DNA from: Gloeomargarita sp. SKYB120
GTDB lineage: Bacteria > Cyanobacteriota > Cyanobacteriia > Gloeomargaritales > Gloeomargaritaceae
NCBI GenBank assembly: GCA_025062155.1
Contig: JANXAM010000023.1
Location: 1 to 41,151 of the forward strand
DNA length: 41,151 bases
Direction of reading: 5' to 3'
This document shows, piece by piece, positions 1 to 41,151 of the stretch (position 1 is the first letter of the stretch; each line of letters starts with the position of its first letter). Both the position numbers and the translations under genes were made by a program. Below the pieces are notes generated by a model that made no database searches, had not been told where the DNA came from, and saw nothing but the letters and a program-made list of their open reading frames with translations.

Positions 1-738
1 GGATTGAAACCAGCCTCCGCAGGCGGGGTCGTGAACACCAGCATCGTCTCAAATTCCTTATCCCGGTATGCGGGATTGAAACGCACAAGGAAAAGCACGC
101 GATGGCCCGACAGTACCAGTCTCAAATTCCTTATCCCGGTATGCGGGATTGAAACAAGGGCATAGGGCGGGCGCTGGCAAGAGCGATAGGGTCTCAAATT
201 CCTTATCCCGGTATGCGGGATTGAAACTTTGCCAGCGCTCTTGACAATTCGACAAATTTGTGCTGTCTCAAATTCCTTATCCCGGTATGCGGGATTGAAA
301 CTTTACAATTACATGCAAAAACTTTCTCAAATTGACTGTCTCAAATTCCTTATCCCGGTATGCGGGATTGAAACATCCCGTGGAGCGCCACCACGGTTAG
401 CCTTAATGGTCTCAAATTCCTTATCCCGGTATGCGGGATTGAAACGACCAGGCCGCCACATCCCGCATGTTGGCCAAGGCGTCTCAAATTCCTTATCCCG
501 GTATGCGGGATTGAAACCTGAAATTCGCCATTTTCCGGGCAGCGATTAACCTTGTCTCAAATTCCTTATCCCGGTATGCGGGATTGAAACGTAGTGGTGC
601 ACCAGGAAGGCGAAGAGCCACACCGGCGTCTCAAATTCCTTATCCCGGTATGCGGGATTGAAACGCCGTCGTTGCCCACCCGCACTTGCCCGAAGGCATC
701 AGTCTCAAATTCCTTATCCCGGTATGCGGGATTGAAAC
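1..738 (+). CRISPR. CRISPR array, trailer end (10 complete repeats, 10 spacers)
   Basis: The window opens inside a repeat (last 10 bases at 1-10). Complete, identical 37-base repeats follow at 46-82, 119-155, 191-227, 265-301, 338-374, 409-445, 481-517, 554-590, 628-664 and 702-738. Each begins GTCTCAAATT, ends GGGATTGAAAC and carries a 6-bp inverted repeat ATCCCG/CGGGAT around the loop GTATG. The ten spacers are 34 to 37 bases long and all differ. The ATTGAAAC end is the usual 8-base 5' handle of type I and type III crRNAs, so transcription is most likely on the plus strand, with the leader and cas genes outside the window to the left. The final repeat is not degenerate. No cas gene is in the window, so the subtype cannot be assigned. 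Confidence 0.98.
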
Positions 739-769
739 ACATTGTCAGCGGTAAATTCCCCATTAAATC

Positions 770-1441
770 TCAAGTAAACTGCTGGCTTAGACTCATCGGG
801 TCGTGTACGGTAATTTTTTTCTTGTTAATCGAAATCATGCCGCTCTGGCGCAAATCCCCGAGAAGTCGCGTGACGGTCACCCGTGTAGAACCGATGGCTT
901 CGGCAATCGCTTGGTGAGACAGTTTTAAGTCAATCATCACGCCGGCGCTGGTTGGTACGCCAAAGTCTCGACACAGGATGAGCAGGAAACTGGCCAGCCG
1001 CGCTCCCATATCGCGATGGGCTAACGTTTCAATCATCATTTCGGTTTGCAAAATCCGGGACGCCAGCCCCCGCAATAGGATCAGCGATAGCTCTGGGTCA
1101 CTTTTGATGAGCGCTTCCACTTGTTCAATGGGTACCGAATAAAGCTGGGTGGTGGTAAAGGCAACGGCGTGATAAAAGCGGTCCGAGCGATGACCCGTGA
1201 TGAACGATAGCACGCCAAAAAAGCTATTTTCCCGCAGCAGGGCAACAGTAATTTCTTCACCAGATTCATACACCCGCGAGAGTTTCACTGCGCCTTTAAT
1301 CAAAAAATAAATCCGTTCTGCCGGATCGCCGGGAAAGAAAATGGTTTTGCCCCGCTCAAAGGTCTCCACGCCTTGGGGAAATGTGCCATGGGATAACCGG
1401 TGCAACAGGCCATAAAGGGGTTTGTCCTGCAGTACAGCCAT
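770..1441 (-). CDS. ntcA: Global nitrogen regulator NtcA (CRP/FNR family)
   Basis: This is the cyanobacterial transcription factor that senses 2-oxoglutarate and activates nitrogen-assimilation genes at GTA-N8-TAC sites. The 223-residue product has the normal NtcA length. An N-terminal cyclic-nucleotide-binding-like beta-roll covers about residues 20-110, a long dimerisation helix about 112-143, and a C-terminal winged helix the rest. The recognition region at 174-196 contains [20 protein letters not shown], nearly invariant in NtcA. The start is the ATG at 1441. It is divergent from fabI, and its stop lies 31 bases from the last CRISPR repeat. A candidate NtcA-activated promoter lies just upstream, which would fit the autoregulation known in other cyanobacteria. 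Confidence 0.97.
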
Positions 1442-1471
1442 TGGCAGAAAGCGACCAAATACTAATGTTCC

Positions 1472-1513
1472 ACGCTATGGGAATGCTGCTAGCTCAATTG
1501 TATTCTCTATAAC
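1472..1513 (-). promoter_or_regulatory. Candidate NtcA-activated promoter of ntcA
   Basis: Reading the minus strand upstream of ntcA, GTT-N8-TAC lies at 1513-1500. It is followed after exactly 22 bases by TAGCGT at 1477-1472. The consensus class is GTA-N8-TAC, about 22 bases, then a TAN3T -10 box, so there is one mismatch in the operator and none in the minimal -10 pattern. The predicted start of transcription is some 25 bases before the ntcA ATG. The motif is short and could occur by chance. The call rests on the spacing and on known NtcA autoregulation in other species. Confidence 0.45.
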
Positions 1514-1589
1514 TATTTGTGCCCGCTTGTGCTGGGGAGCATTCCAGGCTAGGGTGGAGACAGTGTCCATACATGCCGGTGGGAGCGAT

Positions 1590-2381
1590 ATGTTGAGCTT
1601 GCAGGGAAAAAAGGCACTGGTGCTGGGAATTGCCAACGAATACTCGATTGCCTGGGGGATCGCCCAACAACTGCACCAGGCGGGCGCGACGCTAGGGGTC
1701 ACTTATCTACCCGATGAAAAAGACCGTTTCAAGCAAAAGGTGGCCCAGTTGACCGAACCCCTGCATCCGGAACTTTTTTTGCCTTGCGACGTGCAGAAAG
1801 ATGAACACATCCGCGACCTGTTCCAAGCTGTTCGAGAGCGCTGGGGCACCTTAGATGTGCTAGTGCATTCCCTGGCGTTTGTCCCCAAGGAAGGGCTAGA
1901 AGGGGATTTCAGCCAGATTTCGCGGGCGGGGTTTGCCCAGGCGCTCGACGTGAGCACTTACTCATTGATTGCCCTGTGCCGGGCGGCCAAACCCTTGTTC
2001 AGTCCGACGGCGTCGGTCATTACGTTGACGTACTTAGGGGGTGTGCGGGTCGTGCCGAACTACAACACGGCTGGGGTGGCTAAAGCTGCTTTGGAAGCCT
2101 GCGTGCGCTATTTGGCCTATGAGCTGGGGCCGCAGGGGGTGCGCGTCAATGCCATTTCCGCTGGGCCAATTAAAACCCTGGCGTCGTCAGCAGTGGGGGG
2201 GATTCGCGACATGATTCAACACGTGCGGCAAACGGCTCCCCTGCGTCGGTCCGTCACGCAACTGGAAGTAGGCAATACAGCGGCCTTCCTGGCGAGCGAC
2301 CTAGCTAGCGGCATCACCGGGCAAGTGATCTACGTGGATGCAGGCTACGAGATTATGGGGATGACAGCGCCAGCGGATTGA
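1590..2381 (+). CDS. fabI: Enoyl-[acyl-carrier-protein] reductase (NADH), FabI
   Basis: FabI catalyses the last reduction of each fatty-acid elongation cycle in the cytoplasm. The reading frame is open further upstream, but the conserved N-terminus (LQGKKALVLGIANEYSIAWG, a nucleotide-binding loop with the FabI-type GIAN) starts just after the ATG at 1590, giving 263 residues, the family norm. The catalytic Tyr158-X6-Lys165 is in PNYNTAGVAKAALEA, and the accessory Tyr148 is in TYLGG. The NADH-pocket segment VNAISAGPIKTLAS is intact. It diverges from ntcA across 148 bases and is followed after 37 bases by a codirectional gene of unknown function. Confidence 0.96.
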   Translation: MLSLQGKKALVLGIANEYSIAWGIAQQLHQAGATLGVTYLPDEKDRFKQKVAQLTEPLHPELFLPCDVQKDEHIRDLFQAVRERWGTLDVLVHSLAFVPKEGLEGDFSQISRAGFAQALDVSTYSLIALCRAAKPLFSPTASVITLTYLGGVRVVPNYNTAGVAKAALEACVRYLAYELGPQGVRVNAISAGPIKTLASSAVGGIRDMIQHVRQTAPLRRSVTQLEVGNTAAFLASDLASGITGQVIYVDAGYEIMGMTAPAD

Positions 2382-2418
2382 TATACCCTGAAATTGTCCC
2401 ACGGCCCACCAGCAGTCA

Positions 2419-3501
2419 ATGGCTCCGTTACACATCGCGGTCGAAGCGCCGGCCCACATTCTCATCGGCCTGGCAAGCGGTGAATTGGAACGCATCGGCG
2501 GCGTGATACGGAATGCCCAGACCAAACAGGTGGTGATGTGGCTGCGGGATGCAGGAGCGACACCAGCCCAGGCATTTTTGGGCATGACCACCGCAGCCAG
2601 TTGGTTGAATTTGGGGGTCGCAGCGGTTGGCTTTGCGCTTGTGATTGAAAAACTCAATAAACTAGAAAAAGCCCTGCAAAGTTTGCAACAGATTACTAAA
2701 GAGATCAGCGACAAAATTGACCTGAGTTTTTATGCCAACTTCCGGGCGGCAGTTGATTTGGCGCAAAACGCTTTTCGGATGCAGCAAACGCACAACCGGC
2801 GAACGAGTGCGATGACTGCGATTAATCGCTTTTTGGAAGCCCAACACATTTATAGCGACCTAGCGCGGCAGCAACTTCCTTACAAAACCAAAGCGATTGC
2901 CGCCTATCTTCACACGCTGTATCTAGCCTACGTAGTAGAAGCACGGTGTTATTTAGAACTGGAAGAACTAGACACGGCCAGACAACGTTTAGAAGCAGGC
3001 TACCGAGAACTGAACCAGCTCCTGCGCCAGTATGTGGATATTCTCTTGACGGACAGGCCGGTGATTTATCTCCATCCCAAACTCTCGCCCCAGGTGGATT
3101 TAACTCGTTTAACCCACATCTTCCGTTGGAAACATCAAAATTATCGTCTGACTGAAAACGAAGTGTTTGAGTTGCTACGCCGGACATGGCTTTTGAATGA
3201 GAACTACGATATTCATGTGGGTTACTGGATTGACAACTTACCCCCTGCTGTTATCTCCCAAACCGAAATTGACCGCAACTTGTTTGGTGTAACTCCGGCA
3301 GGTCGGGAGAAAGTGTTTCAGCGTCTTGCCGAAACCGTCAATCATATCGAGTCGCTGCTGGAAACGGACCAGCGGTTTCTAGGGTATCAGTTGGAGGTAC
3401 AAGCGCTCCAGCAACAGGGCCTGAGTTTTCGGGCGTTTCAAGACCTAAAACCTGAAGGGACTTCCCTACCGCCAGTGGTCTATATTTATCCAGAATCCTG
3501 A
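2419..3501 (+). CDS. Protein of unknown function with N-terminal hydrophobic segment and coiled coil
   Basis: I do not recognise this 360-residue product. Residues 1-50 form a short globular-looking part with ERIGGVIRNAQTKQVVMWLR. Residues about 57-76 are small and hydrophobic (ASWLNLGVAAVGFALVIEKL) and could be one membrane or buried helix. This runs straight into a charged heptad-like helix (about 77-101, EKLNKLEKALQSLQQITKEI). The rest is predicted mostly helical, ending in a Pro- and Tyr-rich tail. No cysteine-rich, Walker or protease motif is seen. The start is the first ATG in a frame that has no earlier ATG after the fabI stop. The codon texture resembles its neighbours. It may be cotranscribed with fabI, but nothing in the sequence ties it to lipid synthesis. 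Confidence 0.75.
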   Translation: MAPLHIAVEAPAHILIGLASGELERIGGVIRNAQTKQVVMWLRDAGATPAQAFLGMTTAASWLNLGVAAVGFALVIEKLNKLEKALQSLQQITKEISDKIDLSFYANFRAAVDLAQNAFRMQQTHNRRTSAMTAINRFLEAQHIYSDLARQQLPYKTKAIAAYLHTLYLAYVVEARCYLELEELDTARQRLEAGYRELNQLLRQYVDILLTDRPVIYLHPKLSPQVDLTRLTHIFRWKHQNYRLTENEVFELLRRTWLLNENYDIHVGYWIDNLPPAVISQTEIDRNLFGVTPAGREKVFQRLAETVNHIESLLETDQRFLGYQLEVQALQQQGLSFRAFQDLKPEGTSLPPVVYIYPES

Positions 3502-3546
3502 GACGGTTGCCCCTATACTGGAAACGTTTGTCCCTGGCGCGGTGGA

Positions 3547-4470
3547 ATGTCGCCTGAATCGCAACGGCTGGTTGAACTGTATATCACTTTGTCAGTTTGT
3601 ACAGGTCTGGGCTGGCTGGTGGGGCCTTACGTGGGGCCGAAATTACTCGACCGGGTTGGGCAATGGCTGTTTTGGGTGGGCATGCCCCTGAGTGTGCTGG
3701 GTTTTGTCCTGAATGTGCAACTGACGCTGGATGTCTGGTGGGCGGGATGGGTGGCGCTGCTGGCATTTTGGGGAGCCTGGGGACTGGGTGAACTGTGGCT
3801 ACGCTGGCGGGGCGCGCACTGGTCACTGCCACAGCGGGGGAGTTTCCTACTGACCGCTATGGCCGGCAACACAGGCTATGTGGGCTATCCAGTGTGTTTG
3901 TTCCTGGTCGGGCCGTCCTATTTCGGCTGGGCAGTGGTGTTTGATTTGATGAATACCCTGGCGGGTTCCTACGGGTTGGGTGTGTGGCTGGCGGCGAAAC
4001 TGGGGGGACGACGGGCCAAACCCTGGCTGGCGCTGGTGCGTAATCCGATGCTGTGGGCGGCGTTGCTGGCGCTAGCGTTGTACCAGGTATCCCGTCCGGC
4101 TTGGCTCAATGTCAGCTTAAAAACGATTGCCTGGAGTATGGTCGTGGTTTGCCTGGTGCTGATGGGGGTGCGCCTGCGGCAAGTGCGGCACTGGGGGAAA
4201 TTGAAGTCCGTCGCTGCCAGCTTGGGGATTAAGATGCTGGTGATCCCGCTGCTGGTGGGGCTGCTATTGCAAGGGTTCGGGGTACCAGCGCCGGTACGAT
4301 TGACACTGGTGCTGCAAGCAGGGATGCCACCAGCCCTGGCCACTTTAGTTTTGACCGAGGCCTACGGCCTGGAACCAAGTTTCACCGTTAGTGCGATTGG
4401 GCTGGGGTTGGGATTGCTGCTGGTCACGTTGCCCCTGTGGTTAGCGCTGTTCGGTGGGGGCATCGGCTAG
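3547..4470 (+). CDS. AEC-family (auxin efflux carrier-like) permease
   Basis: The 307-residue, very hydrophobic product has about ten predicted membrane helices in two sets of roughly five, separated near residue 160-170. The segment MAGNTGYVGYPV after the fourth helix and LQAGMPPALATLVL near the C-terminus match the conserved GN-x-G-x-x-G-x-P and QA-x-MP-x-A signatures of the AEC/BART superfamily. Bacterial members export or import small organic acids or amino-acid-like molecules across the plasma membrane, but the substrate cannot be inferred here. It lies 45 bases after the unknown gene and 53 bases before clpB, all on the plus strand. Confidence 0.82.
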   Translation: MSPESQRLVELYITLSVCTGLGWLVGPYVGPKLLDRVGQWLFWVGMPLSVLGFVLNVQLTLDVWWAGWVALLAFWGAWGLGELWLRWRGAHWSLPQRGSFLLTAMAGNTGYVGYPVCLFLVGPSYFGWAVVFDLMNTLAGSYGLGVWLAAKLGGRRAKPWLALVRNPMLWAALLALALYQVSRPAWLNVSLKTIAWSMVVVCLVLMGVRLRQVRHWGKLKSVAASLGIKMLVIPLLVGLLLQGFGVPAPVRLTLVLQAGMPPALATLVLTEAYGLEPSFTVSAIGLGLGLLLVTLPLWLALFGGGIG

Positions 4471-4523
4471 GGTCGTTAGAATTGATATGAAGTACTACAT
4501 TGATGGCGAGCGATTGACCGTCT

Positions 4524-7148
4524 GTGCAACCAACTGACCCCAATAAATTCACCGAAAAAGCCTGGGAAGCGATTGTCAAGTCCCAAGACATTGCCCGCCG
4601 GTACCGCCAGCAGCAACTGGAAGTCGAACATCTCATGCTGGCGCTGCTGGAACAGAATGACTTTGCCGTGAAGATGCTGGTGCAAAGCGGCTGTGATCTA
4701 GTGCAATGTACCCAGCAGTTGGAGATGTTTGCGCGGCGGCAACCCCAAGTCAGCGCAGCCAACGGGCAATTGTACCTGGGGCGGTTTTTAGACATTTTGC
4801 TGGACCGCGCCGAAGCCCAACGCCTGACCTGGAATGACGCTCTGATCTCGGTGGAACACCTGTTACTGGGGTTTAGCGAAGATGAGCGCCTGGGACGCCG
4901 CCTGTTCCAAAACCTAGGGGTCACCACCGAGCAACTGATTACTGCTATCAAGACCATCCGGGGACACCAACGGGTACAGGACGCCACACCGGAAGCCCAT
5001 TACCAGGCTCTGGAACGCTATGGCCGGGATTTGACCGAACAGGCGCGGGCGGGTAAATTAGACCCCGTCATTGGGCGAGACGAAGAAATCCGGCGGGTGA
5101 TCCAAGTCCTGTCGCGGCGCACCAAAAATAATCCCGTGCTCATCGGTGAACCGGGCGTTGGGAAAACGGCCATTGCCGAAGGACTGGCGCAACGGATTGT
5201 CAATGGCGACGTGCCGGAGTCCCTGAAAAATCGCCGCCTGATTTCCCTGGATGTGGGGAGTTTAGTCGCCGGGGCGCGTTACCGGGGCGATTTTGAGAAG
5301 CGCTTGCAGGCGGTGTTGCGGGAAGTAACGGAAGCCGCTGGTCAAGTGATTTTGTTTATTGACGAACTGCACACCGTTGTTGGCGCCGGGGCGACTACCC
5401 AGGGTGCGATGGACGCGGGCAACTTGCTCAAACCCATGCTGGCACGGGGCGAGTTGCGCTGTATTGGCGCCACCACCCTTGACGAATATCGCAAGCACAT
5501 CGAAAAAGACGCAGCACTCGAACGACGGTTTCAACCCATTCGCGTGGAAGAACCCAGCCAAGATGACACGGTGGCCATTTTACGGGGATTAAAAGAGCGC
5601 TACGAAGTGCATCACGGGGTAAAAATTGCTGACGCGGCATTGGTGGCTGCGGTACGCTTGTCTGTGCGCTACATTCCCGACCGGTTCTTACCCGACAAAG
5701 CCATTGATTTGATTGACGAAGCCGCCGCCAAGCTCAAGATGGAAATCACATCGAAGCCGGAAGAATTAGAAGTGATTGAGCGGCGGTTGATGCAACTGGA
5801 AATGGAGCGGTTATCGCTGGTAAATGACCGGGATGCCGCCAGTCAAGAACGCCTGAAAAAAATTGAACGGGAAATTGCGACCCTGAGTGCGCAACAACAG
5901 TCGCTCAACCAGCAATGGCAAAGTGAAAAACAACTGCTCGAAGCCATTAAGGCGCTGAAACAGGAAGAAGAGCAAATCCGCGTGCAAATTGAGCAAGCCG
6001 AACGGAACTACGACCTGAACCGGGCCGCCCAACTGAAATACGGTCGCCTAGAAGCCCTACACCAAGAGTTAGAAGCCAAGGAAGCAGCCCTGGCGGAAAT
6101 TCAATCGCACAATGCCACGCTTTTGCGCGAACAGGTCACTGAAGCCGATGTCGCCGAAATTGTGGCCAAATGGACAGGGATTCCGGTGCGGCGGTTGTTG
6201 GAATCCGAACGGCAAAAATTGCTCCATCTCGAAGAATACCTGCATCAAAGGGTGATTGGGCAAGAGCAAGCGGTCAAAGCTGTTGCTGCGGCCATTCGCC
6301 GGACACGCGCTGGTTTGAAATCTCCCCGTCGTCCTATCGGTTCATTTCTATTTCTCGGCCCTACAGGCGTTGGCAAGACGGAACTGGCCCGCACCTTAGC
6401 GGAAGCCCTGTTTGACAGTGAACAGGCGTTGGTGCGTTTAGACATGTCCGAGTACATGGAAAAGCACAGTATTTCCCGGTTGTTGGGCGCGCCGCCGGGT
6501 TACGTGGGCTATGAAGAAGGGGGGCAATTGTCAACGGCCATTCGCCGGCGTCCCTATGCCGTGGTCTTGCTCGATGAAATTGAAAAAGCCCACCCTGATA
6601 TTTTCAATGTGTTGTTGCAAATTTTGGACGATGGGCGGGTGACGGATTCCCAGGGGCGCGTGGTGGACTTTCGCAACACCATTATCGTCATGACCAGCAA
6701 TTTGGGGAGCGAATTGATCTTAGAAGGCACCGAAACCCCCGCCTTTTTAGAACCCAAAATCCGGCAATTGCTAGCGGCTCACTTCCGGCCTGAATTCTTG
6801 AACCGCATTGATGAAATCATCATTTTCCACTGTCTCAACCGCGACCAATTGCGGGCAATTGTGCAATTACAAATCCAACAACTCCAGCAACTGTTATCCG
6901 AGCAACAAGTCACCTTGGACGTCACTCCTGTAGCGGTGGACTACTTAGTGGAAGCGGGTTACGACCCAGCCTATGGCGCGCGACCCCTGCGACGTGCGAT
7001 TCAGCGGGAGTTAGAAAACCCCCTGGCCGACTTTCTCCTGGCGCAAGCGGCTGGTGGTCCGATGAAGGTCAAGGTGGATGTGCGCGATGGACGGTTAGTG
7101 CTCACGCGGCGCATGGGAACGCCGAATGATCCAATAGCTCACCGATAG
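4524..7148 (+). CDS. clpB: ATP-dependent disaggregase chaperone ClpB
   Basis: ClpB is a hexameric AAA+ unfoldase that works with DnaK to dissolve protein aggregates after heat stress. The 874-residue length is typical. A Clp N-domain covers residues 1-145. NBD1 has Walker A GEPGVGKT at about 208-215 and Walker [11 protein letters not shown] coiled-coil middle domain (about 410-530, rich in Glu, Gln and Lys) separates ClpB from ClpA or ClpC. NBD2 has Walker A GPTGVGKT at about 612-619 and Walker [11 protein letters not shown]. The start must be the GTG at 4524, because an in-frame TGA lies three codons upstream. The last 54 bases overlap the 3' end of the convergent psiE-like gene. Confidence 0.97.
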
Positions 7149-7553
7149 CGCCAAAACGGCTGCGGCCAGGCCAATCAGGCTGAGACCCGTGGTTTTTTCC
7201 AAATCTAGAATGATAATTTTCCGGGCCACTGCAATCAAAGATGTCACAATCACCAACTCTACCTGCAACACATGCCGCTGCAAATAAGCCGTGATATTTT
7301 CCAAAATTTCTAGAGCAATCAACACATTCAAAAACGCCCCAAAAATGGTGAATAAATTTTGACCGAAAAATCCCTTGGGTTCGGTGTTCAATTCAATGAC
7401 CAATAGCCGAATTAAATCAATGACGGCCACAAAAATAACCCCAATCATCGCCAGGGAGAGAAACCGGGCGACCCAGGATTCAACCGTAGCGACGCCTGCT
7501 AGGAAACGAGTTTCTTCCCCCACCTGTCCCAGCCAGCGCCACAGCCACTTCAT
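7095..7553 (-). CDS. PsiE-family membrane protein
   Basis: The 152-residue product has four predicted membrane helices (about residues 27-47, 67-85, 95-112 and 122-142). It carries features of the phosphate-starvation-inducible PsiE family, such as the first-helix FVAVIDLIRLL, the ALEILENI segment and the VIVTSLIAVARKIIILD stretch. The biochemical role of PsiE is not established. The ATG at 7553 is preferred. An in-frame TTG at 7571 would overlap the preceding ndhF-like gene, whose stop is 11 bases upstream, so the two are probably cotranscribed. The 3' end overlaps clpB by 54 bases on the opposite strand. Confidence 0.85.
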   Translation of the reverse strand: MKWLWRWLGQVGEETRFLAGVATVESWVARFLSLAMIGVIFVAVIDLIRLLVIELNTEPKGFFGQNLFTIFGAFLNVLIALEILENITAYLQRHVLQVELVIVTSLIAVARKIIILDLEKTTGLSLIGLAAAVLALSVSYWIIRRSHAPREH

Positions 7554-7564
7554 CTTTTTTTGCC

Positions 7565-9400
7565 TTACCAACCGTTACCGAGAAACCACAGTCCGACCAA
7601 AACCACACCACCCAAAATAGTCAGCAGATAAATTTGGGACTTGCCACTGACACTGTATTTCAATAACTGACCGCTAAAAATTGTGGAAACCCCTACTAAA
7701 TGCACCAACCCATCCACCAGATAACGGTCAACCCAGGCGGTTAAACGGGACATCACCCGCACCAGTTGCACCACTGTTGCCTGATAAACCGGTTCGATGT
7801 AAAAGTCGTAGGCGAGAAAATCTTCACCCAACCGCCACCAGCGCTGCGCTGAACGCACGCCCCGCCGTTTCAGTTCCAACGCTGCCCCTGCTCCTATACC
7901 CAGTGCGCCTGACGTGATGAGGAGTAGCACTTCTCCCCGTTGCCACGGACCCCACACCGGCGACAATTCCCACTGCCTGAGCACCACCGGCGTTAGTAAG
8001 GTGATAAAAATCATGGCAACCATCGGCACTGCCATTGGCCAGGCCACTTCCGGGGTGCGGCGAGTTTTTGGTTGCACTGGCCCGAGAAACACCAGACGGA
8101 ACACGCGGGTCAGGTTCAACGCGCACAGGAAATTGATCACCAACACCAAGCCCAGCACCCACGTCGGCATTGTTACAAACCAGCGACAAAAGACCCAGAA
8201 CATGCCCAAGGGAAATAGTCCCACTAAGCCCAAAGACCCAACCACAAAACTGGTGATGGTTACCGGCATCCGTCGCCCAATACCCCCCATTTCCGTAATA
8301 TCTTGGCTAGATGTAGTAATGGTAATCGCGCCGGCACTCATAAACAACAAGGCTTTGGCGACCGCATGGGCAAATAACAACCAGAAAGCGACATCGGGCT
8401 GTTGCAAACCCACTGCAATAAAAACCAGTCCTAAGTACGCGCTCGTGGAGTGAGAAAGCGTCCGTTTCATATCAATTTGCGCTAGGGCCATCAAAATGGT
8501 GCCGACGGCTGTCATCGTGCCTAAAATGACAAGTGCATCGAGAGCGACCGGCGAGCGAGACAAGACCGGCTCTAATTTAATCAGCACGTAAGCCCCTGCC
8601 GCCACCACAATCGAATTACGTAAAACAGATGCTGGATTGGGGCCTTCCATCGCTTCGTCTAACCACAAATGCAAGGGGAATTGGGCGCATTTGCCAATGG
8701 GTCCAGCAATCAATGCCAAACCCAGTAACGTCCAAACTGCTGGCGGTAAATCGGCGGTTGCGGCCCAAGTGGCAATCTCTGGAAAGGTCAATCCTGACCC
8801 CAATCCCGACAGGGCTACCACGCCCATTAAAAACACTACATCCCCAACCCGTTTCGTTAAAAATGCATCCCGCGCTGCTTTTACCACCAAAGGTTGGGCA
8901 TACCAAAAACCTACCAATAAATAGGTCGAAAGGGTGAGCATTTCTAGCAGCATATAGCTTAGAAATAAAGAGTCGCTTAAGGCAATCCCCCCCAACGCCG
9001 ATTCAAAAAAGCCAATTAACCCATAAAAACGCGCCAGCGACCAGTCTTTTTCCATATACCCCAGCGCGAATAACTGGGCCAGCAGCGTAAAGCTATTCAC
9101 CGTTGTGAGCGCCAGGAGCGACGGCACCGATAGATGCAGCGCCAGCGTCAAGTCCAAATCCGCAACGTGCAACCAGTGAAACATCAACTCCTGGGGAAGC
9201 TGTTCCTGTCCTACGAGCAACGCCGCCCCACTATGCAAAAACGCCAGCAGGGACGCCAGCATATTCAAATAAGCCGCTGGTCGTTGACCTGTGCGTTGAA
9301 TCAACCCCAGAGACCACGGCAACGTGACAATCGCCCCTAGCAACCCATAGACAGGGCTAAACCAAACCGTATCGAAAATCCACTGCGGCATGGTCATCAC
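7565..9400 (-). CDS. ndhF: NAD(P)H-quinone oxidoreductase subunit 5, NdhF3/NdhF4 type
   Basis: This antiporter-like proton-pumping subunit of the thylakoid NDH-1 complex has 611 residues and about 14-16 membrane helices. The helix-5 glutamate lies in MLLEMLTLSTYLLVGF and the lysine-bearing helix in DAFLTKRVGDVVFLMG. The helix-7/8 region contains KCAQFPLHLWLDEAMEGPNP followed by SVLRNSIVVAAGAYVL. This last stretch has RNS where respiratory NuoL has IHA, a feature I associate with the NdhF3/F4 subunits of the CO2-uptake NDH-1 forms rather than NdhF1. In other cyanobacteria these are linked to ndhD3/D4 and cupA/cupB, but no such partner is in this window. The start is within the first ATG cluster (9400, 9397 or 9391). 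Confidence 0.9.
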   Translation of the reverse strand: MMTMPQWIFDTVWFSPVYGLLGAIVTLPWSLGLIQRTGQRPAAYLNMLASLLAFLHSGAALLVGQEQLPQELMFHWLHVADLDLTLALHLSVPSLLALTTVNSFTLLAQLFALGYMEKDWSLARFYGLIGFFESALGGIALSDSLFLSYMLLEMLTLSTYLLVGFWYAQPLVVKAARDAFLTKRVGDVVFLMGVVALSGLGSGLTFPEIATWAATADLPPAVWTLLGLALIAGPIGKCAQFPLHLWLDEAMEGPNPASVLRNSIVVAAGAYVLIKLEPVLSRSPVALDALVILGTMTAVGTILMALAQIDMKRTLSHSTSAYLGLVFIAVGLQQPDVAFWLLFAHAVAKALLFMSAGAITITTSSQDITEMGGIGRRMPVTITSFVVGSLGLVGLFPLGMFWVFCRWFVTMPTWVLGLVLVINFLCALNLTRVFRLVFLGPVQPKTRRTPEVAWPMAVPMVAMIFITLLTPVVLRQWELSPVWGPWQRGEVLLLITSGALGIGAGAALELKRRGVRSAQRWWRLGEDFLAYDFYIEPVYQATVVQLVRVMSRLTAWVDRYLVDGLVHLVGVSTIFSGQLLKYSVSGKSQIYLLTILGGVVLVGLWFLGNGW

Positions 9401-9438
9401 CAGGAGTCACGCCGTACTTGATTGTCCCATGTCCGGCG

Positions 9439-10411
9439 CTACCAGTAGCAACCTTGTTCAACAACTTGACAATTCGGTGGGACTTCCTGGGGAGCCGGTC
9501 GTACCCAGTGTTCATTATATAGCTGCTGAAAAAAGGGCCGTTCATCCCATCGTTTACCTTTGATGCCGAATAGAATTTGCGTCGCTCCCCGCAGATGAAT
9601 CACTTTTTTGCCTAGACGTTTTACATAAGCCGCTAAAGGTAATCCGTAAGCACCTGCTCCGATAATGGCAATATCAAATTCGATTTTGCTCACCTTGTCA
9701 CACATCCAATCCAGCGCAGCAAACCCACAGTCATTGCCAGCAATAGATTGCACCGCCTTTAAGGTTTTCAACTCAAACTCGGGTAAAACATCAGGATTTT
9801 GAAAGAGTAATTCGCGCTTCTGATACTGCTGTTGAATCGTATCGGCAAAGGGATGGATAACTAACACAACTTTCCCCCGCAATGCCACTGACCATGGCTG
9901 TTCATGGTAATAGGGTTCTAAGTCTTCCAATTTCACTTTCACTGCTTGGGAGATGACGTCCCTAAAAAGTTGTTCATCGGGCAACCAGGAACCTAGAATG
10001 TCTATGAGGGGCCTGGAGTATGCGTTCACAAAAGCGCTCCAAATAGGGCGGTTCCGCTGGGAAAAATCCCGCATTGTAACGCATTTTTTGCCTAATCTTA
10101 GTATCCCACCAGAAAGGCCCTGATTGACCAGTAATGTAGCGCCAACTTTTCTGCAAAGGAAATGCATTTTTCTGGTGAATTCTGTAGTAGTGGACAAGCG
10201 CCCCTAGTTCCACTCCCCCAAATCGGGCAATCATGCAAGGTTCAGGCGCGAGAACTTTTGCTTTGATCACGTCACTGGCGGCCTGTCCAGAATAATCAAC
10301 TGGCGGTCGGGATGGGGAAGTGTCAGTTAAGGTGAGTTTCTTACCCCAGCTATAAACGCGGCGACCAGTATTCAACAAGCGAATTACCAAAGGATGAACC
10401 GTCATTAACAT
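9439..10411 (-). pseudogene. Frameshifted copy of the adjacent GT-D-like glycan-type gene
   Basis: This is a second, decayed copy of the gene at 10411-11379. Its N-terminal part starts at the ATG at 10411, which overlaps the TGA of the upstream copy (TGATG, a coupling arrangement). It runs in frame through YLERFCERIL, then leaves frame near 10005-10015 and would stop at 9974. The following reading frame resumes homology at LIDILGSW and continues to the terminal GCYW. The shift equals one extra base or two missing ones beside the run GGGG at 10008-10011. Compared with the intact copy it also lacks five codons (PDWFA) after NDCGF. An ORF of 252 codons covering the C-terminal part exists but starts in the wrong frame. 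A sequencing error at the G run cannot be excluded. Confidence 0.85.
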
Positions 10412-11379
10412 CACCAATAAGCTTTCACGCGACCAATTTTGGGTGGAACTTCGTGGGGAGCTGGTCGCACCCAGTGCTCATTATACAGTTGCTGGAAGAA
10501 GGGCATCTCATCCCAGCGGCCCCCTTTGATGCCGAAAAGAATTTGAGTTGGCCCACCCAGATGAATGGCCTTTTTACCTAGACGTTTTACATGGGCCGCT
10601 AAGGGCAATCCATAAGCACCTGCGCCGATGATGGCAATATCAAACTCAATCTTGCTGATGGCTTCGCACATCCAGTCAAAGGCGGCAAACCAGTCAGGAA
10701 ACCCGCAATCATTACCGGCAATAGATTGCACCGCCCTTAAGGTCTTTAGCTCAAACTCAGGTAAAATATCAGGGTTCTGAAATAACATTTCGCGTTTCTG
10801 ATATTGTTTCTGAATCGTATCTACAAAAGGGTGAATCACTAGCACTGTTTTACCCTGGAGTGCTTTGGACCAGGGATGTTCATGATAATAGGGTTCTAGG
10901 TCACTAAAACGTATCAATTTGGCCTGGGTTAAAAAATGTTGGATTTGCCGCACGAAATAGTCCTGTTTCCCTTCCCAAAACGCCAGGACATCAATGAGTT
11001 GCATATCGGCAATCATCCGTTCCCCAAAACGTTCTAAATACGTGGGTGTCGCTGGAAAAAAACCCGCATCCATCCACATGGACTCCTGGGCGCTCTGGTC
11101 CCACCAAAAATGATGAATCTGACCGCGAATATAGTTCCAGGATTTTTCTCCCCAATACTGGGCATGGCGACGGATGTGATAGGCTCGCAAAGTTGCGTTT
11201 AACTCCACATTGCCAAAGCGGCAAATCATGCAGGGGCCAGGCGTTTCCAGGATTTGCTGGATGTAGTCACTTGCTGCTTGACCTGCGTAATGAACTCGAA
11301 TGGGGGGTGCTGTCGCTGGATGGATTACCCCATAAATACGGCGTAATAATTTGAGCAGTAGAACACTCAACCGCTGCAA
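10411..11379 (-). CDS. GT-D-like (capsule/glycan cluster) protein, intact copy
   Basis: The product has 322 residues. The N-terminal segment CMICRFGNVELNA around residue 50-60 resembles the RFG-x-x-E motif of GT-D-fold glycosyltransferases. The C-terminal half has FDIAIIGAGAYGLPLAAHVK, LGGPTQILFGIKGGRW and WVRP, a block I associate with uncharacterised proteins in capsular or surface-polysaccharide clusters. The enzymatic function is an inference. No ATG is available. The TTG at 11379 is preceded by AGGGGG at a workable distance, and an in-frame TGA lies at 11415-11413. The DNA is more AT-rich than the flanks (9781-9840 in the sister copy has 24 G/C of 60), suggesting acquisition. A tandem paralogue follows directly. 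Confidence 0.7.
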   Translation of the reverse strand: MQRLSVLLLKLLRRIYGVIHPATAPPIRVHYAGQAASDYIQQILETPGPCMICRFGNVELNATLRAYHIRRHAQYWGEKSWNYIRGQIHHFWWDQSAQESMWMDAGFFPATPTYLERFGERMIADMQLIDVLAFWEGKQDYFVRQIQHFLTQAKLIRFSDLEPYYHEHPWSKALQGKTVLVIHPFVDTIQKQYQKREMLFQNPDILPEFELKTLRAVQSIAGNDCGFPDWFAAFDWMCEAISKIEFDIAIIGAGAYGLPLAAHVKRLGKKAIHLGGPTQILFGIKGGRWDEMPFFQQLYNEHWVRPAPHEVPPKIGRVKAYW

Positions 11380-11422
11380 AATTGGCCCCCTGGAACCGCC
11401 ATTGACTGGGATTCATCATATC

Positions 11423-11896
11423 TCAATCGAGCCACGTCCACTCACGAAACATGGCCGCTTGCCCGTAGTACTGTCCCTGGTCATCGAGCACGTTCCACAC
11501 AATGGCATTTTGAAACTGAAACCGGCGCCCTTTGCGACTAATGCGCACACCCCGGTAACCCTGCGCCCAACCTTGCGTCTTGACCTGCTGTAACAACTGC
11601 GCGCGCTCCGGTTGATATTCATTAGCGGCGGACAGCCGTGACGGTAGGCCAATCCATTGATCCCACGTGGTTTCCCATAAATCTAGGGCAGCTTGATTAC
11701 CGTAATTGAAACAGGGGTCAGGCTGAGTGTCGTGGGAAACCAGAACCCAGGGTGCATGAAATAAACCATAGGCTAAGGCTTCTAAATCAAGGCTTGCATC
11801 CATCAAGCGCTGCCCTGTCCAGTGGCGAAAACTGCTAATGAGTCGTTGGCTGTGGGTTTGCACATCAGGGCGTTGCCAAGGAGAAATGCCGCTCAT
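11423..11896 (-). CDS. MEKHLA domain-containing protein
   Basis: The 157-residue product consists almost wholly of a MEKHLA domain, a PAS-like module found as a stand-alone protein in cyanobacteria and at the C-terminus of plant HD-ZIP III factors. The diagnostic pieces are HAPWVLVSHDTQPDPCFNYG near residues 47-66, AALDLWE, LPSRLSAA, GYRGVRISRKGRRF and AIVWNVLDDQGQYYGQAA. The ligand and role are unknown; small-molecule or redox sensing is only an analogy to PAS folds. The ATG at 11896 overlaps the stop of the upstream uracil-DNA glycosylase gene by four bases (ATGA), so the two are probably translated together. Confidence 0.92.
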   Translation of the reverse strand: MSGISPWQRPDVQTHSQRLISSFRHWTGQRLMDASLDLEALAYGLFHAPWVLVSHDTQPDPCFNYGNQAALDLWETTWDQWIGLPSRLSAANEYQPERAQLLQQVKTQGWAQGYRGVRISRKGRRFQFQNAIVWNVLDDQGQYYGQAAMFREWTWLD

Positions 11897-12534
11897 GCCT
11901 TAGTTAATTGGTCCAGCCTGGCCCGCACGGCTTGAATGTCTTGCCACATGAGCCATTTGGGGCTGCCGACTTCCCGCGAGGGGTTGCGCAATAAAAAGGC
12001 CGGATGGAAGATGGGCATACATTCGTATCCTTGCCACTCAAACCATTGGCCCCGAATTTTTGTAATGCCCCGTTTGTCGCCCAAGATGGCTTGCACAGCG
12101 ACCGCTCCCGCTAACAGGATAATTTTGGGATTGACCAATCGGATTTGGGCGAGCAGATAGGGTTTGCAGGCGGCCACTTCATCGGGTTCCGGGTTGCGGT
12201 TGCCAGGCGGACGGCATTTGATCACGTTGCAGATATACACGTCCCGCTCGCTGTCGAGATTGACAGACGCCAGGATTTTGTCAAGCAATTGTCCAGCTTT
12301 ACCCACAAACGGTAAACCGGTTTCGTCTTCCTGTTGCCCTGGCGCTTCTCCAATCACCATTAAGGACGCCTGGGGATTGCCCCGACTGACCACCACATGG
12401 GTGCGGGTCTCCGCTAGACGACATTTCTGACAGGTTTGACAAGCGCGGTTTAATTCATCCAAACTGGCGTAATCCACCGGCGGGGGCGCAGGTTCAGGTG
12501 CGAGTTGAAATAAATCCATTTGTTCGCCGGCCAT
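11893..12534 (-). CDS. Uracil-DNA glycosylase, family 4 (4Fe-4S)
   Basis: It excises uracil from DNA at the start of base-excision repair. The 213-residue protein has the family-4 motif A GEAPGQQEDETGLPFVGKAG at about 62-81. Motif IHPAFLLRN lies near the C-terminus (the HP-A block), and a cysteine set suited to a 4Fe-4S cluster is present: CQTCQKC at about 33-39 and CNVIKCRPPGNRNP with a further Cys in AACKPYL. An iron-sulfur UDG is common in thermophiles and cyanobacteria and weakly fits a thermal habitat. The ATG at 12534 is used, with an alternative in-frame ATG at 12519. It is coupled by ATGA to the MEKHLA gene and lies 13 bases after the mscS stop. Confidence 0.95.
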   Translation of the reverse strand: MAGEQMDLFQLAPEPAPPPVDYASLDELNRACQTCQKCRLAETRTHVVVSRGNPQASLMVIGEAPGQQEDETGLPFVGKAGQLLDKILASVNLDSERDVYICNVIKCRPPGNRNPEPDEVAACKPYLLAQIRLVNPKIILLAGAVAVQAILGDKRGITKIRGQWFEWQGYECMPIFHPAFLLRNPSREVGSPKWLMWQDIQAVRARLDQLTKA

Positions 12535-12547
12535 GGCTTTGCCCTAT

Positions 12548-14152
12548 CTACGCCGCACTATTCATACCCGCCGCGCCATGGGATTCTGGGGACGGAGGGA
12601 TAATCTTTTCCAACCCGTGGATATGCACGTCTCGCTGTGGGAATGGCACCTTGATATTGTACTTTTGAAAGCTCTCCACAATCCGGTAGTAGAGATCACT
12701 TTTGATACGGTACTGCTCGCGGGGTTCGCAAATCCACACCAGCAGGTCAAACATCATGGCGCTTTCGCCGAAATTCACCAACCACACCTGGGGCGCCGGA
12801 TTGGCCAGGACATCCGGGTGACGGCGGGCGGCTTCTAGTAACGCAGTACGCACCGTTTCCACCGGCGAACCGTAGGCAACTCCCACCGGTACATGCAGGC
12901 GCGAGACTGGACTGCCCAAACTCCAGTTAATCACCTGGTTGTCCACAAACCGGGAATTGGGCACGATGATAGAGACGCGGTCCAGGGTGCGAATTTCCGT
13001 GGTGCGGGTGCCAATCCGTTCCACTGTGCCTTGCAAATCCCCGACGTTGATAAAATCTCCCACCTGAATCGGGCGCTCCAAGGTAATAATTAAACCGCTG
13101 ATGAAGTTGTTGGCTGTGTTTTGCAACCCGAAGCCAATCCCCACCCCCAGGACACTGGCTAACAGGGTCAACGAGGTTACATCTAAGCCCCAAATTTGCA
13201 ACAGAATGATTGACCCCAGCAACACCAGTGTGTAACGGGTTAAAACGGCGACCACTTCCCGTACCCGCTGGTCAGCACCGGCTACTTGTAGTACGCGAGA
13301 TTTGAGAAGTCCGGCGACCGTGCCCGATAGGGTCCACAACAGCACAAATAAGACGAGAAATGTGAGTAGGTCGAGTAACGAATAGCCCCGATTTCCCAGC
13401 GTGACAATGGGTGTGGTTAACCCCACCACTAAAGACCGCACCAAGTAGTAACGGGCAATGCGAATGGTGGGGAATAAATCGGTGAGATAGAGCAAAACAG
13501 CCAGCCATATCCCACTCTGGATGCCAATAAATCCCATCTGGCTAATCAGGCGCAGGGTGCCTTCTAGATGGGGAGCGGTGGCATGGGTTAAACGAGTGAG
13601 ATACCGCACAAACCAACGGCGGGCGGCGCTCAGCACAATATGCCCCAGTCCCGCTAGCACCAGGGTCACCACTGCAAAGACTAGCGCTTGGGAGTGATAG
13701 GCCGGTGTGCGCTCTAAACGCGCTTGTTGCAGGGCATTTTGAATTTCCTGTTGCCAGATTTCCGCTTGCACCCGCGCAGACCGACCGCCTTGGCCAATAT
13801 CTGCCTGAGTCACAGTGAGGAGATGCTGGTCGTTGAGGCGCAAGGTCCACTGATTGGTACTCGGGTCGGCGACAATTTGGACGACAGGGGGTTGCTCGGG
13901 GTTGGCTTGCCACTGGTCAATGGCTCGAGCCAAAAGTTGGTTAGCCCAGTCGGCTCGCTCTACGCCACTCAAGCTGCCCGAATCCCGCAGGTCAAACAGG
14001 GGCCGACCATCCACCACCACTGCCGCGACGCGCCGGGACAACCACTGGGGTACAGGCCGAAGTTGCGCGTTCACGGGCGTCGCCATCAGGAGCCACCACA
14101 CGCCTACCACTACGGTCGCTACCGCCAACCAGCGACGGATTTGCCCCACCAT
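12548..14152 (-). CDS. Mechanosensitive ion channel, MscS family, with N-terminal extracytoplasmic domain
   Basis: It is a membrane channel that opens under tension to release osmolytes. The 534-residue protein begins with a signal peptide ending ATPVNA/Q near residue 29-30. A soluble domain follows (about 30-150), then several membrane helices (about 155-175, 205-230, 240-255, 262-285 and 310-345). The MscS pore and beta domain is clear: SVLGVGIGFGLQNTANNFIS, then LERPIQVGDFINVGDLQGTV and RTLDRVSIIVPNS. The C-terminal alpha/beta domain ends with VPFPQRDVHI. The long N-terminal region makes it larger than E. coli MscS (286 residues), as in many cyanobacterial MscS-like proteins. Confidence 0.93.
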   Translation of the reverse strand: MVGQIRRWLAVATVVVGVWWLLMATPVNAQLRPVPQWLSRRVAAVVVDGRPLFDLRDSGSLSGVERADWANQLLARAIDQWQANPEQPPVVQIVADPSTNQWTLRLNDQHLLTVTQADIGQGGRSARVQAEIWQQEIQNALQQARLERTPAYHSQALVFAVVTLVLAGLGHIVLSAARRWFVRYLTRLTHATAPHLEGTLRLISQMGFIGIQSGIWLAVLLYLTDLFPTIRIARYYLVRSLVVGLTTPIVTLGNRGYSLLDLLTFLVLFVLLWTLSGTVAGLLKSRVLQVAGADQRVREVVAVLTRYTLVLLGSIILLQIWGLDVTSLTLLASVLGVGIGFGLQNTANNFISGLIITLERPIQVGDFINVGDLQGTVERIGTRTTEIRTLDRVSIIVPNSRFVDNQVINWSLGSPVSRLHVPVGVAYGSPVETVRTALLEAARRHPDVLANPAPQVWLVNFGESAMMFDLLVWICEPREQYRIKSDLYYRIVESFQKYNIKVPFPQRDVHIHGLEKIIPPSPESHGAAGMNSAA

Positions 14153-14194
14153 GATGGACGGTTGTTATCAAACGCACGTTATTCCCAGTGTAAC

Positions 14195-15043
14195 CTAGCC
14201 GGTTGCGGCTGCTGGTATCTCGACGGTGGTAATGGTATAGCTGCCGTAATTACACAGGCGACTGGTTTCGGGCAACAGAGCGCGAATCGCTTCCTGGATG
14301 ACGGGTTGGGTTAGGGAACCTTCCAAATCGACCGAAAAAAAGTACTCCCCTAGCCCCCGCCGTGTCGGGCGTGACTCAATCCGGCTGAGATTGATCCCCC
14401 GCTGGGCAAAATGCGTCAAGGCCCGCACCAAGGCCCCTGGCCGGTTCTCCGGCACGCTAAAGGCCAAGGTGGTATGGCTGCCCGCCGTCTGAAACTGGGA
14501 ACCCACGACCCAAAACCGGGTGAGATTGTCGGCTGCTAAATCGGTTGCCAGGATGGGTAAATTGAGGGACTGGGCCGCCCGTGGCGAAACAATAGCTGCC
14601 GCTTGGGGGTCTTTCTCCACGTACTGCAAGGCTTCGGCGGTGGAACGTGTCGGCAACCAGGGGATGTGGGGCAAATGGTCTTCCAGCCAGTACTGGCATT
14701 GACCCAGCGCCTGGGGATGGGAGTACACCCGCTGAATCTGTTCAAGCTGGGCGCAACGGCTGACCAGGACATGCAGGATGGGCAAGATTAACCCCTGCTG
14801 GATGTACAGGTTGGGAAGTTGCCAGAGCATGTCCAACGTGATGCTGACGCTGCCTTCCAGGGAGTTTTCCACTGGCACGACCCCATAATCGGCTTCCCCC
14901 CGCGCCACGCTGTGCAACACCTGGGCAATGGTACTGGTGGCTAACCACTGGGGTTGGGGCCACTGCTGACCAAAGGCGTGGGCAACCGTTTCGCTGTTGG
15001 TGCCCGCTGGACCGAGATAGGCAATGCGGGGGGAGAGAACCAT
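14195..15043 (-). CDS. pheA: Prephenate dehydratase
   Basis: It converts prephenate to phenylpyruvate in phenylalanine synthesis. The 282-residue monofunctional enzyme lacks a chorismate mutase domain. The catalytic region begins IAYLGPAGTNSETVAHAF. It includes VPVENSLEGSV at about 56-66 and the signature DNLTRFWVVG near residue 178. A C-terminal ACT domain (about 193-275) has SRIESRPTRRGLGEYFFSVD, the phenylalanine-binding ESRP motif, implying feedback inhibition. The start is the ATG at 15043. It is divergent from a DUF1997 gene across 41 bases and is followed by mscS on the same strand after 42 bases. Confidence 0.96.
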   Translation of the reverse strand: MVLSPRIAYLGPAGTNSETVAHAFGQQWPQPQWLATSTIAQVLHSVARGEADYGVVPVENSLEGSVSITLDMLWQLPNLYIQQGLILPILHVLVSRCAQLEQIQRVYSHPQALGQCQYWLEDHLPHIPWLPTRSTAEALQYVEKDPQAAAIVSPRAAQSLNLPILATDLAADNLTRFWVVGSQFQTAGSHTTLAFSVPENRPGALVRALTHFAQRGINLSRIESRPTRRGLGEYFFSVDLEGSLTQPVIQEAIRALLPETSRLCNYGSYTITTVEIPAAATG

Positions 15044-15084
15044 TAGTGTTAAGATAAGTTACAACATCACCGGTCAAATGACCT

Positions 15085-15660
15085 ATGCTAGTCCATTTTC
15101 AGGCGCAAGAATCCGTGACGATACCGGTGCCCCGCCAGCCGATTCCGATTGAACACTACCTGCGGCAACCCCAGCGGCTGGTCTATGCGATTGCCGACCC
15201 GCGCCAGGTGGAGGAGTTGGGAGAGCAAATCTATCGCCTGAAGATGCGCCCCCGCAATTTTTTTTCGTTCACGATTCAGCCAGTGGTGGATGTCCGGGTG
15301 TGGACGGAGCCGTCGAATATCCTGCGGTTGCAGTCGGTGGGGTGTGAAATTCGGGGCGTGCCTTACATTGACCGGCGGTTTCGCCTGAATTTGACAGGGA
15401 CGTTGCAGGCGGTGCGTTCATCCCGCTGTTCGTCGCTGGTGGGTCACGCCAACTTGCAGGTGGATGTGGATGTGCCGCCCCCGCTGAACCTGATGCCCAA
15501 GCCGATGGTGGAAGCCGCGGGCAACAGTCTGCTCGCCAGTGTGCTGGGTCTCATCAAGCAGCAATTGACGCGCCAGTTGATGGCCGATTACCAGCAGTGG
15601 GTGGCTAGCACAATGCAGGCAGAAGCAGAAGCTCACGGGACGTTGGCCTGGGAAACCTGA
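15085..15660 (+). CDS. DUF1997 family protein (copy 1)
   Basis: DUF1997 is a family found in cyanobacteria and plants, of uncertain function. The 191-residue product has the typical pattern IPIEHYLRQPQRLVYAIADP at about 20-39, then YRLKMRPRNFFSFTIQPVVD and a helical C-terminus (LLASVLGLIKQQLTRQLMADY) following a VDVDVPPPLNLMP strand. No signal peptide is evident. The last 28 bases overlap the 3' end of rnhB on the other strand. A paralogue lies on the far side of rnhB at 16251. Its promoter must sit in the 41 bases shared with pheA or inside pheA. Confidence 0.88.
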   Translation: MLVHFQAQESVTIPVPRQPIPIEHYLRQPQRLVYAIADPRQVEELGEQIYRLKMRPRNFFSFTIQPVVDVRVWTEPSNILRLQSVGCEIRGVPYIDRRFRLNLTGTLQAVRSSRCSSLVGHANLQVDVDVPPPLNLMPKPMVEAAGNSLLASVLGLIKQQLTRQLMADYQQWVASTMQAEAEAHGTLAWET

Positions 15661-16226
15661 CAGGGGCGAAACGACAGCCGGTGGATGCTACTGGGGCCAT
15701 AACGCTGCAATGCCCGGCGATGGGTGGGACTGGCATAGCCTTTGTTGCGGGCTAAGTCGTAGACGGGGTATTCGTGGCTCAACTGGTCCAAGTGCTCATC
15801 GCGCCAGACTTTGGCAAGGACACTGGCGGCAGCAATGGGAATTTCCGTCTGGTCACCGTCTACGACTGTCTGCTGGGGATAGGGCAGGTCGGGAATGGGG
15901 TGGTTGCCATCCACTAGACAAATCGCGGGCGCGAGGGAAATGGCCATGACTGCCCGGCGCATGGCTAACAGCGTGGCTTGCAGGATGTTGAGAGTGTCAA
16001 TTTCCCAGGGGTCGGCCCAGGCAATGTGCCAAGCTTTAGCAATTCGCTGAATGCGGGGAACCCAAGCCTGTCGCTGGCGGGGGGAAAGTTGTTTACTTTC
16101 GCGCAGTCCCAAGCGGCGGAGTTCGGCTTCCCCAGCGGCATCCAGAACCACCGCTGCACAGACCACCGGACCGCAAAGGGCACCCCGACCGACTTCATCC
16201 ACGCCCAGGCGCAGGTGGGTTAGCAT
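15633..16226 (-). CDS. rnhB: Ribonuclease HII
   Basis: It removes ribonucleotides from DNA and RNA:DNA hybrids. The frame is open further upstream, but the conserved region starts at MLTHLRLGVDEVGRGALCGP, so the ATG at 16226 is chosen, giving 197 residues, a normal RNase HII length. The metal-binding residues are Asp10 and Glu11 in GVDEVGRG, the Asp in CLVDGN and the later Asp in VWRDEHLD. VVDGDQTEIPIAAASVLAKV is diagnostic. The gene is divergent from a second DUF1997 gene across only 24 bases and overlaps the first one tail to tail by 28 bases. Confidence 0.95.
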   Translation of the reverse strand: MLTHLRLGVDEVGRGALCGPVVCAAVVLDAAGEAELRRLGLRESKQLSPRQRQAWVPRIQRIAKAWHIAWADPWEIDTLNILQATLLAMRRAVMAISLAPAICLVDGNHPIPDLPYPQQTVVDGDQTEIPIAAASVLAKVWRDEHLDQLSHEYPVYDLARNKGYASPTHRRALQRYGPSSIHRLSFRPCQVSQANVP

Positions 16227-16250
16227 GGGGCACAGCGACCCGTCCAACGT

Positions 16251-16871
16251 ATGAGTGAGTTTACCGCCTTTCACAGCACGTTTAGCGACTGTATGCCCAT
16301 GTATGCGCCAGCGGCGGTGGTGGGGAGGTATTTGGACGCGCATCAAGCCTGGTTCCGGCGCTGTGCTGACCCTATGCAAGCGGAACCCATCGGCCAAACC
16401 GGTTACGCCCTGAAATTAGGTCGCTTTGGTGCGCTGGGTTACGAGCTGGAACCTTGCATTGGGTTGGATTTACTGCCAGCAGACCAGCAGACCTACCGCA
16501 TTCGCACCATCCCCGTGCCAGGCTTTGAACCGGAGGACTACCGGGTGGATTTTCAGGCCCGTTTGACGCTGGTGGAAACGCCAGTGCCTGCGGATGTGCA
16601 AGCAGAATTGCCCAATCTAACTGTGATGACGCGGGTGGAATGGGTGCTGGACCTAGGCGTGGAGGTGCGCTTCCCCCGCTTTATTCAGGTGTTGCCAGAA
16701 TCCTTGATCCAACGGACGGGCGAGGCGCTGTTGCGGCAAGTGGTGCGGCAAATTTCCCGGCGATTGACCCGTCGGGTTCAGGAGGACTTTCACCGCAGCC
16801 AGGGGTTGCCCATGCCCCGTCCCGTCCATCAATTCCGCTGGTATCGCCGTCGTCCAGCACCGACCCGTTGA
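16251..16871 (+). CDS. DUF1997 family protein (copy 2)
   Basis: This 206-residue product aligns by eye with the DUF1997 protein at 15085. AAVVGRYLDAHQAWFRRCAD matches the HYLRQPQRLVYAIAD block, YALKLGRFGALGYELEPCIG matches YRLKMRPRNFFSFTIQPVVD, and the C-terminus has the family-type WVLDLGVEVRFPRFIQVLP with LLRQVVRQISRRLTRRVQED. It is much diverged from copy 1. The ATG at 16251 is supported because the alignment holds from the first residues. The last 43 bases overlap glcF on the other strand. The C-terminal tail is rich in Arg and Pro. Confidence 0.82.
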   Translation: MSEFTAFHSTFSDCMPMYAPAAVVGRYLDAHQAWFRRCADPMQAEPIGQTGYALKLGRFGALGYELEPCIGLDLLPADQQTYRIRTIPVPGFEPEDYRVDFQARLTLVETPVPADVQAELPNLTVMTRVEWVLDLGVEVRFPRFIQVLPESLIQRTGEALLRQVVRQISRRLTRRVQEDFHRSQGLPMPRPVHQFRWYRRRPAPTR

Positions 16872-18181
16872 GACAGTTCCAGCGGTTGGTTGCGAATCGC
16901 GTGGTCCAGCAACTGCACAGGATGATAAACGGGTGTGGTTGCCCCTCGTTCCCGCAAATAGTGTTGAATCTGTACCGTGCAACCAATGTTGGCAGACGCT
17001 ATGACCTGGGCGCCGGTGTTGAGTAAATTCGTGACCTTTTGGCGACCCAATTCCGCTGCGGTTTCCGGTTGCAAAAAGTTATAGACGCCAGCGCTCCCAC
17101 AACACAAAGCAGCATCGAGCGGCTCGCGCAATTCGATGCCTGGAATGCGGCGCAACAATTGCCGGGGTTGCAGGCTGATTTTTTGACCGTGAATCATGTG
17201 GCAAGCGTCTTGGTAAACGACGGTCAGGGGTTGGGAACTCAGTGGGTGCAAGGGCACTGGAAATTCGATGGTTGCCAAAAACTCCTGGACATCCTTGACC
17301 TTGCCACTAAAGGCAGCGGCCACGTTGCGGTACTCCTGGTCCTCGGCTAGAAGCCGCCCGTATTCCTTGAGCGTGTGCCCGCACCCCGAAGCGTTAATCA
17401 CAATGGCGTCCAGGTCGTAGGGGCGGAAGCAGTCAATCATCCAACGGGCCAGGGTTTGGGCTTGGCGGGTTTCCCCCTGGTGACAGGGCAAAGCGGCGCA
17501 ACACCCCTGCTGCGGCGGAATCACCACTTCACACCCAACCGCTTGCAACACCCGCACCGTCGCCGCATTGACCTCCGGGTTGAATAACCGCTGCACACAA
17601 CCTAGGATCACGCCCACCCGGTAACGCCGTTCCCCTTGCGCCGGTAGCACGGTGGGCCAAGGCCGGGGCAACAGTTGATGGAGCGTCAAAGGCGGTAATA
17701 GTTCGGCCATCGCCGCCAGTGAAGAAGACACACGGCGCAACCATTGAGGCAACCAGCGGTTCAATCCCAGGCGTTGATACAACCACAGGGCCGGAGCCAC
17801 TAGCCGTAGTCGTTCTGGGTAGGGCAACAGTTGAAAGAGCACTGTGCGCACCAATCGTTCCGACCAGGGCCGCCGGTAGTTGCGCTGGATTTGCGCCCGC
17901 GTTGCTGCGATTAACTCGTCATAACGCACCCCCGATGGGCAAGCCGTGACACAGGCAAGACACCCCAAACAACTGTCGAAGTGACCAACGGTTGCAGTTT
18001 CTAAAGCAATCTCCCCTTGAAGAATGACATTCATCTGGTAAATGCGCCCGCGCGGGGAGTCCATTTCCGTTCCCAGCACCCGGTAACTCGGGCAAGTTGT
18101 CAAGCAAAACCCGCAGTGAACACAAGTGTCAATGATGGCCTGCGATGGGGGATGCTGGCTGTCAAAACCGGGGGATGGCAT
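16829..18181 (-). CDS. glcF: Glycolate oxidase/dehydrogenase iron-sulfur subunit GlcF
   Basis: It is the electron-transfer subunit of glycolate dehydrogenase in the photorespiratory pathway. It contains two 4Fe-4S motifs, CVHCGFCLTTCPS at about residue 20-32 and CLGCLACVTACPSGV near 71-85. Two C-terminal CCG domains follow, with QGCCAALPCHQG and ALCCGSAGVYN. The ATG at 18181 gives 450 residues. An in-frame TTG five codons earlier is less likely. The catalytic partner GlcD is not in the window. Hfq is encoded 66 bases upstream on the same strand. The 3' end overlaps DUF1997 copy 2 by 43 bases. Confidence 0.93.
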   Translation of the reverse strand: MPSPGFDSQHPPSQAIIDTCVHCGFCLTTCPSYRVLGTEMDSPRGRIYQMNVILQGEIALETATVGHFDSCLGCLACVTACPSGVRYDELIAATRAQIQRNYRRPWSERLVRTVLFQLLPYPERLRLVAPALWLYQRLGLNRWLPQWLRRVSSSLAAMAELLPPLTLHQLLPRPWPTVLPAQGERRYRVGVILGCVQRLFNPEVNAATVRVLQAVGCEVVIPPQQGCCAALPCHQGETRQAQTLARWMIDCFRPYDLDAIVINASGCGHTLKEYGRLLAEDQEYRNVAAAFSGKVKDVQEFLATIEFPVPLHPLSSQPLTVVYQDACHMIHGQKISLQPRQLLRRIPGIELREPLDAALCCGSAGVYNFLQPETAAELGRQKVTNLLNTGAQVIASANIGCTVQIQHYLRERGATTPVYHPVQLLDHAIRNQPLELSQRVGAGRRRYQRN

Positions 18182-18247
18182 TAGCAAATAACGCAACCGT
18201 GTCTTCTTCCGTTGTACCTTGCCCCCGGCGGCAGCGCTAGGAAAAGT

Positions 18248-18457
18248 TCAGCCTTTGATGTAGACCACGTGGGCGCGATAGAGCAGAAAACTCTCCTGCT
18301 GACCCGTGACCAGCCGGAAATAGTGGGGGTCTTGCCAAACGATTTGACCGTGGAGAAGGTCGCCGGTCGTCAATTTCACTTCCACGCTAGTTTTGTCTTT
18401 GATAAATGCTTGTACCTGCCGCACGCTGGGCAAGCCGGTGTCCAATTCGTTGGTCAT
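18248..18457 (-). CDS. hfq: Cyanobacterial-type Hfq (Sm-like protein)
   Basis: Starting at the ATG at 18457 the product has 69 residues and begins MTNELDTGLPSVRQVQAFIK, closely matching the N-terminus I recall for cyanobacterial Hfq (SGLPSVRQVQ). The Sm1 part is VEVKLTTGDLLHGQIVWQD and the Sm2-like part SFLLYRAHVVYIKG. In Synechocystis the homologue lacks the canonical RNA-binding residues and acts with the pilus motor PilB1 in motility. That role is inferred only. The frame is open upstream, but conservation and the ATGA overlap with the preceding SPOR-like gene both point to this start. Confidence 0.9.
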   Translation of the reverse strand: MTNELDTGLPSVRQVQAFIKDKTSVEVKLTTGDLLHGQIVWQDPHYFRLVTGQQESFLLYRAHVVYIKG

Positions 18458-19206
18458 TGGGATTCCACCACCACTTGGAAACCGCGAGCACGCAGGTACT
18501 GCGCCAGTTGTTCCGCTCGGCTCCGCTCGTGGAACCGTCCCACCTGCCACAACAATTGCCCACGATACATAGCCCGGAACGCTTCGGGCACCAATTGCTT
18601 GAGGACCTCTTCCTTGTGGGCAGGAATGGCCGGTCGCACAAAAACTCGCACCGTAGGCCGGTGACTGGGCATGGTATTTTGCCGCAACGATTGCCAGGTG
18701 GCGATGCGCTCTAGGTCCCCCAGTTCACTGCTCTGAGCTGGCGGACTCAACACCATTTGCACCTGAGCGTCGCGCTGCGGGTTCACAGGTCCCACGACTT
18801 GGGCGGGCAATCCATTCTGTCGGAGCTGAGCCGCAAACTGTTCAGCTTCCTGAAGCGACTGAAAAACGCCTGTTTGCATAGCGATTTGCCCCTGATGTCG
18901 CACGGGAAACGCCTGGGGAGCCAGTTGCCGTAACACGTGCAGGCGAACCGGATGCATCCCCACCACCAACACGCGATAAGACTGCTCAGGATTCACCAGC
19001 GCCCCAGGGGCTGGCGGTAAAGGGCTGCCTTGACCAATGGGGGCCATGCCTGGAACCGGAAGCGGGCGATGCTGAGGAGGCACGGCGCGCCGCTGCTGGC
19101 GTTGTTGCCAATCCGCCGGCGGGGGTAATTGCGTACCCAACTGCGCGAAAACCGGCGTTGTCCAAAGCGTGAGTATCAAACCCAAACTTGGTAGTGTGTG
19201 TCGCAT
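18454..19206 (-). CDS. Exported protein with two SPOR-like repeats
   Basis: From the ATG at 19206 the 250-residue product has a signal peptide (LGLILTLWTTPVFA, cleavage before QLG near residue 21). A Pro/Gln-rich linker follows, then two related units. The first, near 77-155, has VHVLRQLAPQAFPVRHQGQI-like content then VFQSLQEAEQFAAQLRQNGL. The second, near 180-250, has VLKQLVPEAFRAMYRGQLLW then FHERSRAEQLAQYLRARGF. The G-x-F/A-E-x-A-x-x-L-R-x-G pattern is that of SPOR domains, which bind denuded peptidoglycan. The gene couples to hfq through ATGA at 18454-18457. Confidence 0.75.
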   Translation of the reverse strand: MRHTLPSLGLILTLWTTPVFAQLGTQLPPPADWQQRQQRRAVPPQHRPLPVPGMAPIGQGSPLPPAPGALVNPEQSYRVLVVGMHPVRLHVLRQLAPQAFPVRHQGQIAMQTGVFQSLQEAEQFAAQLRQNGLPAQVVGPVNPQRDAQVQMVLSPPAQSSELGDLERIATWQSLRQNTMPSHRPTVRVFVRPAIPAHKEEVLKQLVPEAFRAMYRGQLLWQVGRFHERSRAEQLAQYLRARGFQVVVESQ

Positions 19207-19412
19207 CGTTCCACTCTTCAGCTTGCAATGGTAGGCAAACACCTATAGGGATAACTTTGGGGTAAGCCAGTCTCGTATCTGTCCAAATCAAGCTGCGGCA
19301 AACCTTACCCCTGGGAGCGAATAGTTCAGCCAGCCTGACACCTTTACAATAAACAGGTTCGGCGGGGATGTCAACCCGCAGGCGGCTGTGCTTGAATAGG
19401 AAGCCGTTGGCC
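19207..19412. other. Divergent intergenic region between the SPOR-like gene and lnt
   Basis: The 206 bases hold the promoters of both neighbours. On the plus strand TACAAT at 19345-19350 is a reasonable -10 hexamer for lnt, but no good -35 stands at the normal distance. I see no repeat, tRNA or convincing small ORF here. Confidence 0.4.
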
Positions 19413-20903
19413 ATGGCAAAACAGCGGTTATCTCCCCTGCTTGTGGGGCTATCGGGACTGGCGCTGGGTGGAAGTCTGGGGGAAAGCTGGGCTTGGCCCT
19501 TGGCTTGGGTGGGACTGGTGCCCCTGTGGTGGGTGACGGAACGACGAGACGCCTGGAAATGGGGGATGCTCTGGGGTGCGGCTTACCACGGCGCGGCCTT
19601 GTCCTGGCTGGTGCACCTGCATCCCCTGACGTGGCTGGGCATTCCCTGGAGCCTGAGTTTGGTCATTGCCCTGGCCATCTGGCTGTTTGTGACGCTATGG
19701 GGCGCTGTGGGCGTTGGTCTCTGGGCGGGACTCACTAGCCGGGTGATACAACCCTGGGTGCGTTTATGGGTTGGCCTTGCCCTGTGGTGTGGGGGAGAAA
19801 CGCTAGCCACTCGCACCTGCCTGTGGTGGAGTACGCTGGCGCTCACCCAAAGTCCTGGCAATCCCACGTTTTTGCACTTGGGACAACTGTCTGGGCCGGT
19901 CACGCCGGTGGCCTGGCTGTTGCTGGTCAATGGGGTGCTGGCGTTGGCGATTCGCTATCCACTGCCAATCGTTTTACCCTTGGCGCTGGGGTTGTTTGGC
20001 CTGGGACACAGCCTGGGGTGGTTCTTGCAGGTGACGGCCCCGCCGGAAGGGTTTTTGGCGTCGCTCACCGTGGGCATTGTTCAACCCAACATCCCCAACC
20101 CCGTGCGGTTTACGTCCCAGGGGCAGGCGCAGATGCTGGAACGGTTACAGGCCGGTTATACCACCTTGGCGCAACGGGGAGCGGATATGGTGCTCACGCC
20201 GGAAGGGGCGCTAGGAGGGGAGTTTTCCCCCAATCATGCCTTGGTAGGGTTGGTGCAACGCTGGCGCATTCCCCTGGTGCTAGGAGCCTATGGGCGACGC
20301 CAGGGACGCTTGACCAACAGCTTGTTTGTTTTAGACGGGCACGGGCAGGTTGTCGGGCGCTACGACAAAGTAAAGATAGTGCCGCTGGGGGAATTTATCC
20401 CGGGGGAACGCTGGCTAGGGCCGTGGGTGCGGCGGATTTCCGCATTACCAGAATCCCAAACCCCTGGCCCCCTGTCCCAATCCGTCCAGACCAGGATGAG
20501 TCCCGTGATAGCCGGCATTTGTTACGACTCAGCGTTTGCGCCGGTGTTTCGGGAACAAGCGCGCCGGGGGGGCGAATGGATTCTCACAGCGGCCAACAAC
20601 GACCCCTATCCCCCCCGCATGATGCGCCAACACCAGGCTCAGGATGTCTTGCGCGCGATTGAGACCGACCGTTGGCTAGCACGGGCCACCAATACCGGCA
20701 TTTCTGGCGTCATTAGCCCCCGTGGTCGCATCGTTTGGCAAGCGCCGCCCCGTACAAACGTGGTACATTTGGCGCGTATTTACCGCCGTACCCACTTGAC
20801 GCCCTACGTCCGTTACGGGGATTGGTTAACGCCTCTGTTACTGGGAATCAGCGGTTTAAGCTGGTGCATGGACGGACGGTTGGCGCAGCCTAGAAACGGT
20901 TAG
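19413..20903 (+). CDS. lnt: Apolipoprotein N-acyltransferase
   Basis: It adds the third acyl chain to lipoproteins at the plasma membrane. The 496-residue product (start ATG 19413; the open frame reaches further upstream) has about seven N-terminal membrane helices, followed by a nitrilase-fold domain from about residue 220. The catalytic triad is visible as Glu264 in TPEGALGGEF, Lys319 in YDKVKIVPLGEFIPGE and Cys370 in AGICYDSAF. The downstream NNDPYPPRMMRQHQ and RWLARATNTGISGVISP are also typical. The next gene starts five bases after the stop. Confidence 0.95.
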   Translation: MAKQRLSPLLVGLSGLALGGSLGESWAWPLAWVGLVPLWWVTERRDAWKWGMLWGAAYHGAALSWLVHLHPLTWLGIPWSLSLVIALAIWLFVTLWGAVGVGLWAGLTSRVIQPWVRLWVGLALWCGGETLATRTCLWWSTLALTQSPGNPTFLHLGQLSGPVTPVAWLLLVNGVLALAIRYPLPIVLPLALGLFGLGHSLGWFLQVTAPPEGFLASLTVGIVQPNIPNPVRFTSQGQAQMLERLQAGYTTLAQRGADMVLTPEGALGGEFSPNHALVGLVQRWRIPLVLGAYGRRQGRLTNSLFVLDGHGQVVGRYDKVKIVPLGEFIPGERWLGPWVRRISALPESQTPGPLSQSVQTRMSPVIAGICYDSAFAPVFREQARRGGEWILTAANNDPYPPRMMRQHQAQDVLRAIETDRWLARATNTGISGVISPRGRIVWQAPPRTNVVHLARIYRRTHLTPYVRYGDWLTPLLLGISGLSWCMDGRLAQPRNG

Positions 20904-20908
20904 CGAAG

Positions 20909-22048
20909 ATGGATATTCACACCCAACGGCAGCATTTTCCGGCGTTGGCCAACAAAATCTACCTCAACTTTGGGGGGCAAGGGCCATTGCCAACGCCGGC
21001 GCTCACCGCTATGATGGCAGCCTATGAGCAGGGGCAAATCAAGGGGCCGTTTAGCCGGCAGGCATTGACCTGGGTAGAGGAACAAGAGCATCTGACCCGC
21101 CAGGCGTTTGCCCAGTGTTTGCAGGTGGCTGTTGCCGACATCACGTTAACCAGTTCCACCACCCAGGGCTGTGCGATTGTGCTGTGGGGATGGCCGTGGC
21201 GTGGGGGTGAGCATCTCCTGCTGAGCGACGGGGAACATCCCGGCGTGGTGGCGACCGTTGCCCAATTAGCCCAGCGCTTTGGTTTGACCTGGAGCACCTG
21301 TCCTCTGAGCGACCCAACCGCCGACCCCATCACCGTTCTGGAACAACACGTCCAACCCCACACGCGGATGCTGGTGCTCAGTCACGTGCTCTGGCATACA
21401 GGACAAGTCCTTCCCTTAACTGACATTGCCGCCTTCTGTCAGCAACGGGACATTCGCTTGCTCGTGGATGGGGCGCAATCGCTGGGGGTTTTGCCGTTGG
21501 ATTTAACGGGCGTGGATTTCTATGCCGCTACCGGGCACAAATGGCTGTGCGGCCCAGCAGGTTTGGGTGTTCTGTACATTCACCCGCAGTATCGGGATGT
21601 CATTCAACCCACCCATTGCGGCTGGCGGGGTTTACAGGGATTTCGGCAGCAGCGCCCGTGCTGGTCTGACGATGGTCAACGCCACGAGATTGCTACGACC
21701 GCTTGGGAACTGGGGGCTGGGTTACGGGCTAGTCTGGCGCTGCACGATGCCTGGGGAACTCCCGTTCAACGGTACGAGCGCCTGGTGCAACTGGCTCAAG
21801 ACCTCTGGCAGCAATTGGGTGACCTCCCCTACCTCACCCGCCTGTTGCCGGAACCGCCCCGTTGCGGCCTTGTGAGTTTCCGTCACGCTTCGGTTCCACC
21901 AGAAACACTCGCCCAGCAATTGGAACAGCGAAACATCCTCGTGCGGTCGGTGGCTGCGGGTAATTGTGTACGGGCGTCTATCCACTATCTCACCGACCAG
22001 GACGAACTCACTCAGTTAGTGCGGGCGCTCAAGGAACTACAGGGATGA
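20909..22048 (+). CDS. L-cysteine/cystine lyase (C-DES), class V aminotransferase fold
   Basis: It is a PLP enzyme that cleaves cystine, or cysteine, to persulfide, pyruvate and ammonia, and can supply sulfur for iron-sulfur cluster assembly. The 379-residue product has [15 protein letters not shown] near residues 18-32, a start characteristic of the C-DES group rather than IscS or SufS. The cofactor Asp/Gln pair is in [14 protein letters not shown] and the PLP lysine in [20 protein letters not shown]. There is no IscS-type active-site Cys loop. A general class V aminotransferase annotation would be the cautious alternative. The final 12 bases overlap the psbJ 3' end. Confidence 0.85.
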
Positions 22049-22159
22049 GCCGATGCCCACGTAAGACCCCCAGAAAAACAGCCCCACCAGCGCAATCACG
22101 CCAATTCCGACTACTGTGCCCACTAACCACAGGGGAATGCGGCCCGAAGACATGTTCAT
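22037..22159 (-). CDS. psbJ: Photosystem II reaction center protein J
   Basis: This 40-residue thylakoid membrane protein affects electron flow from QA to QB and PSII assembly. It starts [20 protein letters not shown] and has one helix (about 9-33), ending YVGIGSSL, as in other PsbJ. The start ATG at 22159 is preceded by GGGAGGTGA six bases upstream. It is the last gene of psbE-F-L-J. Its stop lies inside the 3' end of the convergent cysteine/cystine lyase gene (12-base overlap). Confidence 0.95.
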
Positions 22160-22194
22160 TTTTGCTCACCTCCCAACAACAGCCTTGGTTGCCA

Positions 22195-22311
22195 TTAGTT
22201 GAAGAAATAGCTAGAGAACAGAATCGCCAGCACAAAAATCAACAACAACCCCAGAAACAGGGATGTCCGATTTAACTCCACGGGCTGGGTATTGGGATTT
22301 TTACCCGTCAT
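22195..22311 (-). CDS. psbL: Photosystem II reaction center protein L
   Basis: This 38-residue single-helix PSII subunit sits at the monomer interface near QA. The sequence begins [20 protein letters not shown] and ends in the conserved SSYFFN. The start ATG at 22311 has GGGAGG seven bases upstream. It lies 12 bases after psbF and 35 bases before psbJ in the same transcript. Confidence 0.96.
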
Positions 22312-22323
22312 GGTCAAACCTCC

Positions 22324-22458
22324 CTAACGACGAATAAATTGCATCGCGGCGATGGCACCCAAGAAAAACACCGTGGGAATCGCCAAGGTGTGTACCGCCA
22401 ACCACCGCACGGTGAAAACAGGGTAAGAGACTGGTTCGTTCGGACGATTGGTCGTCAT
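22324..22458 (-). CDS. psbF: Cytochrome b559 subunit beta
   Basis: This 44-residue PSII subunit shares the b559 heme with PsbE. The heme-ligand His23 lies in [20 protein letters not shown], and the protein ends QFIRR as in other PsbF. The ATG at 22458 overlaps the psbE stop by four bases (ATGA), giving translational coupling and balanced alpha/beta synthesis. An AGGAG sequence lies nine bases upstream. Confidence 0.97.
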
Positions 22459-22718
22459 TGCTTCGCTCCTAACTGTTGTTCAAAGGCTTCGATTTGTTGC
22501 CGTGCTTCATAGCGTTGAGTCACGACCGGCGGTTTTTCCTGCGCAGGTGCGAAATAGCTATCGGGGCGCGGCGTACCGAACACATCGTAGGCCAGGCCCG
22601 TACTGACAAACAACCAACCCGCGATAAACAGCGCCGGAATCGTAATGCTGTGGATGACCCAGTAACGGACACTGGTGATAATGTCCGCAAAGGGGCGTTC
22701 TCCCGTGCTACCAGCCAT
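22455..22718 (-). CDS. psbE: Cytochrome b559 subunit alpha
   Basis: This PSII core heme subunit is needed for PSII assembly. The 87-residue product has the heme ligand His23 in [19 protein letters not shown] and the lumenal [16 protein letters not shown]. The ATG at 22718 follows AGGAGG at nine bases. The C-terminus is slightly longer than in many PsbE and ends in a Gln-rich helix. The upstream holA stop is only 47 bases away, so a psbE promoter must overlap the end of holA or the transcript continues from it. Confidence 0.97.
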
Positions 22719-22765
22719 CGAACCAACCTCCTCTCAAGGATGCGTTTCCACGTGTCGAACTGCTT

Positions 22766-23767
22766 CTATTGTGCCGGTAAACGCCCCCGACTGTACAGGC
22801 GACATAGGGAAATAATCAGGCCAGGCACGAGAACCGCCGGCGATGCGCCCTGCTTGATCCCCATCTCCAGCCGCCACAGGAGTTCTAACGTTTGCGTCAA
22901 CGTCGCTAGCGGCACACCCTGCACTTCTTTGACCAAGAAATACAAGCGTTTGGGGTTGCCCAAGTTGGTCATTGCGGCGACTTTTTCCGGTGTCACGTGC
23001 GGGTCTATTTGGGACAACTTCACCCACAACCACAAGCGGAATTGACTCACCAGCGTCGCCGTGATCCGCAGCGGGGGTTCCGCCATCGCCAGTAGGTCGT
23101 GCCATAGCTGGAGCGCCTTCTCCACGTGACCTTGCCGGATGGCTTGCGCCAGGGCCAGGCTGGTTTGAGTGGTGGGGGGCACCAGGGGTTGAATTTCCGC
23201 CGCTTGCAAGGGACGGGGGTCCTCCGGTCGCAACAGGGCAATTTTCTGCAACTCCTGCTCCAGGCGATAACGGTCGTTGCCCACTGCTGCGACTAGGTAA
23301 TTCACTGCGGCTTCGCTCAGCGCGACCGGAATTTCTGCGGCCATTTCCCGCACCATCTGGGCCAATTCCTCGGTTTTCCAAGGGGGAATCGGGTTGAATT
23401 CTCTGACCACGCCATATCTTTGAAACAACTGGCCCAGGGGCGATTTAGTAGGTAACGGGTTGGCGTTGGTAAAGAGCACATGGGAGCTATCGGGTAAATG
23501 GGGAATTGTGTCTAGCAAAAGTTCTAGTAATTCGTCAGGGCATTGACTCCCCAGCGGCGCATCTGTAATCCAGGTCAACCGGCCACCGGTGCCAAAGGGC
23601 AAGGTGCGACTTTCCGCCAGCGCATTTTCTATCGCTTCTAGAGAATCACCCGCGACTTTTTGATAGTTAAAACTCAGCCAGTTCGGGTCAACTACCTGCT
23701 GGACCAAACGCTGGACTGCTCGCTGAATTTGATGCGTATCGTCCCCCCAGTAGTAATAGACCGGCAT
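22766..23767 (-). CDS. holA: DNA polymerase III subunit delta
   Basis: It is the clamp-loader subunit that opens the beta clamp. The 333-residue product starts MPVYYYWGDDTHQIQRAVQR. This is the HolA-type beginning (short strand, then the aromatic/acidic turn and helix). The AAA-like domain I follows and a helical collar domain lies in the last 110 residues (for example TSLALAQAIRQGHVEKALQL, typical of delta). There is no Walker A, as expected for delta. The ATG at 23767 lies two bases after the cruP stop. It precedes psbE on the same strand. Confidence 0.9.
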   Translation of the reverse strand: MPVYYYWGDDTHQIQRAVQRLVQQVVDPNWLSFNYQKVAGDSLEAIENALAESRTLPFGTGGRLTWITDAPLGSQCPDELLELLLDTIPHLPDSSHVLFTNANPLPTKSPLGQLFQRYGVVREFNPIPPWKTEELAQMVREMAAEIPVALSEAAVNYLVAAVGNDRYRLEQELQKIALLRPEDPRPLQAAEIQPLVPPTTQTSLALAQAIRQGHVEKALQLWHDLLAMAEPPLRITATLVSQFRLWLWVKLSQIDPHVTPEKVAAMTNLGNPKRLYFLVKEVQGVPLATLTQTLELLWRLEMGIKQGASPAVLVPGLIISLCRLYSRGRLPAQ

Positions 23768-23769
23768 GG

Positions 23770-25350
23770 TTATGTCTCTCGATAATCCAACCCGCTACCG
23801 TAGCGATATTGTTCTCGTCGCCGCGCTTGCCAATAGTTTTCTGCTTTATGGGTAGGAGCGTGCTGGGCCAAGAAGGTATAGAGCGCCAGCATCCCGTAAT
23901 GCCCCGTCCAATCCACCAGTGAACCAAGGCCTAAACGTTGCATCACACGCAGGATTAAACCCGGATTTTGGCGCATCATTCCCAGCAGGATGTGACTCAA
24001 ACTTGAAAACTGGATGACATCTTGCAAAAAGGGTTTCATCACCGCATCGCCGGCTGCAGCCATCACCTCAAACGCCGTTCCCAAAACTTCATTCACTTCA
24101 TTGGGGGCCATATCGGCAGCGAGCGGCACCCGCATCACCTGTTGAAACAGCCATGTCACCGACAGATTGGGTTGATAGGGTTGCAATAAACGCAAACTAT
24201 CGCGGTCTAGCGCGTCCCACTGCAAGGCCTCCGCAATGCCCTGGACCAAGCGGCGCAGATGACGCAAAAATGTCCCAAATCCCCCAAAACTTAAGGGTGA
24301 CTGCATCCCACTGCTATCGCCGACCGGCAAGATACGGGGCCAATGACTCCCCAAGGGACTGCGGCGATAACTCGGGAAAAACCCAAACACAAACCGTTGC
24401 CAGGTTAACTGCTCTAAATCCACCCCCTGATAGGCCGGCAACTGCTCAAAATAAGTGGCAAATAAATCGGTTAAGGCCGGGCGCTGGGGATGGCAATCCA
24501 CATAGGTAAACAGATACGTCGTGCGACCATCCTGGGCCGGAAACGCCTCCCAAAAATACTGGCAATGGTTAATGATAGGCGTAGTTGTGGCCATTAAGTC
24601 ACCATATTCCCTGGCCGGAAAACCTTGAGCGCATCCCCCAACCACGAGACAAATGCCATCCGGTTTTTCGCCCCGTCGTGCCAGTTGGGTCAAGGGGGAA
24701 AAATGCCCCATCATGTCAATCAACAACCGGCCAGTGTAGTGGGATTGGGCCGTGATCACTTTAACTCCGTCTGGGGCAATTTCAATCGCTTGAATAGCTT
24801 GATGTTCACCAATGTAGCCCCCGTTATCTGCAAACTTTTGTTTGCATATCTCCAGCAGTAGATCCGGCCGCACCCCCAGATTCAGCACATCCCGTGTCCA
24901 CCACTCCCCCACCTGATGCAACGCGATGCGCACCGGGTTATATTCCGTGACAATGACCTGGGTCAATTCGGCTGGGGTGAGCAGTTCCAAGTCCACTAAA
25001 ACCTGCAATTCCACCCGCGAGATATTCCACTCTTGGCGTCGTCCTTGCACCGGTCCCCGTTCCAGCAGCGCCACCCGATACCCCCGTCGCCGCAAACCCC
25101 ACGCCAGCAACAACCCCAGCGTGCCACCGGCCACTACCACGTCCCAATCCACCGGCCCGACAGCATTGGCCGTCTCCGTGACCTGAATCGCTGGACGTCC
25201 GACTTGCCAAGTGCCTTTGCCAGCGCCGCCCACGGGTATTGCTTGCATTGCCTGTCCCTGGCGCAGGGCCGCCCATGCCCGTTCCGCCCGTTGCAACTGT
25301 TGCCAAAGGTCGTCGGAAACCTGGCGCAATCGTGCTTCAACCTGCTGCAC
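23770..25350 (-). CDS. cruP: CruP-type lycopene cyclase homologue (FAD-dependent)
   Basis: The 526-residue flavoprotein has a Rossmann FAD motif in DVVVAGGTLGLLLAWGLRRR near residue 70-90, where the usual GxGxxG reads GGTLG as in CruP of plants and cyanobacteria. It continues with EWNISRVELQVLVDLELLT and DVLNLGVRPDLLLE, also CruP hallmarks. LPVGDSSGMQSPLSFGGFG is the second flavin motif. CruP is a paralogue of the lycopene cyclase CruA; its cyclase activity is weak or disputed and a photoprotective role has been proposed. The start codon is GTG at 25350. It lies between trpC (22 bases) and holA (2 bases). Confidence 0.85.
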   Translation of the reverse strand: MQQVEARLRQVSDDLWQQLQRAERAWAALRQGQAMQAIPVGGAGKGTWQVGRPAIQVTETANAVGPVDWDVVVAGGTLGLLLAWGLRRRGYRVALLERGPVQGRRQEWNISRVELQVLVDLELLTPAELTQVIVTEYNPVRIALHQVGEWWTRDVLNLGVRPDLLLEICKQKFADNGGYIGEHQAIQAIEIAPDGVKVITAQSHYTGRLLIDMMGHFSPLTQLARRGEKPDGICLVVGGCAQGFPAREYGDLMATTTPIINHCQYFWEAFPAQDGRTTYLFTYVDCHPQRPALTDLFATYFEQLPAYQGVDLEQLTWQRFVFGFFPSYRRSPLGSHWPRILPVGDSSGMQSPLSFGGFGTFLRHLRRLVQGIAEALQWDALDRDSLRLLQPYQPNLSVTWLFQQVMRVPLAADMAPNEVNEVLGTAFEVMAAAGDAVMKPFLQDVIQFSSLSHILLGMMRQNPGLILRVMQRLGLGSLVDWTGHYGMLALYTFLAQHAPTHKAENYWQARRREQYRYGSGLDYRET

Positions 25351-25372
25351 GGCTGTAGGGAAAAAACCGGCT

Positions 25373-26272
25373 CTATTCTAACGACTCGTCAACCCCCGTG
25401 AGCAAATGCCGCACCGCCTGTTCCACATCCGGTTGTTTCATCAAAGATTCCCCCACCAAAATGGCGTGAGCGCCGGCGTGTTTGACCCGTAAAACATCCG
25501 CTGGCGTATGGATACCCGATTCACTCACAATAACTATCTCGCGCTCTTGCAGGGCAGTTAATTTTTGTGCCAATAGCGTTTCGGTCACCTGCAAATCCGT
25601 GTGAAAGTCCTGCAAATTGCGATTGTTGATACCTACCAAACGCACCCCTGGAATTTGCAGCACCCGCTCCAATTCCCCCAGCGTATGCACCTCCACCAGC
25701 GCCGTCATCCCCAACCCCTGAACGATTCGCAAAAAATACCGCAAATCCTGGTCCGATAGGATGGCCGCAATCAGTAAAACAGCATCCGCCCCATGACACC
25801 GGGCCAGGTAGATTTGGTAGGGATAAAGGATAAATTCCTTGCACAACAACGGCAGCGAAACCACCTGGCGAATTTGCCGCAAATACTCCCAACTACCCTG
25901 GAAAAATTCCTGGTCGGTTAGCACTGATAAACAACGAGCACCAGCGCGGGCGTAGGCTTGGGCAATGGCGACTGGGTCAAAATCAGCGCGAATCACCCCT
26001 TTGCTGGGCGATGCCTTTTTCACTTCGGCAATTAGCGCGGGATGGGGGGGAGATTGCAACGCGGCTAAAAAATCACGGGGTGGGGGCGCGGTCAAGACTT
26101 GCTTTTGCAACTCCGGTAGGGGCGTCTGTTCCCGCAGCCGTTCCACCTCGGCCTCCTTGGCCCAGACAATCGCTTCCAGGATGTTTTGGGCACGGGCGTC
26201 TGGGTCGTTCAAGTGATACCCCAAGCGAGCCAACTGTTGCGAAAACGGCGCATTGCGACGAACCGGCGTCAT
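25373..26272 (-). CDS. trpC: Indole-3-glycerol-phosphate synthase
   Basis: It makes indole-3-glycerol phosphate in tryptophan synthesis. The 299-residue TIM-barrel enzyme has the catalytic lysine in [67 protein letters not shown] and [13 protein letters not shown], all standard TrpC blocks. An N-terminal extension of about 30 residues is usual in cyanobacteria. The ATG at 26272 overlaps the lpdA stop by four bases (ATGA). Confidence 0.96.
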
Positions 26273-27711
26273 GGTTGATGGCGTGATTTCATGACATCTA
26301 AACTTGCCCGCTTAAACGCTTCGTCCAACACCTCGGTGAGCGTGGGATGGGTATGCACAATGTCTGCGAGTTGATGCACAGGCGTTTGGGTGGCAATGGC
26401 CGCTGCCGCTTCCTGGATCAAATCCGCCGCGTGTGGCCCAATCACATGCACCCCCAACAGTTCCCCCGTATCGGGCCGGTAAATCACTTTCGCTAACCCC
26501 TCCGCTTCCCCCTCGGCAATCGCTTTGGAATTGGCCTTGAAATAACTGCGCACCGCCTTGACCGGGAATTGTTCTCTTTCCCCTAATTCCTGCGCCTGCG
26601 GTTCCGTCAAGCCCACGAAACTGATTTCGGGATGGGTAAAGGCCGCCGCGGGAATCGCCCGGTAGTTCACCGTTTTACTGGCCCCGACCATGTTTTCCAC
26701 CGCCACCCGTCCTTGGGCTGCCGCCGCGTGGGCCAGCATCATCGTCCCAATCGCATCCCCAATCGCCCACAAGGTGGGAATTGGCTCCCCATTTTTCAAT
26801 ACATTAAAGTGTTCATTCACCGGAATAAAACCGCGTTTGTGGCGCTCGATGCCCAGGTTTTCTAGGCCTAGATTGTCTGTAGCCGGCAAGCGTCCTGTCG
26901 CCACTAGCGCTGCATCCACTTCCAGGACTTCTTTGAGTTCTTTGGTCTGGGCGTCGGCCAGTTCCACCACCACTGGGCGTCCCGGCGTGATTTTTTGGGC
27001 CAGCATCCCCACACGGGTGTCCACATCGCGCTCCTCCAGTAGCACCCGTTGCGCCAGGCGGGCAATATCCGGGTCAAAGGTGGGCATCAGGCGGTCGAGC
27101 GCTTCAATCATCGTCACTTCGCACCCCAGCGCCGTGTAAATGTCGGCAAATTCCAGCCCGATGTAACCGCTGCCGATGATGGCAATCCACGGGGGCAACC
27201 ACCGCAGTTGCAGCGCGTCATCACTGGTGAAGACCGTTTCGTGGTCAATCTCAATCCCCGGCGGCACCCAGGGGTAGGAACCGGTAGCCAGCAACACATG
27301 CCGAGCGGTCACCACCGTCTCTTGCCCCCCTTGGGTCACGCTTACCTTTTGCGGTTCCAGCACCTTTCCCCAGCCGTGCAGTATGGTGACGCCCAGCCGT
27401 TCTAGCGAGCGTGTCAAATCCCCCCGAATTTTCGTTACGATTTGCTGAGCGTGCTGTGCCATCCCTTCCCGGTCGACCTGCACCTGGGATACGGAAATCC
27501 CCAGCGCTTTTAGGGTCTGGGCATCCTGCAATTGCCGTAACCGTCCCGCCGCCGCCAGCAACGCCTTGGATGGAATACAGCCGCGGTTGACGCAGGTGCC
27601 CCCCATCTCGGCAACTTCTACAATGGCCGTCTTTAGGCCCAGTTCCACCGCCCGCAGAGCCGCCCCATGACCGCCGACACCGGCGCCGATAATTACCAGG
27701 TCAAAGTCCAT
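26269..27711 (-). CDS. lpdA: Dihydrolipoyl dehydrogenase (E3)
   Basis: It is the flavoprotein E3 of the pyruvate dehydrogenase complex and glycine decarboxylase. The start is the ATG at 27711 (the frame is open upstream but the protein begins [20 protein letters not shown]), giving 480 residues. The redox disulfide is Cys40/Cys45 in [16 protein letters not shown]. The NAD-binding motif is [15 protein letters not shown], and the C-terminal catalytic dyad is in [14 protein letters not shown]. The longer spacing before the first Cys and the CVNRGC sequence match the cyanobacterial/plastid E3 type. It lies 13 bases after the AspH-like gene and is coupled to trpC. Confidence 0.95.
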
Positions 27712-27724
27712 AACCTCTATTTTC

Positions 27725-28255
27725 TCACCGTTGCCACCATTGCCACCAGCGTTTCTGGTTTTTTGGTGCTTGGGGCTGGGGATAGAAATCCAACAGCAAA
27801 ACCAAACGCCGCTCCTGGCCGCGATGCCAGACCTCGTGTTCCACCGTGTCATCGAAAACCAGGCACTTGCCCTCCTCCCAGGTTCTGATTTCATCGCCAA
27901 CCCGGATGGCGCAACCAGCGCAACCGGCCAATGCCAGGTGACAGCGCAGAACACCGTCGTTATAGCCGGTATGGGGAGCAATGTGTGTCCCCGGTTGCAG
28001 CGCCGAAAAACCCGCCGTCACTAGACCGGGAATATCCCGCACTAGGCGAGTGGTTTGGGGACAAAGGCGCGTATTACCAGCAATTTCGACGCCAAAGGCA
28101 AACAGGCCAAAAACTTCCCAACCCTTGTCGTAGAGATGCTTTTCCGGCCAGGCCAAAAATCGCTTATTTTCGAGCGCTAGCGCCTCGTCCCGGATCACCC
28201 GCCAGTTGGCTTCCAAAACCGCCGTAAAAGGAAAATCCTGCGGTCGCTTGAACAC
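27725..28255 (-). CDS. Aspartyl/asparaginyl beta-hydroxylase family protein
   Basis: It is a 2-oxoglutarate/Fe(II)-dependent dioxygenase-like cupin of 176 residues. The metal site is suggested by [20 protein letters not shown] (first His group) and [12 protein letters not shown] (second His). The conserved middle contains [18 protein letters not shown] and [15 protein letters not shown]. The substrate is unknown. The start codon is GTG at 28255, directly after AGGAG with no spacer. The preceding in-frame codon pair is GAG and a TAG stop, so no longer version exists. It is probably the first gene of the run leading to lpdA. Confidence 0.88.
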
Positions 28256-28525
28256 CTCCTACCCTCGCAGCGCTCGCCCAACCAGGATGGTGATAGTTCT
28301 CCCCAGCGCCCGACCAATGCCACCGATACCCCCCATCTGGCCGAGCAATTGTACGAAAAACACAACTCAATGCCAGGCCTTGACGACTTCTGTGCCAATA
28401 CCTCTGCCGAAGCCGCGCATCTTTGGTGTCCTAATTGGCCCAAGGGGTCATTAATGCCCTGAACTGTGAACGCCAGGCAAGCAGGTCAGGCTAGAATGCT
28501 GTAGGAGCCAATATCCAACCGCGTC
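28256..28525. other. Intergenic region upstream of the aspH-like gene and the sdh cluster
   Basis: These 270 bases separate two divergent transcription units. On the minus strand a 34-codon frame from GTG 28363 to TAG 28259 encodes a Gly-rich hydrophobic peptide (FFVQLLGQMGGIGGIGRAL...). It has no ribosome-binding site and sits in the same frame as the downstream gene, so it may be chance. No RNA gene or strong terminator is seen. Confidence 0.35.
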
Positions 28526-28651
28526 ATGCAGCCCCAACGCCGGCGACCCTCCAACTTCCCCTATATCCGCTGGTTGGCCGTCCTTGGTCTGGCGTTTGTA
28601 CTAACGGTTGTCGCCACCGGGCGGGCCATTCTCGCAGGAGCTGGGCGATGA
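28526..28651 (+). CDS. Small single-helix membrane protein upstream of sdhC
   Basis: The ATG at 28526 opens a 41-codon frame encoding a basic start (MQPQRRRPSNFPYIRW), one strong membrane helix (about 15-35, WLAVLGLAFVLTVVATGRAI) and a short tail. Its TGA at 28649-28651 overlaps the sdhC ATG at 28648 as ATGA. The same coupling joins sdhC to sdhA. The positive-inside start and single helix look like a genuine small membrane protein, possibly a subunit or assembly partner of the succinate dehydrogenase anchor, but I recognise no family. It could instead be a leader whose translation feeds sdhC. Confidence 0.6.
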   Translation: MQPQRRRPSNFPYIRWLAVLGLAFVLTVVATGRAILAGAGR

Positions 28652-29298
28652 TGGTTCATTCAAGTGTGAGTGTGCCGTTCAACCGCCTGCTGCAGAAAGG
28701 GTTGATTGCCGTCTCAGGACTGGTTGGGGTAGGGTTTTTGCTATTTCACCTGGGGGGCAATTGGCTGCTGCTGGATGCGCCGGGGAAATATAACCAGCTA
28801 GCGGCGGCATTAACCAGCTGGCGGTGGTTGTTTCATAGCGTGGAAATTCTGTTGTTGCTGCTTTTATTGATCCATATTGGCTTGAGCATCCTAATTCGCC
28901 TGTATCAACGCCCCCTAGCACTGCGCTACCAACACCGCCCCCAGCACCGGCGCTGGCTAGTTTCCTCGACTTCCCGCTGGATGTTGTTCACCGGGCCACT
29001 GATTTTGTTATTTCTCATCGTGCATCTCCAGAATTTTCGTTTTCAGGGAGCAGAACGGAATTTGGAACATCTGGTGTACCAGTTGTTTCACTCACCGTTC
29101 TGGGTCGGTTTTTATGAATTGGCCTTGATCCCCTTGGGGTTGCACTTGGCACATGGGGTGGGGAGCGGCTTGCAATCCCTGGGTTTGGGTCATCCCAACC
29201 TAACTCCTTGGTTACCCCGGTTGAGCGTCCTGGTTGCGCTCCTGCTGGTTGCGGGGTATGCTCCCATTCCTATCGCTATTTATCTGCAATCGCGATGA
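28648..29298 (+). CDS. sdhC: Succinate dehydrogenase cytochrome b subunit (b558 type)
   Basis: The 216-residue protein has five membrane helices (about 18-45, 58-85, 110-130, 150-170 and 188-210), the layout of the single-anchor, di-heme SdhC of the Bacillus subtilis type. Candidate axial heme histidines are in [38 protein letters not shown] and [16 protein letters not shown]. It donates electrons to the quinone pool and anchors SdhA and SdhB. It is coupled by ATGA to both the upstream 41-codon ORF and sdhA downstream. No sdhB follows in this window. Confidence 0.88.
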
Positions 29299-31198
29299 TG
29301 TTTCCCCACAGCATTCCCATTCCGAGTGGCCCTTTGCCCCACAAGTGGGATGAATTCAAAAACCACTGTCGCCTAGTGAGTCCGGCCAATCGCCGCAAAT
29401 ACACGATTTTGGTGGTGGGCACCGGACTGGCGGGGGCTTCGGCGGCAGCTACGTTGGGCGAATTGGGGTACAACGTGGTGGTGTTTTGTTTACAAGACAC
29501 GCCCCGACGCGCCCACAGCATCGCCGCTCAGGGGGGATTAACGCTGCTAAAAACTACCAAAATGACGGGGACAGTGTCTGGCGCCTGTTCTACGACACGA
29601 TCAAGGGGGGCGATTTTCGCGCGCGGGAAGCCAACGTTTATCGCCTGGCCCAGGTGAGCACCCAGATCATTGACCACTGCGTGGCTCAAGGGGTGCCATT
29701 TGCGCGGGAGTACGGCGGGTTGCTAGCGAACCGGTCGTTTGGGGGCACTCAGGTGTCTCGCACGTTCTATGCGCGGGGGCAAACAGGTCAGCAGTTGCTC
29801 TTGGGGGCTTACGGAGCGTTGCTGCGCCAGGTTCATCGGGGCACGGTGACGCTCTTGCCGCGCCGGGAAATGATGGATTTGGTGCTCATCGGCGGCCAAG
29901 CGCGGGGCCTCATCGTGCGCAATCTGGTGACGGGGGAACTGGAGCGCTACGCGGGCCATGCGGTGGTGCTAGCTACCGGCGGCTATGGGAACATCTACTA
30001 CCTGTCCACCAACGCCAAGAGTGCCAACGCGTCGGCGGTCTGGCGCTGTCACAAGCGGGGAGCGTACCTGGCCAATCCCAGTTTCGTGCAAATTCACCCC
30101 ACCTGTATTCCAGCGACGGGGGAAGGCCAATCCAAGCTCACGCTGATGAGTGAAAGCCTGCGCAACGACGGGCGCATCTGGGTGCCGAAAATTCCTGGCG
30201 ACCCTCGCCCGCCCCACGCGATTCCCCCCGAAGAACGGGATTACTTTTTGGAGCGGCTCTACCCCCGCTACGGCAACCTGGTGCCACGGGATATTGGGTC
30301 GCGGGCCATCAAGCGTATCTGCGATGCAGGCTACGGCATTGGACGTTCGGTGTACTTAGATTTTCAGGACAAGTTGGCGCACAATCGCGCAGAAATTGAG
30401 CGCAAGTACGGCAATGTCTTTACCATGTACCAACGCATCACGGGCGAGAATCCCTACGAAACGCCCATGCGCATCTATCCAGCGGTGCATTATGTGATGG
30501 GGGGTCTGTGGGTGGACTATGGCTTGATGAGTACGATTCCAGGGTTGTTTGTGCTGGGAGAAGCCAATTTTTCGGACCACGGCGCCAACCGGTTGGGGGC
30601 CAGCGCGTTGATGCAAGGGTTGGCCGATGGGTATTTCATCTTGCCCTATACGCTGGGGCATTTCTTGGCTGGTTTCAAGCCCGACCCCCTGACCACCGAC
30701 ACTCCCGAATTTGTCCAGGCGCACCAGCAAGTGCGAGAGCGGCTGGAAGCGCTGCTGGCTATCCAGGGCAACACGACTGCCATGACGTTGCACCGGGAAT
30801 TGGGGCTGCTGCTGTGGGACCAGGTGGGGATGAGTCGTTCAGCCCAAGGGTTAAAGACGGCGCTGGAGAAAATCCGGGACCTGCGCAAGCGTTTCTGGGA
30901 GGAGGTGCGGGTGCCAGGGACGCTCACGGGCTGGAACCAAGCGCTGGAGTACGCAGGACGTGTGGCCGATTACTTAGAACTGGCGGAAGTGATGGTGTGG
31001 GATGCCCTGTTGCGGGAAGAATCCTGCGGGGCGCATTTTCGGGAGGAGTACCAGACGCCTGACGGCGAGCCACTGCGGGACGATGAACGCTTTTGCCATG
31101 TGGCGTTGTGGGAGTGGCGCGATGGCGAAACACCCGTGCGTCATGTGGAACCCTTGCAGTTTGAAGCCGTTCGGCCCAGCGTGCGAGATTATCGCTAG
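29295..31198 (+). pseudogene. sdhA: Succinate dehydrogenase flavoprotein subunit, frameshifted at a G run
   Basis: Translation from the ATG at 29295 gives [20 protein letters not shown] (FAD site) through the FAD-linked HSIAAQGG, then leaves frame at the six-G run 29531-29536. The sister frame continues [20 protein letters not shown] to the stop at 31198. Adding one base at the run gives a 634-residue protein of normal length for this SdhA type. It would have intact [16 protein letters not shown], the catalytic [10 protein letters not shown] and RDIGSRAI region, and the flavin-binding [20 protein letters not shown]. Apart from the single shift the gene looks undamaged. It may be a recent mutation, a base-calling slip in the G run, or phase variation or slippage. 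Confidence 0.88.
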
Positions 31199-31203
31199 TT
31201 TTC

Positions 31204-31212
31204 TGATACAAT
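31204..31212 (+). promoter_or_regulatory. Candidate extended -10 promoter element of leuB
   Basis: TGATACAAT, read as TGN plus TACAAT, lies 27 bases before the leuB ATG and directly after the sdhA stop. No clear -35 hexamer is present at the expected distance inside the end of sdhA, which fits an extended -10 promoter. GGGAGGGGG before the ATG can act as the ribosome-binding site. Confidence 0.4.
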
Positions 31213-31239
31213 CCCTGTGCCGACGTTGCGGGAGGGGGC

Positions 31240-32328
31240 ATGACCCGTCGTAGCTATCAAATCGCTGTGTTGCCAGGGGATGGCATTGGGCCAGAAATCA
31301 TGGCTGTGACCTTGACGGTTTTGGAGAAATTGGGGCAAAAGTTTGGCATTGATTTTGTGTTTCAAGAGGCTTTAATTGGTGGTGCAGCGATTGACCAGAT
31401 GGGCCAGCCCTTGCCTCCCGAAACCCTGGAATTATGCCGCTCCAGCGATGGGGTTTTACTGGGTGCCGTGGGGGGACCCCAATGGGACGAATTGCCCAGC
31501 CATTTGCGCCCAGAACAGGCGTTGTTGGGGCTGCGCTCGGGATTGGGGTTATTTGCTAATTTACGTCCGGCCAAGGTGTTTCCGGAACTGGTGAATGCTT
31601 CCCCTTTGAAGCCAGAAATTGTCAGCGGCGTGGATATTCTGGTGGTGCGGGAATTGACGGGGGGTGTTTATTTCGGACAACCTAAGGGCATTTTTACCAC
31701 CGAAACCGGCGAGCAGCGAGGTGTGAATACGATGGCCTACCGGGCGAGTGAAATTGACCGGATTGGGCGGGTAGCCTTTGCCGCAGCGCAAAAACGCCGG
31801 AAACAACTTTGCTCTGTAGATAAAGCCAACGTTTTAGAAGTCTCCCAACTGTGGCGGCAACGAATGAATTTACTTGCCCAAGCCTATCCAGACGTGACTC
31901 TCACCCATTTATATGTGGACAACGCAGCGATGCAGTTGATTCGCTGGCCTAAGCAGTTTGACGTCATTGTGACCGAAAACTTGTTTGGCGATATTTTGTC
32001 TGACGAAGCAGCAATGTTGACTGGCAGCATCGGGATGTTGCCGTCAGCCAGTTTGGGTGAAAGCGGGCCAGGCGTCTTTGAACCTGTGCACGGGAGCGCC
32101 CCAGACATTGCCGGTAAAGACATTGCCAATCCCCTGGCACAAATTCTGAGCGCTGCGATGCTCCTGCGTTACGGATTAAACGAGCCGGAGGCCGCCGATG
32201 CCCTGGAAACTGCCGTGTCCTGCGTTCTGCAGCAGGGGTATCGCACCAGCGACATCTATACGGAAGGCACCCAGCGCGTCGGGTGTCGAGCCATGGGCGA
32301 GCAGGTTGCCGCCGCACTTTCCGTATAA
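31240..32328 (+). CDS. leuB: 3-isopropylmalate dehydrogenase
   Basis: It oxidatively decarboxylates 3-isopropylmalate in leucine synthesis. The 362-residue enzyme has the N-terminal [20 protein letters not shown] and the substrate-binding arginines in [15 protein letters not shown]. The catalytic Tyr lies in [13 protein letters not shown], the Lys in [15 protein letters not shown], the metal Asp in [17 protein letters not shown], and the NAD-binding loop in [17 protein letters not shown]. The ATG at 31240 has a strong purine-rich ribosome-binding site. It stands alone after sdhA, with the rest of the leucine pathway elsewhere. Confidence 0.97.
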
Positions 32329-32420
32329 CCTGCCAAGATTTTACAAAGGTTTAACCCCTTCTTAGCCTGAAAAGGGCTGGGGCAGCTAAACTGGAGGTAC
32401 TCCGCGCCTGAGGTTGGCCT

Positions 32421-32648
32421 ATGTCTCCAGACACGACGGAACCGCCGGTTTTATTGGAGCCAGAAGCCCTGAAGGCTGCCCGCAGCGTTTATCGAGACTA
32501 CCAAGCTCGCCGCAGCTATAGACCCCTGGTGGGCGTGGCCGTTAACTGCGATACCTATCACACGACGCTGATTTTTTCTCGGAAACCGGTGCTCTTACCG
32601 TGTGAGTTTTTTGTGCCAGGACAGTTGTTGGGTGGAGAGGCAAGGTGA
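32421..32648 (+). CDS. Possible small or truncated protein, unknown
   Basis: This is a 75-codon frame with plausible codon use, beginning MSPDTTEPPVLLEPEALKAA with a helix-like stretch (ARSVYRDYQARRSYRPLVG) and two strand-like stretches after it. I do not recognise it. Its last 91 bases overlap the PD-(D/E)XK-like gene on the other strand, and its stop falls exactly where that protein's recognisable part ends. It may therefore be the broken 5' part of a longer gene cut by the arrival of the nuclease-like gene. Confidence 0.4.
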   Translation: MSPDTTEPPVLLEPEALKAARSVYRDYQARRSYRPLVGVAVNCDTYHTTLIFSRKPVLLPCEFFVPGQLLGGEAR

Positions 32649-33244
32649 ATTTCCTCACACTCCCGAAGGATGTAATTCAATCCCCCAAGTACGGTGGCCA
32701 TGTCGCTAAGCGCGTATAAAGAAGTTTCATAAACGGTGTTGTGGGTAGTGAGTCTGTAATACTTCCATCCTTCGCCGTTGGTTACCACCCCAAAAATATC
32801 AAAATCTTTGTTTGCCTGCCAGTTTTGCCATTGGCACACATGCATTTCTGTAAGACACTGGGCTAAACCCTGCAAGAAGTCATCCCGCTTCGCTTCCACG
32901 ACACAAACCATGGGGGTATCCAGATAGGCCTTATCTTCGGCAACGAGGTAGTCTACGACCCCTTGAAATTCGTTGCTTTCTAGGTTGACCCCCTTCCATA
33001 TCTTGAGCTTGGGAAATTCGGCAATGACTTCCAGCAAGATGGCATCAATGATTAATTTCCTGCTCTCTTCTGAGCTTTGGAGGTCAAAACGCTGCAATCG
33101 CTCGAAGTGCTGCTGCAAGAACTGGCTGGGGGACTTCGGAACGATGGGCAATTCCCAGGGTTGCAGGTGGGTAATGCCAAGACGCCGAAAGACCTCAGTG
33201 TAGGTGACGGTGGAAAAACTTTTTTTCTTGGATTTCAGCGTCAT
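32558..33244 (-). CDS. PD-(D/E)XK nuclease-like protein of unknown role
   Basis: The 228-residue product has a central motif GVVDYLVAEDKAYLDTPMVC followed by VVEAKRDD. This is the Asp ... Glu-X-Lys layout of PD-(D/E)XK nucleases, and is reminiscent of the N-terminal domain of type I restriction HsdR subunits. GLAQCLTEMHV is the helix commonly following. The C-terminal 29 residues (from HLASPPNNC) look non-conserved and are read from the complement of the small plus-strand ORF. There is no methylase or helicase next to it. Base composition is lower in GC than the flanks (32761-32820 has 27 G/C of 60). It starts 61 bases beyond the 3' end of tRNA-Phe, a common integration spot. Confidence 0.7.
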   Translation of the reverse strand: MTLKSKKKSFSTVTYTEVFRRLGITHLQPWELPIVPKSPSQFLQQHFERLQRFDLQSSEESRKLIIDAILLEVIAEFPKLKIWKGVNLESNEFQGVVDYLVAEDKAYLDTPMVCVVEAKRDDFLQGLAQCLTEMHVCQWQNWQANKDFDIFGVVTNGEGWKYYRLTTHNTVYETSLYALSDMATVLGGLNYILRECEEIHLASPPNNCPGTKNSHGKSTGFREKISVV

Positions 33245-33305
33245 GGTGTACGGGTAACTGCAATAGCGCTTCCCCTAGTGTAGGAAACCCGCAAACACCA
33301 CTTAG

Positions 33306-33378
33306 TGCCAGGAGCCAGACTTGAACTGGCGACACGGGGATTTTCAGTCCCCTGCTCTACCAACTGAGCTATCCCGGC
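33306..33378 (-). tRNA. tRNA-Phe (anticodon GAA)
   Basis: The 73-base minus-strand gene begins GCCGGGATAGCTCAG and ends TCCTGGCA. The acceptor stem GCCGGGA/TCCTGGC pairs with one G-U, and the discriminator is A. The D arm is AGCTCAGTTGGTAGAGC. The anticodon arm GGGGACTGAAAATCCCC holds GAA. The T arm contains GTTCAAGTC. The CCA is not encoded. It is divergent from ispH. Confidence 0.98.
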
Positions 33379-33455
33379 AGGCGATAAACCATTATAACCT
33401 ACCCCAAAGGGGGTCAACTCCATTATCATGCAGAGTGTAGTCATTCCCTAAACCC

Positions 33456-34697
33456 ATGGACCCCCGCACCCTCCGGCAAACGTTGCGTGATTCCGACCGT
33501 TACTTCCGCATGGGCTTCGGGCGAGAAGCGGAGGTTGAACCAGTTTTGCAAAAGGAGTACCAAAGCGCCCTGATCCAGCGCATCCGCAGCCAGGGCAACA
33601 CCCTGACCCAAGGAGACGTGACCATTCGCTTGGCGAGCGCCTTTGGGTTTTGCTGGGGGGTGGAACGAGCGATTGCCATGGCCTACGAAACCCGCCGCCA
33701 GTTTCCGGACGCCCGCATTTGGATCACTAACGAAATCATCCATAACCCGTCAGTGAACGAAAACCTGCGCCAGATGCAGATAGAATTTGTGCCGGTCGGC
33801 AAAGACGGCAAAAAAGATTTCAGCCCGGTAGAGCGGGGTTCTGTTGTGATTCTGCCGGCGTTTGGGGCCAGTGTTCAGGAAATGGAACTGCTTTATCAAA
33901 AAGAATGCATTATCGTAGATACGACGTGCCCCTGGGTGTCCAAGGTCTGGAATCGCGTGGGCAAGCACCGCAAGGGGGGCTACACCTCGATTATTCATGG
34001 CAAGTATCAGCACGAGGAAACGATTGCCACCAGTTCCCATGCGGAGCGATATTTGGTTGTGTTAAACCTGGAGGAGGCCCGCTATGTGGCCAATTACATC
34101 CTGCACGGGGGCAATAAAGAAGAATTCCTAGAAAAATTCCGCAATGCCTGCTCCCCTGGCTTTGACCCGGACAAGCACCTAGAGCGCATCGGCATTGCCA
34201 ACCAAACCACCATGCTCAAGGGGGAAACGGAGGCGATTGGCAAATTATTTGAACACACGATGTTGCAAAAGTATGGGCCAGTGAATTTGCATGAGCATTT
34301 CCTAAGTTTTAATACAATTTGTGATGCCACTCAGGAACGGCAAGATGCCATGTTTGAGCTGGTGAAACAGCCGTTGGATTTGATAGTGGTTATCGGCGGG
34401 TTTAATTCGTCGAATACAACCCATTTGCAAGAAATTGCCATTGAGCATGGGATTCCTTCCTACCACATTGACAGCGCCGACCGGATTGGGCCAGGCAACC
34501 GCGTGCAGCACAAACCTCTCGGTCCGGATTTGCATCGCCTAGAGGTGACCGAACCCTGGTTGCCCGAGGGACCCATTACCGTGGGCATTACCTCGGGAGC
34601 GTCCACGCCTGATAAGGTGGTGGCGGATGTGATTGAAAAAATCTTTGCCCTCAAGGGGGTAAGCGCCAACCCTGTTGCTGAAGCTGTTCCTGCTTAG
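33456..34697 (+). CDS. ispH: 4-hydroxy-3-methylbut-2-enyl diphosphate reductase
   Basis: It is the last enzyme of the plastid-type MEP isoprenoid pathway, with a 4Fe-4S cluster. The 413-residue length is the long cyanobacterial/plant form. The three cluster cysteines are in [33 protein letters not shown] and [13 protein letters not shown]. Substrate-binding residues are in [23 protein letters not shown] and [13 protein letters not shown]. The ATG at 33456 is clear. The 3' end overlaps purE by 47 bases on the other strand. Confidence 0.97.
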
Positions 34698-35154
34698 CAA
34701 GGACCTGCTGGCTCAAAGCTTGCCGATAGTCCTGGACCCGGCGTAGGAGTGCAGGGTCGTGACTGGCGAGGATTTGCACAGCAAGCAACCCAGCGTTGGT
34801 GCCATTGCCAATGGCGACGGTGGCGACAGGAATCCCCTTGGGCATTTGCACGATAGAGTACAGAGCATCCAACCCCTGCAGATGCGCGGTGGGAATCGGC
34901 ACGCCAATCACCGGTAAGGGGGTCAAGGCCGCGACCATGCCAGGTAAATGGGCGGCTCCGCCAGCGCCAGCAATAATCACCCGCAAGCCCCGCTCATGGG
35001 CCGATTCGGCGTAAGTGACCATGCGGTGGGGGGTGCGATGGGCCGAGACAATCGCCAGTTCGTAGGGCACGTCAAAGTCAGCGCATACCTGGGCGGCCTG
35101 CTGCATCACCGGCAAATCCGAATCGCTGCCCATAATGATCCCAACCTGTGGCAC
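34651..35154 (-). CDS. purE: N5-carboxyaminoimidazole ribonucleotide mutase PurE
   Basis: It catalyses the carboxylate shift in purine synthesis. The motifs are [53 protein letters not shown] and [19 protein letters not shown], all diagnostic. Two starts are possible. The GTG at 35154 has GAGG six bases upstream and gives the usual length of 167 residues. The ATG at 35199 would add 15 non-conserved residues and would overlap the start of the divergent DUF4359 gene at the same CATG. I prefer the GTG. A still longer open frame to 35298 is unlikely. Confidence 0.93.
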
Positions 35155-35197
35155 TTGGTTCCTCAACGCAGCGTCTTCATCATACTGGATTGGTAGC

Positions 35198-35605
35198 ATG
35201 GGTCTGACGGGCGTGCAGGGAAATCCAGCGGTGGTCAAGGTCGGTTGGGGCGTATTAGCAACTGTGGGACTTGCCGCAGTGGGGTTGGCGGTCACCAATC
35301 CGTCGGAGCAACAGTTTCTGGAATACGCCTACAACACGCTGCGACAAGAACTGTGCCCCCGTTTGCCGGAAATGCTCAAGGAAGCCAGGCAGGAAGACAA
35401 ACTGCTGCAATTTTTCACGCCTTACTTGCAGCAATCCTGTAGCGAGCTGCTGTTAGCTCTCAAGGAGCCGACCAAGGAATTTCTCCGCCGCAATACGAAA
35501 GTACAAAATTACCTGGTGTTTAGCATCTATACGACGGATTTGTTTGGCACTCGTTATCGCACCCTGGGCGTTGCTCGCCAGTTGATCACCATCCCACCGC
35601 AGTAG
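35198..35605 (+). CDS. DUF4359 family protein
   Basis: This is a 135-residue cyanobacterial protein with an N-terminal hydrophobic helix (about 14-33, [20 protein letters not shown]) and then the family's [21 protein letters not shown], and the C-terminal [20 protein letters not shown] and RQLITIPP. It is probably membrane-anchored or exported, with the soluble part outside the cytoplasm. Function is unknown. The ATG at 35198 is the first good start. It is followed by the TIGR02652 gene after 39 bases. Confidence 0.85.
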
Positions 35606-35644
35606 CCCGCTACAATGGCAGTAAAGGCGAGAGAATGAGTACCG

Positions 35645-36148
35645 GTGGTGGCACCCAGTTGGCAATATCCCATCTTTGGCCCGGAGATTCCCTGCCCCCA
35701 TTGCCGGCAGATGATTCCGGCGTTGACGTTGACGGATACCTATTTGTGTCCGCGTCACGGGGCGTTTGAAGCCAACCCAGAGACGGGGGAACTGGTGCAT
35801 TTGCAATCGGGACGACGCTGGCGCCAGTGGCAACAACAGTGGTACCGGCAACACACCCACCCGGACGGCATTCGCTTTGAAATTCACGAAGCCCTGGACC
35901 AGCTCTACAGCCAGGGGTACCGGGCGACGAAAGTGACGATTGCCCAGCGCTATCAGGAGTTAATGACGGGATACCTAGAAAAAACCACTCGCCCAGGGGA
36001 AGATGGCTGTCACTATCGCCTGTACGGGTTGCCAGTGGTCTTTAGTCCTCACCCCAGCGAAGACCCCTGCTGGGAAGTGATTAACTTTGTCCTAGACAAG
36101 GAACCAGGGACGCCGGTGCGGTATCCCTACCTGCGGTTGTTTGATTAA
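35645..36148 (+). CDS. TIGR02652 family conserved cyanobacterial protein (zinc-ribbon-like)
   Basis: The 167-residue product begins with [20 protein letters not shown] and [20 protein letters not shown], a CPHC...CPRH arrangement that suggests zinc binding. [20 protein letters not shown] and [20 protein letters not shown] follow. These blocks match the cyanobacterium-specific TIGR02652 family as I remember it. Function is unknown. The start is GTG (35645, or 35648). The nearby ATG at 35635 is out of frame. The TAA stop shares TTAA with the stop of the convergent thrC. Confidence 0.88.
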
Positions 36149-37206
36149 TGCTCCAACCCCATCGCCTGCGCTAGGGCTGTACGTTCCGGGGGAATGCCTT
36201 GGGTGAGATGGTGTGCATCGCTGTGCAGGGCGTTATCCGGGTCCTTTAACCCATTGCCAGTAAGGACACAGACGATAGTGGCGCCTTCAGGAATCTGGTC
36301 TTGCAGGTGAAACAAACCCGCAACCGATGCTGCGCTTGCTGGTTCACAGAAAATGCCCTCTTCCCGCGCCAGCAGATGATACGCCTGCAAAATTTCCTGG
36401 TCGCTGACGGCGTAAAATCCCCCTTGACTGGCGTCCCGCACGGCTAGAGCGCTTTGCCAATTCACCGGGTTACCAATGCGAATGGCGGTGGCGATGGTTT
36501 CCGGGTGTTCAATCGGGGTTCCCCGCACCAGGGGAGCTGCGCCCGCCGCCTGAAACCCAAACATCCGGGGTAGGGTTTGACATTTCCCGTGCTGTAGGTA
36601 CTGGCAAAACCCCATCCAGTAGGCGGTGATATTGCCCGCGTTGCCCACCGGGATACATAACCAATCCGGCGCCCGCCCCAGTTGGTCCACCACCTCAAAC
36701 GCCGCCGTTTTTTGGCCCTCTAAACGATAGGGATTGAGTGAATTCACCAGGGTAATCGGGTAGTGCTCGGCCAATTCCCGCACCAGCGCTAGGGCCTGGT
36801 CAAAGTTGCCTTGAATCGCCAGCACCTGCGCCCCGTACATCAACGCCTGGGCCAGTTTCCCCAGGGCCACATATCCATCGGGAATCAGTACAAACGCTTT
36901 CATTCCGGCGCGGCGGGCATAGGCGGCAGCAGATGCGGATGTATTGCCCGTGCTGGCGCAAATCACCGCTTGGGAGCCCTGTTCTTTCGCCTTGCTGATG
37001 GCCACCGTCATGCCCCGGTCTTTGAAACTACCGGTGGGATTCAGGCCGTCAAATTTCACCCACACCTGCACGTCTTTTTTACCTAAGTAACTGCTGATGC
37101 GGGGGACTGGAATCAAGGGTGTGTTGCCCTCATACAACGTGACCACCGGCGTGCGTTCGGTGACGGGCAAATACTCGCGGTAACCATGAATCAAGCCTTG
37201 CCACAT
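36145..37206 (-). CDS. thrC: Threonine synthase
   Basis: It is a PLP enzyme converting phosphohomoserine to threonine. In the 353-residue product the PLP lysine is Lys62 in [13 protein letters not shown]. The phosphate-binding [18 protein letters not shown] and the [15 protein letters not shown] loop are present, along with [18 protein letters not shown] and the C-terminal [12 protein letters not shown]. The ATG at 37206 lies three bases after the tldD stop, so the two are cotranscribed. Confidence 0.96.
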
Positions 37207-37209
37207 GGG

Positions 37210-38640
37210 TCAACCGCCCCCAAAAACGTCCACGTTGGCAAACACAGCCACTGGCGACCCATGTCCCACCCGAATGGCCTGGTTGGGTTCTCCCTTACCG
37301 CAGTAGGGTGAGCCGTACATTTCCCAGGTTTCCGGGCCACCCACCCGCACCAGATTGCGCCAGAACTCCAGCGTCACTCCCCGGTAGTTGGGATTTTTCA
37401 GCGTTTTGGTGAACCGGCCATTTTCAATCAAGCGGGCATACTCGCACCCAAACTGGAACTTGCGCCGGTAGTCGTCAATGGACCAGGAGCGATTGGATTC
37501 CATGTAAATGCCGTGTTCAATTTCACTAATCACCGCCTGCAAATCACCGCTACCAGGTTCCAGGTTTAGGTTTGCCATCCGGTCAATGGGGGGGCGATTC
37601 CAGGAACAGGACCGCCCGCAGGCGACGCCAGCAATACCGGAGCGCATCTGGCTCTCGCGGCTTCCCAACCCCCGCAGCAGTTTGCCTTCTTTAATCAAAT
37701 ACAGCCGTTGCGCCGGTTCGCCGGTATCGTCAAAGGCATAGGTTGCAAATTCCCCGGGCACAGTCGGGTCAAACGTGATATTCATCAGGGGGGAGCCGTA
37801 CTGCAAACGCCCAAAGTCTTCTAACCGCACAAAACTCCAGCCGGCGTAATTGCGCTCATCCCCTAAAATCCGGTCTAGCTCCAGGGGATGCCCCACGCTC
37901 TCGTGAATCTGCAACAGCATTTGGTCGGGGGCCAACACCAGGTGCGTGCGCATGGTAGGGCAATTTTCCGCGTGCACCAACTCCACCGCCTGCGCCCCAA
38001 TGCGTTCCACCCGCGCCCACAGGTCATCGGTCAGTAGCCACTCCAGACCCCCCTGGTAACACCGGGCTAGTGTCCCGTGGTCGGTGCGGGTTTGGGTTTC
38101 CGTTCCCACCTGGGCCGTTGCCGCAAAGTGATTGGCGACGTAATAAAACGTTTGGTGCACCTCAGCGCCGTTGCTAGTCACCCACCAGGTTTCTGTTTCG
38201 GTCAGAACCAGAGCGGCGCGGGTGCAAACAATGGCCTCGCTGACCTTGAGCGTATGACACACCTTGACCAGCAGTTCCGCCAATTCTTTGGGGTGTAAAT
38301 CCCACCAGGGCTGGCGCAAGGGACTGGTGTAGCGACCGGTCACCGCCGGCGGTTCGGGAAACGCATGGGTGTGGGGAATGGCCGGATTTGCTGCGTATGT
38401 ATAGGCCCGCTGGGCGGCGCGCTGTAAACCGCTGGGGGAAACGTCGCTGGTGGCGCTGTAAAAATGCCGGCCCTGGACGCTCACCTCCACCATCGCTCCC
38501 CAGGTGTCCTCGCGGCCCTGCTGTTCGGGATGGCCGTCGCGAACGTGGTAACGGGTCGCGGTTTGCCGCACCAACCGTAAACCCAGCCAGTCCGCCGGAA
38601 CTGCAATCGCCTGGAGTAGTGTTTTCGGATTCATGGGCAT
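37210..38640 (-). CDS. TldD/PmbA family metalloprotease
   Basis: The 476-residue product has the zinc motif HESVGHPLE (HExxxH) near residue 246, with the downstream [18 protein letters not shown] (the C-terminal metal-ligand Cys region). [19 protein letters not shown]-type and [15 protein letters not shown] blocks are also present. E. coli TldD/TldE degrade unstructured peptides and mature microcins. The cyanobacterial substrate is unknown, and the usual partner is not adjacent. Two ATGs (38640 and 38634) are possible; GGTGAGG precedes the first. It is divergent from ndk across 66 bases and followed by thrC. Confidence 0.9.
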
Positions 38641-38706
38641 CGCCTCACCTGTCTTAATCTAGCGCAGGCTTGGCTACAATTCAGAAGGACGTTGGGGAGA
38701 TTGCCC

Positions 38707-39159
38707 ATGGAACGGACGTTTATTGCCATTAAACCAGACGGGGTGCAGCGGGGGTTAGTTGGGGAAATCATCCGCCGGTTTGAAGCCAAGGGATTTACGC
38801 TGGTGGGGCTGAAAATGGTGCGGGTTTCGCGGGAGTTAGCCGAAAAACACTACGACGTTCACCGGGAGCGCCCCTTTTTTCCCTCGCTGGTGGACTTCAT
38901 CACCTCTGGCCCGGTGGTGGCAATGGTGTGGGAAGGTGATGGTGTGGTCGCCGCAGCGCGGAAAATGATTGGGGCCACCAACCCCCTGAGCGCAGAACCG
39001 GGGACGATTCGGGGTGATTTTGGCATTAGCATTGAGCGCAATCTCATTCACGGCTCGGATGCCATTGAAACGGCCCAGCGGGAAATTGCCCTGTGGTTTA
39101 CGCCGGAAGAACTCGTCGCCTGGCGACCGGCAGTCCAGCCCTGGTTGGTAGAATCGTAA
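38707..39159 (+). CDS. ndk: Nucleoside diphosphate kinase
   Basis: It transfers the gamma phosphate between nucleotides. The ATG at 38707 gives 150 residues beginning [20 protein letters not shown]. The phospho-histidine lies in [20 protein letters not shown], with the nucleotide-binding [19 protein letters not shown]. The length and motifs are canonical. TACAAT at 38675-38680 is a possible -10 box. tatC follows after 27 bases. Confidence 0.97.
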
Positions 39160-39186
39160 AAACCCTGTTTTCTGTGCCTATAGCCG

Positions 39187-39942
39187 ATGTCTGCTGAACC
39201 ACCGACCCCGGTTTTGGACCCGCTGGATGAAACGCCGGATGACGTGGAAATGCCGCTGTTTGATCATCTAGAAGAATTGCGCCAGCGCATCTGGCGGGCC
39301 ATCGCTGCATTTGCCGTTGCGACCGTCATTTGCTTTATCGGGGTCAAACCCATTGTCCGGTTTTTGGAAGCGCCGGCGGGGAACGTGAAATTTTTACAGA
39401 TGGCGCCGGGGGAATTTTTCTTTGTCTCCCTGAAGGTGGCGGCCTACAGCGGTCTCATCCTCAGCAGCCCCATGATTTTGTACCAGATCATCGCCTTTGT
39501 GCTACCGGGGTTGACACGGCGGGAGCGACGATTACTAGGGCCAGTGGTGCTGGGGTCAAGCGTGCTGTTTGTGCTGGGGATGGCCTTTGCCTATGGGGTG
39601 TTGATTCCGGCAGCCTTGCGTTTTTTCCTGAACTACGGCGCGGACGCAGTAGAACCCCTATGGTCCATCGAGCGCTATTTTGAGTTTGTGTTGATTCTGT
39701 TACTGGGGACGGGACTGGCGTTTCAAATCCCGGTGGTGCAGTTTGTGTTGAGCGCCTTGGGGCTGGTCTCTCCCCGGCAAATGCTGGCGGGTTGGCGCTA
39801 TGTGGTGCTGGTTGCGGTGGTGGTGGCCGCCATTTTGACTCCTTCGACGGACCCCTTGACCCAAATTCTACTGGCGGGGGCCATGGCCGGTTTGTATCTG
39901 AGCGGCATCGGGTTGGCCGTATGGTTTTTGCCGAAACGGTGA
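39187..39942 (+). CDS. tatC: Sec-independent (Tat) translocase subunit TatC
   Basis: It recognises twin-arginine signal peptides in the plasma and thylakoid membranes. The 251-residue protein has an N-terminal tail, the conserved [20 protein letters not shown] (signal-peptide binding region) and six membrane helices. [20 protein letters not shown] contains the conserved glutamine and proline, and [20 protein letters not shown] is the usual final motif. No tatA is nearby. It lies between ndk and dapL, all codirectional. Confidence 0.96.
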
Positions 39943-39982
39943 TGCCTTATCATGAAACAATACGTGTTTGAGTGAAGGAACG

Positions 39983-41151
39983 ATGCAACCGGCCCGTCGT
40001 CTGCAGCAGATTCCCCCGTATTTATTTGCTGAAATTGACCGCAAGCGAGATGCCTTGGTGGCGCAGGGGGTGGATGTCATCAACATGGGGATTGGCGACC
40101 CCGACCAGCCGACGCCCGCCCATGTGGTCCAGGCCATGCACCAGGCGATTGACGACCCCAGCACCCATAATTACCCCCCCTATCAAGGCACCAAGGAGTA
40201 CCGGCAGGCAGCGGCGGCGTGGATGCAGCGGCGGTTTGGGGTGACGGTGGACCCGGACCGGGAAGTGGTGTCTTCTATCGGTTCCAAAGAAGCTATCCAC
40301 AACACGTTTTTGGCGTTTGTGGACCCCGGCGACTACGTGCTCATCCCTGACCCGGCCTATCCCGTCTATCGCACGTCCACGTTGTTTGCTGGTGGCGAAA
40401 GCTATGTCATGCCCCTGAAACAAGAGCGGGGGTTTTTACCGGATTTCACAGCGATTCCCACGGACGTGGCGCGGCGGGCCAAGTTGCTCTGGCTGAACTA
40501 TCCGAATAACCCAACGGGCGCCATTGCCGATTTGGACTTTTTTGCCGAAGCGGTGGCCTTTTGCCGAGAGTTTGACATCTTGTTGTGCCATGACCACGCC
40601 TACTCAGAAATGGCCTACGACGGCTACAAACCCCCCAGCGCGTTGCAGGTGCCAGGCGCCAAGGACGTGACGATTGAATTTCACAGCCTGTCCAAGTCCT
40701 ACAACATGACTGGCTGGCGGGTGGGGTTTGTCTGCGGGTCAGCGGTGGGCGTCCAGGCGCTCGGTCAGGTAAAAACCAACGTGGACTCCGGCGTCTTCAA
40801 AGCCATTCAACGGGCGGCGATTGCAGCCTTTCAGACCACGGAAGCGCAATTGCAGGCGCTCATGCAGGTGTATCAACGGCGGCGGGACTTAGTGGTCTCG
40901 GGGTTGCAATCCTTGGGCTGGCCGATTACCGCTCCCAAAGCCACCTTGTACGTCTGGGCGCCAGTACCTCCTGGTTACACCTCCACCGAGTTCGCCACTT
41001 TATTGCTAGAAAAATGCGGGATTATTGTGCCGCCGGGGAATGGTTATGGAGCCGCTGGGGAAGGCTTTTTCCGCATTGCCCTGACGGTGCCAGAAGAGCG
41101 GGTGAAACTGGCCATTGAACGGATGCACCAGGCGGGGATTCGTTACCGCTA
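39983..41151 (+). CDS. dapL: LL-diaminopimelate aminotransferase, cut at the last codon
   Basis: It makes LL-diaminopimelate from tetrahydrodipicolinate for lysine and peptidoglycan, the one-step route of cyanobacteria and plants. From the ATG at 39983 there are 389 complete codons, and the window ends on TA, presumably the first two bases of the stop. NMGIGDPDQPTPAHVVQAM is the N-terminal substrate region. WLNYPNNPTGAIADLDFF and CHDHAYSEMAYDGY are PLP pocket motifs. The cofactor lysine is Lys238 in SLSKSYNMTGWRVGF. A general class I/II aminotransferase is the cautious alternative. Confidence 0.9.
   Translation, partial: MQPARRLQQIPPYLFAEIDRKRDALVAQGVDVINMGIGDPDQPTPAHVVQAMHQAIDDPSTHNYPPYQGTKEYRQAAAAWMQRRFGVTVDPDREVVSSIGSKEAIHNTFLAFVDPGDYVLIPDPAYPVYRTSTLFAGGESYVMPLKQERGFLPDFTAIPTDVARRAKLLWLNYPNNPTGAIADLDFFAEAVAFCREFDILLCHDHAYSEMAYDGYKPPSALQVPGAKDVTIEFHSLSKSYNMTGWRVGFVCGSAVGVQALGQVKTNVDSGVFKAIQRAAIAAFQTTEAQLQALMQVYQRRRDLVVSGLQSLGWPITAPKATLYVWAPVPPGYTSTEFATLLLEKCGIIVPPGNGYGAAGEGFFRIALTVPEERVKLAIERMHQAGIRYR

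What the first reader, a model, noticed from the sequence alone, without database searches (positions are those of the whole stretch)
32421..33378. Nuclease-like gene inserted beside tRNA-Phe, possibly truncating another gene
A PD-(D/E)XK-like gene in AT-richer DNA starts 61 bases beyond the tRNA-Phe 3' end. Its recognisable part ends exactly at the stop of a plus-strand 75-codon ORF, and its last 29 residues are just the complement of that ORF. This suggests a junction near 32648 and a foreign gene integrated at a tRNA. A solitary nuclease-like gene could be a defence remnant or a stand-alone factor.
Basis: partly seen in the sequence, partly recalled or inferred. Interest (0 to 1): 0.5.

Follow-up and report, generated by a model that had tools for sequence, protein, structure and literature searches.

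The report
Lone nuclease gene beside a tRNA
A stray DNA-cutting-enzyme gene of a cyanobacterial family sits in the gap next to a tRNA gene and runs a little into the back of its neighbour without damaging it; this is a fairly ordinary single-gene arrival, with some unusual relatives.

Summary
The sequence observations hold. A PD-(D/E)XK-type gene (33244..32558, minus) starts 61 bases past tRNA-Phe, its family-conserved part ends at about residue 199, on the stop codon of the plus-strand 75-codon ORF, and its last 29 residues are antisense to that ORF. The 'truncated gene' reading is wrong: ORF75 is a complete small protein, 75 codons in four of five congeners that show it and found in 91 of 116 cyanobacterial genomes searched. 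Congener G002 keeps leuB-ORF75-tRNA-Phe-ispH with 211 unrelated bases instead of the nuclease; none of the six other genus genomes holds this subfamily. No att duplication, integrase or terminal repeat marks the window copy. The nuclease belongs to a cyanobacterial family (PADLOC PD_DExK); catalytic positions are intact and the model is confident (pLDDT 92) except for the last 25 or so residues. Of 128 distinct family copies, 15 lie between a DUF1156 methyltransferase and a PLD helicase (a BREX-related arrangement); 109 show neither. Three of 80 lie within 70 nt of a tRNA 3' end, versus 3 of 988 other ORFs. Best reading: a laterally gained orphan of a restriction-type nuclease family. Side result: the best fold match is the mitoribosomal proteins mL37/mL65.

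The parts
32648..33244 (-). Nuclease-like gene, family-conserved part (residues 1-199), PD-(D/E)XK core E59, D98, E117-x-K119, Q129
   Evidence: PADLOC PD_DExK E=1.3e-39; invariant columns in A1/A2; AF2 pLDDT mostly 92-98 in the core
32558..32647 (-). Read-through tail of the nuclease ORF (residues 200-228 and stop), antisense to ORF75, not found in homologues, low-confidence and without secondary structure from residue 203
32421..32648 (+). ORF75: complete conserved small cyanobacterial protein of unknown function, not truncated
   Evidence: 75 codons also in G001-G004, 81 in G005; 91 of 116 genomes
33245..33304 (-). 60-base spacer between tRNA-Phe 3' end and the nuclease start; no sigma-70-like promoter found; read-through from the tRNA promoter is inferred
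33305..33378 (-). tRNA-Phe (GAA), intact
   Evidence: ARAGORN; Rfam
32649..33304 (.). Block without counterpart in congener G002, which has 211 unrelated bases here
31240..32328 (+). leuB, left flank of the locus
   Evidence: Pfam Iso_dh 1.9e-141
33456..34697 (+). ispH (LytB), right flank; tRNA-Phe and ispH are adjacent in all seven genus genomes held
   Evidence: Pfam LYTB 3.5e-77

Best explanation
A laterally gained, solitary member of a cyanobacterial family of small PD-(D/E)XK DNA nucleases (about 205 aa) sits in the spacer between ORF75 and tRNA-Phe. SHOWN: the gene is intact up to about the natural end of the family; its conserved part meets the ORF75 stop codon, so its own stop is missing and the frame runs 29 codons through the antisense of ORF75; ORF75, leuB, tRNA-Phe and ispH are intact; a congener has the same gene order without it. 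INFERRED: it cuts DNA with metal ions held by D98 and E117 and with K119 (E59 and Q129 assisting), as in HsdR and type IIG nuclease domains. In a minority of relatives the same protein is encoded between a DUF1156 adenine methyltransferase and a PLD helicase, where it would act as the (auxiliary) nuclease of a BREX-related restriction system. The window copy, beside no such genes, would be an orphan: probably expressed by read-through from tRNA-Phe, acting as a stand-alone or back-up DNase against incoming DNA, with a harmless disordered tail. How it moved is unknown; no mobile-element mark was found.
For: Family: 79 of 388 genomes of the class at E<=1e-35, own included, none of the other six genus genomes; 34 of 59, own included and G002 only through antisense ORF75. 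Single copy in G000. Conserved catalytic columns; order alpha-beta-beta-beta-alpha-beta, pLDDT 92; restriction-nuclease domains among the fold matches (BpuSI Z 12.7, DrdV 11.9, HsdR 9.5). All 50 of A2 match PADLOC PD_DExK; 14 of 50 weakly match HSDR_N, best E 6e-4. Operon context: 15 of 128 distinct copies (14 of 103 with 1.5 kb on both sides), among them the three plasmid copies of 50% identity or more; clustered on the tree (9 changes against 14.4 shuffled, 0 of 500 as low). Locus without the gene in G002. ORF75 complete.
Against: 109 of 128 copies show neither partner gene within 2.6 kb (25 of the 128 had under 1.5 kb on a side), and the non-operon state is reconstructed at the root, so defence is not the only possible role. 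GC3 is like the neighbours' and the branch is long with no close donor, so arrival need not be recent. Loss in the relatives is not excluded: G006, the closest by ispH and leuB identity, has a contig end after leuB and other DNA at tRNA-Phe. The window copy departs from 2 of 29 columns that are invariant in the other 49 of A2 and from 7 of 33 columns conserved at 90% or more. Activity was not tested. Whether this genome holds the methyltransferase and helicase elsewhere was not tested.
Confidence: 0.6

Rival explanations
1. A selfish, homing-like nuclease gene that spreads through cyanobacterial genomes by itself (as proposed for COG4636/Uma2) and tends to land just beyond tRNA 3' ends.
For: Patchy distribution, several copies in some genomes and some copies with stops; 3 of 80 copies lie 56-68 nt from the 3' end of tRNA-Cys, -Val, -Pro against 3 of 988 other ORFs in the same loci, Fisher p=0.007, window not counted; COG4636 precedent (PMC551604, abstract and passages); non-operon state at the root of the tree.
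Against: Counts are tiny and the test was post hoc; still only 3 among 128 distinct copies; none of 25 wider-family loci (22 distinct places) has a tRNA in its flanks of about 1.5 kb; spacers share no visible motif; operon copies cluster on the tree.
Confidence: 0.2
2. An old resident gene of the lineage that the congeners lost; the place beside tRNA-Phe is incidental.
For: GC3 like the neighbours; deep, isolated branch; more distant family members (the best at 27-35% identity) exist elsewhere in G001, G003 and G004.
Against: Absent from all six other genus genomes and G007 at subfamily level; the G002 spacer shows no trace of it; the missing stop points to a junction.
Confidence: 0.12
3. A decaying passenger: the lost stop codon marks a gene no longer under selection.
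For: Own stop lost; tail without predicted structure; copies with stops in other genomes; 9 departures of the window copy at otherwise conserved columns.
Against: 228 codons open; catalytic columns kept, and 27 of 29 columns invariant in the other 49; the tail replaces only a few residues after the family's natural end.
Confidence: 0.14
4. One reading: a foreign element integrated at the tRNA that cut ORF75 from a longer gene.
For: G007 (sister genus) has an integrase-like ORF at the 3' side of its tRNA-Phe.
Against: ORF75 is complete; no convincing duplicated tRNA end: the one partial match (11 of 12 bases) lies inside conserved ORF75 codons.
Confidence: 0.03

Closest known systems
PADLOC PDLC01472 'PD_DExK' (labelled CAS-associated)
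   Same: E=1.3e-39 over residues 58-198; all 50 members of A2 match
   Different: Only a rough scan for CRISPR-like repeats was made: of 181 sequences 4 were flagged, of which the window's own array (32 kb away) and L065/L240 (one contig) look real; flanks were 3-10 kb, so a CRISPR link of this subfamily is not seen but not excluded
BREX-related (BR) systems with DUF1156 methyltransferase and HKD/PLD helicase (PMC12839542, passages seen)
   Same: 15 of 128 family copies sit between these two genes; that paper reports PD-(D/E)XK nucleases as auxiliary effectors in such loci
   Different: The window copy has neither partner beside it; DUF499/DUF3780 partners were not searched for
Uma2 / DUF820 / COG4636 (PMC551604, abstract and passages)
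   Same: PD-(D/E)XK fold, cyanobacterial proliferation, solitary genes; Z 7.5-7.9 to 3ot2/1wdj
   Different: No Uma2 match at E<=1; lysine in the classical E-x-K place, whereas most COG4636 members have a migrated lysine (abstract)
HsdR N-terminal and type IIG nuclease domains (HSDR_N; BpuSI, DrdV)
   Same: Core fold Z 9.5-12.7; weak HSDR_N hits in 14 of 50
   Different: Stand-alone protein; the aligned part of these rows begins at residue 33-52; no fused methylase or helicase; no HSDR_N hit for the window copy
Mitoribosomal proteins mL37 and mL65, called 'repurposed endonucleases' in PMC8998825 (passages and section 7)
   Same: Best fold matches: Z 14.8-16.5 over 194-198 residues, the whole conserved protein (chain names from memory)
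   Different: 8-12% identity; the PDCD9 HMM finds nothing in 10 cyanobacterial genomes at E<=10

Membership tests
PD-(D/E)XK superfamily | alpha-beta-beta-beta-alpha-beta core with D, E-x-K in the sheet | tested here: met
   Helix 59-74, strands 80-84, 93-103, 113-117, helix 123-143, strand 150-155; D98, E117, K119 invariant in 50 sequences. Activity not tested
PADLOC PD_DExK (PDLC01472) | Match to the HMM over most of its length | tested here: met
   Positions 3-145 of 146, E=1.3e-39
BREX-related (BR) defence system | DUF1156 methyltransferase and helicase encoded alongside | tested here: not met
   Neighbours of the gene are ORF75, leuB, tRNA-Phe, ispH; elsewhere in the genome not searched
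Uma2/COG4636 | Match to PF05685 | tested here: not met
   No Uma2 hit at E<=1
Cas4 | RecB-type core plus four-cysteine iron-sulphur site | tested here: inconclusive
   Cas4 rows Z 5.5-6.7 (4ic1 taken as Cas4 from memory); C114, C130, C137 invariant and C196 nearly so, but their distances were not measured
tRNA-targeted integrative element | Integrase gene and duplicated tRNA 3' end (att) | tested here: not met
   No integrase in the 656-base block; no convincing duplication
Homing endonuclease I-Ssp6803I | PD-(D/E)XK homing enzyme in a tRNA intron | not tested
   Described from memory; its name was only used as a search word; not compared. ARAGORN reports an ordinary tRNA-Phe gene here

The most novel reading that the evidence does not exclude
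This small cyanobacterial nuclease family is the closest living bacterial relative of the nuclease that animals turned into the mitoribosomal proteins mL37 and mL65: both match it over its whole conserved length, N-terminal part included (Z 14.8-16.5), while the restriction-enzyme domains listed match only from residue 33-52 on (Z 12.7 at most).
Probability: 0.2. Interest if true: 0.6.

Novelty: new member of a known kind. Interest (0 to 1): 0.3.

Why it matters
It corrects a plausible misreading (a cut gene beside a tRNA) and shows a clean case in which an incoming gene lost its stop at the junction and now overlaps a conserved small gene tail to tail. The family links solitary nucleases of cyanobacteria to methyltransferase-helicase defence operons, so the question whether such orphans still defend the cell can be tested. 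If the mL37/mL65 match is more than a shared fold, it would point to the source of two mitoribosomal proteins.

Tried and rejected
Truncation of ORF75: rejected. Duplicated tRNA end: the 3' part of tRNA-Phe scores 12 against 32561-32760, reached by 7 of 500 base shuffles, but the matching bases (32610-32621) are codons of ORF75 (Val-Pro-Gly), whose following codons also align with G002; rejected. G002's spacer as a decayed nuclease: no tblastn hit at E<=50. Phage origin: no relative in viral contigs or in 50,697 phage records. Small RNA in 30000-36000: only the tRNA reaches a gathering score. Promoter and terminator scans gave no more than shuffles. Folding of the tRNA-nuclease spacer RNA was somewhat stable (6 of 200 shuffles as stable) and was not followed. 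A conserved motif in the tRNA-nuclease spacers: none seen by eye in four sequences. The PDB sequence search gave three hits at E 0.14-0.66, none a nuclease. Weak PHROG hits (best E 0.014) were not followed. TGA inside ispH of congeners: only read-through beyond the natural stop in the three looked at. A model of the wider family failed (pLDDT 60, three sequences), so whether it shares the mL37 match is open; I-Ssp6803I and Cas4 were not compared in detail. That the genus is Gloeomargarita is my recall from one contig's length (3,049,282 bases) and comes from no call; genomes are therefore cited by handle.

Full report
WHAT IS THERE. The window carries leuB (31240-32328 +), ORF75 (32421-32648 +), a 228-codon minus-strand ORF (33244-32558), tRNA-Phe (33305-33378 -) and ispH (33456-34697 +). 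GC of the conserved part is 48.2% but GC3 is 0.60, like leuB (0.58), ORF75 (0.59) and ispH (0.63).

ORF75 IS NOT CUT. In congener G002 the ORF is 94.5% identical over 73 residues. From the aligned ATG it is 75 codons long in G001, G002, G003 and G004, as in the window, and 81 in G005. It matches strongly in five of the six other genus genomes; the sixth, G006, has a contig end just after leuB. In a class-wide draw 91 of 116 genomes, the window's included, have it at E<=0.001, mostly over residues 8-70. No hit in Pfam (E<=1), NCBIfam, PHROGs or PADLOC. The gene that lost something is the nuclease: homologues end with a stop at or shortly after the motif CEQNL (75 of 80 are 200-219 aa), while the window copy has CEEI followed by antisense ORF75. 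The 29-residue tail alone finds nothing at E<=1 in the 180 family loci. Some matches listed reach residues 215-226; in the six I looked at the alignment runs on past the homologue's own stop codon. The tail has no predicted structure from residue 203 (pLDDT about 60). Two rows match the tail in congeners (G002 69%, G001 71%): these are the antisense of their own ORF75.

THE LOCUS IN RELATIVES. tRNA-Phe and ispH are adjacent in all seven genus genomes held. G002 has leuB-ORF75-211 bases-tRNA-Phe-ispH, and window 32649-33304 (656 bases) has no counterpart there; a tblastn of the nuclease against that spacer gives nothing. G006, the nearest by identity (ispH 96%, leuB 98%), has other DNA at tRNA-Phe, with a 518-aa ORF with a helix-turn-helix ending 2 bases from the tRNA, and leuB on another contig. 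In G001, G003, G004 and G005 leuB-ORF75 is not beside tRNA-Phe. So the DNA past this tRNA changes from species to species. In G007 (sister genus) the tRNA-Phe is followed, about 160 bases on, by an integrase-like ORF (arm-binding domain E=1.1e-5; phage integrase E=0.0015, below Pfam's cut-off). The window copy itself shows no integrase, terminal repeat or convincing tRNA duplication. Gain in the G000 line is the simplest reading, but loss elsewhere is not excluded, and G006 cannot decide. None of the 180 family loci elsewhere holds ORF75.

THE PROTEIN. No Pfam family above cut-off and no NCBIfam family matches; PADLOC's PD_DExK does (E=1.3e-39), as it does for all 50 members of A2. Invariant in A2 are E59, D67, D98, E117, K119 and Q129 among 27 columns. 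Measured without the window, 29 columns are invariant in the other 49 and the window departs from two (F13V, A18V); of 33 columns conserved at 90% or more it departs from seven. The AlphaFold2 model is confident (mean pLDDT 92, pTM 0.85) with the PD-(D/E)XK order of elements. In the second look by VIA-align the best 16 rows are mitoribosomal chains (Z 14.8-16.5, 194-198 residues aligned; that they are mL37 and mL65 is my recall of the chain names), then BpuSI (12.7, 145 residues), DrdV (11.9, 11.8), an HsdR fragment (9.5), and Uma2 proteins at 7.5-7.9; Foldseek itself gave E=4.6e-4 at best with poor superposition (TM 0.40). A review calls mL65 and mL37 repurposed endonucleases (PMC8998825, passages and section 7); three literature searches for the pair and nucleases listed no paper whose title or abstract names this family as their relative, and I opened only two of those papers. 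No sequence support was found. A shared fold shows no function. Conserved cysteines C114, C130, C137 and C196 are unexplained.

THE FAMILY. In the genome-contig scan 112 stretches encode a relative and the best 80, which are all that was returned, bear cyanobacterial names. In whole genomes 79 of 388 of the class have it at E<=1e-35, the window's included. No match in phage records or viral contigs; 15 plasmid records, three of them with 50-54% identity. From 180 loci (80 and 100 stretches of the places, many of them the same genomes) I took 183 copies and 128 distinct ones. Fifteen lie between a DUF1156 methyltransferase upstream and a PLD helicase downstream on the same strand, two with the methyltransferase only, two with the helicase only, 109 with neither; with at least 1.5 kb on both sides the numbers are 14, 2, 2 and 85 of 103. 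The plasmid copies H1-H3 show the same order (in H2 the upstream gene is annotated only as hypothetical), in Pseudanabaena with 3 bases between and a 4-base overlap; by record length they are three of the 15, not extra cases. The label is clustered on a tree of 127 copies (9 changes, shuffled mean 14.4, 0 of 500 as low), with the non-operon state at the root. PADLOC scores these partners, in the one pair tested (L090), as HmaB/DUF1156 methylase and PLD helicase. A 2026 paper describes BREX-related systems with DUF1156 methylases and HKD-helicases and notes PD-(D/E)XK nucleases as auxiliary effectors (PMC12839542, passages). I did not see this family named there, but I read passages only.

tRNA NEIGHBOURHOOD. 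Among the 80 loci, three nucleases lie 56-68 nt from a tRNA 3' end (L067 Cys, L097 Val, both same strand; L077 Pro, 3' end to 3' end) against 3 of 988 other ORFs (Fisher p=0.007). The window is not counted. In the larger set of 128 copies it is still three, and none of 25 wider-family loci (22 distinct places) has a tRNA. This is suggestive only: ORF calling was crude, the idea came from the data, and contigs end close to two of the three.

HOW IT LIKELY WORKS. Fold and residues point to metal-dependent DNA cleavage (inferred). In operons it would be the nuclease partner of a modification-helicase system (inferred from order and tight spacing). The window copy has no partner gene beside it; with no promoter-like site seen and a tRNA 60 bases upstream on the same strand, read-through expression is likely (inferred). 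A stand-alone back-up DNase, a selfish passenger and a decaying relic remain open; I rate the first highest.

VERDICT. Observation confirmed, interpretation partly supported, truncation refuted. A new member of a known kind; interest low to moderate, with one side observation (mL37/mL65) that deserves a proper test.

Noticed in passing
window 46-739: CRISPR-like array: 10 copies of a 37-base repeat (GTCTCAAATTCC...GATTGAAAC) spaced 71-74 bases, at the left end of the window.
   Followed up: partly
window 33244..32648 (model m9f772b664943): Best fold matches of the nuclease are mitoribosomal chains (mL37/mL65 by my recall), Z 14.8-16.5 over the whole conserved protein, above the restriction enzymes listed.
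   Followed up: partly
window 32421-32648: ORF75 is an uncharacterised small protein found in 91 of 116 cyanobacterial genomes and in no family library tried.
   Followed up: partly
L144, L145, L146 (G003, G004, G005), 3' side of tRNA-Phe: Uma2-type PD-(D/E)XK genes, another nuclease family, begin about 0.2-1.6 kb from the tRNA-Phe 3' end in three congeners with otherwise unrelated flanks; G003 and G004 hold 54 and 63 Uma2 matches, G005 only 5, and the G004 copy has a stop inside. Post hoc, no control over other tRNAs.
   Followed up: partly
L142:3485-4618: Integrase-like ORF about 160 bases past tRNA-Phe in the sister genus G007.
   Followed up: partly
window residues C114, C130, C137, C196 of the nuclease: Four conserved cysteines in the subfamily; of these only C130 has a counterpart among the invariant columns of three wider-family members. 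Metal or iron-sulphur site not tested.
   Followed up: no
L065:192-2034: Three family members in tandem, 0.9 kb before a short CRISPR-like array at a contig end in a Pseudanabaena bin.
   Followed up: no
L141:3090-4646: 518-aa ORF with a C-terminal helix-turn-helix ending at tRNA-Phe in G006; further on an ORF that looks like a homocitrate synthase (by eye only).
   Followed up: no
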